DNA of 64,000 bases. Source: a virus. Of the stretch, positions 1-64,000 are shown in pieces; position 1 is the first letter of the stretch; each line of letters begins with the position of its first letter. Location: IMG/VR virus record IMGVR_UViG_3300044638_006409, positions 56,656 to 120,655 of that record; one strand, written 5' to 3'. The notes beneath the pieces were generated by a model. It had not been told where the DNA came from and did not search any database. It saw only the letters and a list, made by a program, of their open reading frames with translations. Both the position numbers and the translations under genes were made by a program.

Positions 1-2
1 TT

Positions 3-2516
3 ACAAATATAACACCTACAACAGATTCTTCTTCAGGTGTATTGACACTCAGTTCACAAGGTAATCCATTCTCAGGACTTAGTGTTTATTATGGTAATAT
101 AGTAATTAGACCTAATGATTCTGAGGTAAACAAAGTTTTCAACGAAAATTTAGATGAAGTAGAAAACTTCCTTTTGAATCGTAATATTACACCAATTTAT
201 ACGGCACAATTTGTAACCCCAACTCTAAGTGATGATGGAACTTATCTAATAAACACTTCATTATTAACTTGGCCTTTAAATGGTTTTTGGAACATTGACA
301 TACAGACTGGAAAATTTACGACTTATCTTACAGAGTTAAATGAGATTAGTGAGTTCTTCGATTTGTATCAAACTAATCTAATATCAAGATTTTATACAAC
401 ACCAGCTTTTAAAGAATTTGACACTCCTGACCAAAAAATGGAGAAGATTCTACAAATTTATGGTAGAAGTTTTGATGAAACAAAGAAGTTCATAGATGCC
501 TTAGCAAATATGACTTCAGTAAATTATAATGTTGGTGCTGACATACCTTCACAACTTTTAAAAAATTTAGCACAAACTTTAGGGTGGACAACAAACATAT
601 CACCTATTTCTAACACGGCCTTTTTGGATTCAGTTTTCGGACAAACAAATCAAAATCTTTCTCAATACACTGGTTTACCAACACAAACTACACCTGACCA
701 ACTTAACTATCAATTTTATAGAAATTTGGTATTAAATTCTGCTTATTTATTTAAGTCCAAAGGTACAAGGAAATCGATAGAAATTTTATTGAGATTAATT
801 GGTGCTCCTGAAGCTTTAGTTGAATTTAATGAATTTGTATACTTAGCTGACCAAAAAATCAATTTGGATGACTTCAATCAACAATATGCCCAAATTTCTG
901 GAGGTACTTATACACAAATATTACCATCTTTAGACCCAACAAATGTATTTAGAATTTTGGGATACGATTATACTGGTTTTACCACTTCATCAACCTCAGT
1001 AAGTGTTAATTTGACAACTGGTGAAATTCCTATGGATGAGTTTGGTTATCCAACAACTCCACCTGAAAGTGAAGATTACTTCTTCCAAATAGGTAGTGGG
1101 TGGTTCGAACAAACACCTCAACATCGAGCACCTGAAGAAGTAGACTTAGTTAATTCCACTTTTACAGGAAACAATCCAAATTTTCAAACCACACTGATAC
1201 CATTCAATTACGGACAAGTTTATTTGAATAGATTTAGAAAGTTCCCATTTATGTCGTTGGGATATAATTTATCTTCTATTGTCGATAATAACAAAAGTTG
1301 GCATGATTCAGAAGTTGGATTGAGGTCTAATAACGAGTCAACATTCAACGCTAGATACAATGTTGAAGATGATAAGTTGGTTTTGAATGTTAAAAATATG
1401 GATTTGTTTATGAATCCAGCTCAAGGTATTGCTTATGATGTTTGGTATATGTCAAATGAATTTAACTACCCAATACCTAATCAAGGGTTAAATTATGTAC
1501 CACCAACATATTGTGATCCTAATCCATACACAAACTACCCAAATAGAGGTGGTGTGGATTGGACTGAAATAAATCCACAACCCCAAAGGAAAACATTTTT
1601 CGAATTTGCACAAACATTTTGGAATAATACGATTAATGTTAGAAATAGATTATTTGCGTCTAATGGTAAAACTGGTGGTTATCCAACACTTGAGTCTATT
1701 TTCTGGAAATACTTACAATCTAAAGAAACTATTAATATACCTAACAATAATTTCAGTTATGAAACAATGTTGGAGTATGTACAAGGTATAGGTGATTATT
1801 GGATAAGAATGGTTGAACAAATGATACCAACCACAACTATATGGAATACAGGTACTAAATTGGAAAATTCTATATTTCACAGACAAAAATTTGTTTGGAG
1901 AAGACAAGAGGGATGTCAAGTTGTACCTTTCGAGATACCAGTACCAAATCAGGGTGGAACTGGTGTAGGAAATCCTCCGGTAATAAGTAATCCAAATCAA
2001 CAAACAGGTAATGATGCCGCGGCTAAAAGATTACCACCAACTTGTCGTTCATGTAGTACATCGTCATCTATATTCTCATATGATTGTCCGATTGATGCTG
2101 TCCAATGTTCAGTATATCCAAGTGAAATTAACCCACAACTCCCTGACTTTTTTGCTGTGTTGGGTAATGTTTTGAATACTTACTTGAATGGTAATGGTTA
2201 TAATATGAATAATTGTGATTTGAATAGTTTAACGACTGAATGGTTCGTTGATGTACGAATTAATTCAGTACAAGTTATTAGTTATTCATTTTTTAATGGT
2301 TTCGGATATAATAATTTAATAACAAGTGCACCAAGTCTATCAGCTTGGAAAAATGCTTTAACATTTGCCCTAGAGGATTTAGTTAATTTGGGTTATGATT
2401 ATTATTTTACAAATAAGGGCAGATTAGTGGTTTATAGTTTATTATGTCCTGAAGAAGAACAACAATTCGATTTTAAATTGAATGTTGGGATAAACTTTTC
2501 AATATTATGTAGTTAA
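3..2516 (+). CDS. Baseplate/tail-wedge-like virion protein, 5' end outside window
   Basis: The frame is open from base 3, so the gene starts outside the window. The TTG at 42 is not a convincing start because the codons before it read as ordinary Thr/Ser-rich coding sequence. About residue 250 there is a block KSKGTRKSIEILLRLIGAP. This KGTR pattern, after a helical segment, is seen in phage tail protein I / baseplate wedge families. The C-terminal part is Cys-rich (CRSCSTSS). The stop codon overlaps the next start as TAATG, so the tail genes are translationally coupled. A baseplate role is inferred from the KGTR block and the neighbours. Confidence 0.6.
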   Translation, partial: TNITPTTDSSSGVLTLSSQGNPFSGLSVYYGNIVIRPNDSEVNKVFNENLDEVENFLLNRNITPIYTAQFVTPTLSDDGTYLINTSLLTWPLNGFWNIDIQTGKFTTYLTELNEISEFFDLYQTNLISRFYTTPAFKEFDTPDQKMEKILQIYGRSFDETKKFIDALANMTSVNYNVGADIPSQLLKNLAQTLGWTTNISPISNTAFLDSVFGQTNQNLSQYTGLPTQTTPDQLNYQFYRNLVLNSAYLFKSKGTRKSIEILLRLIGAPEALVEFNEFVYLADQKINLDDFNQQYAQISGGTYTQILPSLDPTNVFRILGYDYTGFTTSSTSVSVNLTTGEIPMDEFGYPTTPPESEDYFFQIGSGWFEQTPQHRAPEEVDLVNSTFTGNNPNFQTTLIPFNYGQVYLNRFRKFPFMSLGYNLSSIVDNNKSWHDSEVGLRSNNESTFNARYNVEDDKLVLNVKNMDLFMNPAQGIAYDVWYMSNEFNYPIPNQGLNYVPPTYCDPNPYTNYPNRGGVDWTEINPQPQRKTFFEFAQTFWNNTINVRNRLFASNGKTGGYPTLESIFWKYLQSKETINIPNNNFSYETMLEYVQGIGDYWIRMVEQMIPTTTIWNTGTKLENSIFHRQKFVWRRQEGCQVVPFEIPVPNQGGTGVGNPPVISNPNQQTGNDAAAKRLPPTCRSCSTSSSIFSYDCPIDAVQCSVYPSEINPQLPDFFAVLGNVLNTYLNGNGYNMNNCDLNSLTTEWFVDVRINSVQVISYSFFNGFGYNNLITSAPSLSAWKNALTFALEDLVNLGYDYYFTNKGRLVVYSLLCPEEEQQFDFKLNVGINFSILCS

Positions 2517-4666
2517 TGTCTTGTGAATTAAATTTTGCTGTCACATCAATCACTGGAGATTGTACAAATTCTAATTTAGGGGCATTCGAATTAAGTATCC
2601 AATCAACCTCTCCTGGTGTTTCCCTTCAGATGATTGACCCATTCAGTTCAACAACAATTATAGGAACTGCTACAACTTATACCTTCAGTGGATTGAGTGC
2701 GGGTACTTACACATTTTATCTTTTTGATAGTTGTCCTACCCAAACTTCACCCTTCTCGATTTATATTTCCTCAGGTAGTTGTATAAACATAGCCGAAGTT
2801 GGACACACAGTATGTAATTCCCCAAATGGTTATTTGACAGTTTTTTTTGATGAAATATACAACTATTTTGCACAACAATTTTATTTATATAACATAAATT
2901 CAGATGTTGCAGTTCAAACCATTTCTAATGGTCAACAATTGACAACATTCTATGGTTTAGAACCAGGAACTTATTATGTTGTTGGAACTGATGGGGGTGG
3001 TTGTGTTGGAAAAACTGAATCTTGTATTGTAAAAAGTTCTACAACTTTGGATTTCGGATTTTATACTATAAATGACGCTGATTGTGCTGTGAATACTGGT
3101 GCTATCTATGTTACAGGTCTGACAGGTAATCCACCATATAATTACGGATGGGTACCATCACTAACAAGTGGTAGTTTTTTGACTGGTTTAACACAAGGTG
3201 AATACTCATTAACAATACAAGATGCTAGTGGTTGTATTGTATCTAAAACAGCAACCATCGAAAGTATTCCCCCATTAAATGTTACAAATATTTTGGGTAC
3301 ACCCCCCTCTTGTTTTTCAGGTGATGGTGAAGTGATAGTTTACATTAGTGGTGGAACAGCACCTTATTATTATCAAGGAAGTAATGGGGAAACGGTGATA
3401 ACATTTTCCCAATATTATACTTTTACAGGACTTACAAGTGGTATTTTTTCGGTAAATGTTACAGATGCTGGGTTATGTACAACCACAAGTTCAACAACTA
3501 TTCAAACCCCAAATAGTTTCTATGTTGTATCATTAAACACAACAAATTCTACTTGTAATGACAACTCAGGTGGATTGTCGTTACAATTAGCTGGAGGTTC
3601 TGGTTTTTACACTGCAACTATTACTGATAATTTAGGTAACACTCAAACAAGTTCTAGTTTTGGTAGTTCTACAGCTTTCAACAATTTAAGTTCAGGTGTC
3701 TACACACTTCAAATAACAAATGGTGGTCCTTGTGTATACACCCAAACAATTACCATTAGTAACACAAATTTATTTACTCTTAGTACATCTACTACTGGTA
3801 CAACTTGTAATAATGAGGATGGTTCAGTTACTTTAACCATCACTTCAGGCGGCACACCTCCATATCTTTATGACATCGGAATTCAATCAGATACTAGTAG
3901 TAGTTTGTCTTACACTTTTTATAATTTAGCTTCAGGAAATTACACAGCGTCTGTATCCGATTCAAATTTTTGTCAACAAATCGAACCATTTAATATATCA
4001 ATCTCGAATAGTGTTGACTTCAATTTAAATGTTATATCACCAACAATCGGTTTAAATGGTGAGATTAATGCGTTTATAACTAATGGTGAACCACCATTTT
4101 CTTGGACTTGGAGTTCAAATGTTCCAAGTGGTCAAACTGGACTCACGATTACTGGATTGTCGGCAGCTTCTTACACATTATCAGTAACTGACGACAATGG
4201 TTGTGTTAGAACACGAAGTGTAAGAATGTTTGGATATAATTTGGTAAGTTCATATGAAATATTAAGTTTATGTGAGGATGTATCTTCATTCACTGGTGAA
4301 ATAGGTAAAAGAGGTCCACAACAAATGTTGATTGAAGGATTTTTTGACTTAACCTCAGGTGATACGGGTTGTATTTTAAATGAAGCTATTTATGAGGTAG
4401 TTGTATCAGGAGGCTCAACCGTGAAAACTAGTACTTTTTATACTGGCACTACCTTAAATGATTTCCCAACAGACGATGAGTACTACACAGCTTTAAGTAA
4501 TACCTTACTTCAGTACGATGGTATCCAAACTGTTGATTTAGACCCACTCAATAATCAAATTATTATTAATACAATATGTGATCCACCAATTTCACTAATT
4601 GATTTACAAATAACAGCTAATTTAAAAATCTATTACGATATAAGTTGTATTTCATGTACACCATAA
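2516..4666 (+). CDS. Tail/adhesin-like protein built of SprB-type repeats
   Basis: 716 residues, mostly repeats of about 75-80 residues. Each repeat has a Cys followed by Asn/Asp-Gly, a strand, then 'GG.PPY.Y' and 'L.SG.YT..V.D..GC'. Visible copies begin near CFSGDGEVIVYISGG, CNDNSGGLSLQLAGG and CNNEDGSVTLTITSGG. This matches the SprB repeat of Flavobacteriia gliding adhesins (family knowledge). The last ~140 residues are not repetitive and may anchor the protein to the tail. It overlaps the previous gene by one base. A receptor-binding or decoration role is inference. Confidence 0.65.
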   Translation: MSCELNFAVTSITGDCTNSNLGAFELSIQSTSPGVSLQMIDPFSSTTIIGTATTYTFSGLSAGTYTFYLFDSCPTQTSPFSIYISSGSCINIAEVGHTVCNSPNGYLTVFFDEIYNYFAQQFYLYNINSDVAVQTISNGQQLTTFYGLEPGTYYVVGTDGGGCVGKTESCIVKSSTTLDFGFYTINDADCAVNTGAIYVTGLTGNPPYNYGWVPSLTSGSFLTGLTQGEYSLTIQDASGCIVSKTATIESIPPLNVTNILGTPPSCFSGDGEVIVYISGGTAPYYYQGSNGETVITFSQYYTFTGLTSGIFSVNVTDAGLCTTTSSTTIQTPNSFYVVSLNTTNSTCNDNSGGLSLQLAGGSGFYTATITDNLGNTQTSSSFGSSTAFNNLSSGVYTLQITNGGPCVYTQTITISNTNLFTLSTSTTGTTCNNEDGSVTLTITSGGTPPYLYDIGIQSDTSSSLSYTFYNLASGNYTASVSDSNFCQQIEPFNISISNSVDFNLNVISPTIGLNGEINAFITNGEPPFSWTWSSNVPSGQTGLTITGLSAASYTLSVTDDNGCVRTRSVRMFGYNLVSSYEILSLCEDVSSFTGEIGKRGPQQMLIEGFFDLTSGDTGCILNEAIYEVVVSGGSTVKTSTFYTGTTLNDFPTDDEYYTALSNTLLQYDGIQTVDLDPLNNQIIINTICDPPISLIDLQITANLKIYYDISCISCTP

Positions 4667-4678
4667 AAAAAATTAAAA

Positions 4679-5404
4679 ATGGCCTTAGATAGTATTGTAA
4701 CAATTAATCAAACAATTTGTGGATGTGATGGAACACTTTCGGTTTATTCCTTTGGTGGAAATCCTCCATATTCATATTCAATCAATGGTGGGATAAGTTA
4801 TAAAAATTCTCCGTTGTTTTTTGACTTATGTTCTGGTTTGTATAGTGTAGTTACAAAAGATGTGTCAGGTACAACAATATCAAAAACAATATTTTTAGAA
4901 AAACCATCAGGCTTTACAACATATTCAGTATCAATTCAAACAACTAATAGTCAATCGATAAGTTCACCATCGTTAAATGTTTTCGATTATACATCGACAA
5001 TTGTAGTGAATCCCGAACTACCATCAGGTGTTAGCCTCACTTTTGATGTCAGACATTTGAACACAACGAGTAATTCACCTTCATTAACTGCATGTACTGC
5101 AACAACTACATCACAATTAGAAATAAATTCTGTTCTAAGTGGTATGTCCTATTCGTCTACGACTACAGGAGAAACATTTAATCCGACACCGGGTTGTCAA
5201 GGAGAAACAAAATATATTTCTTCACTGACAGAGGTATGGAATAATGTTATATACAAACTTGGTGATGATTTTATTTTATCAACAACAACATCAATATTAA
5301 AAAATATAGACATAAATTGTTACATAGGAACAAGCACAGATAGTTTTACAATCTCGAATTTGAGAATAAGTGGTTGTGATTGTTGTAAAGCTGTGGTAAC
5401 ATAA
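4679..5404 (+). CDS. Virion protein with one SprB-like N-terminal repeat
   Basis: 241 residues. The first ~75 residues form one SprB-like unit (CGCDGTLSVYSFGGNPPYSY, then LCSGLYSVVTKDVSG). The remainder is Ser/Thr-rich beta-type sequence ending in GCDCCKA. It lies 12 bases after the larger SprB-repeat gene in the same orientation, so it is probably a companion tail-tip or fibre component. The function is not recognised beyond the repeat. Confidence 0.55.
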   Translation: MALDSIVTINQTICGCDGTLSVYSFGGNPPYSYSINGGISYKNSPLFFDLCSGLYSVVTKDVSGTTISKTIFLEKPSGFTTYSVSIQTTNSQSISSPSLNVFDYTSTIVVNPELPSGVSLTFDVRHLNTTSNSPSLTACTATTTSQLEINSVLSGMSYSSTTTGETFNPTPGCQGETKYISSLTEVWNNVIYKLGDDFILSTTTSILKNIDINCYIGTSTDSFTISNLRISGCDCCKAVVT

Positions 5405-5417
5405 AATCCTACATAAT

Positions 5418-5426
5418 ATATTTATA
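5418..5426 (+). promoter_or_regulatory. ATATTTATA motif upstream of 1074-aa tail protein
   Basis: A copy of the recurrent ATATTTATA motif lies 5 bases before the ATG at 5432. The same motif precedes several other structural and tagged genes. It may be a phage late-promoter element; chance occurrence in AT-rich spacers is possible. Confidence 0.3.
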
Positions 5427-5431
5427 AACAA

Positions 5432-8400
5432 ATGGGATATATAATAAAAAATACATCGGGGTTAATTAATACTAGGTTGACAGATACTGCAAGATTGAAG
5501 TTATCACAAGGGACATTCAATATTGCGTATTTCCAAGTAGGTGATAGTGAAGTGTCATATAACACATTACCAACTAATACATATAGTCAATTTAATACAT
5601 TTATTTTAGAACCAAGTTTCAATGCACAAAATTCCTCAGGTGCACCACAAAGTAACAAAGAGAATATAAAATATCCACTCTATGTTGATGGTAATACTGG
5701 AAATACATATGGAATACCATTTATGGATTCAACATCGAGTCCTATCTTTAATACAGCAAGTCCAAGAGGTTTTTTCACTGGTGGTACTGGTACTACATTT
5801 TATTGGAGTGCGTTAACCAATAGTGATTATGTAATTAATTCAAATTACACAGTCCAAATGAATACCTTAATTGGTACTAATCAAATGACACTAACATTTG
5901 ATTCTTGTGATACGGATGTTGTGAGGGGATTTGCAATCGGTGACATTGTAACAATATTTTATGATGGTGAGGGTTCAAATACATGTCAATGTGTTAATGT
6001 TGTTACCCCAACTCCAACACCTACAATATCAGTTACCCCATCGGTAACAGCAACACCATTTGCAACACCAACACCTTCACCAACAGACCCTTGTTTGTCA
6101 CCTACACCCACCCCAACACCATCAGCGACATTTTGTCCAACACCAACACCTTCAAACGCTTGTTCTACGAACACTAAAGCTAATTGTGTTGTAAAACTAC
6201 AAAGTTGTTATCCTATATTGACTTATAGAATTGTTGATATGTGTCTAAATACTATAACTTTGGATAGAAATACTCCTGATTATAGTTATTTGGGGAACGA
6301 TTGTTACGCAAGAGTATTAGTTTACCCACCAAATATGATATCGTTATATGATACTATCACACCATCTCCACATTGGAATGATAATGTTATAAATTTCGAA
6401 TCTGTTTGTTATACTGACCAATTTGATGTTAAAATTTGGAATATGAATATTCCTTGGTCAGAAGATCCAGCTGGATTAGATTCAGGTCTTTACAAAGATT
6501 ATACGAAGTTTGGTTCAATAGGATTTTTGGGTTCGAAAGAATACTTTGGTTATGCGTCATCAAGTGGACAAACAACGACAAGTGTTGTTTATTTTAATAA
6601 CTCATTTGGTGAACCTATAATTGTAAGACCTGAGGAACAAAAAACGATTGCAATAATTCACTACACTAATCAAACAATAGATTTGTTCTATGGTGAAAAG
6701 TTTGCACTACAACCATTTGATGACCAATTTGATGATACAACAGGACAAGCAAGAAACTTCAAACTTCACATCCCAACATTAATGTGGCATAAAAACCCTG
6801 ATTGTTGTTTTGGTGAAACATTTTATGTGGATCCTCCAGGTTTTGATGGATTGAGTTTATTCAGAGTACAATACATGAAATCATCCAAAAATCAGGATAT
6901 GAACAACCCTGGTTTGAGATATTATAATTTGTGGGACACTCACGCAAACCCAATATTACCAAGTAGAGTAGGAAAAGTTTTCCCTGATTCGAAAATTATT
7001 ATCATCGATGATGAAGAAATAGTAGCTGCAATGTCATATAAATCCAATAGAAACTGGACATTGCCAGCACCAAAACTGAATTTAATAGTTCCAAACACTT
7101 GTGGTGACTCATCAACAAGTGTTGATGGTATTTTAAGTGCCTCTACTGAATATTTGTATGTAACATATAGATTAACAAATTCTTTGGCATTTACTAACTC
7201 ACTACATTGTAATTATTATTTGAAAGCTACAGGTCCTAATATCAGTTGTAATCAAGATAGTTCACAAAATGTCGGGGTTAGATTTGGAGGGGATTTAACT
7301 TGTTTATCGTCTGATCAAACAAATGTTACACCTTGTTGGTATTCTGGTTTTACTTTTTGGGTAGAAACAAGTCCAAATGTTTTTTATTCATATCCATTCG
7401 TCAGTACACCTCAAATGTCCAATGGGTTACCGATATTCAGAAATTTATTGTACACTACAACAATAACTAATATTTTTTGGGATGGCTCAGATTGGATTTT
7501 CAGAGATAATACTACATCTGGTGATACAATAATAAATTTCAGTGGGTCGAGTCCTATCGGAGACTTTACGATAAGTGGTGTTTCAAGTGGATATACTGAA
7601 TGTAGTTCAAACCCACAAATATGTGTTGAAATTTGTGAACAAAATCAAGCATGTAGTACAACTATGTATGCCAAAGTTCTGAGTGGGGCAACTGAATTGT
7701 ATTTGGATTTATTTACGGGAGTTGATTATAGATTAATCTATGGAAGCCCGAATTGGGAAATTTATTCAGCTAATACAAGAGTTGCGGTTTTAACTGGACT
7801 TACATCGTCAGAATTACCTTTGGGTAGTTGGTCGTCAGAGACAGCATCAATTACTGGTTTAACAACTTCATTATGGTCTGATTGTATATCATTAACTTGT
7901 GAAAGTTATACGGCGGAAACCACTTCAACACAATCAATAATAAAAACAATTGATTGTGACTTTGTAATTTCAGATTACCAAACTGGTACAACCTTTAGTG
8001 GATGTGTTTTGGCTATCAATGGAGATATAACACAATCAATATATGATGTATCAGGAACTACAAGTTCAGGTATTGTATCAGGTAATTGCCCAAGTATCGT
8101 TACAGCATCAACAATATGTTCTGATGTTTGTAGTTCAGCGAGTGGTTTTTATGCGGATACATTTGAGATAATTTGTCAAAAAGTTGTTGGGGATGAAAGA
8201 CCCACTCCATCAGAATGGAAAATAATTGATTTTACAAGCTCTTTAACGAGTACGACAGTAAATGGATTATTAACATCGTCTGGAATCACAGGTACCACCT
8301 TTGTTATTACACAAGATTTATATGACAATGCACCATACTACGATTTGAATGATTATATTACACTTACACCACAAGGTTTTACTGGTAGTCAATTAAATTT

Positions 8401-8656
8401 TGGTGATGAATATTACTTCTATGGAAACTTAGAGACTGATATTCAAGCAACAATCTATGAAATGAGATACAAAATAAATTTAAGTCAAGTTGAGTTTTTA
8501 TCCTCTTCGAACCCAACATGGTCACCAAGTGTTACACCATTTATGACTGAAGTAGGTCTTTACGATTCTGATAAAAATCTTATGATTATATCAAAGTTAC
8601 AATCACCTGTACTTAGACAAGGGATTCAGCAACTTTTAGTAAAATTTGATTTTTAA
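5432..8656 (+). CDS. Large tail/fibre protein with Pro-Thr linker
   Basis: 1074 residues. The N-terminus (residues ~10-50, 'LINTRLTDTARLKLSQG' then 'FQVGDSEVSY') resembles the conserved N-terminal module of structural proteins in large phages, of the type 'TkkGrelLa.g...i..F.lgDdEvdY'. Residues ~190-245 are a low-complexity Pro-Thr-Pro linker with scattered Cys. The long C-terminus is rich in Ser, Thr, Gly and Cys and may be the exposed part. It is the last gene of the left-hand plus-strand tail block. The exact virion position is unknown. Confidence 0.6.
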   Translation: MGYIIKNTSGLINTRLTDTARLKLSQGTFNIAYFQVGDSEVSYNTLPTNTYSQFNTFILEPSFNAQNSSGAPQSNKENIKYPLYVDGNTGNTYGIPFMDSTSSPIFNTASPRGFFTGGTGTTFYWSALTNSDYVINSNYTVQMNTLIGTNQMTLTFDSCDTDVVRGFAIGDIVTIFYDGEGSNTCQCVNVVTPTPTPTISVTPSVTATPFATPTPSPTDPCLSPTPTPTPSATFCPTPTPSNACSTNTKANCVVKLQSCYPILTYRIVDMCLNTITLDRNTPDYSYLGNDCYARVLVYPPNMISLYDTITPSPHWNDNVINFESVCYTDQFDVKIWNMNIPWSEDPAGLDSGLYKDYTKFGSIGFLGSKEYFGYASSSGQTTTSVVYFNNSFGEPIIVRPEEQKTIAIIHYTNQTIDLFYGEKFALQPFDDQFDDTTGQARNFKLHIPTLMWHKNPDCCFGETFYVDPPGFDGLSLFRVQYMKSSKNQDMNNPGLRYYNLWDTHANPILPSRVGKVFPDSKIIIIDDEEIVAAMSYKSNRNWTLPAPKLNLIVPNTCGDSSTSVDGILSASTEYLYVTYRLTNSLAFTNSLHCNYYLKATGPNISCNQDSSQNVGVRFGGDLTCLSSDQTNVTPCWYSGFTFWVETSPNVFYSYPFVSTPQMSNGLPIFRNLLYTTTITNIFWDGSDWIFRDNTTSGDTIINFSGSSPIGDFTISGVSSGYTECSSNPQICVEICEQNQACSTTMYAKVLSGATELYLDLFTGVDYRLIYGSPNWEIYSANTRVAVLTGLTSSELPLGSWSSETASITGLTTSLWSDCISLTCESYTAETTSTQSIIKTIDCDFVISDYQTGTTFSGCVLAINGDITQSIYDVSGTTSSGIVSGNCPSIVTASTICSDVCSSASGFYADTFEIICQKVVGDERPTPSEWKIIDFTSSLTSTTVNGLLTSSGITGTTFVITQDLYDNAPYYDLNDYITLTPQGFTGSQLNFGDEYYFYGNLETDIQATIYEMRYKINLSQVEFLSSSNPTWSPSVTPFMTEVGLYDSDKNLMIISKLQSPVLRQGIQQLLVKFDF
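6001..6157 (+). repeat. Pro-Thr-encoding DNA repeat (inverted partner at 14.6-15.2 kb)
   Basis: Tandem imperfect copies of CCAACACCTACA-like units encode a PTPTP linker with the block PTISVTPSVT. Similar DNA lies in opposite orientation at 14566-14640 and 14947-15186, so the segment between is bounded by inverted low-complexity repeats. Confidence 0.6.
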
Positions 8657-8663
8657 TTTATTT

Positions 8664-9266
8664 ATGGACAAAAATTTTAAAGAATCGCCAAAGATTTTGG
8701 GATTGGATGTTTCAACTAAAACCATTGGATGGGCATTGTTCGATATTGAAACAAAACAACTATTAGAATTAACTCACATTTCACCAGTTATAAAGGAAAA
8801 AGACATCGCTAAAATGAAAGAACTTTTTTTAAAAAGTGATGTCTTTAAAACCAAATTGGAACAATATGATGGTCTGAATATACAAAAAGTAGTTATAGAA
8901 GAACCACTTCTTAATAGTAATAATGTATATACAATTCAAACCTTGATGAGGTATAATACTCTTATTTCGAAAGAAATTTATGATGTTTTGGGTATAGTAC
9001 CTGAATATATATCAACCTACAACTCTAGGAAGTCAGCCTTCCCATGGTTGGTTAAAGAAAACGATAAAGGTAAATTCGTTTTATTTGGTGGTTTCCCTAA
9101 AAATTGTGACAAAAAAGAAATTATATGGGAACAAGTTGCAAAAAGAGAACCACAAATCAATTGGAGTTATACTAAAAACAACACACTCAAAAAAGAAAAT
9201 TTTGATATGAGTGATGCTTATTGTTGTGTTTTAGGTTATATGAAACAACAAAATATTTGGAATTAA
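8664..9266 (+). CDS. RuvC-like Holliday-junction resolvase
   Basis: 200 residues from the ATG at 8664; the TTG further upstream lies inside the previous gene. An RNase H/RuvC fold is indicated by ILGLDVSTKTIGWALF with Asp15 on strand 1, VVIEEPLL with Glu79/80, and a C-terminal DMSDAYCC acidic pair near 181-184. These would be the metal-binding carboxylates. The role would be cleaving four-way or branched DNA in recombination or before packaging. It sits apart from other DNA genes, between tail operons, and its 3' end overlaps the convergent gene by 4 bases. Confidence 0.75.
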   Translation: MDKNFKESPKILGLDVSTKTIGWALFDIETKQLLELTHISPVIKEKDIAKMKELFLKSDVFKTKLEQYDGLNIQKVVIEEPLLNSNNVYTIQTLMRYNTLISKEIYDVLGIVPEYISTYNSRKSAFPWLVKENDKGKFVLFGGFPKNCDKKEIIWEQVAKREPQINWSYTKNNTLKKENFDMSDAYCCVLGYMKQQNIWN

Positions 9267-9985
9267 GTAACTCTTAATTTATCTCTATAACCAATAGGAT
9301 AAAACTTGGGGTTACTTAAACAATCTACATTACCATATGGATGATTGGGGTCATCACTACTTTGATAATTGTATGTGTAATCTTGGTATATATTTGCGGT
9401 AAGTTTACCCTTGTTACGATAAATACATCCATCAGCTATAATATCAACACTTATTGGCAAGTTAAAATAACGACCTACATTTGGGACTAAATTTCTATTA
9501 CCAGTACCTGAGTTTGTAATATTAGTCCATGATTGGTCAAATCCACTTTGGTCAAAAGGAATACAAAATGTACCAGAAAACAATCTAATATCTTCAGGAT
9601 TTGGACAAGGTGAAGCTAACGGAGTGTTTAAACTTAATTGTGCCGGTGAACAACTACCTATCAGATACTGATTTGGATTACAATCATATAAATCTATTGG
9701 ATTATTAGGTGTCATACCTGTAAGATGTATTACTTGTGGTTTGTTTACCGAAAATCTACTACTTAATGATGGCGCTGGATTTGGTAATGTGGGGTCTCTA
9801 TAAAAAGCTGATAAAATCGTTCCATTTTTGAAATTGAATGGGAAAGCATAAAATCTTATGAACATATCAAAATTTGTGGGTGTAACATCCGATTCTACTT
9901 GTAATATATGTAGATTGAATGTAAACAAATCTAAGTCATGTTGTAGATGACCAGTACCAAAAATATTTATATCAAAATATGCCAT
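9263..9985 (-). CDS. Unrecognised virion/fibre-block protein
   Basis: 240 residues, beta-rich, without signal peptide or membrane segment. The N-terminus is MAYFDINIFGTGHLQHDL. It ends a minus-strand run of appendage genes and overlaps the resolvase 3' end by 4 bases. Only 3 bases separate it from the upstream gene. No known domain recognised; the structural role is inferred from position and composition. Confidence 0.5.
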   Translation of the reverse strand: MAYFDINIFGTGHLQHDLDLFTFNLHILQVESDVTPTNFDMFIRFYAFPFNFKNGTILSAFYRDPTLPNPAPSLSSRFSVNKPQVIHLTGMTPNNPIDLYDCNPNQYLIGSCSPAQLSLNTPLASPCPNPEDIRLFSGTFCIPFDQSGFDQSWTNITNSGTGNRNLVPNVGRYFNLPISVDIIADGCIYRNKGKLTANIYQDYTYNYQSSDDPNHPYGNVDCLSNPKFYPIGYRDKLRVT

Positions 9986-9988
9986 AGA

Positions 9989-11824
9989 TTAAAAAGATAT
10001 TGTTACTGTATTTGTATTACCATCTGTAGGTATGGTAATTGTTGTTGTTCCTTTATGTACGCAATAATCATCATCAAATAGTGCGACAGCTAATTGTATA
10101 GATGTTGAACCTGGTACCCACGAGTAAGTTGGAGTATAACCTGGATTCAGTTCACTATATGGGTAATAAGTTACATTCCAAGGTGAATCAGAGTTAGTCG
10201 GATTTATAGGTGTTAATTCAGTAAACCCAAATTCAACATAATCATTCAATGATACTTCAGGTGTTCCTAAAGCCCCATCCCAATACATTGTATTGTTAAT
10301 ATTATTTGGGAAAGATGAATTTGATGTTATTGTTCTTAAAAAAGAATTTGGTAAATCAACATTAAAAATTTTGTAACTACCAACAACATCACCGGTATAA
10401 TTTGATGATGATAAAATAAAATTAAACTCATACACATAAGATGGTGGTGTGATACCAAAATTTAAATCAATAGTTGAAGCCGAAATATCCAATGTGAATA
10501 AATTTGAATTCGGACATAAAATTGATGACAAACAAGGTAATGGGTCAAATGGTGGTGGTGTTGGTGTAGGACCGGGTGGACATACAATACCCAAAAACTC
10601 TACATCTGAAGAACATCCGTTTGTATCAAAAACAACAATATTTAACAAATCACCATTATTTAACAACATTCCATCTGTTATAGTAGTTACAACATTATTA
10701 ATTGAACCTGAGAAGGTATAAGGTCCGAAACCACCACTTGGGATTAAAGATAAGAAAGCAAAACCAGTTTGAGAATAAGATGAATTAACTTGACAAGTAT
10801 AACTTATATTCGTGTTGATAGTTATTTGTGTACAATCCACTGGTGGTAAAAAACAAGATGTATTTACAACGAAATCACCAAAAGCATCAGTAACCACAGC
10901 ATTATATGTACCTGAGGGTAAGTTTATGATAGTTCCAGTTGTGTTTCCATTCTCCCATAGAAAATTATATGGAGGTGTTCCGCCAGTAACAACCAAAGTT
11001 GCACTCCTTGTTGAACCAGTTCTACCAAAGGTATTAACAACACTACAAGTTACACCCATAGGAAAAATGGTAATTACATCACACTCATTAACAGTAACAT
11101 AATCACCATAGTTATTTACAACACCACAAGTGGATACTGCGGAAAATGTGGTTACCTCATAACCAGTTCTTCTTGTTGCACAAGTGTTAGTATCATCATT
11201 TATTAAATTAGTTGTTATATTGATACCATTGAAATTGAGACTAAGAGTCCCATTTACATAGAAGAATTGATAGACACCTGGATTTGGTATAGAGGTTCTT
11301 TCTATTTCGATAGTGAAACTATCGTTTTCATAAATTCTAAAAACAAAACTTCCATTATCACTATATGGGAACACTTGAATATTCAAACCTAAACTTAGAA
11401 GGATATTCGTTAAATTTTGACTATGGGCGTTGGAATTATTACTATTTGTTGTATTACCAACGCATAAAAGTGAATCTGTGTCACAATCCAAACAATCGAA
11501 ACTATTTGGGTCTATTGTATAACTTGGAAAGTTAGGTGTATTGATAAATTCATTTCCATTGTAAGTTACTGAATTTACACTATATGATACACTTCCATAA
11601 GCATTAAGACCATTTGGTTGGGATAAGTCACAAAGAAACTCAATACTATCCATTTGGAATCCAACTAGTAAAGGTTCTTTAACTACATAAGTACAATCAA
11701 CATTTCCATTAATCTGAACTAATGTATTTAAATATGGTAATAAATTACTACGACTAGGATCCTTAATATTATGTATATCAGGACATAAACCATCACAAGA
11801 AATTAAACTTATACAATTTGACAT
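9989..11824 (-). CDS. Appendage protein with SprB-like repeats
   Basis: 611 residues. The centre carries at least two SprB-like units: 'SATLVVTGGTPPYNFLWENG' followed by LPSGTYNAVVTDAFG, and 'PSGGFGPYTFSG'. A short Pro-rich linker (PPGPTPTPPPFDPLPC) precedes a C-terminal globular part. The domain style links it to the plus-strand tail proteins at 2.5-5.4 kb, so the two convergent blocks probably build one adhesion apparatus. Confidence 0.55.
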   Translation of the reverse strand: MSNCISLISCDGLCPDIHNIKDPSRSNLLPYLNTLVQINGNVDCTYVVKEPLLVGFQMDSIEFLCDLSQPNGLNAYGSVSYSVNSVTYNGNEFINTPNFPSYTIDPNSFDCLDCDTDSLLCVGNTTNSNNSNAHSQNLTNILLSLGLNIQVFPYSDNGSFVFRIYENDSFTIEIERTSIPNPGVYQFFYVNGTLSLNFNGINITTNLINDDTNTCATRRTGYEVTTFSAVSTCGVVNNYGDYVTVNECDVITIFPMGVTCSVVNTFGRTGSTRSATLVVTGGTPPYNFLWENGNTTGTIINLPSGTYNAVVTDAFGDFVVNTSCFLPPVDCTQITINTNISYTCQVNSSYSQTGFAFLSLIPSGGFGPYTFSGSINNVVTTITDGMLLNNGDLLNIVVFDTNGCSSDVEFLGIVCPPGPTPTPPPFDPLPCLSSILCPNSNLFTLDISASTIDLNFGITPPSYVYEFNFILSSSNYTGDVVGSYKIFNVDLPNSFLRTITSNSSFPNNINNTMYWDGALGTPEVSLNDYVEFGFTELTPINPTNSDSPWNVTYYPYSELNPGYTPTYSWVPGSTSIQLAVALFDDDYCVHKGTTTITIPTDGNTNTVTISF

Positions 11825-11846
11825 AAAATTTTATACTTATCCTTAT

Positions 11847-11855
11847 GATAAATAT
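11847..11855 (-). promoter_or_regulatory. ATATTTATC motif upstream of 611-aa gene
   Basis: An 8-of-9 match to the recurrent ATATTTATA element, 22 bases before the minus-strand ATG at 11824. The gap of about 80 bases before the upstream gene also leaves room for a promoter. Confidence 0.25.
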
Positions 11856-11905
11856 GTTGTCACTATTTTTATTTTTTTAAAAAAATTATAGAGGATTATT
11901 TGACA

Positions 11906-13120
11906 TTATAAATAATATAAAACATCCGCAGCCCCAATAAAAGTAGCATTTACACCTAATGGTGTTATACATAACCACATTTCATCTAAAGTACCATTAA
12001 CATTTGAACCAACTCTTATTTGATTGTCATCTAATTTAGTGGTCGTTAAAGCAGATGTACCAGCCTGACCAATTAATGATGTCATTACGTGTCCTGGTGT
12101 TGTTATTGTTGGAGTTCCATCACTTAAAGAATATTGAAAAGGTGAGTTAGGTATATCAGTCCAACTTGGCGTTGAAGATAATGTTGGATTGAATTCCATA
12201 GTCAACAAGTAATTATCGTTTGAAGTGTTTAAGATACTGATTGTGTCAAACTGAGATGTTACACCAATGTAATTTTGTTTTAATCTATATCCAATATATG
12301 GATATTTTGTACCTGAGGTAGCCATCGTGGTTGTTGCGGTGTAAGGAATTGAAACTGTTGAATATAAACCATTTAGAGCACCTTCAGTTGAAGTTTGAGA
12401 ACAAATCATATCAAAATAACCTGAACCAGCACCAACTTGTCTAATTTCATATCTTATTGGTTGATTTGGTGATGACATATAAACAGTTGGTATATTGTTT
12501 GCTGCGGTATAATCTAAAAAATAGAATGTTTGACCTGATAAAACCATACCAAATCTCACTCTACCTACACCTAACCATTGATAATCTACAGTCATTAGAT
12601 TTGTTTCAGCCCAATCAAAATTATTTGGGTCGAATTCGGTTGAGTTCCAAGTTGTTGAGTCAGCACTAAAAGTACAAGAACCACTTAAGAATATATTAAA
12701 TGTTATTGCACTAGTAACACCATTACTTTCCAAAAAGTAACCATCAAACACTGAATTATATGGTGAACCAGTAGTTGATTGAAAACAACCAATTCTTTTG
12801 ATTATATTAGTTTCAATTTGAAAATTACTAAAACTTCCCTCAAACAACTGACTTTTACCTGGTTGGTAAATTGGATGTGTTTTAGTTTTACGAATAACTA
12901 AATCGTTGTTAGCCGATGTTGACATTCTGACCCTCGCATATTGTTGACTAAATACTGATGTTGCAGTACCTGCAGTTACTTCACTAACCTGAAGTGGATT
13001 TTTATCAAATGTATGTTTAATATCCAAAAGATTTTGAACTGCGGCAGTCCTTAATCTACCGAATGCGTCCAAGTTAGGACCATCAGAATATTTTACTGAA
13101 TTATTAAAAATGTATGCCAT
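11906..13120 (-). CDS. Conserved phage structural protein ('DAFGRLR' type)
   Basis: 404 residues. The N-terminal KYSDGPNLDAFGRLRTA followed by 'DIKHTFDKNPL' recalls a virion protein family of large marine phages with the consensus DAFGRLRvs...lfdsk (recalled, not searched). The rest is beta-rich. It lies one base after the fibre-like gene upstream in the minus-strand operon. A role in tail or fibre structure is inferred. Confidence 0.5.
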   Translation of the reverse strand: MAYIFNNSVKYSDGPNLDAFGRLRTAAVQNLLDIKHTFDKNPLQVSEVTAGTATSVFSQQYARVRMSTSANNDLVIRKTKTHPIYQPGKSQLFEGSFSNFQIETNIIKRIGCFQSTTGSPYNSVFDGYFLESNGVTSAITFNIFLSGSCTFSADSTTWNSTEFDPNNFDWAETNLMTVDYQWLGVGRVRFGMVLSGQTFYFLDYTAANNIPTVYMSSPNQPIRYEIRQVGAGSGYFDMICSQTSTEGALNGLYSTVSIPYTATTTMATSGTKYPYIGYRLKQNYIGVTSQFDTISILNTSNDNYLLTMEFNPTLSSTPSWTDIPNSPFQYSLSDGTPTITTPGHVMTSLIGQAGTSALTTTKLDDNQIRVGSNVNGTLDEMWLCITPLGVNATFIGAADVLYYL

Positions 13121-13121
13121 A

Positions 13122-13937
13122 TTATATTATCCACCAATTATTATTTCTTGCCACAAATGTAAGTGACATATAGTTTATGTTCATATCAATGTAAGAGTTT
13201 CCATCTATTGTACCTGAGACTGGTGTAACACGAATTCTATAAGAACCTGCATAACCACCTTCGTCTTTGATTGTTAATTTATATCCTTGAATACCTGAGG
13301 GTGAAAATAAAGTGACATCAACATTACCTGAGTAACTTATTCCATTATAACTATAACCTGTAACTAATGTAATAGCTGAAGTTGATATACCAGTTGTTGA
13401 TTCGGTGGAAGTACCTACACCTATAACATTAAAAGTACCACCAGTATTATTTACAAGTGTTAATGTTCCCGCCGAAAATGTACCACCAGTAACCCTTATG
13501 TCCGTTGGTAAATTTTGATATGTCGTTGCTGATATTGTTCCACTATTAGTTGTTCCCGTGACTGATAAATTTCCATTAATTGTTAAACCAGTCATAGTAT
13601 TAACATTTACAGAAAATGAACTTCCATCACTTTCAGATAAAGTAAATGTATTATTATTGTAAGTAAAAGCGGTAACACTTGTGTCTGTAAATCCTGTAAC
13701 AAATCCTGAAACTGAAAAAGTACCACCAGAACTATTAGTAAATGTTATTACACCAGTTGAGGAATTATAAGTACCACCAGTAATGTATACTGATTGTACT
13801 AAATTAGTAACTTGTTGAATTGTTGCTTTATAAGAAGAACCTGCAGGATTTTGTGATGTATCTCCTGTTATAACAATGTGAATCAAATCATTAAATGTTA
13901 CACCAGTTGCTAAAGTTCTATCGGTAAGAAATGCCAT
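13122..13937 (-). CDS. Tail-fibre-like repetitive beta protein
   Basis: 271 residues. The N-terminal MAFLTDRTLATGVTFNDLIH is followed by repeats of 'TGGT(Y/F)..GT(I/L)T..N..GGTF.V.G' (around residues 55-80 and 150-175). Such Gly/Thr/Ser repeats form trimeric fibre shafts in many phages of Bacteroidetes (general knowledge). The C-terminus includes a Tyr/Gly-rich tip. It heads its transcript with a TATTTATA-type motif upstream. Confidence 0.55.
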   Translation of the reverse strand: MAFLTDRTLATGVTFNDLIHIVITGDTSQNPAGSSYKATIQQVTNLVQSVYITGGTYNSSTGVITFTNSSGGTFSVSGFVTGFTDTSVTAFTYNNNTFTLSESDGSSFSVNVNTMTGLTINGNLSVTGTTNSGTISATTYQNLPTDIRVTGGTFSAGTLTLVNNTGGTFNVIGVGTSTESTTGISTSAITLVTGYSYNGISYSGNVDVTLFSPSGIQGYKLTIKDEGGYAGSYRIRVTPVSGTIDGNSYIDMNINYMSLTFVARNNNWWII

Positions 13938-13948
13938 TCTTTTTTATT

Positions 13949-13957
13949 TATAAATAC
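13949..13957 (-). promoter_or_regulatory. GTATTTATA motif upstream of fibre gene
   Basis: The minus-strand sequence GTATTTATAAATA ends shortly before the ATG at 13937. It contains an exact TATAAATA string, the core of T4 late promoters, and matches the recurrent motif at 8 of 9 positions. Confidence 0.3.
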
Positions 13958-14257
13958 TTAAGACATAAAGAAATATCCAACACCATCCATAAAAAAGAAA
14001 TCATCCAAATCCATAAAGTCTTTTATATCATCACTACAATATATAACCTTAAATTTTTCACACCCATCCGCTGTTATTACTTTAACACCAATTGCTGGTG
14101 CTGTATTAAATTGTGGTGGGAGAACGAATGTATTATTTAATGGGACATAAGTATCAATGTACGCAACTAAAATACATTGACTACCAAATATATCACATAT
14201 ATAAATTGTGTATGGATAATTTAAACCAGCTATTTGAGTGAATTGAAGTGAGGTCAT
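13958..14257 (-). CDS. Small unrecognised protein, paralogue of the 71-aa gene at 16.2 kb
   Basis: 99 residues. The stretch YPYTIYICDIFGSQCILVAY followed by a variable strand and VKVITADGCEKF aligns by eye with PFDIYLCDDPLTTCVYVNTI and LKVVDDNNCE in the 71-residue protein at 16194-16409. Both sit in the same minus-strand operon, suggesting tandem duplication of a small beta domain. Function unknown. The C-terminus is unusually aromatic and acidic. Confidence 0.5.
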   Translation of the reverse strand: MTSLQFTQIAGLNYPYTIYICDIFGSQCILVAYIDTYVPLNNTFVLPPQFNTAPAIGVKVITADGCEKFKVIYCSDDIKDFMDLDDFFFMDGVGYFFMS

Positions 14258-14279
14258 ATACTCTTAAATATCCTCCTAC

Positions 14280-16190
14280 TTATATTCCTGTGAGTGTACT
14301 GAACACCCCAAAACAATCATCACAACTATCATAGAAGTTGAAACCATATTCTGGGAAATAATTACCTGAGAAGTTACTATATATTGAACTAGGTGGTAAA
14401 TCAGGATAAGTCACAGAATAGTATAGGAATTGCCAACATTCATTGAATTCAAAAGCCTCAGGGTCTTTGAACACTTGACCCTCTGTCGAAGTTGGGCCAG
14501 GTAAAGTTTGAATTATATACTGATTAGTTCCACATTTTTGATATACATAATAACCAATTGCAACGGATGGTGTTGGTGTAGGTGTAATTGTTGGTGTAAT
14601 ACTTGGAGTGGATGATATTGTAGGTGTTACGGTTACATTTGGAGTACACAAATAACATTCATTCAAATTTGAGAAACCTAAAGGTCCGTCAGTAACATCA
14701 ATTATGTCAACCCCTATTACACTCAAGTTGATACCAACAAAGGATACACATTTTGATACTCCATTTATGTCTGCTTTATAAATTGCAAACTTAGTCAAAG
14801 TTCCACCAGATGGTAAAGGAATAGGTAAAGTTGTATAATACATTTGTCCATTGTAACAATCTTGAAATTGTTTACTCATAGGACAGATTATATCACCTTG
14901 AACTGTATTGAACACAACATTACCTGATATACTACAAGCATATGTTACAGCAGGCGTTGGAGTTGGTGTGGGTGTTTGTGTTGAAGTTGGTGTTGGTGTG
15001 TACCCAGTTATTGTCACATCTACAGCTCTACCACCACAAGGATCACTTGGAGTTGGTGTTGGAGTTATTGTTGGTGTTACTGAAATTGTTGGGGTTACAC
15101 TTGGAGTTGGTGTGACTTCACAATCAAATATTGCAGAAAAATCTAAAACAGAACAATTTACTGTTGGTGTTGGAGTTGGTGTGGGACAATTACCACTGAA
15201 AACATAATCATCACACAAATCAGGACAATTTGAGTTACACGGATAAGGTCCTTCCAAAAGACAGAAACCACCCAATGTAGTTGATAAACACCAAGTACCT
15301 CCCGTTGTGTAATATATGAAATCACCATTTGTAATTCCTGACCAATATGTGTCACCATTATAAGTACCTGCTGATACAAAGTTGTCATCATAACCTAAAC
15401 CTGTATTTGTTATACAATAAGTTGGTGGACATCCTGAACAAACAAATGAAGTTGTCGTGACATATGCTGAAAATCCATTTGTTAAAATTGTATCATCAAT
15501 AAGTAAAGTTGCATTAGTTGGACAATAACCTGTTGTGAATCCGTAACCTCCCAAATCAAATGTTTCAGGTGTTGTCAAATTATTTAAAAACCATTGTTGC
15601 AAAAATAAATCCCAAAAAAGTATTATTGTTTCTCCTTGAAAATTATCAAATATGTAATATTGTCTTCCGTTTATTATTGATTCAGTAAATAAACTTCTAT
15701 AATAATTTAGCTCAAAGTTTTCAACATGAAGTAAAATACAACATTCCTCTATGTCACACTGGTTATTAGCTATACAATCATTACAATCCACATATGTAGA
15801 ACCTGAAGCAAATACTGTATACTCTGTGTATATTGCAGAATCAGTAATACTTTGAGTTTTATAACAACCATACAGATAATCAACTCCATTAGCTCTTCCA
15901 ATGTAACCCATATTAGTGAACACACCCGATGGTGATAAAGTTGACCCAGTAACAACAGCTACACTTATGTCAGTTCCATCACAACATCCTTGCCAATTCA
16001 AATATCCATCTAAAGCGCCCAAATTTGTTAAAACCAAATCTACTGATGGTGATGTTACTCCTGAACCAGCAATATAATAAGTTACATTAGGTGGTAAGAA
16101 TATTGTGTGTTGATTACCCAAGTAATTTGTAAAAGTAAAACCTGAATATATCGTAGACGCTGTATTGACAATGGTATAACCTGAACTCAT
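14280..16190 (-). CDS. Large appendage protein with Pro-Thr linkers
   Basis: 636 residues, Cys-rich and Ser/Thr/Gly-rich. Three low-complexity linkers of the type TPTISVTPTITPTPTPSDPC separate globular segments (around residues 340-420 and 530-550). They are nearly the same as the linker in the 1074-residue plus-strand protein. It starts 3 bases after the upstream 71-residue gene. It is probably an exposed fibre or adhesin subunit; no catalytic domain recognised. Confidence 0.55.
   Translation of the reverse strand: MSSGYTIVNTASTIYSGFTFTNYLGNQHTIFLPPNVTYYIAGSGVTSPSVDLVLTNLGALDGYLNWQGCCDGTDISVAVVTGSTLSPSGVFTNMGYIGRANGVDYLYGCYKTQSITDSAIYTEYTVFASGSTYVDCNDCIANNQCDIEECCILLHVENFELNYYRSLFTESIINGRQYYIFDNFQGETIILFWDLFLQQWFLNNLTTPETFDLGGYGFTTGYCPTNATLLIDDTILTNGFSAYVTTTSFVCSGCPPTYCITNTGLGYDDNFVSAGTYNGDTYWSGITNGDFIYYTTGGTWCLSTTLGGFCLLEGPYPCNSNCPDLCDDYVFSGNCPTPTPTPTVNCSVLDFSAIFDCEVTPTPSVTPTISVTPTITPTPTPSDPCGGRAVDVTITGYTPTPTSTQTPTPTPTPAVTYACSISGNVVFNTVQGDIICPMSKQFQDCYNGQMYYTTLPIPLPSGGTLTKFAIYKADINGVSKCVSFVGINLSVIGVDIIDVTDGPLGFSNLNECYLCTPNVTVTPTISSTPSITPTITPTPTPSVAIGYYVYQKCGTNQYIIQTLPGPTSTEGQVFKDPEAFEFNECWQFLYYSVTYPDLPPSSIYSNFSGNYFPEYGFNFYDSCDDCFGVFSTLTGI
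14566..14640 (-). repeat. Pro-Thr-encoding DNA repeat, copy 1 (minus orientation)
   Basis: Plus-strand GGTGTTGGTGTAGGTGTAAT-type units encode TPTITPTPTP on the minus strand. Inverted with respect to the array at 6001-6157. Confidence 0.55.
14947..15186 (-). repeat. Pro-Thr-encoding DNA repeat, copy 2 (minus orientation)
   Basis: Three clusters of GTTGGTGTTGGAGTTG-like units encode alternating Pro-Thr linkers in the 636-residue protein, including PTISVTPTIT, which is also present in the plus-strand array. Confidence 0.55.
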
Positions 16191-16193
16191 TTA

Positions 16194-16409
16194 TTATACT
16201 ACTAAATTGGAGATTATTTCACAATTATTATCGTCAACAACTTTAAGGTTATATGATAGTTGACCATCCATAATTAGAGGTACATCAAAAGAATAAGTCC
16301 CACCAGTTATGGTATTTACATACACACAAGTTGTTAGGGGATCATCACATAAATAAATGTCAAAAGGTGTTGCACCTGAAACTCCATTTATTGTTATCGT
16401 TGTTGGCAT
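16194..16409 (-). CDS. Small beta-domain protein, first gene of minus-strand appendage operon
   Basis: 71 residues, MPTTITINGVSGATPFDIYL onward, with Cys at matched positions to the 99-residue protein at 13958-14257. It is the promoter-proximal gene of the minus-strand block, 54 bases from the divergent primase gene. No known function; a small structural or chaperone-like role in appendage assembly is possible. Confidence 0.5.
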   Translation of the reverse strand: MPTTITINGVSGATPFDIYLCDDPLTTCVYVNTITGGTYSFDVPLIMDGQLSYNLKVVDDNNCEIISNLVV

Positions 16410-16426
16410 TTGACAAAATTGTTTTT

Positions 16427-16435
16427 TATAAATAT
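16427..16435 (-). promoter_or_regulatory. ATATTTATA motif, likely promoter of minus-strand appendage operon
   Basis: An exact ATATTTATA on the minus strand, 17 bases before the first gene of the appendage operon, in a short divergent intergenic region. Position and exact match make this one of the better candidates for a late promoter. Confidence 0.4.
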
Positions 16436-16462
16436 ATTAGGTAGTAAAACTTTGTGAATATT

Positions 16463-17365
16463 ATGGCTGACGATAATGAAATAATAGTAGATTTACTCAA
16501 TGACATATTTGGAAAGGAAAAACAACATTATGAGTCCAAATGTCAAGTTTCATACAATTGTCCTAATTGTGATGAAGGTAAAAATAAGGGTAATTTGGAG
16601 ATTAATTATTTCAAACATCTATTTCATTGTTGGAGTTGTGGTGATACGGACAATATGCACGGGTCACTTGGAAAGTTGATAAAAAAATATGGTAAAAAAT
16701 CACATTATAAAACATATTCCATATTAGCCCCTGAGGAAAACAAACCAACCAATTATAAAAAAACTCAAAAACTTAAATTACCTGAACATTTTAAAAAGTT
16801 CAACGAAGTTTCAAGTATCTATCCTGTAAGAAGACAAGCCTACAATTATTTAACTAATAGAGGCATTACTGATGAAATTATTGAAAGATATGGTATTGGA
16901 TTTTGTGATAATGGTAGTCACGCAGGTAGAATTATAATTCCATCTTATGATAAAAAAGACGAATTAAATTATTATATTGCGAGAAGTTGGGATTTACATA
17001 CTAAGGCCAAATATAAGAACCCTGAATCAGCCAAAGATGAAATTATTTTTTTTGAGAGTTTGATTGATTGGGAAAAAGATATTACCTTGGTTGAGGGAGC
17101 ATTTGATTCTATCTTTATACCAAATAGTATTCCGATGTTAGGGAAACATATGAGTTCGTTATTATTTAATACTTTATATGACAAAGCTAAAGGAAATATA
17201 ACAATTGCATTGGATGGTGATGCTTATGATAATGCTGTAAGTTTGTACCACGAGTTAAATGGTGGTGAATTATATGGAAGAATAAAGATTGTAAAATTAC
17301 CACTTGATAAGGACATTGCTGATTTGAGGGGAAACATAAATGAATATTACATAACAATAAGATGA
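16463..17365 (+). CDS. DnaG-type DNA primase
   Basis: 300 residues from the ATG at 16463 (a GTG lies 9 bases upstream). The zinc-binding domain shows CPNC at 33-36 and CWSC at 56-59. The TOPRIM catalytic core shows LVEGAFDSI (Glu211) and ALDGDA (Asp251, Asp253), the acidic residues that bind metal. This enzyme would make RNA primers for the phage lagging strand. It is shorter than bacterial DnaG and lacks an obvious helicase-binding C-terminal domain. It overlaps the next gene as ATGA. Confidence 0.85.
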   Translation: MADDNEIIVDLLNDIFGKEKQHYESKCQVSYNCPNCDEGKNKGNLEINYFKHLFHCWSCGDTDNMHGSLGKLIKKYGKKSHYKTYSILAPEENKPTNYKKTQKLKLPEHFKKFNEVSSIYPVRRQAYNYLTNRGITDEIIERYGIGFCDNGSHAGRIIIPSYDKKDELNYYIARSWDLHTKAKYKNPESAKDEIIFFESLIDWEKDITLVEGAFDSIFIPNSIPMLGKHMSSLLFNTLYDKAKGNITIALDGDAYDNAVSLYHELNGGELYGRIKIVKLPLDKDIADLRGNINEYYITIR

Positions 17366-18207
17366 CAGATTTATATAAAGTAAGAGATGAGATATTGGAA
17401 ATAGTGGGGAATAGACAAAAAGAACTACAACTTACATTTGAGGAAGAAGCTCATAAATATACAATGTTGGATATCAATGGAAAACTGAAAGATGATTGGT
17501 ATTCCGTATCAAAGATTATTAAAAAATATTACGATGAGTTTCCAGCTGAAGAAATTGCATTAAAAAAGGCCAAAGGTGATGTTGAAGAACAACAAAAATT
17601 ATTAAAAGAATGGGCTGATGCTGGTACATATTCTACTAACTTGGGGAGTAGAACTCACTATTTGTTGGAACAAAAATCATTGGAAATGTTTGATATCGAA
17701 AAAGAAGTTAGACAACCCATATTTGATTGTGATTTTGAACAAATATTGAAGAGTGATAGAATGGTTAGTGCTGGTGGTAATTATTTGGAATTAATGAAAG
17801 AAAGAGGTGCGGTTTTACTAGATACTGAAATGGTATTAGGTGATAACGAATTACAATATGTTGGACAACCCGACCAAATGTGGTTAATTGAAAATAAAGA
17901 AAAAAACCAAATAGGTATTTTCTGTGGTGATTATAAAACTAACAAACCAAAAAACTTTGAATCTAATCAATTTACCAAACCAATGAAGTACCCCTTCAAT
18001 AAATTACCAAATAATGCTTTGGGACACTATTACATTCAACTTCCACTATATTTAAGATTATTATTTAAGATGTTGAAAGGAAGTAAATATGAAAAAATTG
18101 GACTATTTGGGGCTATAATAGTATTGTTAAAAGACAATGGTACATTTGAAGAATTTAGAATTCCTATGTCGGTTATAACTCAGGTGATGAATCTTAAAAT
18201 ATTTTAA
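17362..18207 (+). CDS. PD-(D/E)XK nuclease, RecB/Cas4-like
   Basis: 281 residues. Conserved features of the RecB-type nuclease fold: GSRTH at 95-99, LLDTEMVL with Glu156, GQPDQMW with Asp171, GDYKT with Asp190 and Lys192, and a later Gln-Leu-x-Leu-Tyr helix (HYYIQLPLYL). Asp/Glu/Lys would form the metal-dependent active site. ATGA coupling to primase suggests a replication or recombination exonuclease. It could instead degrade host DNA. Confidence 0.75.
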   Translation: MTDLYKVRDEILEIVGNRQKELQLTFEEEAHKYTMLDINGKLKDDWYSVSKIIKKYYDEFPAEEIALKKAKGDVEEQQKLLKEWADAGTYSTNLGSRTHYLLEQKSLEMFDIEKEVRQPIFDCDFEQILKSDRMVSAGGNYLELMKERGAVLLDTEMVLGDNELQYVGQPDQMWLIENKEKNQIGIFCGDYKTNKPKNFESNQFTKPMKYPFNKLPNNALGHYYIQLPLYLRLLFKMLKGSKYEKIGLFGAIIVLLKDNGTFEEFRIPMSVITQVMNLKIF

Positions 18208-18212
18208 AACAT

Positions 18213-18926
18213 ATGCAAAAATTAATACTTGGTGATTGTTTAGAAATGATGAAATCAATCGAATCTGATTCAGTTGATGTTATTGTAACTTCCCCACCAT
18301 ACAACAAAAAAGGTCTTGTTGGAGGAAAAATTAAACCTGGTAATCAAGTATGGAAAAAATTTAACATAGATTATTCTGAGTATGACGATAATCTTTCAGA
18401 AAGTGACTATAATGATTGGATGGTCACAATCTTGAATGAGATGATGCGAATAATTAAACCTACAGGGTCTATATTTTTTAACCATAAACCTAGACGACAC
18501 AATAACAAAGTTCATTTACCAACTGATTTTATCAGTAAGTCAAATCTTTCATTATATCAATTGATAATTTGGAATAGACTATCAAGTCCAAATATTCGAA
18601 AAGATGTTTTGTTACCTTGTACTGAACACATTTATTGGTTGACAAAAGGAAAACCTAAAACATACAAGGAAAATTTAGATAAACAATTTCATTCTGAAAT
18701 TTGGACGATAAATCCTGATAAGGGGAGTGAACATCCCGCCCCTTTTCCTGAAAAGTTGGTCGAAAATTGTATTCTTTTGACCACAGAAGTTAATGATTTG
18801 GTAGTAGACCCATTTTTAGGTTCGGGCACAACAACTAAGGTAGCTAAGACTTTAGATAGACATTATATAGGAATTGAACTTGATAAAAAATACTATGAAA
18901 TAGCGGAATCAAGACTAAACAAATAG
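18213..18926 (+). CDS. DNA methyltransferase (N4-cytosine or N6-adenine), likely R-M partner
   Basis: 237 residues. Catalytic motif TSPPY at 26-30 comes first and the SAM-binding motif DPFLGSGTT near 199 comes last, the order of beta-class amino-methyltransferases. Serine in SPPY is frequent in N4-cytosine enzymes, but adenine cannot be excluded. Its 3' end overlaps a convergent gene that looks like a type II restriction endonuclease, which suggests a complete restriction-modification pair. Confidence 0.8.
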   Translation: MQKLILGDCLEMMKSIESDSVDVIVTSPPYNKKGLVGGKIKPGNQVWKKFNIDYSEYDDNLSESDYNDWMVTILNEMMRIIKPTGSIFFNHKPRRHNNKVHLPTDFISKSNLSLYQLIIWNRLSSPNIRKDVLLPCTEHIYWLTKGKPKTYKENLDKQFHSEIWTINPDKGSEHPAPFPEKLVENCILLTTEVNDLVVDPFLGSGTTTKVAKTLDRHYIGIELDKKYYEIAESRLNK

Positions 18927-19541
18927 ATTCTTATGTATATGCCATAAAACATTGTATCTATTTGTTTTACTCCTTTTACCCTCTCTTTGAAAGTGAAAAT
19001 AAGTTTTTTTATTTTCATCTTTAAGATGAATACCACCATTCATAAAAATCCATTCACACTTGGAAATTCTGTTTATTATTTCTTGATAAGTTAATTCGTA
19101 CTCGTTGTTTTTCTTAATATCATTAAAAATGATATGTGTGATATTATGACCATTTCTAACTATCAAATCAATAATTCTTTCCTTGTTTTCATCTAAAAAA
19201 ACTTTGAAAGAATCTACTAATTTTGAATCTATTTGATTAATCTGATATCTATCACGACCATAGTTATTCATAGTTTCATTACCACAAAACAACTTTATAA
19301 ATTCAACACAATTAGAATTCATATCAAAACTTTCTATGAAACTTTTCTGAGTAGTTAGATGAACTTGTGTACTAACACCACTTGCATTTTTTATACTTAC
19401 ATTTTTTTCGTTACTAAAACCATCTATCTTTGTTTTAGAACCACCCAACTGAACTAAATTGTGTTTATCACACACCATTTTTTCTTTGATTGTGGAATAT
19501 TCTTCTCGTATTTTGAACCCATCTTCTTTGGATAACGCCAT
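18915..19541 (-). CDS. Putative type II restriction endonuclease
   Basis: 208 residues. The N-terminal part has LGGSKTKIDGFSNEKNVSIK followed by STQVHL. Asp40 and Ser49-x-Lys51 fit a D...(S)xK variant of the PD-(D/E)XK active site. The C-terminus HFQREGKRSKTNRYNVLWHI is a basic element of the kind seen near DNA-binding ends of such enzymes. It overlaps the methyltransferase tail-to-tail by 12 bases, a common R-M layout. The assignment is inferred from motif and context; a methylation-linked protein of other function is possible. Confidence 0.55.
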   Translation of the reverse strand: MALSKEDGFKIREEYSTIKEKMVCDKHNLVQLGGSKTKIDGFSNEKNVSIKNASGVSTQVHLTTQKSFIESFDMNSNCVEFIKLFCGNETMNNYGRDRYQINQIDSKLVDSFKVFLDENKERIIDLIVRNGHNITHIIFNDIKKNNEYELTYQEIINRISKCEWIFMNGGIHLKDENKKTYFHFQREGKRSKTNRYNVLWHIHKNLFV

Positions 19542-19606
19542 AGTTTTTTCTTTTAAAGATATAACATTTTAATTAGATTTATATTATAGTGTGTATATTT
19601 TTTTAT

Positions 19607-19620
19607 CTTAAACTTGTATA
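19607..19620. repeat. Short perfect inverted repeat upstream of small-gene operon
   Basis: AACTTgtatAAGTT lies in the 135-base gap between the divergent endonuclease and the 61-residue gene. It could be an operator or a weak hairpin; nothing else is evident in this gap. Confidence 0.3.
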
Positions 19621-19676
19621 AGTTGATTTTAAAAAACAAATTTCATATCCTTATCCTATAATCAAAAATAAAAAAA

Positions 19677-19862
19677 ATGGAACTATTAGAAGACTCAAAA
19701 ACGGAAACGGAAAAAGATTATTTTGATGAATTTAAACTAGTAATGAAAAAGTTGAAAAAAAAATATACCATTATTTATAATGGTGTTAAGTTTGTCTCTG
19801 ATAGAGAAATAGTAGGTATTGAACCTGAAACATATAAATTAATTTACAAAAACAATAATTAA
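19677..19862 (+). CDS. Small unrecognised protein
   Basis: 61 residues, charged, with a Lys-rich centre (MKKLKKKYTIIYNG). It starts a run of closely spaced small plus-strand genes leading to gp47, typical of early phage genes. The next gene begins 2 bases after its stop. No domain recognised. Confidence 0.5.
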   Translation: MELLEDSKTETEKDYFDEFKLVMKKLKKKYTIIYNGVKFVSDREIVGIEPETYKLIYKNNN

Positions 19863-19864
19863 AA

Positions 19865-20137
19865 ATGGAAAACCAGAAATTAGAATCAGTTGAAGTTTCA
19901 GTTTATGAATCTTTTACAACTTACCTTAGAAAAAAACCATTGGTTATTAACATTACAGATTATCCTGAATTGGATGGTATGGATGAAGACCAAATCCAAG
20001 CTTATATTTTGGAAAATGGTTGGGATATGAAACCTATGGATGGTAATGTTTATGAAAGTTTGATGGAAGAACTTAATAACCAAGATACCGAATGGGATAA
20101 AATTGATAATGAAGATTTTAATATAATTGTAGAATAA
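19865..20137 (+). CDS. Small acidic unrecognised protein
   Basis: 90 residues, strongly acidic, with YPELDGMDEDQIQAYI and an Asn/Asp-rich C-terminus. Such small acidic early proteins often bind host enzymes or mimic DNA, but nothing specific is recognisable. Separated by one base from the following zinc-ribbon gene. Confidence 0.5.
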   Translation: MENQKLESVEVSVYESFTTYLRKKPLVINITDYPELDGMDEDQIQAYILENGWDMKPMDGNVYESLMEELNNQDTEWDKIDNEDFNIIVE

Positions 20138-20138
20138 T

Positions 20139-20369
20139 ATGGATAACCTAATTAATACAGAACAAAACCTACCAAAAATTGACCTTAAAGAACAACCAAC
20201 TATTACCTGTGAGGAGTGTGGGTCAAAATACTTTAAAGAAGTAGTTCTAATCAAAAAAGTTTCTAAAATGTTAATAGGTAGTTTTGAAGATACCTTAGTA
20301 CCATTCCCAACTTATCGTTGTGATGATTGTGGACACGTTAATCCCGACTTCGAATTATTTGATAAATGA
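20139..20369 (+). CDS. Small zinc-ribbon protein
   Basis: 76 residues with two CxxC pairs, CEECG near 27 and CDDCGH near 65, forming one predicted zinc ribbon. The segment between them is hydrophobic and may be a small domain. It overlaps the next gene by 4 bases. Could be a nucleic-acid-binding or host-takeover protein. Confidence 0.55.
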   Translation: MDNLINTEQNLPKIDLKEQPTITCEECGSKYFKEVVLIKKVSKMLIGSFEDTLVPFPTYRCDDCGHVNPDFELFDK

Positions 20370-20569
20370 TAGATAACAAGATATTATTGGAAACTTATAT
20401 GATTGGTTTCTCTGACGAGTTGAAAGGTGAAACAAGGGAATTCAAAGACCCAATGTTAATAAGAGCATATGAGTTGGGAAAAGTTGATGCCTTTGTTGGT
20501 GATGATGTTATGTCCGTTAATTACCAATCTGACGAACATTTATTAAAACGAATTAAAAATTATGATTAA
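20366..20569 (+). CDS. Small unrecognised protein
   Basis: 67 residues, acidic, with LIRAYELGKVDAFVGDDV. It overlaps the zinc-ribbon gene upstream (ATGA) and the gp47-like gene downstream by 8 bases, so it is translated as part of the recombination operon. Function unknown. Confidence 0.5.
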   Translation: MIDNKILLETYMIGFSDELKGETREFKDPMLIRAYELGKVDAFVGDDVMSVNYQSDEHLLKRIKNYD

Positions 20570-21338
20570 AAAATTGGTTCATTTTTCAGATTTACATTTG
20601 AGATTAATAAAAGACCACGACCTATATAAAACAATCCTAACGGATATGTTTAATCAATTCAAGGAAATAAAGCCTGATAGAGTCGTATTTAGTGGTGACC
20701 TAGTCCATAGTAAAAACCAAGTCAGTCCTGAACTTATTGAAATGGTAAGGTGGGTATTGGATGAGTGTTCAAAGATAGCCAAAACAATTATCATTGTTGG
20801 AAATCACGATATGTTAGAGAATAACTTATCAAGGTTGGATACATTAACCCCCATCATTCAATCAATGGACAATGACAATATTGTTTATTACAAGGATAGA
20901 GGTGTGTATCAAGACGAGAATATAGATTGGGTTGTTTATTCATTATTTGAACATAACATTCCACCAGTTATAGAGAAGTCAGACAGATTAAAGATTGGGT
21001 TATTTCACGGACCTATTGTTGGTTTATACACAGATATTGGATATAAGTTTGAGACAGGATATGAGGTCAGTAAGTTTGAAGGATGTGATATTGTTCTATG
21101 TGGTGATATACATGCCAGACAAACGATTTATTTGGATAAAACACCAATAATCCAAGTAGGCTCAACAATCCAACAAAACTTTGGGGAATCTTTACGGAAA
21201 CACGGATTTGGAATATATGATGTTATTAAAGATGATTATTCATTTGTTGACTTGAATAATCCTCGACCATTCCTTAAGTTTGAGATGAACTCATTTGAAG
21301 ATATTATTGATGGAAAAGAAAAATTACTTAACGCTTAA
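20562..21338 (+). CDS. Recombination nuclease subunit, gp47/SbcD-like
   Basis: 258 residues. The calcineurin-type metallophosphoesterase motifs appear in order: HFSDLHL, VFSGDLVH, IIVGNHDM, LFHGPI and CGDIHARQ. This is the Mre11/SbcD nuclease subunit. It pairs with the SbcC/gp46 ATPase encoded at 23170-25542. The complex processes DNA ends for recombination-dependent replication in T4-type phages. Five small genes lie between the two subunits, which is looser than usual. Confidence 0.85.
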   Translation: MIKKLVHFSDLHLRLIKDHDLYKTILTDMFNQFKEIKPDRVVFSGDLVHSKNQVSPELIEMVRWVLDECSKIAKTIIIVGNHDMLENNLSRLDTLTPIIQSMDNDNIVYYKDRGVYQDENIDWVVYSLFEHNIPPVIEKSDRLKIGLFHGPIVGLYTDIGYKFETGYEVSKFEGCDIVLCGDIHARQTIYLDKTPIIQVGSTIQQNFGESLRKHGFGIYDVIKDDYSFVDLNNPRPFLKFEMNSFEDIIDGKEKLLNA

Positions 21339-21996
21339 CAAACAAAACCAAAAGGATTTAACTGATTATTGTAAGTTAAATGATATTGAAGATGTTGATA
21401 AGTTCTTTCAAAAATGTTTTAAGAGGGGGTATGATATTGAGAGATATGGTTTAATGGGTGATAACTCAGAAAAAATTATTGAATATGTTGAGAAAGAAAT
21501 TCCGGTTGAGATTATTAAATATGTGGAGAAAGAAACGATTAAAGAGATTCCAATCGAGGTCGTTAAAGAGGTTGAAAAGGAAGTTATTAAAACCGTGTAT
21601 GTTGAAAAAGAAATCCCAATCGAGAAGATAGTTGAGATAACAAAAGAAGTTGTTGTAGAAAAGGTTGTCGAAGTAATAAAGGAAGTTCCAATATTCATAT
21701 CAGGTGAGACAATACCCCAAATAATCGAAAGGATTGTTGAAATACCAATTGAGATTGAAAAAATAGTTGAAGTTCAAGTAGAAGTCGAAAAAATTGTTGA
21801 GGTTATCAAAGAAGTTGAAAAACCAAATGATAAGATGGGAATGTTACAAGAAACTTTAATGAAGTTGAGAAGAGAGATGGGGGATAAAGATAAGACAATA
21901 ACTGAACTTAATAACAAGATTGAACAACTAGAGAAACTAGTATCAAATACTGGTGCTGTTTATATGAAAGGTTCTAATCTTTCACAAAATCTTTAA
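21310..21996 (+). CDS. Low-complexity VEKE/IPIE-repeat protein
   Basis: 228 residues from the ATG at 21310, overlapping gp47 by 29 bases; a TTG 15 bases upstream is less likely. Residues ~50-175 are imperfect repeats of 'VEKEIPIEIV(K/E)', alternating charged and beta-branched residues that could form an extended fibre or coiled coil. A C-terminal coiled coil (LNNKIEQLEKLV) follows. It is a possible oligomerising protein; no function recognised. Confidence 0.5.
   Translation: MEKKNYLTLNKQNQKDLTDYCKLNDIEDVDKFFQKCFKRGYDIERYGLMGDNSEKIIEYVEKEIPVEIIKYVEKETIKEIPIEVVKEVEKEVIKTVYVEKEIPIEKIVEITKEVVVEKVVEVIKEVPIFISGETIPQIIERIVEIPIEIEKIVEVQVEVEKIVEVIKEVEKPNDKMGMLQETLMKLRREMGDKDKTITELNNKIEQLEKLVSNTGAVYMKGSNLSQNL
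21472..21832 (+). repeat. Tandem degenerate repeat coding for VEKEIP units
   Basis: About a dozen imperfect GTTGAGAAAGAAATTCC-type units inside the preceding gene. Confidence 0.5.
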
Positions 21997-22007
21997 TTTT
22001 TAATTAG

Positions 22008-22039
22008 TCCCACTATTTTAATATAAAAAAGTAGTGGGA
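22008..22039. promoter_or_regulatory. Hairpin enclosing the GTG start of the next gene
   Basis: TCCCACTA (22008-22015) pairs perfectly with TAGTGGGA (22032-22039). The 16-base loop is A/T only. The GTG start of the downstream gene (22034) lies in the 3' arm. The hairpin could end upstream transcription weakly or gate translation. Confidence 0.5.
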
Positions 22040-22333
22040 TTTGTTTACTTTATAAAAGACAACTCAGACCAAGTTAAGATTGGTTACACAAAAAGAAATG
22101 TAAAAGATAGGGTTAAAGAGTTGAACTCACCAAATTTAATTACTATACTTGAATTTGAGACAAAGTACCCCACACAACTCGAAAAAGCATTACATTTCAG
22201 GTTCAAAAAACATAATATTGAAAGAGAATGGTTTTGTTTGGATGACTTCAAGGTTGAAGAACTGAAACAGATATGTGAAATGTTGAATGAGGGACTTTGT
22301 GCAATAAAAGAAAACAATTATTTCAAATTATGA
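22034..22333 (+). CDS. GIY-YIG-like (T5orf172/MUG113-type) protein
   Basis: 99 residues with GTG start. The N-terminal GFVYFIKD, then VKIGYTKRNVKDRVKELNSP, matches the short GIY-YIG-related T5orf172 domain (family knowledge), where the Tyr/Ile and Arg residues belong to the nuclease core. ELDxALHxxF-like LEKALHFRFKKHNIEREWF follows, also typical. Role unknown; such domains occur in phage nucleases and DNA-binding proteins. The start codon sits inside a hairpin. Confidence 0.7.
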   Translation: MGFVYFIKDNSDQVKIGYTKRNVKDRVKELNSPNLITILEFETKYPTQLEKALHFRFKKHNIEREWFCLDDFKVEELKQICEMLNEGLCAIKENNYFKL

Positions 22334-22683
22334 TTTCAGTACAATTAATTACTTGGTTTATCTTATCCTATGGATTGATGAACATTATGGTTTATGGAAG
22401 TATATTCCAAGGGCTAAGAGATTTCTTCAAAAATCTTGGAAATAATCCGTATCAACCATTCCAATTCTTTTTTCATTTTATTGATGGTATTTTATCTTGT
22501 CCTATGTGTTTTAGTTTCCACGGAGGATGGTTTTTATCATTGGTAATATTCTCACCAGTTCATATGTTATTTGGAGTTCCTATGTGGGGTTCTTGGTTTT
22601 TTGATGGTATTTTATCATCAGGTGCTGTATGGGCAATCAATGCAATCGTTGAATACTTTGAGGAAAATAGACCATCTAAATAA
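22330..22683 (+). CDS. Small integral membrane protein
   Basis: 117 residues from the ATG at 22330, which overlaps the previous stop as ATGA; a TTG upstream is not needed. Three hydrophobic segments are visible (residues ~3-22, ~55-80, ~85-105). A motif CPMCFSFHGGWFLSL lies between. It resembles DUF1360-type small membrane proteins (recalled). Possibly acts in the host inner membrane. Confidence 0.55.
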   Translation: MISVQLITWFILSYGLMNIMVYGSIFQGLRDFFKNLGNNPYQPFQFFFHFIDGILSCPMCFSFHGGWFLSLVIFSPVHMLFGVPMWGSWFFDGILSSGAVWAINAIVEYFEENRPSK

Positions 22684-22698
22684 TAAAAATTATAAATA

Positions 22699-22911
22699 AT
22701 GAAACTAATCGAGTTTAAATTAGAAAAAGGTTCAGTTTTCGTCAATCCTGATAAGATTGTTTCAGTGAGTGAAAAACCTGATGGAAGAACTGAAATTACA
22801 ACAGTTAATTACAATGAGTTTTACAATTTAAATCAAAACATTGAAGATGTTTTAATGGATTTAGGAACTTATGGTGGATTTAAAACATATAAAAAAATAA
22901 CTAATAATTAA
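22699..22911 (+). CDS. Small unrecognised protein
   Basis: 70 residues, MKLIEFKLEKGSVFVNPDKI, with a short beta fold predicted at the N-terminus similar in shape to flagellar FlbD-like small proteins, but no firm family. It sits in the operon between gp47 and gp46. Confidence 0.5.
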   Translation: MKLIEFKLEKGSVFVNPDKIVSVSEKPDGRTEITTVNYNEFYNLNQNIEDVLMDLGTYGGFKTYKKITNN

Positions 22912-22912
22912 A

Positions 22913-23161
22913 ATGGGAAAGAAAGAAAAAGAACACAGAAAGAAAGTTGCAAAAAGAAACGAAAAAATTGCCGCTGAGAAAAAACAATTCCAAAAACAAT
23001 ATACTGAATTGTTGGAACAAAAGTTAAAAGAATATCAAGCGAAACTTACAGAAAACGAACAATTAGAAAACGAAATGAAAGTTTCATTAGGTGGACAAGA
23101 ATTAAACTTTTCAATTGTAGACCCAAGTGAATTAGAACAACCAACAGAAGAAAACCAGTAA
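22913..23161 (+). CDS. Small charged coiled-coil protein
   Basis: 82 residues. The N-terminal 50 are Lys/Glu-rich and predicted helical (KKEKEHRKKVAKRNEKIAAE), with an acidic C-terminal tail. One base after the preceding stop and 8 bases before gp46. Function unknown; it may be a nucleic-acid-binding accessory. Confidence 0.5.
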   Translation: MGKKEKEHRKKVAKRNEKIAAEKKQFQKQYTELLEQKLKEYQAKLTENEQLENEMKVSLGGQELNFSIVDPSELEQPTEENQ

Positions 23162-23169
23162 CAAACCCT

Positions 23170-25542
23170 ATGGATTTATTCAATCCACCCCCTGATTACA
23201 ATTACAATTTTATGATTAAAGATATTGATTTTAACAAATTTGATAACCCATATATTCAAGTTGTATGGGAAGATTATCCTGAGAACTTTACACAAGAAAA
23301 AATCAAAAGTGTTAGACATTATTTCCAAAAGAAATATAACTCAACCAATGTTAATGTAATAACCAAAACAAAATCCACGGAAGTTACAACACAAACAGTT
23401 GATGTCTCATTTAATATCTTGGATAAGAACTATCAATATGAGTTGGTAAAATCATTCTTGGAAAACAAAAATCTAACAAATCTTACAGATGACATTCTTA
23501 ATTTGGATAAAGCTGTTGATAGTAGATTATTATTAAATGAAAGTGAAATATCACCATTTAAAAGATGGTATATTAAAAACATTGAGTTCTCCAATTTCTT
23601 ATCATATGGTGAAAATCAAAAGATTGATTTTGACAAATGTAATGGTATCTCGGTGGTGGAATCAAATCCTCCTAATTTCGGTGGAAAGACAGTTTTAACT
23701 GTGGATTTATTGTTATTTTTATTCTTCAATGAAACAACCAAAACATCAAAAGCTGAAGAAGTTTTCAATAGATTTTCTAATAAAGATAAAGTTCATATCA
23801 AAGGTGAAATTATCATTGATGGTGATGAATATGTTATTGTTAGAAATATTGAAAGAAAGAAGAAAAAAGATGGGGATTGGAATGTAAAAACTGAATTAGA
23901 TTTCTTTAAGAAGTTATCAGATGGAACATTACAGAACTTTACAGGAGAACAAAGGAGAGAAACGGAAAGTTTCATTAAAACCTCCATCGGGACGAAGGAA
24001 GATTTCTTGATGACAATCTTAACCACGGCAACAAACCTTGAAGAGTTAATTGATTCTAAACCCACAGCAAGAGGACAGGTATTGTCCAGATTTATGGGAT
24101 TGGACTTTATTAAAAAGAAGGAAGATACTGGAAAAGAAATCTATTCAGAGTTTTCCAAGTCAATGTTATCCAATGTATATTCAAGCGAAAAGTTGAAATC
24201 AGATAATGATGGATACAAAGAAAGAATTGAACAATTACAAACCGAAAACATTACCCAACAAAACAATTTGATTGATGTTCAGAACAGAATAATCAAAGGA
24301 CAAGAATATAGAGATACATTATTGAAATCCAAACATACGGATATTGATATTGAAATCTCGAATATTGTTCCTGAGCGTATTGAAAGTGAAATCATCGGAA
24401 TTAAAACCCAAAAACTAAGTATTGAAAAACAATTAAATGAACTCAAGGTAGTTGAACCAACAGAGTTTTACTCGGAACAAGAACACGACTGGTTGAAAGA
24501 TGAACACAAACATTACTACAAAAAGATTGTTCAAGTTGAACAAAATATCAAATCGATTGAAAGTTTAAAATCTTCAGTTGATGGTGGAATTAAGTGTGAA
24601 CATTGTGGTATTGAATTAATGATGGCCTCAATAACTCAAAGTAAAATAGCGGAACTTGAAGGTTATATTAGTCAAAAGACCGAATATGAGGGGGAAATGA
24701 ATAATATAATAATCAAAGAAGCTAAGTATGTTCTATTGAAAAAAGAGTTCGATGAGTATGAGAAAAACAAACTTATCAAAGAAAAATATGAACTTACAAT
24801 TGAGGGTTATTTGATGAAAATCAAAGGATTGGAAGATAAGTTGGAAAAGTTTAACTTGTTACAGGATAAAATATCCACAAACAACAAGATTGAAACCCAA
24901 CTTATCAAAGCCAACCTGAGATTGGATGAACTTGACAGAGAAAAATCATCAGTTCAAAGAATACTAGATTCTAACAACTATCAAATTCAAAGTTTAAAAG
25001 ATAAGATTGAACAAAATATCCAAATGATTGAAAAAATCAAAGTTGAAGCTGAGAAAGAAAGAATCTATAAAGTTTATTTGGAAATCTTTGGAAAGAATGG
25101 TATATCTAAAACAATAATGAAAACAATGATTCCAATGTTGAATTCTGAGTTACAAAGGTTGTTGGAAGATAGTTCTCACTTTAGATTGGAAATCAATATA
25201 AATGACAAGAATGAGGTTGAATTTGTCATGATTGATAACAACACCCAAGTTGAGAAATTAATGTCATCTGGGTCAGGTTATGAAAGAACCATAGCATCAT
25301 TGGCGTTGAGAGCAGTATTGACAAAGATATGTTCACTACCAAAACCAAATATTATAGTTATGGATGAGGTATTTGGAAAAATATCAAATGAAAACTTGGA
25401 AATGGTTGGGGAGTTTTTTACCAAAATTAAAAACTATTTCGAAAAGATATTCGTTATAACCCACAATCCACTGGTTAGTAATTGGGCTGACAACATTATA
25501 AAGATTACAAAAGAGAATAATATTAGTAGTGTCAGTCAGTAA
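23170..25542 (+). CDS. Recombination ATPase subunit, gp46/SbcC-like
   Basis: 790 residues. About 135 extra residues precede the ATPase core, which begins IKNIEFSNFLSYGENQ. The P-loop near 170 reads NPPNFGGKT, with Pro where the first Gly is usual. Two long coiled coils flank a zinc hook CEHC near 475. The ABC signature is LMSSGSGYERT near 698 and Walker B is IIVMDEVFG near 727. With gp47 it would form the Rad50/Mre11-type complex. A strong terminator follows. Confidence 0.85.
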   Translation: MDLFNPPPDYNYNFMIKDIDFNKFDNPYIQVVWEDYPENFTQEKIKSVRHYFQKKYNSTNVNVITKTKSTEVTTQTVDVSFNILDKNYQYELVKSFLENKNLTNLTDDILNLDKAVDSRLLLNESEISPFKRWYIKNIEFSNFLSYGENQKIDFDKCNGISVVESNPPNFGGKTVLTVDLLLFLFFNETTKTSKAEEVFNRFSNKDKVHIKGEIIIDGDEYVIVRNIERKKKKDGDWNVKTELDFFKKLSDGTLQNFTGEQRRETESFIKTSIGTKEDFLMTILTTATNLEELIDSKPTARGQVLSRFMGLDFIKKKEDTGKEIYSEFSKSMLSNVYSSEKLKSDNDGYKERIEQLQTENITQQNNLIDVQNRIIKGQEYRDTLLKSKHTDIDIEISNIVPERIESEIIGIKTQKLSIEKQLNELKVVEPTEFYSEQEHDWLKDEHKHYYKKIVQVEQNIKSIESLKSSVDGGIKCEHCGIELMMASITQSKIAELEGYISQKTEYEGEMNNIIIKEAKYVLLKKEFDEYEKNKLIKEKYELTIEGYLMKIKGLEDKLEKFNLLQDKISTNNKIETQLIKANLRLDELDREKSSVQRILDSNNYQIQSLKDKIEQNIQMIEKIKVEAEKERIYKVYLEIFGKNGISKTIMKTMIPMLNSELQRLLEDSSHFRLEININDKNEVEFVMIDNNTQVEKLMSSGSGYERTIASLALRAVLTKICSLPKPNIIVMDEVFGKISNENLEMVGEFFTKIKNYFEKIFVITHNPLVSNWADNIIKITKENNISSVSQ

Positions 25543-25546
25543 AAAT

Positions 25547-25577
25547 AAAATGGTGAGAAAAAAACTCACCATTTTTT
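25547..25577 (+). terminator. Rho-independent terminator after gp46
   Basis: AAAATGGTGAG pairs with CTCACCATTTT around a 7-base A-only loop, followed by a T run. It closes the 19.7-25.5 kb transcript. Confidence 0.85.
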
Positions 25578-25606
25578 GTTTTAATTGGAATTTAGTTTTA
25601 TATTTG
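25575..25606 (+). promoter_or_regulatory. Bacteroidetes-type promoter before 171-aa gene and sigma factor
   Basis: TTTG at 25575-25578, 20 bases, then TATATTTG at 25599-25606. This fits the Bacteroidetes primary-sigma consensus (TTTG about -33, TAnnTTTG about -7). It lies between a terminator and the ATG at 25632. Confidence 0.7.
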
Positions 25607-25631
25607 TACTCAACAAAAACGACATAACAAT

Positions 25632-26147
25632 ATGAAATACTTACTTTCTGTTTTCATCGAACACAACGAACAAGAATTATTTGTTAAATCTATTGGTAAG
25701 GAGATTAGTACAATCGCAAGTAAAAGTGGTGTCAAGTACTTCTTCGGTCCTCAAACTGCTTTGTTTACTTTCGAAACTAGACTTTCTTTCGAAAGTATAA
25801 AAAATTTCTTCGACTCAATTTTGAGTGATTTATCAATTACGCATATACTTGTACCTATCAAAACTGACAAAATGTCATATTGGTTCGAAAAAGAACACGA
25901 GAAACTATTGTTTGGTACGGATATTTGTGCAACGAATGAAGAATATTCAGAGGAAGAACAAGAAGAAATGAGGGAAGCTATTTTGGGTGACCTAACTAAA
26001 ATCTTTGAGAAAGAAATTATCGAAGAAAATAGAGTCAAACAAAAAATTGTTCCTACCTTGGATGACCTCTTGGATAAGATTAATATGAGTGGGTTCAACT
26101 CACTAAATGAAGAAGAAAAAGATTTGTTAAAACAATATTCAAAATAG
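25632..26147 (+). CDS. Unrecognised protein with DUF6576-like C-terminal tail
   Basis: 171 residues. The first ~95 residues form a mixed alpha/beta domain with no recognised family. The C-terminus 'LDDLLDKINMSGFNSLNEEE' ending KDLLKQYSK resembles the short DUF6576-type helix pair at the end of several Bacteroidetes proteins, including rhomboid proteases (recalled). First gene after a host-type promoter and one base before the sigma factor gene, so probably an early regulatory protein. Confidence 0.5.
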   Translation: MKYLLSVFIEHNEQELFVKSIGKEISTIASKSGVKYFFGPQTALFTFETRLSFESIKNFFDSILSDLSITHILVPIKTDKMSYWFEKEHEKLLFGTDICATNEEYSEEEQEEMREAILGDLTKIFEKEIIEENRVKQKIVPTLDDLLDKINMSGFNSLNEEEKDLLKQYSK

Positions 26148-26148
26148 T

Positions 26149-26949
26149 ATGAAAGAAAAAAATTCAGGTATTCCAATCAATCAAGAAGAGATTCAACAAT
26201 ATCTCAAAGACATTAGAAAGAAAAAAGTTATGACTCCTGACAGAGAAAAAGAACTTGCCGTTCTTATGAAATCAGGTTCATTAACATCAAGTGATGTGGA
26301 TAAAGTCCATAAAGAACTATTAGAGGGTAATCTTCGTTTTGTTATCACAGTTGCAAAACAATATCAAAATCAGGGATTGGATTTGGCTGACCTTATTGCT
26401 GAAGGTAATTTAGGTTTAATGAAGGCCATCAAGAACTTTGATTGGAACAAAGATTTGAGATTTATATCCTATGCCGTGTGGTGGGTAAAACAATCAATCC
26501 TACAAAGTTTAAATGACAACGCAAGAACCATTCGTCTCCCTGTGAATGTGGTTCAAGACCTACACAGAGCCAAGAAAGAAATTGACGCCAAAGGTGGTGA
26601 GTTAGATAGTAGATTTACCAGTCTTCCATCTATGGTTGATTTGGATATGGAAATCAATGAAGAAGGAGATAATCTATTCGATGTATTGAAAAACGATGAC
26701 GCTGATATGCCTGATGAAGCATTTCATACCAAGGACATTTTAAGAACAAAACTATTAGGGTTATTAACTTGTTTGGATGAAAGAGAACGAGCAATCGTTG
26801 AGGACTATTTTGGTCTATCAGGGTCACCAAGAACATTGGAAGACATCGGTGGTGATTTTAATCTAACGAAAGAGAGAGTTCGTCAGATTAAAGAAAAGTC
26901 ATTGAGAAAATTGAGAAACCTATCAGGTGACCTATTTGAGTGGATGTAA
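26149..26949 (+). CDS. Sigma-70 family RNA polymerase sigma factor
   Basis: 266 residues, containing regions 1.2 to 4.2. Region 1.2 is IQQYLKDIRKKKVMTPDREK. Region 2 includes the core-binding part LIAEGNLGLMKAIKNFD and the -10 reading helix FISYAVWWVKQSI. Region 3 begins RTIRLPVNV. Region 4.2 has the helix-turn-helix TLEDIGGDFNLTKERVRQI. It is close to primary sigma factors of Bacteroidetes rather than an ECF type. It could redirect host polymerase to phage promoters, for example the ATATTTATA class. Regions are intact, with no obvious loss. Confidence 0.9.
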   Translation: MKEKNSGIPINQEEIQQYLKDIRKKKVMTPDREKELAVLMKSGSLTSSDVDKVHKELLEGNLRFVITVAKQYQNQGLDLADLIAEGNLGLMKAIKNFDWNKDLRFISYAVWWVKQSILQSLNDNARTIRLPVNVVQDLHRAKKEIDAKGGELDSRFTSLPSMVDLDMEINEEGDNLFDVLKNDDADMPDEAFHTKDILRTKLLGLLTCLDERERAIVEDYFGLSGSPRTLEDIGGDFNLTKERVRQIKEKSLRKLRNLSGDLFEWM

Positions 26950-26963
26950 TTAATAAACAATTA

Positions 26964-26972
26964 ATATTTATA
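26964..26972 (+). promoter_or_regulatory. ATATTTATA motif upstream of membrane/coiled-coil gene
   Basis: Exact ATATTTATA followed by an A run, 12 bases before the ATG at 26985. Confidence 0.35.
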
Positions 26973-26984
26973 AAAAAAGAAAGT

Positions 26985-27278
26985 ATGAAAACAATAACAG
27001 ATTTTTTGGGTAAACACGGACTAATTATAGCATTAGTTTTGGTTCTAATTTCTACTTGTACAGGAAATATGGCAAAAAAACAAAGTGAGAAACGAATTTC
27101 AAATCAAATAGATAGTTTAGAAACTGAAATTGTAATCTTGAAAGAAGATTTACAAAAACAAATCAAAATTGAAGGATTGAAAGCCGAAAAAAGAATGATT
27201 CAAGCAACTGACAGAAAAATCCTTGATGTGAATAGACAAGCTGAAATAGACAAAGAACTTCAGCAACTTGAAAAATGA
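26985..27278 (+). CDS. Single-pass membrane protein with coiled coil
   Basis: 97 residues from the ATG at 26985; the GTG start further up lies in the sigma gene. One hydrophobic segment (residues ~9-25, LIIALVLVLISTC) is followed by a Lys/Glu-rich coiled coil to the end. This layout fits small inner-membrane spanin-like or tail-anchored proteins, but no lysis gene is next to it. It overlaps the next gene by 4 bases. Confidence 0.5.
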   Translation: MKTITDFLGKHGLIIALVLVLISTCTGNMAKKQSEKRISNQIDSLETEIVILKEDLQKQIKIEGLKAEKRMIQATDRKILDVNRQAEIDKELQQLEK

Positions 27279-27730
27279 AAATAATAATCACTGAAAGACA
27301 ATTAGAGGAAATAAATAGATTTCAGTTCAGAGACACCCCCAAATATAGGGGTTGTCTTATGTCTGACCTAACTAGAATGGAACTGATTGATGACTTTCTA
27401 AAAAAAGTTAAAGACAATCCTGAATATAATACAGAAACCCCTGATTATGATATGTTATTGGATGATTGGGATGGATATGATGACCAAGTTTATATTCAAA
27501 ACAAAGTAGATTCAATTATATTTTGGGAAGGATGGGTTGAAAGTTGTTGGGATGCGGCATTTAAAAAAGAACAATATAAAGGATTAGAAAAATCAGAAGT
27601 TATTGACAAAATAATTGAAGAAAGATTTCCAAGGATTGCCGAAGAATTTGATATGGAAATAATTGATTATGGGTATATTGATAATGATGGTTATATTATG
27701 TACATTGAAATGAAAAACAATAATGAATAA
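27275..27730 (+). CDS. Acidic protein with capsid-tag-like N-terminus
   Basis: 151 residues. It begins MKIIITERQLEEINR, which fits the tag pattern seen on several other proteins here (MK.IIITE..). The rest is acidic and aromatic (DDWDGYDDQVYI, FWEGWVESCWDAAF) with no known domain. Tail overlaps the next gene by 8 bases. If the tag is a capsid-targeting sequence, this would be a packaged internal protein. Confidence 0.5.
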   Translation: MKIIITERQLEEINRFQFRDTPKYRGCLMSDLTRMELIDDFLKKVKDNPEYNTETPDYDMLLDDWDGYDDQVYIQNKVDSIIFWEGWVESCWDAAFKKEQYKGLEKSEVIDKIIEERFPRIAEEFDMEIIDYGYIDNDGYIMYIEMKNNNE

Positions 27731-28544
27731 CTTATTTACTTGGATTAAAAATAATCCCATCCGTTCAATGTTTTTAGTCCCCATCTTTTTGGTGGCTGGT
27801 ATATCTATATCACATGTTGTTGCTTGGTACGACATTACCAATCCATTTAGTTGGGCAATTTACCTTTCGATAGCAATTGAAATTGGAGCTATAACCGCAC
27901 TAATTGCCGCGACACAAAAAATTAAAGGTGGTGTGAGGTTTATGTTCGGTTTAGTTACATTCGTTCAAATGGTGGGAAATATATTCTATTCATATAAAGA
28001 GATTGACCCGACAGGAGAATTGTTTATATCTTGGGTTGAACTTACCTCACCAATTTTTGAATTATTCGGGACAGAACCAACAGATATAATTTCACATAAA
28101 AGATGGTTGGCAATATTAGGTGGTGGACTTCTCCCTGTAATATCATTAACCTCATTACACTTCTTTGTAAAATATGAAGAACCTGGGAAACCAGTTACCA
28201 ACGACCCTCAGAATGATAGAGATTTGGAAATCACTTCCCTAATGGATTTAGATACAATTCTTGAAAAAGAGGAAGAAGAAAAGCCAAAGGTAAAAAGGGG
28301 AAGAAAAAAGAAAGAAGTTGCGGAGTCAACAATTGAAGAAAAAGTTGTAACAACAACAGAGGAATTACCTACAATAGATTCTAAAGTCGAAAGTCAAGAA
28401 CTTGAACAAGAAGTACAACCATATTTCAATCCTTCCGATTTCGGACTCGAACCACTTGAAATAAAAGAGGAAATACCAGTAACACCAACTCGTCCAACGA
28501 AATTGACATACACCAAGCCAAATGTATCCATAGATAGAATATGA
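27723..28544 (+). CDS. Membrane protein with long cytoplasmic tail
   Basis: 273 residues. Four hydrophobic segments (residues ~14-35, ~42-62, ~70-90, ~135-155) are followed by a charged C-terminal tail of ~110 residues with KRGRKKKEV and Pro/Glu-rich stretches. No family recognised. It overlaps the following amidase-like gene by 4 bases, so membrane localisation of a small complex is possible. Confidence 0.55.
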   Translation: MNNLFTWIKNNPIRSMFLVPIFLVAGISISHVVAWYDITNPFSWAIYLSIAIEIGAITALIAATQKIKGGVRFMFGLVTFVQMVGNIFYSYKEIDPTGELFISWVELTSPIFELFGTEPTDIISHKRWLAILGGGLLPVISLTSLHFFVKYEEPGKPVTNDPQNDRDLEITSLMDLDTILEKEEEEKPKVKRGRKKKEVAESTIEEKVVTTTEELPTIDSKVESQELEQEVQPYFNPSDFGLEPLEIKEEIPVTPTRPTKLTYTKPNVSIDRI

Positions 28545-29137
28545 TTGATATAATCAAATATGGGGACTTTAAACCTCTTGGTAAACAGAAGAAAAAAAGT
28601 CAAATAATTCTTACACATACTAGTAGAAATGTCGAGAATTATTTGACTTCTTTGCGTTATAGACATAATGGAAAATATAAAAAAATACCAAACTATATAG
28701 TAACAAAAGATGGTAGAATTTTAAATTTACTCGACAACATAGAACATTGTCAGTTTTTCTCGGATACTCAAATCAATCGAAATTCAATAATAATTTGTTT
28801 GGAAAACTTAGGTTGGTTAGAAAAACAACCTTTAGAGAACCACTATGTTAACTGGATTGGTGATATTTATAAAGGTAAAGTGTTTGAGAGGAAATGGCGA
28901 GATTATTTTTTTTGGGATCCTTATTCAGATGAACAACTCGATTCTCTGACCAAGTTATGTAAAAAAATTATCTTAGATATGAGAATGAGTAAAGAAATTA
29001 TAGAACATAACACTAAAATAAATGGTATACAGAAATTTCAAGGGGTAGTAACAAGAAGTAATTTTGATTCTTCATTTACTGATTTAAGTCCGGCCTTTGA
29101 TTTTGAAAAATTTAGAAAAAAAATTGAAAATGAATAA
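28541..29137 (+). CDS. N-acetylmuramoyl-L-alanine amidase-like protein
   Basis: 198 residues. The amidase_2/PGRP-type pattern is visible: IILTHTSR (first zinc His), IPNYIVTKDGRI, NSIIICLENLGW and SDEQLDSLTKLCKKII. The C-terminal block is GVVTRSNFDSSFTDLSPAFD. The final Asp fits the third zinc ligand, but the second ligand position (normally His in 'GHsdv') appears to be Arg/Ser, so activity is uncertain. It could be a lysin, a tail-associated wall-binding protein or an inactive structural relative. Confidence 0.6.
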   Translation: MIDIIKYGDFKPLGKQKKKSQIILTHTSRNVENYLTSLRYRHNGKYKKIPNYIVTKDGRILNLLDNIEHCQFFSDTQINRNSIIICLENLGWLEKQPLENHYVNWIGDIYKGKVFERKWRDYFFWDPYSDEQLDSLTKLCKKIILDMRMSKEIIEHNTKINGIQKFQGVVTRSNFDSSFTDLSPAFDFEKFRKKIENE

Positions 29138-29801
29138 TTCACATGATGAAATAAAAAAATTATTAAAGGCTTCAAGAAGTTTGTTGTCTTCAAATAATAG
29201 TATTAATGAAACATTCGAGATTAAAAAAAGATACGGAATGATATTAGAAGACTCCGTTACTGATTTAACATCATCAAATGTTACAAAAAAAATTGATGTT
29301 GGTAAATCTATTGAAAAGGATATAACCGATGATGAACAAAAAGAAAAAAGGGACGAAGAAGTTGCAGAATATAGAGTTTCTGGCGGTATTATAGTTTTAC
29401 ATGGTAAAAACAAAAAAGAGTTAGTATTAACTGAAGATGAAAAGTTAGCTTTCCAAGAAACAATGGATGAATTTGTTGAAGAGGTGTCAAATATGGTAGA
29501 TTTCAATCCACTACACATATATGAAAAAAATGTTATTTGGTCAGGGTTGTTAAGAAAAGAAAACCTAACATTCATTTTCAACCTTAATGATGGTGTATAT
29601 TTTGAAATAGAAACTATGATAAAATTGGATGCAGAACTGTTAGAGACTCAAAAAAAGTTGGAGAGATATTTTACAAAATTTGAATCAAAGTGGGCGGACA
29701 TTATAGGTAATAGAATCAAAACTAAAGTTTCAAATGAAAGACCAACAGAAAAACAAGAATACGAAACATTCAAACCATCAACAAGACCAATCGGATTATA
29801 A
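29130..29801 (+). CDS. Unrecognised virion-type protein
   Basis: 223 residues from the ATG at 29130, overlapping the amidase-like gene end by 8 bases. The N-terminal ~90 residues are helical and charged. A beta segment (EYRVSGGIIVLHGKNKKELV) and further alpha/beta sequence follow. It lies in a run of genes that look like internal or scaffold proteins. No domain recognised. Confidence 0.45.
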   Translation: MNNSHDEIKKLLKASRSLLSSNNSINETFEIKKRYGMILEDSVTDLTSSNVTKKIDVGKSIEKDITDDEQKEKRDEEVAEYRVSGGIIVLHGKNKKELVLTEDEKLAFQETMDEFVEEVSNMVDFNPLHIYEKNVIWSGLLRKENLTFIFNLNDGVYFEIETMIKLDAELLETQKKLERYFTKFESKWADIIGNRIKTKVSNERPTEKQEYETFKPSTRPIGL

Positions 29802-29803
29802 TT

Positions 29804-30565
29804 ATGAATGCTGAAAATCTAACTAAGTCCTTGAAAGATAAAATCTCAAGTAAAATTTTAAACAACCCTAATTTGGGGATAACAGGTTCTATATCAAATT
29901 CAGAATATATGAGTTCAATATCCGAAGAAGATGAAACCGAGACAAAAAAAATGAAGTTACCAATAGGTAAAATATTTTCGGTAGGTAAGACTAATAAAAC
30001 TGAAACCAAGGAAGCTACAGGAACTGGTGGTGCTGGGGTATTTGTTCCAGCTATGAGTGGTGAAATGAAAGAAAAATGGAGTCAAAAATATAAAGACTCG
30101 ATTAATTGTTCGAATCCAAAAGGGTTTAGTCAAAAAGCTCATTGTCAGGGTAAAAAAAAGAAACAACAAAACGAAAGTGAGTTCAAAGCCCCTAAGTTAA
30201 GTATGTTTTCTGATGAAGCTCCAAAAAAAATAAAAAAACAAGAAATACATAAAATTGAAACAAAAGAAGCAACTGGGGCATCTTCTGCTGGTTCTTATGT
30301 TACACCTGCAGCTTGGGCTAAATCAACAAGTAAAAAAGATTGGAGAGGTAAAAGTAAAACATTGTTTCCTGGTGGAAAATTCGTCCAAGTAAAGAAAAAG
30401 TGTAAAACATTCCCTTATTGTAATCAGGGAGATATTAATGCCCTTAATCTTACAAATGAATCCAAAATAAATAAAATTATTAATAAGTTGAGTGAAAAAT
30501 ATAGTCTAAGTAGTGATTTTGTGAGAAAACTTTTGATTCAAGATTATCATAAGACTAACATATAA
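29804..30565 (+). CDS. Basic protein with duplicated 'KEATG..AG' module
   Basis: 253 residues, Lys-rich. Two copies of a module are visible. Copy one is KEATGTGGAGVFVPAMSGE followed by KEKWSQKYKDSINCSNPKGF. Copy two is KEATGASSAGSYVTPAAWAK followed by DWRGKSKTLFPGGKFVQVKK and CKTFPYCNQGD. The second module resembles sequence I associate with virion-region proteins of large Bacteroidetes phages (recalled). Basic, Cys-bearing character fits DNA contact or prohead core. The function is not established. Confidence 0.5.
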   Translation: MNAENLTKSLKDKISSKILNNPNLGITGSISNSEYMSSISEEDETETKKMKLPIGKIFSVGKTNKTETKEATGTGGAGVFVPAMSGEMKEKWSQKYKDSINCSNPKGFSQKAHCQGKKKKQQNESEFKAPKLSMFSDEAPKKIKKQEIHKIETKEATGASSAGSYVTPAAWAKSTSKKDWRGKSKTLFPGGKFVQVKKKCKTFPYCNQGDINALNLTNESKINKIINKLSEKYSLSSDFVRKLLIQDYHKTNI

Positions 30566-30573
30566 TATTTATA
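30565..30573 (+). promoter_or_regulatory. ATATTTATA motif upstream of 563-aa acidic protein
   Basis: Exact ATATTTATA overlapping the last base of the previous stop, 14 bases before the ATG at 30588. Confidence 0.35.
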
Positions 30574-30587
30574 TTAAAAAACCAAAA

Positions 30588-32279
30588 ATGAAGAATACAC
30601 AAAAATATTTAGAATCTTTAATCAAAAAATCAATCAACGAAACATTGGAAACTAAAGCTAATAAGTTGATGGATAAAATTAAAGAAATGGAAATGGAGGA
30701 AGGATTTGATAGTCCTGAAATTGAAATGGAAAGAGATGGACATGATTATGATAAGTATGAATTTAGTAGAAAAGTAAGACCATATGAATTTATGAAAGAT
30801 TTGGAAATGGACTCACTAACACCTGATGAATTTAAATATCAAATGGATACAAGAGATATTGATTTGGAAGATGAATTATATGGTGATGATGATGACTTAG
30901 ACCCATTCATTGAGGATGACATTGAACCAATAACGGAAGGTGAACAATGTGAACAATGTGGTGGTGGACTTACTGAAGGTGAGTGTATGGAATGTGGTTA
31001 CAAACAAATGGATGAAAAAACATACGACTTGAATCCTGATAATCAATTTGACTATGTTGAAGAAGAAATGGATTTAGATAGTTTTGAAGACACTGAGGAT
31101 AACATTTCAGATGAAGATATACTTTTCGACTATTGTAAAGGTGGTAAAAAAAATCCTGAAAGATGTAAAGCACATATGGAAATGTTGGAAGAAGAAATAA
31201 ATGAAAAACTTTATGGAAAACAAAAAAAGTTGGATAAGAATAAAAACGGTAAAATCGATGCCGAAGATTTCAAACTACTTAGAAAAAGTAAAGGTGAGAT
31301 GAGTGAAAAGTGGAAAGGTGATGTAGAAGTTGAAAAGAGTGGTGAATATTCTGATATGAGTATTGAAGAAATTGATTCAGCGATTAAGAAATTAAAAAAA
31401 CAAAACGAAAAATTCCAAGTGGATGGTAAAAAAGTTCCTCAAAAAAATAGAGAAAAAATGAGTGAATTATATTTTGCTAAAAGAGCTAAACAAGGTTGGA
31501 AGGGAAAAGGTAAAGCGGCGGTTGAGGAAGGTAAAAAAACTTTCGAAGTTGATGGTAAAACATATCCTGTTAAAGAGTCAATTATTTACCACATCCAAGA
31601 TAGTGAAGGTGACATCATAAAATTAACAGAAAACGAAGTTATTGATTTAATCGAAAACTTAGTTAATGAACAAAAAGTGAAAGGTTTAAAGACAATAGGC
31701 AAACCTAGGGGTCTAACAACATATGAGAAGGCACACAAAGGTTCAGGTAAAGAAAATGATGATTATTTAAAATCAGTATCTAAAAAAATGAAAGATTATT
31801 TGAAAGATGGTTCCAAGGGTAAATTCGATATGAATCCTAAAATGTTCCCTCAGGGTAATGGTGAATTAGCTAAAATGGACAAGAAAGCATTTAAAATGAC
31901 AGATGAATTGGAAGATTTTAACTATGAAATTGCAGGACAAAATTTTCCAGTTCCTGATGCTATCGATTATAATGAAGAATGGATGGAAAAATTGTTCAAA
32001 GGTGACTCAATGACAGGTAATGCACCAGGTGGAAATGCTTTAGAATCTAAAACTAACGATAGGTTCAACAAAATGAGAAAGAAAAATACACTAAAAAAAT
32101 TGAAAGACCAATCATACAAAAGAGTACCTCAACCAGTTTTCAATGAAAAATCAGGTGACCAAGATGGAAAAGGTATCAGTATAAAACTTGAAAGTATTGA
32201 TGAAAAAAATACTAAAGTACTTAATGAAGAATTCGAAAGAATGAAACAATTATTAAGTTACAACAAAAAAACTCAGTAA
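30588..32279 (+). CDS. Acidic scaffold/internal virion-like protein with tag-like motifs
   Basis: 563 residues, very acidic in the N-terminal third (DDDDLDPFIEDDIEP). Features in order: a tag-like N-terminus (MKNTQKYLESLIKKSINET), a possible zinc knuckle (CEQCGGGLTEGECMECGY, ~residue 122), and an EF-hand-like loop (DKNKNGKIDAEDF, ~residue 217). An internal copy of the tag (IIKLTENEVIDLIENLVNEQ, ~345) and a C-terminal EEFERMKQLLSYNKK follow. Composition and repeated [LIV]-x-E sites fit a prohead core or packaged polyprotein processed by a protease (inference). Confidence 0.5.
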   Translation: MKNTQKYLESLIKKSINETLETKANKLMDKIKEMEMEEGFDSPEIEMERDGHDYDKYEFSRKVRPYEFMKDLEMDSLTPDEFKYQMDTRDIDLEDELYGDDDDLDPFIEDDIEPITEGEQCEQCGGGLTEGECMECGYKQMDEKTYDLNPDNQFDYVEEEMDLDSFEDTEDNISDEDILFDYCKGGKKNPERCKAHMEMLEEEINEKLYGKQKKLDKNKNGKIDAEDFKLLRKSKGEMSEKWKGDVEVEKSGEYSDMSIEEIDSAIKKLKKQNEKFQVDGKKVPQKNREKMSELYFAKRAKQGWKGKGKAAVEEGKKTFEVDGKTYPVKESIIYHIQDSEGDIIKLTENEVIDLIENLVNEQKVKGLKTIGKPRGLTTYEKAHKGSGKENDDYLKSVSKKMKDYLKDGSKGKFDMNPKMFPQGNGELAKMDKKAFKMTDELEDFNYEIAGQNFPVPDAIDYNEEWMEKLFKGDSMTGNAPGGNALESKTNDRFNKMRKKNTLKKLKDQSYKRVPQPVFNEKSGDQDGKGISIKLESIDEKNTKVLNEEFERMKQLLSYNKKTQ

Positions 32280-32303
32280 TTACATTTTATATACCTATAT
32301 TAT

Positions 32304-32340
32304 ATTCTCCGTAAGAAACATTTCTTATGGAGAATTTTTT
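32304..32340 (+). terminator. Strong terminator hairpin overlapping the next start codon
   Basis: ATTCTCCGTAAGAA (32304-32317) pairs with TTCTTATGGAGAAT (32322-32335), one G-T pair, 4-base loop, then a T run. The ATG of the next gene (32327-32329) is in the 3' arm. Confidence 0.75.
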
Positions 32341-32794
32341 TAATTACTTATCCAAGCCTGTTCCACCAGACGAAGTTGAAATATGGTTGAAAATGAACAA
32401 CATTATAACCGAAAAAATGGAGTTGTTTTCTGATTTTAGTCAATCTTTATATGATTTAATTAGAGAAACTTATTTAGGTGAAACAACAGATTCATTCGAA
32501 ACTAAAATTATTTTAACAAAAGAAGATAACAAAAAACATTTTTCTTGGTGTTGGAATAAAACTATTGAAAACTTCAAAAAAGAGGGGCTACACTTCAAAT
32601 CTGAAGGTGAACATTTTGTTTATTTTGAAACCTTTTTCGAAGATATTTTTTATTACCAAAAAGAGGACAAGATTAAAAACTCAGTTAATGATTTTTTTGA
32701 CTCTTTATTCGATGTTAGAAAACCATTTACAAAGTCTGATTTAGATATGATAAATGTACTTTATAAAATACTTGATAAAAGTTTAAATTTATAA
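32327..32794 (+). CDS. Unrecognised phage protein
   Basis: 155 residues, MENFFNYLSKPVPPDEVEIW, rich in Phe and acidic residues. No known domain; it resembles small conserved proteins of large phages. Its start codon is embedded in a terminator hairpin, so it may be made only from transcripts initiated within or reading through the hairpin. Confidence 0.5.
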   Translation: MENFFNYLSKPVPPDEVEIWLKMNNIITEKMELFSDFSQSLYDLIRETYLGETTDSFETKIILTKEDNKKHFSWCWNKTIENFKKEGLHFKSEGEHFVYFETFFEDIFYYQKEDKIKNSVNDFFDSLFDVRKPFTKSDLDMINVLYKILDKSLNL

Positions 32795-32861
32795 AAAAAT
32801 TGGTTTTTTATTTACATCAGACCAATAATATTTAATTTAGTAGTAATAAAATTTATATAAA

Positions 32862-33044
32862 ATGGAGACCATAGAAAAAATCAAAACACTGACTGAAGAA
32901 TTATCAGTTGACACTAACAAATTTTTCAAAGGCAATAATAGTGCTGGTACAAGAGCAAGAAAATTAGCACAAGATTTAAAAAATTTGTTACAAAAATTGA
33001 GAACAGAAATATTAGAAGAAAGAAAAAAAGAGGAAAATGTATAA
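32862..33044 (+). CDS. Histone H1-like DNA-binding protein
   Basis: 60 residues. The pattern 'FF.GN.SAGTRARKLAQDLKNLLQKLRTEI' is the hallmark of the Bacteroidetes histone-H1-like (Hc1-type) family. In those, the AGTRxRK helix precedes a basic tail; here the Lys-rich tail is short. The protein would bind or condense DNA. It may compact phage DNA in the capsid or act on the host nucleoid. Overlaps the next gene by 8 bases. Confidence 0.75.
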   Translation: METIEKIKTLTEELSVDTNKFFKGNNSAGTRARKLAQDLKNLLQKLRTEILEERKKEENV

Positions 33045-33225
33045 TATTGATACTATTTTTTTATACCTCAATGTATTTTCAATACTTTTCGTACTCAGAG
33101 TATCTTATAAATTTATAAGTGCCCTATTATCAAATCCACCAAGTAAATTGATTTTGGGAAATAGGGAACTTATATTTTTTGGAGTTTCATTAGCATATGT
33201 CATTACTTATTTAATAACTTTATGA
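33037..33225 (+). CDS. Small two-segment membrane protein
   Basis: 62 residues with two hydrophobic helices (residues ~5-30 and ~43-62). It overlaps both neighbours by 4-8 bases, so it is part of a coupled cluster. Function unknown; a holin-like size and topology is possible but no other lysis gene is adjacent. Confidence 0.5.
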   Translation: MYNIDTIFLYLNVFSILFVLRVSYKFISALLSNPPSKLILGNRELIFFGVSLAYVITYLITL

Positions 33226-33668
33226 GTTTATATCAAGAATTTTCATCATTATTACCATATCTACAATCAATAAGAAAGTTAAAAAACTATTTATCTTTCG
33301 ACATAAGTTTTCCGAACACTTGGAAAATACCCAAGAAGTTTGTTGAAGAAGATAAGATTATCGAACAAACTTCCCAAATTGAGAATGAAAGATTATTTTC
33401 AATAGTCACTGAAATCTCTGAAAGTGATATTCAAAAAACTCATAGTAATCTTAGAAATATTATTAAGTACAACATCGAAAGAGAAGAAAAGGATAAATTG
33501 TTCGAAACTAAAGTAGATGAATTGAAAAAAATATTCGAAAAACAAAATTTGGAAAAGTTAAAGGGATTATTTTTCAATATAAGTGAACCAACATCAAAAA
33601 AAGTAGAATTAGAAGATGATGAAGAACAACTCGGATCAAAAACTGAAATGGTTGGAAAAGGAGATTAA
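33222..33668 (+). CDS. Unrecognised helical protein
   Basis: 148 residues, predicted largely helical with a charged second half (NIEREEKDKLFETKVDELKK). No family recognised. ATGA-type overlap with the membrane protein upstream and a 53-base overlap with the next gene. Confidence 0.5.
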   Translation: MSLYQEFSSLLPYLQSIRKLKNYLSFDISFPNTWKIPKKFVEEDKIIEQTSQIENERLFSIVTEISESDIQKTHSNLRNIIKYNIEREEKDKLFETKVDELKKIFEKQNLEKLKGLFFNISEPTSKKVELEDDEEQLGSKTEMVGKGD

Positions 33669-33807
33669 GCGAGACCAACTAGAACTTGATAAAGAAAAAG
33701 AAAACTTTATCAACAAGATAAAAAATATGAAAAAAGAAGAGATTATACCTCTTAAACCAAAAAAAATTACATTATGGCAACGGATAAAAAAGGTGTTAAT
33801 GGGTTAA
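33616..33807 (+). CDS. Small basic coiled-coil protein
   Basis: 63 residues, Lys-rich helix (KWLEKEIKRDQLELDKEKE) and an amphipathic C-terminus (WQRIKKVLMG). Starts 53 bases inside the previous gene and overlaps the next by 34 bases; the overlapping starts make this a plausible but not certain gene. Confidence 0.4.
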   Translation: MMKNNSDQKLKWLEKEIKRDQLELDKEKENFINKIKNMKKEEIIPLKPKKITLWQRIKKVLMG

Positions 33808-34022
33808 TTGAGAAACTTGCATATGTTTCAGATGAAGTTAGTAAAGTATTTCCTGATAGTAGATCCGTTGTAGTCTTTTCTCTAAATGAAAATGACTTTA
33901 ACTATAGTAAAACTCAAGTAGAAAACTTTTCAGACACAAATCAATTCAAAATTGACATTTCAGGTATAGAGTTTATTTTTTTGAGGGATGAGTTGTTGAA
34001 TAACGCTGAAGATAAGATTTAG
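33774..34022 (+). CDS. Small unrecognised protein
   Basis: 82 residues, MATDKKGVNGLIEKLAYVSD. The alpha/beta pattern contains no known motif. Overlaps the previous plus-strand gene by 34 bases and the convergent minus-strand gene by 50 bases. Confidence 0.45.
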   Translation: MATDKKGVNGLIEKLAYVSDEVSKVFPDSRSVVVFSLNENDFNYSKTQVENFSDTNQFKIDISGIEFIFLRDELLNNAEDKI

Positions 34023-34614
34023 GAAACCCATACTCAACTAAAAGATTATAAAGATATTTTTTTTGTGGAAAAGAAAAATCTTTTACAAAAATACAATCAC
34101 CCCTTTTTTCAGACCTCATTTTATTTTCCATCGAATCAATAAATCGGTCGGCATCATCCTCATCCTTAAAGGTAAATAATTTAATTTCTTCGTTACCCTG
34201 AAATATAATTTTGTTGTTTAATTTAGAAATCATTTTTATTCCTTTATAACTCAAATACTTTTTCTCAAAAATATTACTAGTTATTTTTTTCTTTGTCGAA
34301 TAGTCCAAAAATTCCTCCTCAAGATTGTACTTAATTATCTTTAGTACATTATACTCCTCCGAATCCGTTTCAACTTTAGTTGTTCGACCTAGTTCGTCCT
34401 TAATGTATATTTTTTCCAAACCAAATTCCTTGTTTTCCATCAATAGCAGTTCGAACTGACACTTTGAACCGTTTTCAGTTCTTTTTTCAAAAACCACACT
34501 ATCGCTCAGTTTAGATTGTTCATTAAAAAAATCTAAGGCCTTTTTCTTAGTTTTAAATTTGTTGATTATTTTCCTTTTTTCTTTATTTTTGAAGAGAATG
34601 ATTAAATAGTTCAT
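33973..34614 (-). CDS. Unrecognised protein on isolated minus strand
   Basis: 213 residues, Lys-rich, beginning MNYLIILFKNKEKRKIINKF. No domain recognised. It is alone on the minus strand between plus-strand genes and overlaps the 3' end of its convergent neighbour. Codon use is like its neighbours. Confidence 0.5.
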   Translation of the reverse strand: MNYLIILFKNKEKRKIINKFKTKKKALDFFNEQSKLSDSVVFEKRTENGSKCQFELLLMENKEFGLEKIYIKDELGRTTKVETDSEEYNVLKIIKYNLEEEFLDYSTKKKITSNIFEKKYLSYKGIKMISKLNNKIIFQGNEEIKLFTFKDEDDADRFIDSMENKMRSEKRGDCIFVKDFSFPQKKYLYNLLVEYGFPKSYLQRYSTTHPSKK

Positions 34615-34650
34615 ATAATAAAAATAAAATACATAACTTAAATATAAATA

Positions 34651-35562
34651 ATGGAAAATTACTACGAGATACTGGGAGTTAACGAGAACGCAACATCAGA
34701 TGAAATTAAAAAAAGTTATAGGAAATTAGCTATGGAACATCATCCTGACAAGGGTGGTAATGAAGAAAAATTTAAAAAAGTTTCTGAAGCATATGATATC
34801 TTAGGTGATGAAAATAAAAGAACTAATTATGATAACCAAAGAAAAAATCCATTCGGTGGAAACAATATCTTCGAAGAATTTTTCAATTCATTCAATAATA
34901 GAAATCGCCCCCCATCAGTCCCTGACAAAATAATTAATTTAGAAATTAGTGTTTTAGATTCCTTTAAGTCTTCAGAAAAAACTTTTACATATTTAAGGAA
35001 TGAAAAGTGTGAAGGTTGTGATGGTAATGGTGGTGAAAAAACAAAATGTAATGTTTGTAATGGAACAGGAACAATTGTTATGAAAATGGGTAATGGTTTC
35101 TTCACCCAAGTTTTTCATCAAAATTGTAATCATTGTAAGGGAAGTGGGTTTCTTTTTAAAAAAGTATGCAACACTTGTAATGGTACTTCAAATAGTAGTA
35201 AATCTGAAACCATAAAAATAAAAATTCCACATGGTGTTGGTGATGGTCAATTTTTCAGAATGCAGGGTAAGGGTGATTTCACCAATGGTGTATATGGAAA
35301 CTTAGTAATTAAGGTAATGATTAAACCAGAACAAGACTTCAAAAAAGAGGGGAATAATCTTATTTACGATTGTTATCTCAACGACAAAGAAATATTGGAG
35401 GAGTCTATCAGTATTCCCCATCCAGATGGTGCAATGTTAGTTAAACTACCCGAAACTTTTGATAGTAGTAAACCATTGAGAGTAAAAAACAAAGGTTTCA
35501 AAGTTGAGGGAATCGGTGATTTTATAATTAACTTAAATGTTAGATTTAAAAGAAAAAATTAA
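34651..35562 (+). CDS. dnaJ: DnaJ/Hsp40 co-chaperone
   Basis: 303 residues, a complete type A DnaJ layout. The J domain (1-65) has HPD at 31-33. A short Gly/Asn/Phe linker follows, then a zinc domain with [25 protein letters not shown] and CNTCNGT. The C-terminal substrate-binding domain contains [20 protein letters not shown]. It would recruit host DnaK to fold or disassemble phage proteins. Shorter than bacterial DnaJ (about 370) through a reduced linker. A chaperone in a virion gene region suggests help with assembly. Confidence 0.9.
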
Positions 35563-35695
35563 ATAAATCTCTAACTAAACTTACAAATCCATAAAAGGTA
35601 CAAGCCGCAACTGCAACAGAAATTAATACTAAATTTAAGTGTTTTGTTTGAAAACCTTTATTTTTACATGTTGTACATCCTTTTTCTTGTTCCAT
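35546..35695 (-). CDS. Small single-pass membrane protein with CxxC
   Basis: 49 residues from the ATG at 35695. [14 protein letters not shown] is followed by one membrane helix ([17 protein letters not shown]). Similar 'GC.tCK.KG + TM' micro-proteins occur in phages of Bacteroidetes (recalled). It overlaps the DnaJ 3' end by 17 bases on the other strand. Confidence 0.5.
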
Positions 35696-35718
35696 AGTCT
35701 TTTTTAATTTAAAAGTAT

Positions 35719-35726
35719 TATATTTG
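35719..35726 (+). promoter_or_regulatory. Possible TAnnTTTG promoter element
   Basis: TATATTTG lies 77 bases before the leucine-rich-repeat gene. No TTTG at the expected upstream spacing, so weak. An ATATTTATT motif lies closer to the start. Confidence 0.25.
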
Positions 35727-35777
35727 TCCCAATAATCAATAATAGTTATTGGGACTACTATTTTTATCACATCAAAG

Positions 35778-35786
35778 ATATTTATT
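35778..35786 (+). promoter_or_regulatory. ATATTTATT motif upstream of LRR protein
   Basis: 8-of-9 match to the recurrent motif, 16 bases before the ATG at 35803, followed by an A-rich leader. Confidence 0.3.
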
Positions 35787-35802
35787 AAGAAAAACAAAAA
35801 AA

Positions 35803-37176
35803 ATGAGATTTACTTCCGTACTTAAGAAATTAATTGTTGAAAACTCAAGATTCAAAGTTCTTTATGATAAGATGGTTACCCCATCACAAAAAGCATTAGA
35901 AAAAAATCCAAAAGCTAAAGGTTTGATGACCTTTGACATATTAAAAAGAATCATATTTGCTGACCCTGACACCAAAGCACCTGAAAACTTTGATATAGAT
36001 GGGGCATCGATTGATGATATGGATAAAGTTAAAGTTGGTAAGTTTACACAATGGATGTTGAAAAACTTCGCAGTACCTACTATGACTGACGAAATGAAAG
36101 CTTTAGACCCCCAATCTAAAGAGTTCAAAAATGCAATCAAAAGTTATAGAGAATTGTATTTGGAAGATTTATTCAAGATGACTGAACAGCTTCAATTTTT
36201 CGAAAAAGTAAAACAATATTTACCTGAAAACCAAAGGGACATCAATAAATTGACACCAGCTCAATTGAAAGATATATTTGCTAACTTCAAGTTACCTGAA
36301 AAGAAACAGAAAGAACTTGAGAAAAAACAAGCAAAGAAAACTAGAGAAGGATTAAAACACGCTGGTGGTGATATTATTTTTGAAGGAAGTGATTGGGTAT
36401 TGATTAAAGTTGAAGGTAACAATCCAACTAGTAAAGACGCTGCAATTTATTATGGAGGCTATAAGGATTATAGAGAGGGTGAATCTGACTGGTGTACATC
36501 AGCACCTGGTTTGACTTGGTTTGAAAGATATATTAAGGATGGTCCTCTTTATGTTGTATTCCCACAGAATGACAATGGCCAAGTTGGTAAAAGAACAGGA
36601 TTACCTGAAGAAAGATATCAGTTCCATTTCCCTTCAAGTCAATTTATGGACAGACACGATAGACAGATTGATTTAGTAAAGTTTTTGAATGAGAAGGCAC
36701 CTGAGTTGAAAGATTTCTTCAAAAGTGAGTTTGCAAAAGGTTTGGCTACAAAGGGTGGGAAGAAAGTTGAAATTTCTTATCCAAATAGTTCAGCAGGAAA
36801 ATATGTTGCATTATATGGTTTCGAAGAATTATTCGACAATTTACCAGATGATATTGAACATTTGATGATTAACAATACATCTCAAACACCAATAGGTTTA
36901 GATGTACCTGAATCTTTGGGTAGATTCAAAAGTTTGGATGCTTTGGTTTTACAAAACATATGTAAATCATTACCTGATAGTATTGGAAACTTACAACAAT
37001 TAAGTTTTCTTTCTTTACCTGATAACAAACAATTAGTATCTTTACCTGAGTCCATTACAGGTTTGGAAAACTTATCTTTTGTTAACTTAAAAGGTTCGAA
37101 TCCAAGTATTAAAATACCTGAAACATTGAAAGAGAAAATGATGGACCAAGGTGATGGTTTCTATTATGTAATGTAA
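35803..37176 (+). CDS. Leucine-rich-repeat protein with tag-like N-terminus
   Basis: 457 residues from the ATG at 35803. The N-terminus MRFTSVLKKLIVENSRFKVL ends in IVE-N, the tag pattern seen elsewhere. A Lys-rich helical region follows. A Cys/Trp domain with SDWCTSAPGLTWFERYIKDG around residue 230 recurs, from memory, in phage internal proteins. The C-terminal ~110 residues are leucine-rich repeats ('LPDSIGNLQQLSFLSLPDN', 'LPESITGLENLSFVNLKG'). LRRs bind proteins, so this may be a packaged effector acting on the host. Function is inferred. Confidence 0.55.
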   Translation: MRFTSVLKKLIVENSRFKVLYDKMVTPSQKALEKNPKAKGLMTFDILKRIIFADPDTKAPENFDIDGASIDDMDKVKVGKFTQWMLKNFAVPTMTDEMKALDPQSKEFKNAIKSYRELYLEDLFKMTEQLQFFEKVKQYLPENQRDINKLTPAQLKDIFANFKLPEKKQKELEKKQAKKTREGLKHAGGDIIFEGSDWVLIKVEGNNPTSKDAAIYYGGYKDYREGESDWCTSAPGLTWFERYIKDGPLYVVFPQNDNGQVGKRTGLPEERYQFHFPSSQFMDRHDRQIDLVKFLNEKAPELKDFFKSEFAKGLATKGGKKVEISYPNSSAGKYVALYGFEELFDNLPDDIEHLMINNTSQTPIGLDVPESLGRFKSLDALVLQNICKSLPDSIGNLQQLSFLSLPDNKQLVSLPESITGLENLSFVNLKGSNPSIKIPETLKEKMMDQGDGFYYVM

Positions 37177-37189
37177 AAAAATTATATCT

Positions 37190-37474
37190 ATGAATATTGA
37201 TGTTGAAATATACATTAAGAACTTTATAAACTTCTTTGAGAGTAACCCCAACGAATTGATTGATTTGATTGGTGACGAACTCAAAGAAGTTTTTTATAAA
37301 AAGGTGGAGGAACAATGTTATAAGAACCTTGACAATGGTGAGGATATTGTTTTGACTCAAAAACAATTGATTGAAATCGTTGTGGACATTAAGAAGGGAA
37401 AACCTGATATGAAGGTGTTATTAACCAATGGTGTCTTTCAAAAAACAAAATATGGATTAATTTCTTTGAATTAG
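37190..37474 (+). CDS. Small unrecognised protein
   Basis: 94 residues, MNIDVEIYIKNFINFFESNP. Helical, acidic, without recognised domain. 13 bases after the LRR gene. Resembles short conserved proteins of large phages. Confidence 0.5.
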   Translation: MNIDVEIYIKNFINFFESNPNELIDLIGDELKEVFYKKVEEQCYKNLDNGEDIVLTQKQLIEIVVDIKKGKPDMKVLLTNGVFQKTKYGLISLN

Positions 37475-37475
37475 A

Positions 37476-37507
37476 TTTGGAAATTAGAAAACCTCGTTGT
37501 ATCTTTG
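37476..37507 (+). promoter_or_regulatory. Bacteroidetes-type promoter before DUF932 gene
   Basis: TTTG at 37476-37479, 20 bases, TATCTTTG at 37500-37507, then a 35-base leader to the ATG. Same spacing as the promoter at 25575. Confidence 0.7.
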
Positions 37508-37542
37508 ACTTATCAATCACTCACCACTAAAAACTTAAAGAT

Positions 37543-38292
37543 ATGACAATCCAAGACATCAAATCAATCGCTCCTGCAATCTTCTCTACTTCTGCTGACC
37601 CCAAAATGTCAAACAAGTATTCATTCGTTCCAACAATCGAATTGATGGAAAACTTCACCAACGAAGGATGGCAACTTGCATCTGTAAAACAAAATGGTAA
37701 AGGTGCATATGGTGTACACGAACTAAGATTCCGTAATGGTGAATTACCTGCTGTTGGTGACACATTAGTTGAGGCCATCGTTAGAAACTCTCACAATGGT
37801 ACTACAGCTCTTACGGTTGGTGCCGGTCTCTTCAGGTTAGTATGTTCCAATGGTTTGGTTGTCCCAACTTCAACCGCTGAACAATTCACTGTAAGACATA
37901 TGGGTTTTGACTCTGACGAAGTAAAAAGATTGACTGAGAGCTTTGCAAAGAAATTACCTCTAATCCAAAACTCAGTTGATAAAATGATGGATAGAATGTT
38001 GACTGAAGGTGAGAAGATTGAGTTTGCTAAAAACGCATCAATCATCAAGTGGGGAATGGGTTCAGTTCCTGCAACACTAAACCTTGAGCAACTTATCACA
38101 CCACAAAGAATTGAAGATAGCAAAGATGACCTTTGGACAACTTTCAATGTAATCCAAGAGAAGTTCATCAGAGGTGGTGTTGATTACAAATCAAACTCTG
38201 GTAGAAAAACATCCTTGAAAGGTTTGAAAAATATTATGGCTGCAAACCAAATGAATACCAAACTTTGGACATTGGCTGAAACTATGGTGTAG
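37543..38292 (+). CDS. DUF932 phage/plasmid-like protein
   Basis: 249 residues. The pattern 'FVPTIELMENFTNEGWQLAS', HELRFRNG, GAGLFRLVCSNGLV and VRHMG fits DUF932 (phage/plasmid-like proteins of unknown biochemical function). It has its own host-type promoter and a strong terminator. It uses more C-ending codons (ATC, AAC, TTC) than its neighbours, which suggests high early expression. Confidence 0.75.
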   Translation: MTIQDIKSIAPAIFSTSADPKMSNKYSFVPTIELMENFTNEGWQLASVKQNGKGAYGVHELRFRNGELPAVGDTLVEAIVRNSHNGTTALTVGAGLFRLVCSNGLVVPTSTAEQFTVRHMGFDSDEVKRLTESFAKKLPLIQNSVDKMMDRMLTEGEKIEFAKNASIIKWGMGSVPATLNLEQLITPQRIEDSKDDLWTTFNVIQEKFIRGGVDYKSNSGRKTSLKGLKNIMAANQMNTKLWTLAETMV

Positions 38293-38305
38293 TGATTGAA
38301 AATGT

Positions 38306-38340
38306 GAGGGGAGAGATTGATTATCTCTCCTCTTTTTTTT
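38306..38340 (+). terminator. Terminator after DUF932 gene
   Basis: GAGG(GG)AGAGAT pairs with ATCTCTCCTC, with a T8 tail. It isolates the DUF932 gene as a one-gene transcript. Confidence 0.8.
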
Positions 38341-38351
38341 ATAATTTCATT

Positions 38352-40076
38352 ATGGAAAAGTTATACGAATTCAGCATATCAAGTTATCACACTTTACTCT
38401 ACAAAGATTATTGTGAAATAGATGAACAAGATTTATTGGGTGGTCACAAAACTGATTCACCTGAGTTGTCTGGTTTTTTTACACCTTCAGTTTTACGAAA
38501 AGAGTTTGATTATGACAAAACATTTTTGGACGAGGAATCCTATGTTAAAAATTATAATAACTTATGTTCCCATATTATTTTCAAAAGAACCTCACTTTAT
38601 GTTGAAAAAACTGAAGACAAGGTATCTATGAAATTTTTTGTTTATTTTAAAGGTAGACAAGCTGGTAAAAAATATTTTAAGAAAGATACAATATGTCATT
38701 TTTTAACATATAACTTTAAACAGAATTGTCTTTATAATGGTCATATCAAAAACTATCATCTTAAACGAAAATCAAAAAAATTATTGACAAAAAACAATTG
38801 GTCTAATAAACCAATTCAGGCATTCATCCAACTATGGATAAATCATATAAGAGGTATGAGGTTGAATGATTTTGAGAGAATTGAACAATCAGGAAAAGAA
38901 GTTAATGATGCTGTAGGAATATTTCTATCAAATATTTCGGGTACTGATATGAATATCAATGGATACGACAATGTCATTTATAAACGATATTTAGATGGAA
39001 TTGGTGTAAAAGTTCCTAATAATTGGATGTACTTTAACAGAACATTTCCACAGATTACAAAAAAAATATTTAAAAAACACAAATTCAAGTTTGTTGATGC
39101 CTTTATGGGTTTCTACGGATTGTTTGGTGATAAAGTAAAAAGGGTATTACACAATGTAACATCAACAGATGGAACGGAATCTTTGAAGTTTGCACTAGAA
39201 TTTTTTGGTAAAGATTTTATATTATCCCAACCAGACCATTTCATTAAAGAAACAATTGAAAGTACAACTTTCTTTATGGATTGGGAAAATTATTTAAACA
39301 ACCAACAACTTAATATAAACGATTACACTAAAACCGAAGTTAGATATTGTTTTGAGATTTTTAAGTTAGTTGTTAGGGGTGAAATCAACTTTCATTCATT
39401 TACAGACCACATTAGATATAAAAATAGGTTAAAAAACTTTGAACCTGTAATGTGGAGAGCCAAAGATTATGATAGTTTTAGTGAAGAACATTACATTTGG
39501 TCTGAAAAAATTGGTTCACTTAGTTCTGCCCAATATAGAAGAATATTTGATGAAAAGTTCAAACAATATATCGAAGAACCAATTGATGATTATTATCCTG
39601 TATTATTGAATGAGACCAAAGAATACAATATGGAAAGTTTTAATCAATCCAATTGTGTTAGGTCGTATGTTGATAAACCAGCATCAATTATTATTTCATT
39701 AAGGAAAGGTGATAATAATTCGAGAAATAGAGCAACAATTGAATATAAAATCGAAGACAATTTTAACAAAATTAGATTCAATCGTGTTCAATCATTAGGG
39801 AGACATAATGAAAAATTGGATGAAACTTGGACAAAAGTTTTGATTGAACTTGATACCAGAATGTTTTATACTTTGGAGAATGATATATTCAAATTACCTG
39901 AAGTTGAAATTAAATATGGGGGAAAAACATTTATGTCGCATTTAATATTTGTTGAGGATAACCTCAAAGCTCAATTGTATAATGGAACAACTAGTAAGTT
40001 ACCTCCAAGAAAAATAGTAACATTTACCAATAATCCTGTAAAAAACATTTATCACCCAACCTTAGACATATTATGA
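38352..40076 (+). CDS. PcfJ-like protein
   Basis: 574 residues from the ATG at 38352; an upstream in-frame start would read through the terminator. The C-terminal half has 'NQSNCVRSYVDKPASIIISL', a gap, then ATIEYKIED and RVQSLGRHNE. This matches the order Cys-Val-x-x-Tyr, Ile-Arg, Thr-Ile-Glu and Gln-x-x-Gly-x-x-N of the PcfJ domain in conjugative plasmids and phages (family knowledge). Biochemical role of PcfJ is unknown. Overlaps the next gene by 4 bases. Confidence 0.55.
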   Translation: MEKLYEFSISSYHTLLYKDYCEIDEQDLLGGHKTDSPELSGFFTPSVLRKEFDYDKTFLDEESYVKNYNNLCSHIIFKRTSLYVEKTEDKVSMKFFVYFKGRQAGKKYFKKDTICHFLTYNFKQNCLYNGHIKNYHLKRKSKKLLTKNNWSNKPIQAFIQLWINHIRGMRLNDFERIEQSGKEVNDAVGIFLSNISGTDMNINGYDNVIYKRYLDGIGVKVPNNWMYFNRTFPQITKKIFKKHKFKFVDAFMGFYGLFGDKVKRVLHNVTSTDGTESLKFALEFFGKDFILSQPDHFIKETIESTTFFMDWENYLNNQQLNINDYTKTEVRYCFEIFKLVVRGEINFHSFTDHIRYKNRLKNFEPVMWRAKDYDSFSEEHYIWSEKIGSLSSAQYRRIFDEKFKQYIEEPIDDYYPVLLNETKEYNMESFNQSNCVRSYVDKPASIIISLRKGDNNSRNRATIEYKIEDNFNKIRFNRVQSLGRHNEKLDETWTKVLIELDTRMFYTLENDIFKLPEVEIKYGGKTFMSHLIFVEDNLKAQLYNGTTSKLPPRKIVTFTNNPVKNIYHPTLDIL

Positions 40077-40384
40077 CAAGTAGAACAAGAATTAACGACA
40101 TATTCAAAGAAAGATTTAAACAAATCCCATCTTCATTATATATAAAAAATGAAAATATTTCTAAAGAAAACTTGGATAAGTTTTTAAGTAAATCTCATTT
40201 GATTTTTGTTAATAAACAAGTTGTGGAGGGTAAAATTGTGGAACTTGATAGATTGGTGGAGTACGACTCAAATGGTATTCTTATTTACATAAAAAAGGCT
40301 GAAGATATATTTATTCTAACCACAACTGATAGATTGAATGTTGCGGAGTTTACCTTACATAACTTAATAAAACTTAATAAATAA
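40073..40384 (+). CDS. Small unrecognised protein
   Basis: 103 residues, MTSRTRINDIFKERFKQIPS, with an alpha/beta pattern and no recognised domain. Overlaps the PcfJ-like gene by 4 bases and thioredoxin by one base, so it belongs to the same transcript. Confidence 0.5.
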   Translation: MTSRTRINDIFKERFKQIPSSLYIKNENISKENLDKFLSKSHLIFVNKQVVEGKIVELDRLVEYDSNGILIYIKKAEDIFILTTTDRLNVAEFTLHNLIKLNK

Positions 40385-40692
40385 TGGAAATTACAAGTAG
40401 TGAATTGAAATCGAAAATAGAAGCTGGAGAACCAGTGATTGTTGACTTTTGGGCAACCTTTTGTGGCCCGTGTCGAATGTATAAACCAACATTCGAAAAA
40501 GTTGCGGAAAGTACAAATATACCAATGTATACGATGAATGTTGAAGAAAATGGTGAATATGCTGTTGAACTAGGTATTCGTGCTGTACCAACAACAAAAG
40601 CATTTAATAATGGTGGTGAAGTATTTTCAAAACCAGGTATGATGTCAGAGAATGAATTAAAAGGTGTTATAAATAATATTATTAATGGATAA
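40384..40692 (+). CDS. trxA: Thioredoxin
   Basis: 102 residues, full thioredoxin fold. The active site is WATFCGPCR (Cys27, Cys30) and the cis-Pro loop is RAVPTT. It reduces disulfides using host thioredoxin reductase. It could support a phage or host ribonucleotide reductase or fold Cys-rich tail proteins. It overlaps the glutaredoxin gene by 8 bases. Confidence 0.92.
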   Translation: MEITSSELKSKIEAGEPVIVDFWATFCGPCRMYKPTFEKVAESTNIPMYTMNVEENGEYAVELGIRAVPTTKAFNNGGEVFSKPGMMSENELKGVINNIING

Positions 40693-40972
40693 TAAATTAG
40701 TCATATTATACACAATGAAGGGATGTCCCCACTGTACGGACTTCAAAGATTTGTTAGTTCAAAATGGCATTGAGTTCTATGATAGAGATATCGATGAATA
40801 TAGTGACGAGTTTGATATGTTTGTCGAATTAACAGGAAAAGATTTTGTTCCAGCATTTATGTTGGTAGATGAATCCGAGAGTGACGAACCCATACCAATG
40901 TTATTTGCACCTGAAGAGGATTTCAACGAATTAGAAGAAGGATTGGAAATTATCAAAAAGTTCTTACAATAA
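40685..40972 (+). CDS. Glutaredoxin-like protein
   Basis: 95 residues. The active site CPHC (Cys14, Cys17) follows strand VILYTMKG. The middle has TGKDFVPAFML, the glutaredoxin TxP-like turn (here DFVPA). An acidic C-terminal tail is unusual. Translationally coupled to thioredoxin, giving a two-protein thiol redox unit. May deliver electrons to ribonucleotide reductase. Confidence 0.85.
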   Translation: MDNKLVILYTMKGCPHCTDFKDLLVQNGIEFYDRDIDEYSDEFDMFVELTGKDFVPAFMLVDESESDEPIPMLFAPEEDFNELEEGLEIIKKFLQ

Positions 40973-40974
40973 AA

Positions 40975-40999
40975 AATGTCCCCAATATTAGGGGACATT
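40975..40999. terminator. Bidirectional terminator between convergent genes
   Basis: AATGTCCCC / GGGGACATT around AATATTA. Its minus-strand side is followed by a T6 run, so it mainly stops transcription of the minus-strand gene. Confidence 0.75.
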
Positions 41000-41004
41000 A
41001 TCAT

Positions 41005-41835
41005 TTAGAATATAACCAAATCTTTCATTCTATCTTTAACCAACCAAGGTTTCTCACCTAATTGATTATCAATATCTCTTTCAACATCATAATCTTTTAT
41101 ATAGTCATTTGCAAACTTATTCAAGTTGAAATCAAATACATCTAATATTAATGACTTAATTTTCTCTGGTGTATAAATTGAATCACAAGTTACCTCAATG
41201 TTAAAATCGTCTTCACTATTAATAACTGAAGAATACTTAAATATAATTTTATCTGTTTCAAGTAAGTTAAATAATTGATTGCAAATATGTTCACCATAAT
41301 ACAATTCTCTTCTACCAAGGTTTAAACTATATCCATAAGGGAATGATGAGGAAACAGAAAGAAAGTTCGTTGTGTTGAATATTTTAAGGTTCTCAGGGAT
41401 GAATGGGGAATAGAACTCTAGTTCCAATTTGTCTGTAAAGTTAATATTATTTAGGAACTCTTTGTTGTAATCATTTTTACTATCTCTATTAACTTCATTG
41501 ATTACCTGTTGGTGGAAAATAGGTCTATCACTTTTATGATATTCAAAGTAATATTCGTTTGGGGAAAGCGGTTCTCTATAATCTATTAAATCAATTATAT
41601 TGATATGTTTAAGATTAAGATAGGTTAATAAATCAGGATTCTTTTCAACAAATAAATCTCTTAACTTATTTAAATCTAAAACTTCATCTGAGTTTGTTGC
41701 ACCATAAACAACCAAGAATGATTTAAAATCAACAACTTGAAATCTTGAGGTAAAGTTTGGGTTTACATTTTTGACAATAAAGTCAGCGAATAGGTTTACA
41801 AAACCTTCTTTTGATAATCTATTAATATACTTCAT
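41005..41835 (-). CDS. Unrecognised protein
   Basis: 276 residues, MKYINRLSKEGFVNLFADFI, with evenly distributed charged and aromatic residues typical of a soluble globular protein. The motif RRELYYGEHICNQLFNLLET is notable but not assigned. Single minus-strand gene ending at a bidirectional terminator. Confidence 0.5.
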   Translation of the reverse strand: MKYINRLSKEGFVNLFADFIVKNVNPNFTSRFQVVDFKSFLVVYGATNSDEVLDLNKLRDLFVEKNPDLLTYLNLKHINIIDLIDYREPLSPNEYYFEYHKSDRPIFHQQVINEVNRDSKNDYNKEFLNNINFTDKLELEFYSPFIPENLKIFNTTNFLSVSSSFPYGYSLNLGRRELYYGEHICNQLFNLLETDKIIFKYSSVINSEDDFNIEVTCDSIYTPEKIKSLILDVFDFNLNKFANDYIKDYDVERDIDNQLGEKPWLVKDRMKDLVIF

Positions 41836-41888
41836 AATTTTTTTATCAAATGTATAAACAAAAAAATTATTATCTTAAATAGTAAAAT

Positions 41889-41912
41889 AAAAAAAGGGAC
41901 ATTGATTGTCCC
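41889..41912 (-). terminator. Terminator for the 52-aa minus-strand gene
   Basis: On the minus strand GGGACA-ATCAA-TGTCCC is followed by a T7 run. It lies ~30 bases beyond the stop of the small gene. Confidence 0.65.
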
Positions 41913-41943
41913 CTTCAAAGTTCGTACCTTCCCTTCAGTGAAG

Positions 41944-42102
41944 TTATCTTTTGTTGTAGTACTTCTCAACAACCTTTTTGATTGATTCTTGAATGTTGTT
42001 GTTAGTCACCTGTCTCTGACTAGTTGTTTGGTTGTTAGCAGGTGGTGGTGTTGAAGGGGCAGGTTGACCTTGTGGTTTGTTTTTACATCCGCATCCAGCC
42101 AT
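41944..42102 (-). CDS. Small Cys-rich/Pro-rich protein
   Basis: 52 residues: MAGCGCKNKPQGQPAPSTPP then a Gln/Asn-rich linker and a helical end (IQESIKKVVEKYYNK). Similar short 'MAGCGCK' proteins occur near structural genes of large phages (recalled). The start is supported by an upstream motif on the minus strand and a terminator after the gene. It accounts for most of the otherwise gene-free 41836-42194 interval. Confidence 0.5.
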   Translation of the reverse strand: MAGCGCKNKPQGQPAPSTPPPANNQTTSQRQVTNNNIQESIKKVVEKYYNKR

Positions 42103-42143
42103 AATCCTTTTGTTTTAATTTTTGTTATGAAGTCAACTTCATT

Positions 42144-42152
42144 AATAAATAT
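42144..42152 (-). promoter_or_regulatory. ATATTTATT motif, minus strand, divergent pair
   Basis: Precedes the 52-residue gene by about 40 bases and sits back-to-back with a plus-strand copy at 42158. Confidence 0.25.
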
Positions 42153-42157
42153 CTTAA

Positions 42158-42166
42158 GTATTTATA
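42158..42166 (+). promoter_or_regulatory. GTATTTATA motif upstream of tagged 464-aa protein
   Basis: 8-of-9 match, 28 bases before the ATG at 42195. Confidence 0.3.
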
Positions 42167-42194
42167 TTATGTAAATAAAACCTTATTTGACAAT

Positions 42195-43589
42195 ATGAAA
42201 AAAATTATTATAGCCGAAAGTCAGGCAAAAAACCTAATTAAAATCCTTAAAGAACAAAATGAAGGTGACTATTATGAGATTACTGCTAAACAATATGAGG
42301 AACTATTGAAGTTAGCTTCATATAACTCAAAGGTTACTGGTATTAAAAAGTTTGGTGGGAAACCATTATATGTTGTTGGAGATGTTAATTTAAGTGGAAC
42401 TCCGATTAAAGATTTGGGTAATGTTGCTGTAATTACTGGACGATTGAATATCAGTAGTACACAAATTAGTAGTTTGGGTAACACGGTGGTTAAAGGATAT
42501 GTAACTGATTATAATACCCCAATCGAAAAAATGAGAATTAGAAGAGAGGAGTTGGCTAAATTGGCTGATGCTGATGAGAGGAGACAAGATGGAGAGTGGG
42601 ACTTGGATAATCCAAAGATTGATGATGAAGGATTGGCGGCAAATGCTTTGTTCGATTATTTGGTAGGTGAGGGTGACTTAAATGAAATGGATGAAAATAC
42701 TAAAAATGAAATTAAAGCTAAAAACGAAGAAATTGAAAGACTAGTTGAAGAAGGTCAAGGATTGGAAATGGATTCTGAAGAAAGGGAAGAAATATATGAT
42801 AGGATTACTGACTTACAGAATGAAATTGAGGAATTACAAGAGGGTATAGCTGATGTATATTATCTTATACCACAATCTTATCGTTCTTATGGTGACTTGA
42901 ACAATTTTGAGGTTATTGGTTTAAGGGGTCAAGAATACACTGTTGGTTATTGGGATGATGTTTATGAGGCCGCAATCGAGAATCAAGAACAATTAATCGA
43001 GGATATTGGTATTGATGGAATTAATCAATATTTGATTGAAGATAATTTAGATAAAGACCAAATCAGAGATGAAATGAGAGATTGGTATTATGATGATGTT
43101 CGTGAAAATCCTGATATATATTTCGATGAAGATGATTATGAATTAACAACTGAACAAGAGGAAAGACAAGAACAACTTGAGAACTACATCAACGAAATGG
43201 AAGAATTAAAATCTCAAAAACAAGAAGAATTAGAAGGAACTGAGGACGAAGATGAAATAGCTGATTTGGAAAGTGAAATTGAAGAAATAGAAGATAATAT
43301 TGAGAAAGCTCAAGAGGAACTTGATGGTATTGAACCTGATACTGAACCAAGTGAAGAAATGATTGACGAAAAAGTTGAATCCATTGTTAGACGAACAGAC
43401 CCAGTAGATTGGTTAAAAGAATTGGGTAGGGATTTGAAAGAGTATGTTGATATAAAAGGGGTTGCAACTGATATTGTAGATAGTGATGGTTTGGGTGTTA
43501 TGGCTTCTTATGATGGAAGATATGATGAACAAACTGTAACAACTCCTGATGGTAAGAAATATACTTTTGTCATAATGAGAATGAACTAG
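42195..43589 (+). CDS. Tagged protein with beta-helix-like start and acidic coiled coils
   Basis: 464 residues. The N-terminal tag is MKKIIIAESQAKNLIKILKE followed by Gln. Next come short repeats 'VGDVNLSGTPIKDLGNVAVI' / 'TGRLNISSTQISSLGN' (a small beta-helix or LRR-like solenoid). A long acidic coiled-coil region follows (EERQEQLENYINEMEELKSQ). The C-terminus is DGLGVMASYDGRYDE. The combination fits a packaged or tail-associated protein, but no catalytic motif is seen. Confidence 0.5.
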   Translation: MKKIIIAESQAKNLIKILKEQNEGDYYEITAKQYEELLKLASYNSKVTGIKKFGGKPLYVVGDVNLSGTPIKDLGNVAVITGRLNISSTQISSLGNTVVKGYVTDYNTPIEKMRIRREELAKLADADERRQDGEWDLDNPKIDDEGLAANALFDYLVGEGDLNEMDENTKNEIKAKNEEIERLVEEGQGLEMDSEEREEIYDRITDLQNEIEELQEGIADVYYLIPQSYRSYGDLNNFEVIGLRGQEYTVGYWDDVYEAAIENQEQLIEDIGIDGINQYLIEDNLDKDQIRDEMRDWYYDDVRENPDIYFDEDDYELTTEQEERQEQLENYINEMEELKSQKQEELEGTEDEDEIADLESEIEEIEDNIEKAQEELDGIEPDTEPSEEMIDEKVESIVRRTDPVDWLKELGRDLKEYVDIKGVATDIVDSDGLGVMASYDGRYDEQTVTTPDGKKYTFVIMRMN

Positions 43590-43624
43590 TTTATTTTAGA
43601 TAAAACTTTAATTATATTTTGAGT

Positions 43625-44326
43625 ATGAAGAAGAATAAATTAAAGTTTGTTATGAGTACAGATTGGATATTCGAAGGTGTCATTGACGCTGAATTAAAAG
43701 AATATGTCCTCTTAGGTTATTTCCAAAAACTGAACAAACAATTGGAAGAAATGAAAGTTTATCCAATGTTCACGGAAATTACCCTCCATTTAGCAAACAT
43801 TCGAAATCTATTATCAAAGAATCAAATATTATATACAGATAAGTCATTACTCAATGTTGACGATGAGATAACACTTGCTGACCTGAAAACTAAGGACAGA
43901 CCAATCTTAACCATACACGAAGAAACTGAACTTATAAAGATATTAAAATATAGTGATGCCAAACTACAAGATTACTTTGACATCATTAAATCTGTTTGGA
44001 CAATAGTTTATGATGCAATTGAGGTTGTATCTATATTAAACGAAGATAATTTGACTTCCAAGAAAGGTTATTTCTATACCAAATCTAGTAATTTGATAGA
44101 CATTTGGGAGTACAATATTAGAAAACACAAAGGTGAAAATAAGACAACCTTCAAACAAATTGAAGACCCCAACTTTTATACTCACCTTATATCAACTGAA
44201 AATGAGTTACCAACATTTTATATTCATTGTGATAAAGAAGTTCCATTCGAGGAAACTTTGTTACCATTGATGAAAAGAAAGGTATTGTCGTATATTTTTC
44301 AGTCAAAAAACTTAGCAATAAGGTAA
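43625..44326 (+). CDS. Unrecognised protein
   Basis: 233 residues from the ATG at 43625 (a TTG lies 6 bases upstream). Helical, mixed charge, MKKNKLKFVMSTDWIFEGVI. Short N-terminal block KFVMSTDWIFEGVIDAELK and C-terminal HCDKEVPFEETLLPLMKRKV are striking but unassigned. Resembles conserved proteins of T4-like phages without known function. Confidence 0.5.
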   Translation: MKKNKLKFVMSTDWIFEGVIDAELKEYVLLGYFQKLNKQLEEMKVYPMFTEITLHLANIRNLLSKNQILYTDKSLLNVDDEITLADLKTKDRPILTIHEETELIKILKYSDAKLQDYFDIIKSVWTIVYDAIEVVSILNEDNLTSKKGYFYTKSSNLIDIWEYNIRKHKGENKTTFKQIEDPNFYTHLISTENELPTFYIHCDKEVPFEETLLPLMKRKVLSYIFQSKNLAIR

Positions 44327-44396
44327 TATTGGAAATTGGATTATTTGGTTGTGTTAAATTAATTATTAAAAGTTAATAAACCAATAAAACAATTTT

Positions 44397-45659
44397 ATGA
44401 AAAAACTTTTTATTTTACTTTTCGTTGTATTAGCAAGTTTACAATCTTGTAAACAAAAAGATTCTTGTGCTGATACAGTATGTCCAAATGGTCAAGTTTG
44501 TGTTGATGGAACTTGTCAAGGAGCAACAACTAATGTTGTAATATCATCAAACATTAGTTCTAACACAACTTGGACAGCAGACAATGTTTATGAGTTGGGT
44601 GGAAGAATCACGGTATTGGATGGTGTTACACTAACAATAGAACCAGGTACAGTTATCAAAGGTCAAGCAGGTACAGGAGCAAACGCAACAGCTTTATTAG
44701 TTGCAAGAGGTGGTAAAATCAATGCTGTTGGTACACCAACTAAACCTATTATCTTCACATCTGTTGCAGATGAAATTACACCTGAACAAGTAGGTGCTGG
44801 ACTTTTCATTAGTCCAAACCTTGACCCCGCAACACAAGGATTATGGGGTGGTGTTATTATATTAGGAAAAGCACCAATCTCAGCTTCAGCTAATGAAATC
44901 CAAATCGAAGGTATTCCTACTACTGACCCTAATGGTTTATATGGTGGAAATGATGTTAGTGATAACTCTGGTGTTATGAAATATATATCTATTCGACACG
45001 GAGGCGCAAACATTGGTAATGGTAACGAAATCAATGGTTTAACACTTGGTGGTGTTGGTAATGGAACAACAATTGAGAATATTGAAATCGTTGGTAATCA
45101 AGATGATGGTATTGAGTTCTTTGGTGGAACTGTAAATGTAACAAACCTTATTGTATGGTTTTCAGGTGACGATGCAATTGACACAGACCAAGCTTGGGCT
45201 GGAACATTAAATAATTTTATTGTAATTTGTGGTAGTGCAACTGACCATGCTTTAGAAATTGATGGACCTGAAGGTACTTTGATGGCATCTCACACTATAA
45301 GAAATGGTTCTGTAATTGGAAGTCCTGAAGCTGAATTGGGTGACTTTAGAGCTTGTCCAAGAGGAACATTCGAAAACATATTCTTCCGTGATTTCGTTGA
45401 CCCAGCTATTGCGGGTAGAGGTGACTTATCAATATCAAACCCAACAAATTCTACTTGTTCAACAGATAATTTAACATCAGGAGTTTTGACTTTCTCAAAC
45501 TTACAAGTTATACTTCCAGTAAATGTAACATTGAGTACCGTGTTTAGAAATGGTACGAGTGCTTTTGCTACTAATGTTGCAACTAGAACAATTGGTGCAA
45601 ACAAATCAACATTCAATTGGACTTGGACAGAACAAGCAAATCTATTATTGGGACTATAA
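44397..45659 (+). CDS. Bacteroidetes-type surface lipoprotein (host-derived)
   Basis: 420 residues. A lipoprotein signal peptide is visible: MKKLFILLFVVLASLQSC, with Cys18 as the lipidated residue. A short Cys-rich linker (CADTVCPNGQVCVDGTC) follows, then a right-handed beta-helix-like domain with TIEPGTVIKGQAG, KPIIFTSVAD, GLWGGVIILG and ISIRHGG. This matches a widespread Bacteroidetes lipoprotein family that I recall from host genomes. Inferred role: altering the cell surface, for example superinfection exclusion. Higher Gly and Ala use than neighbours fits transfer from a host. Confidence 0.7.
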   Translation: MKKLFILLFVVLASLQSCKQKDSCADTVCPNGQVCVDGTCQGATTNVVISSNISSNTTWTADNVYELGGRITVLDGVTLTIEPGTVIKGQAGTGANATALLVARGGKINAVGTPTKPIIFTSVADEITPEQVGAGLFISPNLDPATQGLWGGVIILGKAPISASANEIQIEGIPTTDPNGLYGGNDVSDNSGVMKYISIRHGGANIGNGNEINGLTLGGVGNGTTIENIEIVGNQDDGIEFFGGTVNVTNLIVWFSGDDAIDTDQAWAGTLNNFIVICGSATDHALEIDGPEGTLMASHTIRNGSVIGSPEAELGDFRACPRGTFENIFFRDFVDPAIAGRGDLSISNPTNSTCSTDNLTSGVLTFSNLQVILPVNVTLSTVFRNGTSAFATNVATRTIGANKSTFNWTWTEQANLLLGL

Positions 45660-45679
45660 GAAATTAAAAACCAAATGAG

Positions 45680-45712
45680 AAAGGTTCTGACCAAAAGTTA
45701 GAACCTTTTTTT
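45680..45712 (+). terminator. Terminator after lipoprotein gene
   Basis: AAAGGTTCT pairs with AGAACCTTT, followed by a T7 run. Confidence 0.8.
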
Positions 45713-45735
45713 ATTGTCAAAATCAAAATACTAAT

Positions 45736-45942
45736 ATGGAATCACTAAAACTAAGAGTAACTCTAACCAACACAAAGGGGTGGAAAGAAACGAAAGATGT
45801 CCACCTATCACATTACCTATCTCAAAAAGAAGAAGGAAACGATGTTTTAGATAAAATCGTTGAACAACTTATTCAGGATTATGAAAGGATGGGAAAAAAT
45901 ATGAATGAAAATAAAATAGAAAATCAAAAATGGAGACCGTAA
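45736..45942 (+). CDS. Small unrecognised protein
   Basis: 68 residues, MESLKLRVTLTNTKGWKETK, basic-acidic mix. First gene after a terminator; overlaps the DUF3310 gene by 13 bases. Function unknown. Confidence 0.45.
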   Translation: MESLKLRVTLTNTKGWKETKDVHLSHYLSQKEEGNDVLDKIVEQLIQDYERMGKNMNENKIENQKWRP

Positions 45943-46175
45943 TCAAAACTTGGGAAAAGAAAGAAAGTGTTAATCACCCTTCTCATTATGGAGGCGCTGA
46001 TAATGTTTATGAAGCGATAAAGGTGATAGATGCCTGGTCATTAGGATTTGCCTTGGGTAATACTGTAAAGTATATCAGTAGGGCAGGTAAGAAAGACCAA
46101 TCAAAAGAATTAGAAGACCTAAAGAAAGCTTTATGGTATCTTCAACACCACATCAATCAATTAGAGAATAAATGA
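45930..46175 (+). CDS. DUF3310 protein, T7 gp1.7-like
   Basis: 81 residues. VNHPSHY, YEAIKVIDAW, ALGNTVKYISRAGKK and EDLKKALWYLQHHI are the signature of DUF3310, which includes the T7 gp1.7 nucleotide-kinase-related proteins (family knowledge). A role in nucleotide metabolism fits the neighbouring Dam and ThyA genes. Overlaps Dam by 4 bases. Confidence 0.8.
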   Translation: METVIKTWEKKESVNHPSHYGGADNVYEAIKVIDAWSLGFALGNTVKYISRAGKKDQSKELEDLKKALWYLQHHINQLENK

Positions 46176-46969
46176 ATACACCAATAAAATATTTCGGGGG
46201 AAAAGGAACAATGTTTAACAATATTATAGAACACTTCCCCAACCAAAATGACTTTAACATTTATTTAGAACCATTCGGTGGTTCCTTCTCAATAGGATTG
46301 AAAAAACCTGAAACTGAAATTGAGATTTACAATGATATAGAACAAAATGTTTATTCCCTTTATAAAGTTTTGTCGGATAAAGATTTATTCGATGAGTTCA
46401 AGTTCAAATGTGATTTAACTCATTTCTCCGAAGATTTAAGGAAGGAATTCAAAGATAAGTTGAAAGGTGACTTAACCACTTTGGATAGAGCATTTTACTT
46501 TTTTTATGTAAACAGAACATCACATAATGGTGTGGGTGGAATTACAATCAGCAACATAGTAAGAAGGAAGATGAGTAAATCAACTTCAGATTTTTTGTCT
46601 GCAATTGATAGATTACCTGAATTACACGATAGATTGTCAAAAGTAATTATGTTAAACACTAATGGAATAAAGTTGATTGAAAAATATAAGGAATATCCAA
46701 ATTGTTTCATTTATGCTGACCCCCCTTATGAACAATCAACCAGAACAAATGCGAGATATAAGGAAGATATGGATAGAGATGGACATATTAAGTTTCTCGA
46801 TTCTGTTATTGATTCCAAAGCTAAGATATTGATTAGTGGATATGATTGTGAATTATATGATAGATTGACTGATAATGGATTTATTAAAGTTCATTTTGAT
46901 GTAAAAACTGTTGATGGTAACCATAAACCTAAAACCAAAACTGAAACTCTTTGGAAGAACTATGAATAA
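46172..46969 (+). CDS. dam: DNA adenine methylase (Dam/D12 class)
   Basis: 265 residues. SAM-binding motif IKYFGGKG at the N-terminus and YLEPFGGSF near 30, and the catalytic DPPY near 181, in the alpha-class order. It methylates adenine N6, commonly in GATC. It would protect phage DNA from host restriction. Coupled to the DUF3310 gene by a 4-base overlap. Confidence 0.9.
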   Translation: MNTPIKYFGGKGTMFNNIIEHFPNQNDFNIYLEPFGGSFSIGLKKPETEIEIYNDIEQNVYSLYKVLSDKDLFDEFKFKCDLTHFSEDLRKEFKDKLKGDLTTLDRAFYFFYVNRTSHNGVGGITISNIVRRKMSKSTSDFLSAIDRLPELHDRLSKVIMLNTNGIKLIEKYKEYPNCFIYADPPYEQSTRTNARYKEDMDRDGHIKFLDSVIDSKAKILISGYDCELYDRLTDNGFIKVHFDVKTVDGNHKPKTKTETLWKNYE

Positions 46970-47006
46970 AGTTTATTAAAAAAAGAATAAAAATTTTTAG
47001 AAATGT

Positions 47007-47037
47007 TTTGGTTGTAAAAATATTTTTCATACATTTG
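47007..47037 (+). promoter_or_regulatory. Bacteroidetes-type promoter before ParB-like gene
   Basis: TTTG at 47007-47010, 19 bases, TACATTTG at 47030-47037, then a ~60-base AT-rich leader. Confidence 0.6.
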
Positions 47038-47098
47038 TAATTAATCCACTTGTGAAACTATTTAAAATCATTTTATATTACAATTTAAACTCCAAACT

Positions 47099-48139
47099 AT
47101 GAATCACGATTTAACTGCAACAGCAGAATTAGAACTTTCAGAGAATCAAATTATGTCCATTCTCAACAATTTAACAAATGATAATTTTTTGAAATTGTTT
47201 AATGAACAACAAATACAAAGAAATTTATCAATTACAGGTGAGGAACTTTTACATACAATTGACCACAGAGGAAAATCTAAGGTTTACGATGAAGGGGTTC
47301 TTAATTATACAACAGATTTAGATACATTTTCATTTGGAAAGTCGAATCGTAAGATTATCCAAAAAAAAGTAGATGAAATATGTAAAACAATTGAAGAATA
47401 CGGTATAATTGTCCCAATTATTGTGGATAAAAAATTAGAAATTGGTGAAGGACAACATCGTGTAAAGGCTTTGATGAAGTATAATGAAAATAACCCCAAC
47501 AATAAAAAAGGGATTTATTTTATAATTCGTAAAAAAATTCCCCCTCAGACAGTTAAAGTTATGAATAGAACTTTTACGAATTGGAAAAATCCTGATTATT
47601 TACATTCTTATGTTGAAGATGGATTACCTGAATATATTAAGTTGAAAAACTTTATTGAAAAAAATAAAGAATTCACATTCTATTTTTGTACAGCAATGTG
47701 TCAAAATGATTTGTCTGGTGTCGATAGACATGGTGGAAAATCGAATATAAAACATAATACTCATCAATCGATGAAAGACAAATTTGAACAAGGTCTATGG
47801 ACAGTTGCTTCTGATGACCCAAATTTGGAAAGAGCTCAACGATATGCCGATGATATTAAAAAGGTGACTAAAGTTTGTAATATTACATCTCAACATTTTT
47901 ATTTTGCGTTATTAAATTTATTAATGAATGTACCCAAGTTTGATTTGAATAGATTTATAAATAAACTTCAAGAAAATTATTTGTATTATCACAAAGTTCA
48001 AATTCATAACAGAGAACAAGCATATGATTTAATCAATGCTGTTTACAATGTAAAATCAAAGAAAAAGAATGAAGAGGAGTTAAACATATTACAATTTTGG
48101 AATAATAAAAAAAGAAGAAAAAAAACCGTAAATGAATAA
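47099..48139 (+). CDS. ParB/Srx-like nuclease-domain protein
   Basis: 346 residues. The core 'YGIIVPIIVDKKLEIGEGQH' then RVKALMKYN matches the ParB N-terminal catalytic/CTP-binding motif (GxGxHR). The rest lacks a classic ParB helix-turn-helix and has 'GVDRHGGKSNIKHNTHQS' of unknown role. It could bind DNA, cut it, or use CTP. Starts a transcript with its own promoter and overlaps the HAD gene by 8 bases. Confidence 0.7.
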   Translation: MNHDLTATAELELSENQIMSILNNLTNDNFLKLFNEQQIQRNLSITGEELLHTIDHRGKSKVYDEGVLNYTTDLDTFSFGKSNRKIIQKKVDEICKTIEEYGIIVPIIVDKKLEIGEGQHRVKALMKYNENNPNNKKGIYFIIRKKIPPQTVKVMNRTFTNWKNPDYLHSYVEDGLPEYIKLKNFIEKNKEFTFYFCTAMCQNDLSGVDRHGGKSNIKHNTHQSMKDKFEQGLWTVASDDPNLERAQRYADDIKKVTKVCNITSQHFYFALLNLLMNVPKFDLNRFINKLQENYLYYHKVQIHNREQAYDLINAVYNVKSKKKNEEELNILQFWNNKKRRKKTVNE

Positions 48140-48494
48140 AGTTTATTTGATTGATATAGATGGGACAATTTGTGAGGATATAAGAAATGAAGACTCCCAT
48201 CTATATCCATTTGCCTTACATTACGAGGAAAGTAGATTGATTCTTAACAAGTGGTATGATGATGGAAACATTATAACATTCTTTACTGCCAGAGAGAGTA
48301 AAGATAGACATATTACAGAAGATTGGTTAAGATTGAAGGGGTTTAAGTTTCACGGATTGATTATGGATAAACCAAGATGTAAAGATGGTCAGGTTTATCA
48401 CTGGATTGATAATAGACCTGTAAAAGCAACAACTTATAAAGGTAATTGGAGTGAACTTAAACAGATTTACGCAAAAGTACAAATATTCGAATAA
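48132..48494 (+). CDS. HAD-family phosphatase, polynucleotide phosphatase-like
   Basis: 120 residues. Motif I is LIDIDGTIC (Asp8, Asp10), motif II TFFTAR, and the Asp-bearing C-terminal motif YHWIDNRPVKA. This small HAD domain resembles the phosphatase half of T4 Pnk. It may remove phosphates from nucleotides or nucleic acid ends. Stop overlaps the next small gene as TAATG. Confidence 0.75.
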   Translation: MNKVYLIDIDGTICEDIRNEDSHLYPFALHYEESRLILNKWYDDGNIITFFTARESKDRHITEDWLRLKGFKFHGLIMDKPRCKDGQVYHWIDNRPVKATTYKGNWSELKQIYAKVQIFE

Positions 48495-48640
48495 TGATGG
48501 TAAAAAGATTTGTTAGATTTCCAAATGAAATGGATTTCGTTGAAATGGAAATCAATATGGATGATTTTAATATGGTTACAGAGTTTAGTGACCAGATGTT
48601 TGGATGGTATAAAGGAACTTATATTTCAATAAAGTTATAA
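48494..48640 (+). CDS. Small unrecognised protein
   Basis: 48 residues: MMVKRFVRFPNEMDFVEMEI onward, ending GWYKGTYISIKL. It is TAATG-coupled to the HAD gene and ends 5 bases before the next gene's GTG start. Tight packing supports it as a real gene; function unknown. Confidence 0.5.
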   Translation: MMVKRFVRFPNEMDFVEMEINMDDFNMVTEFSDQMFGWYKGTYISIKL

Positions 48641-48645
48641 AATTA

Positions 48646-49260
48646 GTGAGAGTATTAAATCTATATGCTGGTATAGGTGGGAATAGGAAATATTGGGAAA
48701 ATGTTGATGTGACAGCGGTGGAATACAATGAAGAAATCGCAAATGTCTATCAACATTTTTTTCCTAATGACACAATTGTGGTTGGTGATGCCCACGAATA
48801 CCTCGCCAAGAACTGGAGAAACTTTGATTTTATTTGGTCAAGTCCCCCCTGTCAAAGTCATAGTAAAGTTAGAATGATGGCAAGCAAAGGAGGAAGTTAT
48901 GACTCCGTAATGCCTGATATGAAGTTATGGGCTGAAATTATTTTCTTACAAAACTTTACCAAGAATACGAACATCAAGTTTGTTGTCGAAAATGTTAAAC
49001 CATATTATGAACCATTTGTCAAACCAACAATAAAGTTGGGGAGACATTTGTTTTGGACAAACATTGATATCCCTGAAATTGAAATTAAAGATGGATTGAC
49101 CCATAATGAGAGGGGAAGTTCTGAGAAAGGTTATTTTGATTTGAGGGAGTTTAAGTTATCCCACAGAAAAGACCAGATAATTAGAAATTGTGTTGACCCT
49201 GATGTTGGAAAATATATTTTGGATTGTGTATTAAGACCTGAAGAATTAAAATTAACTTAA
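48646..49260 (+). CDS. Short C5 cytosine DNA methyltransferase
   Basis: 204 residues, GTG start. Motif I is LNLYAGIGG, the catalytic motif IV is SSPPCQ (Cys69) and motif VI is ENV (Glu115). Bacterial enzymes are longer (about 300 or more), so the target-recognition region is reduced to RGSSEKGYFDL-containing sequence. It could modify a short site or be a phage-specific form. One of six methyltransferase genes in the window. Confidence 0.8.
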   Translation: MRVLNLYAGIGGNRKYWENVDVTAVEYNEEIANVYQHFFPNDTIVVGDAHEYLAKNWRNFDFIWSSPPCQSHSKVRMMASKGGSYDSVMPDMKLWAEIIFLQNFTKNTNIKFVVENVKPYYEPFVKPTIKLGRHLFWTNIDIPEIEIKDGLTHNERGSSEKGYFDLREFKLSHRKDQIIRNCVDPDVGKYILDCVLRPEELKLT

Positions 49261-49314
49261 TATAGTATTCGTGGTAATGTAAGCCCCAATTCCTATTTAT
49301 CAATAAAAAGATAT

Positions 49315-50028
49315 ATGGACAAGTGGAAAACAATTATTATGAGTGATTTACATTTAGGTGCAATTCAATCAAACACTGACAAGATTATTGAGTTCTTGGA
49401 TTATAATGATGCTGAGACAATAATATTAAATGGTGATATTATTGATGGATGGGCATTAAAGAGGGGAACTAAATGGAAAAAGGGTGACTCAAAAATAATT
49501 AGAAAGTTAATGAAAAAGGCCGAACACGGAACAAAAATCATCTATCTACACGGAAATCACGATGATTTTATGAATCAGTTTGTCCCTTTTCAAATGGGTA
49601 AGATTGATTTTGTAAGAGAGTATGGTTTCAAGGGTGTTGATGGTAGATTATATTATTGTTTCCACGGAGATGTATTGGATTTTATCGTGATTAAAATGAA
49701 ATGGGTCGCGTTAATTGGGGGATGGTCATATGATTTTGTTATTAAACTTAATACATTTTATAATTTCATCAGGAAGAAACTTAATTTACCTTATCATTCA
49801 TTAGCAAACATTATTAAAAGAAATGTTAAGGGGTTGAATAATTTCATTGAGAAGTTTGAAACAAATGCAACAAAGTTGGCCAAACAAAAAGGATATGATG
49901 TTGCGGTTTGTGGACACATTCACCAACCCAAAATAGATGTTGATTATATGAACTCAGGTGATTTTTGTGAAAATACAACTTGTTTAGTTGAAAATGTTGA
50001 TGGAAACTGGTATATCATTGAAGTGTAA
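49315..50028 (+). CDS. LpxH-like UDP-2,3-diacylglucosamine diphosphatase
   Basis: 237 residues. The metallophosphoesterase motifs are IIMSDLHLG, ILNGDIIDGW, LHGNHDD, FHGDVLD and VCGHIHQPK. The C-terminal YMNSGDF..NTTCLVEN also fits the LpxH-like branch common in Bacteroidetes. LpxH cleaves UDP-diacylglucosamine in lipid A synthesis. In a phage this may alter lipid A or serve a different phosphodiester. Only the family is certain. Confidence 0.75.
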   Translation: MDKWKTIIMSDLHLGAIQSNTDKIIEFLDYNDAETIILNGDIIDGWALKRGTKWKKGDSKIIRKLMKKAEHGTKIIYLHGNHDDFMNQFVPFQMGKIDFVREYGFKGVDGRLYYCFHGDVLDFIVIKMKWVALIGGWSYDFVIKLNTFYNFIRKKLNLPYHSLANIIKRNVKGLNNFIEKFETNATKLAKQKGYDVAVCGHIHQPKIDVDYMNSGDFCENTTCLVENVDGNWYIIEV

Positions 50029-50031
50029 ATT

Positions 50032-50379
50032 ATGGAAATAAGAAAAGTTAGTTATAAAGAAGTTGAAAAAGAATTCGTTGAAATAAAACCAGATTTATTG
50101 GATGAAACTGCAACATATTATGGTTGTTTCTACAAAGAAGAACTTGTTGGTATTGTTTCATATATCGAACATCCTTATGTTATTTATCTCTGTCATGCCT
50201 TTGTCAAAGAAGAACATAGAAACAAAGGAATATATAAAATGCTTTGGAATTATAGAGGTATTAAATTAAAAGACACCGAAAAACAAGTTTATGCTCATTG
50301 TAATGTTAATAGTTTGAAACATTTTATTAACAACGGATACAACATTGAAAAAGCATTATTCAAGGTTGTAAAAAAATAG
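50032..50379 (+). CDS. GNAT-family acetyltransferase
   Basis: 115 residues. The acetyl-CoA pocket is indicated by the pattern AFVKEEHRNKGIYKMLW, matching the Q/R-x-x-G-x-G/A motif (here RNKGIYK). Strand AHCNVNSLKHFINNGY is the usual fold end. The substrate is unknown. It sits between LpxH-like and thioesterase genes, so a surface or lipid-related role is possible. Confidence 0.7.
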   Translation: MEIRKVSYKEVEKEFVEIKPDLLDETATYYGCFYKEELVGIVSYIEHPYVIYLCHAFVKEEHRNKGIYKMLWNYRGIKLKDTEKQVYAHCNVNSLKHFINNGYNIEKALFKVVKK

Positions 50380-50423
50380 TTGACAATCCCCCATTTTTTA
50401 TCTATCCTCAATTAAAAAAATTA

Positions 50424-50855
50424 ATGGAATTAGTAACGACTTATATTTGTAAGACCTCAGATAATGGTGTCCACGATAATATATTCGGTGGAACAATATT
50501 GGGGTTAATCGACCAAAGTGCTGGTGCTTATGCGGCACAGATATGTGATACACCAAGAATGGTGACAATCAAAATTGATGAACTTTTATTTAAGAACTCC
50601 GTTAAGGTTGGAAATATTATTAAGTTCTATGCCACAGTTAAAGAGTTTGGAACTAGTTCCGTAACTTTATATATGGAGGTTAGAAAACATAATGTTTATA
50701 CTGGACATCAAGATGTGGTAGTATCAACCAATATCAAGTTTGTAAGAATTGATGAAGAAGGTAGAGCCATTCCAATCTCTGACAGAGTTAAAACAAGATA
50801 CTACAACAGAATGGAACAATATGGTAAAGGACTATTAAACCCTGAAGAAAAATAA
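50424..50855 (+). CDS. Acyl-CoA thioesterase, hotdog fold (YciA-like)
   Basis: 143 residues. The hotdog core shows DNIFGGTILGLIDQSAGAYA, with an Asp in the loop typical of YciA/ACOT enzymes, and FKNSVKVGNIIKFYATV. A C-terminal tail (RVKTRYYNRMEQ) also occurs in bacterial relatives. It hydrolyses acyl-CoA, an unusual activity for a phage. Three neighbours suggest an acyl/lipid module. Confidence 0.8.
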   Translation: MELVTTYICKTSDNGVHDNIFGGTILGLIDQSAGAYAAQICDTPRMVTIKIDELLFKNSVKVGNIIKFYATVKEFGTSSVTLYMEVRKHNVYTGHQDVVVSTNIKFVRIDEEGRAIPISDRVKTRYYNRMEQYGKGLLNPEEK

Positions 50856-50860
50856 TATAT

Positions 50861-51991
50861 ATGAATAAATTAGATTTGGATTATAAAGAACTCCTATTGG
50901 ATATAATGACAAATGGGGTTAAGAAAAGTGATAGAACAGGTACTGGAACAATATCAGTATTCGGTCGCCAGATAAGACATAAAATGTCAGATGGATTTCC
51001 AGTCCTAACAACCAAGAAAATGTATTTCAAGGGAATTGTGACTGAATTGATTTGGTTTTTAAGGGGTGATACCAATATAAAATATTTGGTTGATAATGAT
51101 TGTAACATATGGACAGGAGACGCTTATAAGAAGTATATAATGTTACCAAAAGAACTATCTGAAGTCGTTTCAGATAGTGGAAAATTTAATGGTCGAAATT
51201 TAACACAAGAAGAATTCATCAACAAAATCAAAACAGATGATGAGTTTGCTAAGAAGTGGGGTGAATTGGGAAAAATATATGGAAGACAATGGCGAAGATG
51301 GAAGGTTTATAAGTATGAAAGTGGTACGGGTCATTTATACTCAGATGTTGATAGTAATGGTATAAAACAACATATAGACCAAATCGCCAACCTAATCCAC
51401 GACCTTAAAACAAATCCTGATTCCCGAAGATTGATGGTATCAGCTTGGAATCCAGCGGATTTACCAAATATGGTTCTCCCACCTTGTCATTATGGATTTC
51501 AAGTTTGGACAAGAGAGTTGAGTGATGAAGAAAGAATTAAGTTATTGGTTAAATTAGAAAATCCAAAAGGATATGAAGGTGTGAAAATAACTGATACTGT
51601 TCAAGAATTATTAACTATTAACAATATTCCAACCAGAACAATCTCTCTTATGTGGAATCAAAGATCGATTGATACAGGATTGGGGCTTCCATATAATATC
51701 ACATCTTATGCTTTGTTATTGACGATATTGGGTAAAATGACTAATATGATACCTGAAGAATTAATTGGTAATTTGGGTGACACACACATCTATTCAGACC
51801 ATATTGATGGACTCAAAGAACAATTAACTAGAGAACCATATCAATTACCCACATTGAAGATTAATTCAGGTAATGAGAATTGGCATCTATTGGAATTGGA
51901 TGAAGTATTGAATACATTAGACCCAAGTGTAACATTCAAGTTAGAAAATTATCAATCACACCCAACCATAAAATTACCATTATCTAATTAA
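50861..51991 (+). CDS. thyA: Thymidylate synthase, ThyA type with insert
   Basis: 376 residues. RTGTGTISVFGRQIRH, PVLTTKKMYFKGIV, GKIYGRQWRRW, SWNPADLPNMVLPPCHYGFQ (catalytic Cys208) and LPYNITSYA are all standard ThyA blocks. Length exceeds the usual 264-290 because of an insert after DAYKKY (residues ~93-125) and one after RRW. It converts dUMP to dTMP with methylene-THF, supplying AT-rich phage DNA synthesis. Confidence 0.93.
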   Translation: MNKLDLDYKELLLDIMTNGVKKSDRTGTGTISVFGRQIRHKMSDGFPVLTTKKMYFKGIVTELIWFLRGDTNIKYLVDNDCNIWTGDAYKKYIMLPKELSEVVSDSGKFNGRNLTQEEFINKIKTDDEFAKKWGELGKIYGRQWRRWKVYKYESGTGHLYSDVDSNGIKQHIDQIANLIHDLKTNPDSRRLMVSAWNPADLPNMVLPPCHYGFQVWTRELSDEERIKLLVKLENPKGYEGVKITDTVQELLTINNIPTRTISLMWNQRSIDTGLGLPYNITSYALLLTILGKMTNMIPEELIGNLGDTHIYSDHIDGLKEQLTREPYQLPTLKINSGNENWHLLELDEVLNTLDPSVTFKLENYQSHPTIKLPLSN

Positions 51992-51992
51992 T

Positions 51993-52382
51993 ATGACACT
52001 AGACAATTTAAGATTGTTAATTAAAGATGTTTTTGATAATTCAACAGACATCAAAGAAATTGAAAGTTCCATATTTTCTTTAATAAGATTATATGAGATG
52101 ACTTATAATCCTGACTCAATGTTCATCAAAGACAAATACGAATACAAAGAAACTAATTACCTAAACATAAATTGTGGATGCAAACCTGAAAATGGTGGTA
52201 ATGGTATTTGTGGTTCTACGATTGGGAGTGTTATGGAACTAATGCAAAAAAAATATGAAGGGACAATTAAATCAAATACAACAACATATTCTGATGCTTT
52301 AAGTTGCGGTTTTGGTATTTGCAATTGTACATCAGAAAGTAACTATACATATTGTTTAACTTCAACTAAAACAACAATATAA
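51993..52382 (+). CDS. Small Cys-rich protein
   Basis: 129 residues. The C-terminal half is Cys-rich (CGCKPENGGNGICGS, CGFGICNCTSESNYTYC), the N-terminal half helical. Could bind metal or form disulfides; no family recognised. One base after ThyA. Confidence 0.45.
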   Translation: MTLDNLRLLIKDVFDNSTDIKEIESSIFSLIRLYEMTYNPDSMFIKDKYEYKETNYLNINCGCKPENGGNGICGSTIGSVMELMQKKYEGTIKSNTTTYSDALSCGFGICNCTSESNYTYCLTSTKTTI

Positions 52383-52383
52383 T

Positions 52384-52611
52384 ATGGAATACAGAATTGT
52401 AAAAGTTGAAACACCTCAAATAACGAAGAATTATGAGGCTAAAATAGATTTTATACCTGAAGTATACTTTGTAACAAGATATGAAATAGAAAAGAAAATA
52501 TTTTTCTTTATGCCGTGGATAAACACTAATTATCAATTTATAACTCTTGAAGAGGCTACATCATATGTTGATTGGTTCAAAAGAAAAAAAATTAGAACAA
52601 TTATCAAATAA
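52384..52611 (+). CDS. Small unrecognised protein
   Basis: 75 residues, MEYRIVKVETPQITKNYEAK, with FFFMPWINTNY typical of small phage proteins of unknown role. The end (KKKIRTIIK) lies in a ~30-base sequence repeated at 53256. Confidence 0.45.
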   Translation: MEYRIVKVETPQITKNYEAKIDFIPEVYFVTRYEIEKKIFFFMPWINTNYQFITLEEATSYVDWFKRKKIRTIIK

Positions 52612-52614
52612 TGG
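52586..52614 (+). repeat. Direct repeat, copy A
   Basis: AAAAAAATTAGAACAATTAT then CAAATAATGG. It nearly matches 53256-53286 and in both places sits directly before a small gene start. Confidence 0.55.
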
Positions 52615-52709
52615 AAAACAACATACCACCCCAAGATATGGCACAAGAGCTCTTCCATCGTTTCAATAAGGAAGGGCTTCACGATTTAATAACCACAGAA
52701 AACAATTAA
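52611..52709 (+). CDS. Very small protein
   Basis: 32 residues: MENNIPPQDMAQELFHRFNK then EGLHDLITTENN. TAATG-coupled to the preceding gene and 3 bases before the next start. Short, but the spacing and codon use support translation. Confidence 0.35.
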   Translation: MENNIPPQDMAQELFHRFNKEGLHDLITTENN

Positions 52710-52712
52710 ATT

Positions 52713-52913
52713 ATGGAAGAAAATTTAAAAAAACTTACTAATAATTGTAGTGTTTGTGATTCTGATAAAATCAGATATGAAACTGTAACTTTTCGCAATC
52801 TAGTTATTCAATTAATAGCTGGTAAAACCGTTATAAGTTCAACATATCAAGATATTGAATATAAGATTTGCGTTAAATGTGGTGATAGACGTACAAATTT
52901 TTTTACATATTAA
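52713..52913 (+). CDS. Small zinc-ribbon protein
   Basis: 66 residues with CSVCD near 12 and CVKCGD near 54, forming one predicted zinc ribbon. The segment between is hydrophobic. Similar in layout to the 76-residue protein at 20139-20369. Function unknown. Confidence 0.5.
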   Translation: MEENLKKLTNNCSVCDSDKIRYETVTFRNLVIQLIAGKTVISSTYQDIEYKICVKCGDRRTNFFTY

Positions 52914-53023
52914 AAATAAAATCATAAAAAGAGAAAGTTTTAAAGAGTTTCAAGAAAGATTGTGCTGAACAAAAACTTAATTGGGGAAGACAAATAGTTA
53001 ATATTAATTAAAAACAATACATT
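52914..53023. other. Intergenic stretch with decayed coding trace
   Basis: 110 bases. A frame reading as RESFKEFQE is interrupted by TGA, and no start fits, so it may be a gene remnant. No hairpin, tRNA or promoter of note. Confidence 0.3.
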
Positions 53024-53203
53024 ATGAAAAATTTAGAAAGAAAAAAACTGGAAAGTTTATTAAACAGTAGAATTGATGAGGTTAATATTATACCAATTTA
53101 TAAAGATGAAAATAAAACTGAAGTTGAAGAAGTTGAATGTGAAATTAAATTTAAAACAAATATTCAATATATAGAACAATTGTTGGATATTTGTAAACCC
53201 TAA
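53024..53203 (+). CDS. Small charged unrecognised protein
   Basis: 59 residues: MKNLERKKLESLLNSRIDEV onward, ending IEQLLDICKP. Helical with an acidic middle (EVEEVECEIK). Normal codon use and a complete frame support a gene; no family. Confidence 0.45.
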   Translation: MKNLERKKLESLLNSRIDEVNIIPIYKDENKTEVEEVECEIKFKTNIQYIEQLLDICKP

Positions 53204-53255
53204 TAGTTTTGATACCCAATAGTTCAGAAATTTATGGTATTATTAATGAATTTTA

Positions 53256-53286
53256 TAAAAAAAATTAGAACAATTATTGAATAATG
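53256..53286 (+). repeat. Direct repeat, copy B
   Basis: Near-identical to 52586-52614, ending in the start region of the 50-residue gene. Suggests a small duplication in this gene-poor patch. Confidence 0.55.
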
Positions 53287-53436
53287 GTTGAGAAAATTAA
53301 AAAGTGGCTTGACAAAGGTGAAGGAGGACAATTTTATGAACCTTATATAACAAATGGGGACACAATACTGATAGCAATACTAACAATACCATTCAGTATA
53401 CTAATCATATTAGGATGTTACTTAACCACTTTATAA
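53284..53436 (+). CDS. Small single-pass membrane protein
   Basis: 50 residues: MVEKIKKWLDKGEGGQFYEP then one hydrophobic helix (ILIAILTIPFSILIILGCYL). Charged N-terminus in, C-terminus out is likely. Function unknown. Confidence 0.5.
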   Translation: MVEKIKKWLDKGEGGQFYEPYITNGDTILIAILTIPFSILIILGCYLTTL

Positions 53437-53445
53437 AATACACAA

Positions 53446-53691
53446 ATGAAAACCTATATCCACGTCAATCAACATCACATCCGTTCCAATAAAACAAAAG
53501 GAACAAACTTACCTGTTATAACCGTAAAACAAGGTAAGAAGAACACCTATTGTAATGAAGTTGAGATATTAGGTCCAAGCAAAGTTATATATGGTGGTGA
53601 AGGATGTGAAGCAAAACCTTTATTATCCTGTGGTGCAAGGGTTGTTATTGTTACGGAAAGTGAAGTTATCATTAAACCATTGGAAGAATGA
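53446..53691 (+). CDS. Small conserved phage protein
   Basis: 81 residues: MKTYIHVNQHHIRSNKTKGT, then GPSKVIYGGEGCEAKPLLSC and a short beta C-terminus. A small beta protein of a kind often found in phage accessory regions (recalled); no function. Overlaps the next methyltransferase by 4 bases. Confidence 0.5.
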   Translation: MKTYIHVNQHHIRSNKTKGTNLPVITVKQGKKNTYCNEVEILGPSKVIYGGEGCEAKPLLSCGARVVIVTESEVIIKPLEE

Positions 53692-54332
53692 AAGTATTAG
53701 AATTATTCGCTGGTAGTCGTAGTATTGGAAAAACCGCAGAATCACTTGGAATGGAAGTATTCTCTGTTGATTGGGAACAATATGAAGGTATCAACTTATC
53801 CAAAGATATAGGAAAATTAACATTAAGTGATGTACCATTTATACCTGATGTAATATGGGCATCACCAGATTGTACAACATATACAATCGCAGCAATATCC
53901 CATCATAGAAATGGAACTGAACCCAAAAGCGAATACGCAATCAAATGTGATGGAGTTAACCAACACTTTATATCTCTAATTAAAGAGTGGTTAATGATAA
54001 ATCCAAATATGGTATTCTTTATTGAGAATCCTAGGGGAATGTTAAGAAAGATGCCTTGGATGCAAGAGTTTACTAGACATACAATATGGTATTGTAAATA
54101 TGGTGATGAAAGAGCCAAACCAACTGACATATGGACAAATAGCAAAACTTGGATTCCAAGACCACTTTGTAAAAATGGAAACAAAGAATGCCATCACCAA
54201 CCCGCACCAAGAGGAAGTAAGACAGGAACTCAAGGTAGAAAAGGAAGTTATGAAAGAAGTAAAATACCTGAACAATTATGTTTGGAAGTTTTAGAATCTT
54301 GTCTTAACCCTAATTTGATAATTAGCAAATAA
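53688..54332 (+). CDS. C5-methyltransferase-like protein with SPDC motif
   Basis: 214 residues. Motif I is LELFAGSRSIG, the catalytic loop reads ASPDCTTYT (Cys62; PDC in place of PPC), and motif VI is ENPRG. SPDC variants are common in phage C5-methyltransferase-like proteins. The C-terminal basic region includes SKTGTQGRKGSYERSKIP. Whether it methylates cytosine or makes another base modification is open. Confidence 0.7.
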   Translation: MKVLELFAGSRSIGKTAESLGMEVFSVDWEQYEGINLSKDIGKLTLSDVPFIPDVIWASPDCTTYTIAAISHHRNGTEPKSEYAIKCDGVNQHFISLIKEWLMINPNMVFFIENPRGMLRKMPWMQEFTRHTIWYCKYGDERAKPTDIWTNSKTWIPRPLCKNGNKECHHQPAPRGSKTGTQGRKGSYERSKIPEQLCLEVLESCLNPNLIISK

Positions 54333-54354
54333 TTTCATATCATTAAAATAAAAA

Positions 54355-55206
54355 ATGTTACCAATAGGAAAAATTGTAAATGGGGATTGTGTTGAGGTTA
54401 TGTCCACCTTCCCTGAAAATAGTATTGACCAAGTTATTACCAGTCCACCATATAATGTTAATATTGCATATGATGATTACAATGATGGTTTATCAATGGA
54501 ACAATATTGGGAATGGACTGAGAAATGGTTAACTCAAGCTTTCAGAGTTTTAAAAGAGGATGGAAGAATTAGTTTAAACATTCCTTATGAAATAAATGTT
54601 CAGGATAGAGGTGGAAGAGTTTTTATGGTTGCTGAGTTTTGGATGTTGATGAAAAAAGTTGGATTTAAGTTTTTTGGTGTGGTTGATTTGGAAGAACAAT
54701 CACCACATAGAAGTAAAACTACAGCTTGGGGTTCTTGGATGAATAGTTCTAGCCCTTATATCTACAACCCAAAAGAATGTGTAATATTAGCATATAAGAA
54801 GTTCCATAAAAAACAAACTAAAGGACAACCACAATGGATAGGAACACCAGTTGTCCAAGAAGATGGTAAAACCAAAATGACATACCTTGATGAAGATAAA
54901 AAAGAGTTTATGGAATTGGTTTATGGTCAATGGAGCTACTTTGCTGATACCAAGACATTAACGAAAGCGACCTTTAGTATGGACATACCAACAAAAGCAA
55001 TAAAGATTTTGACCTACAAAAATGATATTGTGTTGGATCCATTCTGTGGTAGTGCAACAACAATGGTTGCGGCTGAAGTATTGGACAGACGATGGATTGG
55101 AATAGAATTAAGTCCAAATTATACAAAGATTGGAACTGATAGGGTTCAAGCGTTTGTGGATAAAAAGAAACAAATGAAAATAGAATTTGAAGAGGGAGCT
55201 GAATAA
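54355..55206 (+). CDS. DNA methyltransferase (N4-cytosine/N6-adenine)
   Basis: 283 residues. TSPPYN at 29-34 and DPFCGSATT near 228 in beta-class order, with GIELSPNY after it. It differs from the 18213 enzyme in its longer target-recognition region (residues ~90-215), so it likely modifies another site. Its last codons are inside the terminator hairpin. Neighbouring the SPDC gene, it extends the modification cluster. Confidence 0.85.
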   Translation: MLPIGKIVNGDCVEVMSTFPENSIDQVITSPPYNVNIAYDDYNDGLSMEQYWEWTEKWLTQAFRVLKEDGRISLNIPYEINVQDRGGRVFMVAEFWMLMKKVGFKFFGVVDLEEQSPHRSKTTAWGSWMNSSSPYIYNPKECVILAYKKFHKKQTKGQPQWIGTPVVQEDGKTKMTYLDEDKKEFMELVYGQWSYFADTKTLTKATFSMDIPTKAIKILTYKNDIVLDPFCGSATTMVAAEVLDRRWIGIELSPNYTKIGTDRVQAFVDKKKQMKIEFEEGAE

Positions 55207-55218
55207 GCTCCTTTTTTT
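55195..55218 (+). terminator. Terminator overlapping methyltransferase 3' end
   Basis: GGAGCT-GAATA-AGCTCC with T7; the stop codon of the gene is in the loop. Confidence 0.8.
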
Positions 55219-55228
55219 GTTTGGGGTA

Positions 55229-55237
55229 ATATTTATT
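55229..55237 (+). promoter_or_regulatory. ATATTTATT motif upstream of pretoxin-like gene
   Basis: 8-of-9 match, 14 bases before the ATG at 55252, directly after a terminator. Well placed as a promoter. Confidence 0.35.
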
Positions 55238-55251
55238 GTAAAAACTATTAT

Positions 55252-56157
55252 ATGCAAATTTTACTCGAAAAGGAGATTAGAAAAAATTTGGAAAAAATTT
55301 ACATAGAACAACAATCAGAACTAGTTAATGAAAAGTGGAATAAACTTTCCAAGGAGGATAAATTGATTGTTATAGAAATGTTCAAAATGTTGAATCCAAA
55401 TATTAAATTCCCAATAAACGAAGGAACATGGTGGAACACTATTGGTGATTGGGCTGGAATGATACCCATCATAGGTTCACCAATCGATCTTATAAATGGG
55501 ATTAGTTATTGGAGACAAGGGGATAAATTATTTGCTCTTTTATCATTCATTGGAGCAATACCAGTTTTTGGTGATTTGATTGCGACTCCTATTATGAATA
55601 TTATCAAAATGGGTGGAAGAAGTGCTGAATTAGTTAAGGGTGCGATTTTATCAAAAAACGCAACTAAGTTAGCTACGGCGGCAAACAAAATGGGCGGACC
55701 GGTTGCTAAAATGGTTGAAACATCTCCAAAATGGGGAGCACAACTAATTGAAGTTTTAGAAAAAACTGTGGGTAGTTTTCCAAAGTTGGGGACAGGATTT
55801 GTTAATACTGTAAAAGAATGGGTAAGTGTTTTTACTAAAGCTAAAACAAGTGCCGATGTTTTTAAAACAATGGGAAGACCAGCTGTGAGAAAATTGATGC
55901 AAAATACTAAATTTTATCTTAATGTTTTAGACTACTTAGGTATGGGTAATTTTACTGGTGGACCTGAAGAATTAGCAAAACAAGTACCTGATTTGGAAAG
56001 TAAAATTGCTGAGTATGAAAATTCTTTAAAATCAGATAAATCAATCGAATCAGATACTGGAACTAAAAGCGCCATAGCTCCACCTCCACCATCATCGAGT
56101 ATCTCGATTGGTGGAATTGACCCAATCGATTTATTCTTGGATGAACTTTTAAGTTAA
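55252..56157 (+). CDS. Tagged hydrophobic 'pretoxin-like' protein
   Basis: 301 residues. The tag-like N-terminus is MQILLEKEIRKNLEKIYIEQ. Residues ~60-125 show 'WWNTIGDWAGMIPIIGSPID', WRQGDKLFALLSFIGAIPVF and GDLIATPIM. This IPGxGDxxDxxxxxxxxxxGD-type pattern resembles the hydrophobic pretoxin module of polymorphic toxins and tail-fibre toxins (recalled). The remainder is amphipathic helices and a Pro/Ser tail (APPPPSSS). It might insert into membranes during DNA entry. Own motif upstream and terminator downstream. Confidence 0.5.
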   Translation: MQILLEKEIRKNLEKIYIEQQSELVNEKWNKLSKEDKLIVIEMFKMLNPNIKFPINEGTWWNTIGDWAGMIPIIGSPIDLINGISYWRQGDKLFALLSFIGAIPVFGDLIATPIMNIIKMGGRSAELVKGAILSKNATKLATAANKMGGPVAKMVETSPKWGAQLIEVLEKTVGSFPKLGTGFVNTVKEWVSVFTKAKTSADVFKTMGRPAVRKLMQNTKFYLNVLDYLGMGNFTGGPEELAKQVPDLESKIAEYENSLKSDKSIESDTGTKSAIAPPPPSSSISIGGIDPIDLFLDELLS

Positions 56158-56182
56158 AAAAAAATATAATGAAAAAATAATT

Positions 56183-56206
56183 AAAGGAACTTTTGTTCCT
56201 TTTTTT
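56183..56206 (+). terminator. Terminator after pretoxin-like gene
   Basis: AAAGGAAC-TTTT-GTTCCTTT with a T7 run. Confidence 0.8.
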
Positions 56207-56261
56207 ATTTGGTATTATATTATTTTCACAACGATATGGATGGTTTTTTTCATAAAACAAG

Positions 56262-56270
56262 ATATTTATA
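56262..56270 (+). promoter_or_regulatory. ATATTTATA motif upstream of HNH endonuclease
   Basis: Exact motif, 15 bases before the ATG at 56286, in a terminator-to-start gap. Confidence 0.35.
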
Positions 56271-56285
56271 ATAAAATATAGTTTT

Positions 56286-57191
56286 ATGATTAAATCAATT
56301 TGGAAACCCATTTATAGTAAATCAATAGTTGTTCATTATGATTTATTTGAGAATATTAATCTAACAAATGTTAAAGGTACAACAGCCTTTAAGGTTATTT
56401 GGACTTGTGATAACCCAAATTGTAAAACACCAAACGAATTACACTCAATTAATGCTGGTCATTTGACAAAACCTAAGATGTCCTTTGAGACACAAATATG
56501 TCGTCCTTGTCAATTGACTGGTGAGGGTAATGGGAGATATGGTGATAATAGAAAATGGGATGATTTTTTTGATGAAGAAAAACTTGGTAAAATGAAAAAA
56601 ATGTTTTCTGAGAAGTGGAAGGGAAGTAAAAATCCATCAATCAAAGATGAAGTCAAAATCAAAAAGAACCAAGTTATTATCAATGAATCATACTTGGGAA
56701 AAGTCACAAATGAAAATAATTTTCAACTATTAGATGTTTTAGTATTAAATGGAAAACATAGTAAAATTAAAGTACAATGTGAAAACAATCACATATCAGA
56801 AAAAACATATTGTAATTTTGTTCGTAAAACCAAAAAGTTTATATGTGAAAAATGTTTTTATGAATCAATTCAACTTAAATTAAGTGATGATGAAATAAAA
56901 AAGTGGAAACAATATGATAAGATTGTAAGAGCTTTAACAGCAAGAAACTATAGAACTTATAAAGAAATTATAAACCCAAATAATTTACCTATTGGTAGGG
57001 GAAAACATCACTTAGACCATAGGTTTAGTATTAGTGAGGGATATAAAAAAAATATACCACCACAAATTATTAGTGCTAAAGAAAACTTAGAAGTTATTAC
57101 AGAAAGTGAAAATTGTTCTAAACAAGAAAAATGTTCAATAACTTATGATGAACTAATTAATAAAACACAATATTTATTAATAAAAAAATAA
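56286..57191 (+). CDS. Free-standing HNH homing-type endonuclease
   Basis: 301 residues. Zinc-binding pairs CDNPNC and CRPC (residues 42-75) precede a NUMOD3-like DNA-binding stretch (GEGNGRYGDNR, later GSKNPSIKDE). A second pair CENNH / CEKC follows, and then the nuclease GRGKHHLDHRFSISEGYKKN plus NLEVITESENCSKQEK. HHLDHRFS is the HNH metal/catalytic site and the final N..N..K is typical of phage homing endonucleases. Its stop abuts the ATG of the interrupted DHH gene (TAAATG). This is the usual arrangement of a homing endonuclease next to its target gene. Confidence 0.85.
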   Translation: MIKSIWKPIYSKSIVVHYDLFENINLTNVKGTTAFKVIWTCDNPNCKTPNELHSINAGHLTKPKMSFETQICRPCQLTGEGNGRYGDNRKWDDFFDEEKLGKMKKMFSEKWKGSKNPSIKDEVKIKKNQVIINESYLGKVTNENNFQLLDVLVLNGKHSKIKVQCENNHISEKTYCNFVRKTKKFICEKCFYESIQLKLSDDEIKKWKQYDKIVRALTARNYRTYKEIINPNNLPIGRGKHHLDHRFSISEGYKKNIPPQIISAKENLEVITESENCSKQEKCSITYDELINKTQYLLIKK

Positions 57192-58700
57192 ATGAATACA
57201 ATTAAAACCAAAATGGTCCTGATTGAAAGTGGAATTAGAGATATCAATTCTCTTGCTCTTCGCTATAAAAAAGCGAAGGTCTACTTTCATCAGGACCTTT
57301 GACTGGATGGTGTAACGTCTGCTTTAGGAATGAAAAAATACTTGGAAAATAATGGTATCAAAGTTGTTGATGCTGAGATTATCCAATATGGTGGTGACGA
57401 ATGGGCTATAAAAAAACCAGATGCAAGTGGTGATGTTATGCCCGTATTAGTTGATTTTGCTCATGGAAAACCAATGTTTGTTATTCATACTGACCACCAC
57501 GATACACAATCTGGTGTAGAAAAAGATACATCAACAAGTTTCAAGTCAGCAAGGTCAAATGTGGAAACAATTTCAGGTGTATTATCACCAAGAGATATAT
57601 TTCCTTCAGCTGACATCAAATTAATTTCAACTGTGGATTCCGCTAACTTTAGAGCTATGGGAATTACTATGGATGATGTTATCAATTATGTTATTAAGAT
57701 TGATAAGGGACAACCAGTTGAAAGAAATAAGATGTTAATGGGTTTGGTTACAAACAAACTATTATTGGCATTTAAGAATAAAAAAGGATTCTTGGATAGA
57801 TTGGTAATGGAGTGTGAACCATCTCTAATCAGTATCTTCAACAAGATAAGACAAATTATGAAAGAAGAGGGTTGGTCAGGTGTTGAGGAACTACAAATGA
57901 ATAGAGAGAAATACCTCCAACAAATGAAAACTTATGCAAAACAGAAGTTTGAGGATGGTATTATTATCAAAGATGGTGGTGGAAGTATGACTAAACCAGG
58001 TTCATATGATAGGTATGCTAGTTTCTATATTTATCCTGATGCTGATTTCCAAGTAATAACTTGGGGTTCTGTAGGTTTACTACAAGTATCTTGTAACCCA
58101 TTCAAAGAACAAAGAGGATTGAAAGGAATTGACTTGGGTGAAATTAATAGAGGTATTATTGAAAGAAGAAAACCTGAGTTAAGTGAAATTAAAATAACTG
58201 CGGGTAAACTTAAAAGAGTTGCTGAAACTAGTAAGAGATTTGTTCCTGGTGAGAGTGTTGGGTTTACATTAAAGGATTTGTTATCTTTTTATGGTGATGC
58301 ACTTGAAGGTTATAATGAAATACCAAGAAAATTTGAAAACTTCTTGTCTAAAAAATATCCTGATTATGAAAGAGGTTTACAAGAATGGCAAAAAATTGTA
58401 AGTAAAACGATGTCAAAACCATATGTTGAACTTAGTGAGTTTGAACAATCAGTATTGGATTCAGTATATACAACAGCTTATGATGTAATTAAGAATAATA
58501 GTGGTGGACATAAGTGTATCACTAATTTCCAAGCATCAGCATTAGGTGGTGGATTCGGACCTTACAAAACAACTGAGTTCATTGGAATGATTAAAGATGA
58601 GTTCGTTGAAATATTAAGAGAAAGAATCAGAGCTGAAAAAGGCGATGATGTTAATGAAAACTACTTTAAGAATATAATTAAGAAAGTAATGAAAGGTTAA
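57192..58700 (+). CDS. DHH-family phosphoesterase interrupted by in-frame TGA (predicted 6-nt hop)
   Basis: One frame from ATG 57192 (or 57213) to 58700 is broken only by TGA at 57300-57302. Residues before it end YFHQDL; after it the frame reads LDGVTSALG. Omitting CTT TGA (or any equivalent 6 bases) gives HQDLDGVTSA, the H-x-D-x-D-G catalytic motif I. Downstream IHTDHHDT is the DHH motif and GGHKC the DHHA1-like motif. The split removes motif I from any product started at ATG 57330. The hop product would be about 500 residues. Likely a nuclease or nucleotide phosphodiesterase; active form requires recoding. Pseudogene is the alternative. Confidence 0.7.
57211..57300 (+). promoter_or_regulatory. 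Structured mRNA element upstream of the TGA hop site
   Basis: 57211-57230 pairs with 57283-57300 (18 pairs, single-base bulges T214 and T224 counted from 57000). Inside are GAATT/AATTC (57232-57236 with 57246-57250) and CTTCGCT/AGCGAAG (57258-57264 with 57272-57278, A-rich loop). The last hairpin ends 18 bases before the CTT codon. That is where RNA can refold behind a ribosome paused on CTT. All pairing lies in coding sequence. Confidence 0.7.
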
Positions 58701-58702
58701 TA

Positions 58703-59050
58703 TTATAGGGGGAATGTAACAACATCCCCCTTTTTAATTCCCATTCCTTTACAAGTTCCTCCTTTTACTTCAAGAATAAAGTTTCCTTCACCACAATAAT
58801 TCTTATGTGATTCATTAATCATTGGTTGACAATTATGATGTATTTTGGTGATAACATCATTGTCGATGAATATGATATCTAGTGGTATAATACAATTTTT
58901 CATCCAAAAACAATGTTCTTGGTTTTTCATTACGAATAACATTCCGTTGAATGTTTTATCAAATTTTTTGAACATCATTCCTTCTTGAGTTTCTTCGGGA
59001 GATGTTTGGATTTTTACCTTGAAAATGTTTCCGTTTATACTTAACTTCAT
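58703..59050 (-). CDS. DUF192 protein
   Basis: 115 residues. 'SPEETQEGMMFKKFDKTFNG', MLFVMKNQEHCFWMKNCIIP, LDIIFID and LEVKGGTCKGMGIKKGD are the full DUF192 signature (small beta-barrel, function unknown). It is often secreted in bacteria, but this copy lacks a signal peptide. Its 3' end hosts the terminator of the opposite DHH gene. Confidence 0.85.
   Translation of the reverse strand: MKLSINGNIFKVKIQTSPEETQEGMMFKKFDKTFNGMLFVMKNQEHCFWMKNCIIPLDIIFIDNDVITKIHHNCQPMINESHKNYCGEGNFILEVKGGTCKGMGIKKGDVVTFPL
58707..58735. terminator. Terminator in DUF192 3' coding end
   Basis: AGGGGGA(A)TG pairs with CATCCCCCT followed by T5 on the plus strand. It ends the DHH transcript inside the convergent gene's last codons. 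Confidence 0.75.
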
Positions 59051-59053
59051 ACT

Positions 59054-59062
59054 TATAAATAT
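59054..59062 (-). promoter_or_regulatory. ATATTTATA motif, minus strand, before DUF192
   Basis: Exact motif only 3 bases before the minus-strand ATG at 59050. If it is a -10 element the transcript would be almost leaderless. Confidence 0.25.
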
Positions 59063-59076
59063 AATAATAATTCGTT

Positions 59077-59463
59077 ATGGGAAATTGTGCTGGTATCTTA
59101 TTAAAATATAAAAATCAATGTTTATTATGTAAACGAAGTCAGAAGAGTAGTTTACCTGGTGTATGGTCTGTACCTGGTGGTCATTTGGAGAAAGGTGAGA
59201 GTGTTGAAAATGGTGCTATTAGAGAGTTTAGTGAGGAGACAGGATTGGTGATATTGGGTGATTTGAAATATTTGGCAACATTGACTGGTGGGGGTAGAAT
59301 GAAGTATTATTTGTTTATGTATGAGATTTCAAGAAAGGTCGAGATTGATTTGGATGATGCTATGGATGGTCACGAACACGATGAATGTGGGTGGTTTAAT
59401 AAAAAAAACTTGCCTGATAATGTTGAAAAACAACTTTTTTTTATAATTAATAAAATTTTTTGA
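59077..59463 (+). CDS. NUDIX hydrolase (MutT-like)
   Basis: 128 residues. The NUDIX box is GGHLEKGESVENGAIREFSE followed by ETGL, complete with the metal-binding Glu residues. The N-terminal SLPGVWSVPGGH is typical. It cleaves nucleoside diphosphate-X compounds, such as oxidised dGTP or ADP-ribose. Divergent from DUF192, with a 26-base shared upstream region. Followed by a terminator. Confidence 0.9.
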   Translation: MGNCAGILLKYKNQCLLCKRSQKSSLPGVWSVPGGHLEKGESVENGAIREFSEETGLVILGDLKYLATLTGGGRMKYYLFMYEISRKVEIDLDDAMDGHEHDECGWFNKKNLPDNVEKQLFFIINKIF

Positions 59464-59534
59464 TACTTTTTGAAAAATCAATATATTTATATTCACAACC
59501 CAACTTCCCTTTCTTATGTTGGTCGATATATCTT

Positions 59535-59571
59535 AACCCCGATAAATGTAGAAATTTGTTGGGGTTTTTTT
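59535..59571 (+). terminator. Terminator after NUDIX gene
   Basis: AACCCCGATAAAT pairs with ATTTGTTGGGGTT (13 pairs including wobbles), then T7. Confidence 0.8.
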
Positions 59572-59582
59572 ATTTATATGAG

Positions 59583-59591
59583 ATATTTATT
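59583..59591 (+). promoter_or_regulatory. ATATTTATT motif upstream of tagged twin genes
   Basis: 8-of-9 match, 28 bases before the ATG at 59620, following the NUDIX terminator. Confidence 0.3.
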
Positions 59592-59619
59592 TTTATAAAA
59601 TAAAATTGAAAAAAAAACG

Positions 59620-60084
59620 ATGAAAAAGATAGTAAGATTAACAGAAAGTGATTTAACTAATTTGGTTAAAAGGATAATTAAAGAACAAGATGAAAACGAA
59701 GAATATCTTGAAAAATTCAAGATATTAATTGACAATGAACAATTTGAAACGGCATTACAATTAGGTGAAACATTAGATTTGGAAGACAAAGTTTTGGACT
59801 TAATTTTAGATAAAATAGTTAAAGAAGGTGACTTCAAGTGGTGGGCAAAAAAAGTACATTCTGTAATGAAAGAAAAAAAATATTGGCGGATTGATTCAGC
59901 CATTGATGATATAACGTATGAATTTATTGAAAAAGATTATTATGCAAATATATTATATAACATAATTAACAATATGACAGACCAAAATAAAACAGATGAA
60001 TTTTATTTTAAAATGATTAAACTGATATATTCTGAAATAGAAAAACAAATAAAAAAATATGAAAAAGATAGTAAGATTAACTGA
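59620..60084 (+). CDS. Tagged protein, twin 1
   Basis: 154 residues. The tag MKKIVRLTESDLTNLVKRII is followed by KEQ. The rest is helical and acidic (LGETLDLEDKVLDLILDKIV) with no known domain. The next gene begins inside its 3' end in another frame with an almost identical tag. A predicted cleavage site IIKE-Q would release a ~130-residue cargo (inference). Confidence 0.55.
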   Translation: MKKIVRLTESDLTNLVKRIIKEQDENEEYLEKFKILIDNEQFETALQLGETLDLEDKVLDLILDKIVKEGDFKWWAKKVHSVMKEKKYWRIDSAIDDITYEFIEKDYYANILYNIINNMTDQNKTDEFYFKMIKLIYSEIEKQIKKYEKDSKIN

Positions 60085-60508
60085 AAGTGATTTAGTTAGA
60101 TTGATTAAAAGAGTAATTAACGAACAATCAATAAGTGGAAAAACTTTAGAAGATTTTAAAAAATGGGCAATGAATAAACAAAATGAATGTCCAGAACCAA
60201 CGGACCCTTGGGATAGATATTGCCCCCAAGGAACTTGGAAATATGATACTAGAAATGGGAACATTAGGTTTTTTTCTGATAAGAATGAAGTTGTTATGGA
60301 AACAACTATAATGCCTAATGATGACAAATACAACGGACCTGTGGTTGAGTTACAATATTTAGCAAATTGGGTATCTAAAAAAAATGTTCCATATTATAAT
60401 GGTGTTTGGAAATGGGGAGGGGTAAAAGGAGCATGGAGTGCAGGTAATCTACAAAGTGTTAATTTGTATGATAACGATAAAAATTTTTTAGGTACTATGA
60501 CTTTTTAA
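60059..60508 (+). CDS. Tagged protein, twin 2
   Basis: 149 residues. The tag MKKIVRLTESDLVRLIKRVI is followed by NEQ and is near-identical to twin 1 in DNA as well as protein. The body is a beta-rich Trp-containing domain with no relation to twin 1 (CPQGTWKYDTRNGNIRFFSD, VWKWGGVKGAWSAG). It overlaps twin 1 by 26 bases. Probable cargo of the same sorting system. Confidence 0.55.
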   Translation: MKKIVRLTESDLVRLIKRVINEQSISGKTLEDFKKWAMNKQNECPEPTDPWDRYCPQGTWKYDTRNGNIRFFSDKNEVVMETTIMPNDDKYNGPVVELQYLANWVSKKNVPYYNGVWKWGGVKGAWSAGNLQSVNLYDNDKNFLGTMTF

Positions 60509-60517
60509 GTTTAAGAA

Positions 60518-60552
60518 AAAATCCCCATCTCAAAAAAAGGTGGGGTTTTTTG
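60518..60552 (+). terminator. Terminator after tagged twins
   Basis: CCCCATCT pairs with AGGTGGGG (one T-G) around an A-rich loop, then a T6 run. Confidence 0.75.
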
Positions 60553-60585
60553 TTTTTATGAAGTTTATTTCTTATATTTTCCATT

Positions 60586-61404
60586 ATGAATATACTGAGC
60601 CTTTTCGATGGATTATCTTGTGGTCAAATTGCATTAAATCAGGTTGGAATAAAATATGACAACTATTATGCTTCGGAGATTGACCAGTACGCAATTAAAG
60701 TAACCCAACACAACTACCCCAATACAATTCAACTTGGTGACATTACCAAAATCAAAGGTAGTGACTTACCATCAATCCAACTCTTGTTTGGGGGTAGTCC
60801 CTGTCAAAGTTTTTCATCAGCTGGTAATAGAACAGGATTTGATGGAAAGAGTGGATTGTTTTGGGAATATGTTAGAATATTGAATGAAGTTAAACCCAAA
60901 TATTTTCTATTAGAAAATGTTAAGATGAAAAAGGAATGGGAAGACATCATAACAAAAGAGATGGGAGTTGAACCTATTTCAATCAATAGTAATTTGGTAT
61001 CAGCTCAAAACAGAGAAAGATTATATTGGACAAATATTCCTAATGTAACTCAACCAGAAAATAGAAATATCAAATTGAATGATGTGTTGGGTGATTCAAA
61101 GTTCAGGGAAATACCAAAATGTTTTTATAATAAATGGGGAAACAAACCTAGAATTGATAAGGGTGTGAATTGGGTATGTAATGACAAATCAAATTGTTTG
61201 ACGACCAAAAATTGTCATACCAATCAGTATTTGTTCAATGAGGATAAAAGTTTATGTAGATTATTGACTGCTGATGAGTTTGAGAGATTGCAAACAATAC
61301 CTGAAGGATATACCTCGGTGGTTAATAATACTGAAAGGTATAAGATGATTGGTAATGGTTGGACTGTGGATGTAATTTCTCATATATTTTCTTCATTGAA
61401 ATAA
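60586..61404 (+). CDS. C5 cytosine DNA methyltransferase
   Basis: 272 residues. Motif I is LSLFDGLSCGQIAL, motif IV GGSPCQSFS (Cys73), motif VI LLENVKMK (Glu110), motif VIII QNRERLYWTNI and motif X MIGNGWTVDVI. The set is complete with a small target-recognition domain. Methylates cytosine C5 at an unknown site. Separate transcript after a terminator. Confidence 0.9.
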   Translation: MNILSLFDGLSCGQIALNQVGIKYDNYYASEIDQYAIKVTQHNYPNTIQLGDITKIKGSDLPSIQLLFGGSPCQSFSSAGNRTGFDGKSGLFWEYVRILNEVKPKYFLLENVKMKKEWEDIITKEMGVEPISINSNLVSAQNRERLYWTNIPNVTQPENRNIKLNDVLGDSKFREIPKCFYNKWGNKPRIDKGVNWVCNDKSNCLTTKNCHTNQYLFNEDKSLCRLLTADEFERLQTIPEGYTSVVNNTERYKMIGNGWTVDVISHIFSSLK

Positions 61405-61428
61405 TTTTTTTATTCCAATTTCTTTTCT

Positions 61429-61436
61429 TATCTTTG
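61429..61436 (+). promoter_or_regulatory. Possible TAnnTTTG promoter element
   Basis: TATCTTTG 24 bases before the ATG at 61461, with TTTT 20 bases upstream instead of TTTG. Confidence 0.4.
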
Positions 61437-61460
61437 TTTCAACAAAAAAAACAAGGAGAA

Positions 61461-61706
61461 ATGAACAACACAATCAATCAAACATTGGGGCAAATCTTAA
61501 AAGGGAAAAACAATGGTATCTTTGTTAATCCAAATGGTGAGTATATCAATGTTACAAGATATTATGTTAAGAACACATTAAAGTTCCAAATCATATTCTG
61601 CAAAAATATCTATGATATGGCAACAAAACCTGCTATGAATACAACCAGTGAAAAAAAGGTATTGAAATTGTTGAATACAGAAAATTACGAACTAGTAAAT
61701 CAATAA
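61461..61706 (+). CDS. Small unrecognised protein with SD-like start
   Basis: 81 residues from the ATG at 61461; the longer frame would overlap the methyltransferase. The start is preceded by AAGGAGAA, one of few Shine-Dalgarno-like sites here. Small basic-aromatic protein (INVTRYYVKNTLKF). It heads the SmpB-containing operon. Confidence 0.5.
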   Translation: MNNTINQTLGQILKGKNNGIFVNPNGEYINVTRYYVKNTLKFQIIFCKNIYDMATKPAMNTTSEKKVLKLLNTENYELVNQ

Positions 61707-61710
61707 AATT

Positions 61711-61941
61711 ATGAAAGCACACGAAGCTGAAAATTGGACATATCTCCACGCCAAAATGAGAGATGAAGGATTTCATTATTGTTTCAAACATTTCTCAGAT
61801 TTTGAAGAAATAGAGGATGAAGAGTTCCACAAGTTAAGAAATCAATATTTGGAAACCGCTGAACTATTGGAAAAGTATATTCAAAACAAATACTACGAAG
61901 CCAATTGGGAAGTAGAATATGATGATGAAGATGAAGATTGA
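61711..61941 (+). CDS. Small acidic protein
   Basis: 76 residues: HEAENWTYLHAKMRDEGFHY, then FSDFEEIEDEEFHKLRNQYL and an acidic end (EVEYDDEDED). It overlaps SmpB by 23 bases. This motif set occurs in small phage proteins of unknown role (recalled). Confidence 0.5.
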   Translation: MKAHEAENWTYLHAKMRDEGFHYCFKHFSDFEEIEDEEFHKLRNQYLETAELLEKYIQNKYYEANWEVEYDDEDED

Positions 61942-62347
61942 AAACAAGAAAACCAGATTTGAATATAACTTCCTTGAAACTTACGAGGCCGGCATTATAT
62001 TAACAGGAATGGAAGTTAAAGGTATTCGTCAGGGAAATGTTAATTTAACCGACACTTATTGTTTTTTTAAGGATAATGATTTGTGGGTTAAAAACATTTT
62101 TATATCTTTGGGTAATGATGATAGCAAAAGGGAACGAAAACTCTTGTTAAAGAAAGTAGAACTCAAAAGGTTAAAGTCAAAGTTAATTAATGGTTTAACA
62201 ATAGTCCCAACCAAAATCTATATCAATGATAGAGGATTTGTCAAAGTCGAAATTGTGTTAGCACAAGGAAAAAAGACATTTGATAAAAGAAATACTATCC
62301 GTGATAGAGATATTGAGAGGGAACTTCAATCAAAATCAAAATGGTAA
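61919..62347 (+). CDS. smpB: SmpB-like SsrA-binding protein
   Basis: 142 residues (ATG 61919; ATGs at 61922, 61925 and 61931 also fit). NKKTRFEYNFLETYEAGIIL then TGMEVKGIRQGNVNL, IYINDRGFVKVEIVLAQGKK and FDKRNTIRDRDIEREL are the tmRNA-binding SmpB blocks. The basic C-terminal tail is short. Host SmpB with tmRNA rescues stalled ribosomes; a phage copy may replace it or help phage translation. No tmRNA was seen in the window. Overlaps the upstream acidic gene by 23 bases. Confidence 0.9.
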   Translation: MMMKMKIENKKTRFEYNFLETYEAGIILTGMEVKGIRQGNVNLTDTYCFFKDNDLWVKNIFISLGNDDSKRERKLLLKKVELKRLKSKLINGLTIVPTKIYINDRGFVKVEIVLAQGKKTFDKRNTIRDRDIERELQSKSKW

Positions 62348-62604
62348 AAAAGGTATTTAACAAAACGACATTCACACAAAAATACGGAGATAGATGTAAT
62401 AGAGGATTGAGTTGGTGTTGCAGAAAAAACCACTTCAACATTGAAATCATTCGTTCAGGTTTATCTTGGTATATCTTAGCTCACCGAACAAAGGATGACG
62501 CATATTGGAACTCATTGTGGATAAAGAAAAGATGGGATGAGTTGGATGATGCGATGGATTTTGTTAGTAAGTTTGATTATGAAAAATTAAAAGCACAATT
62601 ATGA
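62341..62604 (+). CDS. Small unrecognised protein
   Basis: 87 residues, MVKKVFNKTTFTQKYGDRCN, rich in Trp, Lys and Cys (RGLSWCCRKNHF). Overlaps SmpB by 7 bases and the next gene by 4. Function unknown. Confidence 0.45.
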   Translation: MVKKVFNKTTFTQKYGDRCNRGLSWCCRKNHFNIEIIRSGLSWYILAHRTKDDAYWNSLWIKKRWDELDDAMDFVSKFDYEKLKAQL

Positions 62605-62876
62605 ATACAATAAACTATAATGTAAGAATTGAAAACGAAAAGTTTGGTGTATTATTGAACGAGAACTTTGTTGATGGAATACAATTCAAGTTATTCTTGA
62701 AAATGATTAATGGTGCATTAGAACTAAAAACTAATTTGACATTCTTCAACGGAGTTGACTTTATGATTCACATTCCTTATACTAAACTTGTTGATTCGAT
62801 TGTAACAACAAAACTTGATACTTATGGAATGAGTGAGATTGTTAAATCAAAGATTGAAGCTCTCGTCACAAAATAA
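62601..62876 (+). CDS. Small unrecognised protein
   Basis: 91 residues, MNTINYNVRIENEKFGVLLN, with a hydrophobic beta-type core. Four-base overlap with the previous gene. No recognised domain. Confidence 0.45.
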   Translation: MNTINYNVRIENEKFGVLLNENFVDGIQFKLFLKMINGALELKTNLTFFNGVDFMIHIPYTKLVDSIVTTKLDTYGMSEIVKSKIEALVTK

Positions 62877-62897
62877 AATGTTTAAACCAAATCAAAA

Positions 62898-63026
62898 ATG
62901 AGATTATTGTTATTCGGACTATGTTTGACTTTTATGGTTGCTTGTTGTCCTGCTAAGAAAACTTGTTGTCAAAAAACTGAGAAAACTTGTCACAAAGTAG
63001 AAACTGATAGTTGTAGCCACAAGTAG
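62898..63026 (+). CDS. Small Cys-rich lipoprotein
   Basis: 42 residues: MRLLLFGLCLTFMVACCPAK then TCCQKTEKTCHKV. A lipoprotein-type signal peptide (lipobox MVAC) gives a ~27-residue mature Cys/Lys/Thr-rich peptide. It lies close to the glucosaminidase, so a surface or spanin-like lysis role is possible. Followed by a terminator. Confidence 0.5.
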   Translation: MRLLLFGLCLTFMVACCPAKKTCCQKTEKTCHKVETDSCSHK

Positions 63027-63072
63027 TTTCCTTGTTTAGAAAAATAAGGTGGTGGAGTCCTTAATCGGTCCT

Positions 63073-63100
63073 AAAGGAGATAGAGATATCTCCTTTTTTT
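63073..63100 (+). terminator. Terminator upstream of Dps-like gene
   Basis: AAAGGAGA pairs with TCTCCTTT around a ~8-base loop, with a T7 run. Confidence 0.8.
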
Positions 63101-63111
63101 ATTTTATTGAT

Positions 63112-63120
63112 ATATTTATA
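63112..63120 (+). promoter_or_regulatory. ATATTTATA motif upstream of Dps-like gene
   Basis: Exact motif, followed by AATA so that TATAAATA is formed, 11 bases before the ATG at 63132 and directly after a terminator. Best-placed copy in the window. Confidence 0.45.
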
Positions 63121-63131
63121 AATAAAAAAAT

Positions 63132-63578
63132 ATGGAAAATAAAATTAAAAAAACTGTAATGGAAGAGGCCAAGAAAAGAGGTTTAATGGTTGAACAAGAA
63201 GAAAAGAATAGTGATAAAGATTTTGTTGAAATGATTTCAATATTAATGCACTCACAAACACAAGCTCACACATATCATCTACAATCGACATCATATGCAG
63301 AACACAAAGCATTACAAAAATATTACGAAGGAATTGATGTTTTGGTTGATACAATAGTTGAGGCATACCAGGGAAAATATGGTATTGTAAAAGGTTATAA
63401 GAACTTCCCCTTCAACGAGTACAAAGGTAATGAAAATACAATCGGTTATTTTGAGAAACTTTGTGATAAGGTAACAGAATTAAGAGATTGTTGTAAAGAT
63501 AGTTGGTTACAGAATGAAATTGATAATGTTTGTACACTAATCAGTTCCACCCTTTACAAGTTAAAGTTCCTGAAATAA
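63132..63578 (+). CDS. Ferritin/Dps-like (DUF5856) protein with tag
   Basis: 148 residues. The tag-like N-terminus is MENKIKKTVMEEAKKRGLMV then EQ. A ferritin-like helix bundle follows: MHSQTQAHTYHLQSTSYAEH, KALQKYYEGIDVLVDTIVEA and YQGKYGIVKG, which I recall as DUF5856. His and Glu residues could bind iron. If packaged, it might protect DNA from oxidative damage at injection. Confidence 0.65.
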   Translation: MENKIKKTVMEEAKKRGLMVEQEEKNSDKDFVEMISILMHSQTQAHTYHLQSTSYAEHKALQKYYEGIDVLVDTIVEAYQGKYGIVKGYKNFPFNEYKGNENTIGYFEKLCDKVTELRDCCKDSWLQNEIDNVCTLISSTLYKLKFLK

Positions 63579-63601
63579 TTTCCAAATTAAATAATTCTTT
63601 T

Positions 63602-63609
63602 TATATTTG
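63602..63609 (+). promoter_or_regulatory. TAnnTTTG element before glucosaminidase
   Basis: TATATTTG lies 22 bases before the ATG at 63632. No TTTG at the right upstream spacing (TTTC instead). Confidence 0.4.
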
Positions 63610-63631
63610 TGGTTAATCAAATTATCACGAT

Positions 63632-64000
63632 ATGAAAAGAATTATTTTTTTTATTCCCCTCCTTTTATTTATTCCATATCTAAAACCTAAAAAAGTTGTT
63701 GAAAAGAAGTTAACACCAACTGAACAATACATTGATAGGTTCAAAAAAGTTGCGATTTACGAACACAAGAAGTTTGGTATTCCCGCATCTGTTACTCTGG
63801 CTCAGGGTATATTGGAATCAAGGAGTGGTCAATCTGACCTAACCAAGAAAACCAACAATCATTTTGGTATTAAGTGTTTTAGTGGATGTAACTATAAGAA
63901 CTCCAAAAGATTTACCGATGATAAACCAACTGATAGGTTTAAAGTTTATGAAAGTAATTGGTTTAGTTTTCGAGACCACTCACAATTTTTGATGGGTAAA
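63632..64000 (+). CDS. Secreted glucosaminidase (GH73/FlgJ-like), 3' end outside window
   Basis: The first 123 residues are seen. A signal peptide (MKRIIFFIPLLLFIPYL) precedes the catalytic domain. It contains YIDRFKKVAIYEHKKFGIPA, SVTLAQGILESRSGQSDLT and NNHFGIKCF. Glu62 of the LAQGILES motif is the expected catalytic acid of GH73 beta-N-acetylglucosaminidases. It cuts peptidoglycan glycan strands. A signal peptide implies export by the host rather than holin release. It could be a lysin or a virion-linked wall enzyme. Confidence 0.85.
   Translation, partial: MKRIIFFIPLLLFIPYLKPKKVVEKKLTPTEQYIDRFKKVAIYEHKKFGIPASVTLAQGILESRSGQSDLTKKTNNHFGIKCFSGCNYKNSKRFTDDKPTDRFKVYESNWFSFRDHSQFLMGK

Follow-up and report, generated by a model that had tools for sequence, protein, structure and literature searches.

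A putative nuclease-linked cassette and a predicted ribosomal stop hop within motif I of a phage DHH phosphoesterase gene

The interrupted gene and its upstream region

The stretch of DNA analysed here, called the window, comprises 64,000 nt (positions 56,656–120,655) of the IMG/VR record IMGVR_UViG_3300044638_006409. On its plus strand, a DHH/RecJ-like phosphoesterase gene spans 57192–58700 in a single frame, interrupted by a TGA codon at 57300 within catalytic motif I. The frame reads ATG...CAT CAG GAC CTT TGA, followed by CTG GAT GGT..., and remains open from 57303 to 58700; the TGA splits motif I into the halves H-Q-D-L and L-D-G. Skipping six bases yields HQDLDGVTSA, and a +1 shift at the TGA meets TAA after four codons. 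A preliminary description of the locus had given this frame, the codons at the TGA, the product of six-base removal and the +1 stop, and it proved exact on each. Elsewhere in the window TGA serves this phage as a normal terminator, ending 9 of 62 ORFs.

The gene has the features of DHH/RecJ-like enzymes, namely motif I (HxDxDG), the DHH motif and, by predicted structure, a RecJ-like fold. An intact relative matched the Pfam DHH family (PF01368) with E=0.001, below the curated cut-off, and the AlphaFold model of an intact relative matched RecJ structures (Foldseek E=1.1e-5). Among named phages, only two distant DHH records were found (37–42% identity), in the huge uncultured phages LR745206.1 and LR756502.1 (about 635–642 kb). 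The post-stop ORFs of L089, L103 and L211 extend to 585–765 codons, compared with the usual ~440, and may contain insertions in the DHH gene or fusions to it. Upstream of the locus, at 55252–56157, lies an ORF with a glycine/proline-rich tail; ORFs of this kind (~300–375 aa) recur between DNA methylase and DHH genes, and are also found upstream in L068, L105 and L108.

Table 1. Coordinates of the features at the interrupted DHH locus in the window.
Feature	Position	Strand	Basis or remarks
Non-coding copy resembling DHH motif I DNA (TTTCACAACGATATGGATGGTTT)	56224..56246	+	62 nt 5′ of the nuclease start
TATTTATAA promoter-like motif before the nuclease gene	56263..56271	+	Sequence inspection
Putative HNH-type homing endonuclease	56286..57191	+	Cys-pair zinc-finger-like motifs; C-terminal HxDHxxS..NLxxI..N motif
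TATTTATTAA promoter-like motif within the 3′ end of the nuclease gene, upstream of the DHH start codon	57171..57180	+	Putative function
5′ ORF of the DHH gene, 36 codons (...YFHQDL), cassette-borne	57192..57299	+	Ends in take-off CTT (57297–57299)
mRNA structure, conserved three-way junction	57216..57296	+	Predicted fold, covariation
P1 (17 bp)	57216–57233 with 57280–57296	+	3′ arm abuts the take-off codon
P2, inner hairpin	57237–57253	+	
P3, inner hairpin	57258–57278	+	
In-frame TGA stop, replaced in some relatives by TAG or TAA	57300..57302	+	Landing codon directly 3′ in the window
Landing CTG and remainder of the DHH/RecJ-like phosphoesterase	57303..58700	+	Landing codon 57303–57305; DHH motif HTDHH; C-terminal SGGH

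The stop codon of the upstream nuclease ORF overlaps the DHH start codon (TAAATG). Such a putative nuclease of ~300 residues lies directly upstream of 13 of 31 interrupted genes and of none of 88 intact relatives (Fisher 3e-9), and a search for the nuclease family returned 20 complete loci, all 20 of which adjoin an interrupted DHH gene. In several interrupted genes, only remnants of the nuclease 3′ end are present. The protein has no match in Pfam, NCBIfam or the PDB, so that its function is assigned from the motif alone; its AlphaFold model gave no meaningful Foldseek match, and its PHROG relatives are of unknown function. Distant relatives of the nuclease (28%), possibly representing a free-standing ancestor, occur upstream of an intact DHH gene in L165 and L171.

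Promoter-like motifs precede both genes. The TATTTATAA motif is also found before many other genes of the window phage, and the TATTTATTAA motif is retained in cassettes that have no nuclease. Many gene starts in the window are preceded by a TATTTAT(A/T)A-like motif, which may be the promoter of this phage group. No Shine–Dalgarno sites were seen at the gene starts of the window phage, which suggests a host among the Bacteroidota.

The motif I-like element TTTCACAACGATATGGATGGTTT agrees with the target consensus at 19 of 23 positions, compared with a maximum of 17 after shuffling. Nine of 12 loci with the nuclease have a similar element just 5′ of the promoter-like motif, at a distance of 54–65 nt from the nuclease start codon (L193, L195, L198–L200, L205, L208, L210 and L211). 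It may serve as an operator or as a decoy of the homing site. In I-TevI, a homing-site-like operator overlaps the nuclease promoter, an arrangement that the motif I-like copy beside TATTTATAA resembles (PMC2988022); by analogy, autorepression of the cassette nuclease through 56224–56246 might be guessed at. This second HxDxDG-like sequence upstream of the nuclease also raised the possibility that a group I/II intron separates the gene from a remote 5′ exon, a reading that was ruled out. An Rfam search found no such intron or other genuine Rfam family at the locus, its miRNA and snoRNA matches being due to chance. Furthermore, there is no conserved open frame at 56224–56246, in relatives the sequence stands apart, as an element of its own ahead of the nuclease promoter, and the two exon ends are adjacent, with no intron core between them.

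Hop-site rules and selection in related genes

A protein search of viral contigs gave 67 loci, of which a minority have the same interruption and most do not, and the CTT-TGA-CTK site of the window was found in other viral contigs. Exact, degenerate and variable-gap DNA scans of viral contigs returned 50 matching stretches, corresponding to 31 distinct interrupted genes, and 88 distinct uninterrupted relatives were collected. Because some interrupted genes are near-copies, they represent at least ~26 lineages; the variable-gap scan demanded CTN codons and AGGAY, and other variants may therefore be missed. A pattern scan of bacterial genomes gave only two unrelated Arthrobacter matches. What might have been another DHH paralogue in contigs carrying the gene turned out to be the gene itself.

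In all 31 interrupted genes, the take-off codon is directly followed by a stop, which may be TGA, TAG or TAA, and both the take-off and landing codons are Leu CTN codons, identical in more than half of the genes and synonymous in the rest. No TTR codon was seen at the site in scans that allowed any YTN codon (23 six-nt genes), whereas the corresponding Leu codon of intact genes, in which the allele reads ...CAYCARGAYYTNGAYGG..., is TTR (TTA or TTG) in 83 of 88. The distance from take-off to landing is 6 nt (23 genes), 8 nt (two, among them L211), 9 nt (two) or 11 nt (four, among them L214), so that in 23 of 31 genes codon, stop and codon amount, by sequence, to nine nucleotides for one residue. 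In every gap form, the landing CTN precedes GAY GGN, and a hop restores HxDLDG.

These comparisons bear on several claims of the preliminary description. The CTN pairs, the gaps and the selection described below all support its proposal of a Leu-to-Leu hop over the stop; its six-base distance holds in the window and in 23 genes, but relatives also have codons spaced 8, 9 or 11 nt apart. It had allowed that the six extra bases might be specific to one lineage, which does not hold, as the interruption is spread over many phages and occurs with other gap lengths. An assembly error, which it had listed as a refuting outcome, is contradicted by dozens of independent contigs that carry the interruption.

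Read-through of the stop, by a suppressor or through stop reassignment, would place one amino acid at the stop and give HQDL-x-LDG. This could serve the six- and nine-nucleotide versions, which are in frame, but the 8- and 11-nt versions put the remaining ~440 enzyme codons in another frame, and read-through in any form would thus be unable to make the enzyme from them. As the preliminary description had argued for the window allele, read-through would also spoil motif I; across the versions it would insert two to three extra residues into a motif that is invariant across all 88 intact genes. In DHH genes, an any-codon scan between the two Leu codons yielded only stops and never a sense codon, and read-through leaves the selection for CTN on both sides unexplained. 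Stop reassignment is ruled out by the occurrence of all three stops at the site and by the use of TGA as an ordinary terminator of other genes. Overall, read-through is very unlikely.

Ribosomal frameshifting is less probable still. The window sequence CUUUGAC has the shape of the prfB slip site, and an RF2-like +1 slip at CUU-UGA-C could be envisaged there; for the versions with gaps of 8 or 11 nt, slippage by −1 could be invoked. However, the +1 frame ends after four codons in the window and is unused in every version, the TAG and TAA alleles are incompatible with the RF2 type, and a −1 slip fails for the 6- and 9-nt alleles and would put residues into motif I.

The sequence after the stop evolves as coding sequence. 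Post-stop dN/dS values for pairs of interrupted sisters (L068/L076, 0.049; L086/L098, 0.049; L161/L182, 0.055; L105/L107, 0.056) are like those of intact pairs, and across interrupted sisters the ratio is about 0.05–0.2 (0.049–0.18) at dS of about 1. From the landing codon onward, codons change almost solely by synonymous substitution, and the downstream ORF is open in all interrupted lineages but one. This is the pattern by which programmed bypassing is recognised: open coding sequence beyond an undecodable gap, with purifying selection on both sides. Judging from these substitutions, the post-stop part of the interrupted gene appears to be translated. Over the 28 pre-stop codons, dS between interrupted alleles is 0.1–0.28, compared with about 1 downstream; part of this low divergence could come from recent transfer of the cassette rather than RNA constraint.

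Another reading is a split gene, in which a 36-residue peptide and a separate C-terminal protein are made by internal initiation or reinitiation after the stop. Nuclease insertions do divide T4-type nrdA and gene 39/60 into separate polypeptides (PMC2988022), and many interrupted genes have an ATG nine codons past the landing codon. Yet the codons between landing and this ATG are conserved as protein, with synonymous change only, and in L098, L099, L105, L107, L219 and L224 the first ATG lies 45–46 codons past landing, so that internal initiation would lose conserved sequence. A split gene, which further gives no account of the CTN-stop-CTN arrangement or of a variable gap that restores exact HxDLDG, is as improbable as read-through.

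Decay of the gene, a refuting outcome named in the preliminary description, is contradicted by the open ORFs and low dN/dS, with one exception. The lineage comprising L071, L074, L077, L081 and L082 has kept the hop site and lost the mRNA stem described below, and it is the only one with an additional nonsense codon: copies long enough to include codon 85 have an in-frame TAA there, in place of the TCA of relatives. It is either a decaying allele or the site of another recoding event, and provides a natural control for decay. A pseudogene, or a sequencing or assembly error, might be suspected from this second stop, but the decayed lineage is also the sole one without a stem. For the interrupted genes as a group, the dozens of independent contigs, the conserved site, the open downstream frames and a dN/dS of about 0.05 between sisters make this explanation hardly tenable.

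A conserved mRNA structure and horizontal transfer of the cassette

Beyond the features given in the preliminary description, the DNA around the hop site belongs to a strong predicted RNA structure (57216–57296) and to a cassette linked to the nuclease. For the copy in the window, the folding energy is −44.9 kcal/mol (z about −6.2 to −6.3). For the same stretch, minimum free energies are −29 to −42 kcal/mol in interrupted genes, compared with a mean of −12 and a minimum of −24 in the 88 intact genes. The predicted structure occurs in 30 of 31 interrupted and none of the 88 intact genes, the lone exception being the lineage with a second nonsense codon. P1, which occupies alignment columns 10–27 and 74–90, is paired in 98% of cells, and shifting the partner reduces this to 35–46%. 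Compensatory changes are found at the P1 pairs 10–90, 15–85 and 16–84 (G-C/A-U at two, G-C/U-A at one), and the divergent L099 preserves the stem through other bases (GGUCCUUAUGGAA/UUCCAUAAGGAUC).

A covariance model over 39 loci placed the cassette at DHH genes and nowhere else; it also matched the reverse strand of the element, as a hairpin should. Individual and consensus folds gave no consistent stem over the stop itself. AGGA stands directly 5′ of the take-off codon in 31 of 31 interrupted genes, compared with 7 of 88 intact genes; as it falls within P1, a Shine–Dalgarno-like role is inseparable from the stem. The encoded segment before the hop site, RYKKA-K/E-IYFHQD, is conserved in interrupted and intact genes alike.

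Instead, the 6–11 nt might be removed from the mRNA, by a tiny splice or RNA editing, once the strong stem abutting the site has formed. We know of no bacterial mechanism for excising such short pieces, and the need for a stop and matching CTN codons places the event at the codon level rather than the RNA level. This route is therefore given scarcely any weight.

The cassette appears to have moved between phages. When mapped onto a tree built from the protein encoded after the stop, interrupted genes are scattered and require 10 changes of state. Identity between L108, which has the nuclease, and the intact L127 is 90% up to 993/80 nt before the site; for L075 and the intact L004 it is 92% up to 162/107 nt before it. 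Between such interrupted and intact sisters the cassette differs, and identity returns about 15–30 nt past the stop. An identical cassette is present in L070/L080 and L008, ahead of diverged enzymes. The scattered state and the cassette borders are what homing with co-conversion predicts, and on this comparative evidence the cassette moves horizontally with the nuclease gene.

Proposed mechanism and comparison with known bypass systems

Taken together, it is highly probable that the locus contains a mobile cassette, composed of a nuclease gene, a new 5′ end and a bypass site, and that a programmed stop hop of the ribosome rescues the cassette's host gene. The cassette would have replaced the first ~25 codons of the phage DHH (RecJ-like) phosphoesterase gene, bringing the gene for a putative HNH homing nuclease together with a promoter-like motif, a new start codon with ~35 codons that fold as a three-way junction, and a CTN-stop-(0–5 nt)-CTN bypass site inside motif I. 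Motif I comprises the most conserved codons of the gene, making it an ideal homing target. The inserted bases probably destroy the nuclease target, so that the cassette would be immune and spread into intact alleles while the host gene survives.

During translation, the ribosome would halt with peptidyl-tRNA-Leu on the P-site CTN codon and the stop codon in the A site. By then, P2 and P3 would have refolded behind the ribosome, with the P1 3′ arm still inside. The waiting P1 5′ arm would zip onto the emerging 3′ arm and pull the mRNA backwards; the peptidyl-tRNA would release, the ribosome would move 6–11 nt, and the tRNA would re-pair with the next CTN codon to complete H-x-D-L-D-G. Where CTG or CTA follows a take-off CTT, the codons are synonymous rather than identical, so that landing would need a tRNA-Leu that reads several CUN codons. 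The sequences themselves show the conservation, the reading frames, selection, RNA covariation, linkage to the nuclease and horizontal spread; from these comparative data we infer the hop during translation, the action of the stem as a zipper and the specificity of the nuclease.

To our knowledge, stop hops have for decades been confined to synthetic constructs, and T4 gene 60 stands almost alone among bacterial and phage genes. According to the treatment of stop hopping in a 2016 review, no natural occurrences of in-frame stop hopping were known (PMC5009743), and a limited search of the later literature found no natural stop hop; the preliminary description's statement that such a bypass had not been described agrees with the literature covered. 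Bypassing as such has precedents in T4 gene 60 and in the mitochondria of Magnusiomyces, and its short, stop-flanked, variable-gap and widespread form is, as far as can be told, new. It is probable, if less firmly so than the mechanism itself, that these loci are a family of mobile elements that hide in a catalytic motif through ribosome jumps rather than splicing or inteins, and that they provide the first natural stop hops, in and out of frame. With similar probability, each such element has, or once had, its own nuclease, along with an mRNA structure that promotes bypassing and a stop-hop site with an evolving gap (6, 8, 9 or 11 nt). Dozens of diverged versions, which differ in gap length (four) and in stop codon (all three) and share a compact conserved RNA element, make the take-off and landing rules directly testable. 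Bypass cassettes would represent a recurrent homing strategy, and some broken-looking metagenomic phage genes may be intact.

Several known systems resemble parts of this arrangement. The prfB (RF2) +1 frameshift site, CUU UGA C, is the same heptamer as the window allele; however, prfB uses the +1 frame, whereas here that frame is unused, the stop may also be TAG or TAA, and landing is on a separate codon. Stop hops were reportedly obtained in synthetic E. coli constructs by Weiss et al. in 1987. In the review's account of such constructs, matched codons flank the stop and nine nucleotides give one amino acid (PMC5009743). These are artificial constructs only, as far as that account goes, whereas the DHH case would be natural and conserved, with a dedicated RNA structure. 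The byps of Magnusiomyces capitatus mitochondria are likewise short inserts skipped by ribosomes, often with matching take-off and landing codons, but they are mitochondrial and context-independent, occur in many genes and involve an unused codon rather than a stop, and the review's passages on them discuss no linked nuclease (PMC5009743). A UUA-based phage system, as outlined in the available account, shares a short gap and a Shine–Dalgarno-like sequence 5′ of it; it differs in its suggested regulatory role, and that account does not describe it as stop-flanked or link it to a nuclease.

The closest likeness is to T4 gene 60, whose programmed bypass, with the MobA homing nuclease, was reportedly described by Bonocora et al. 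in PNAS in 2011. Both cases involve a phage gene, a stop after the take-off codon, a matched landing codon, an upstream mRNA stem-loop (predicted here), a neighbouring HNH-type nuclease (putative here), an insert that may protect from cleavage, and a mobile cassette. In the parts of the T4 literature drawn on here, completion of a 5′ stem-loop has been proposed as the motor of bypassing (PMC5009743, PMC11194080), and the insert is thought to destroy the nuclease target (PMC5009743). The T4 gap, however, is 50 nt, compared with 6–11 nt from codon to codon in the DHH genes, and T4 bypassing concerns a topoisomerase and Gly GGA codons rather than a DHH gene and Leu CTN codons. The take-off stem-loop of gene 60 was not found in the DHH genes, nor was a clear counterpart of its long nascent-peptide signal, and a single gene in T4-like phages contrasts with at least ~26 diverged lineages. 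MobA and the cassette nuclease are likened by HNH-type motif and position only, not by protein kinship. The stop-hop cassette is best read as an analogue of gene 60 and MobA with a minimal gap.
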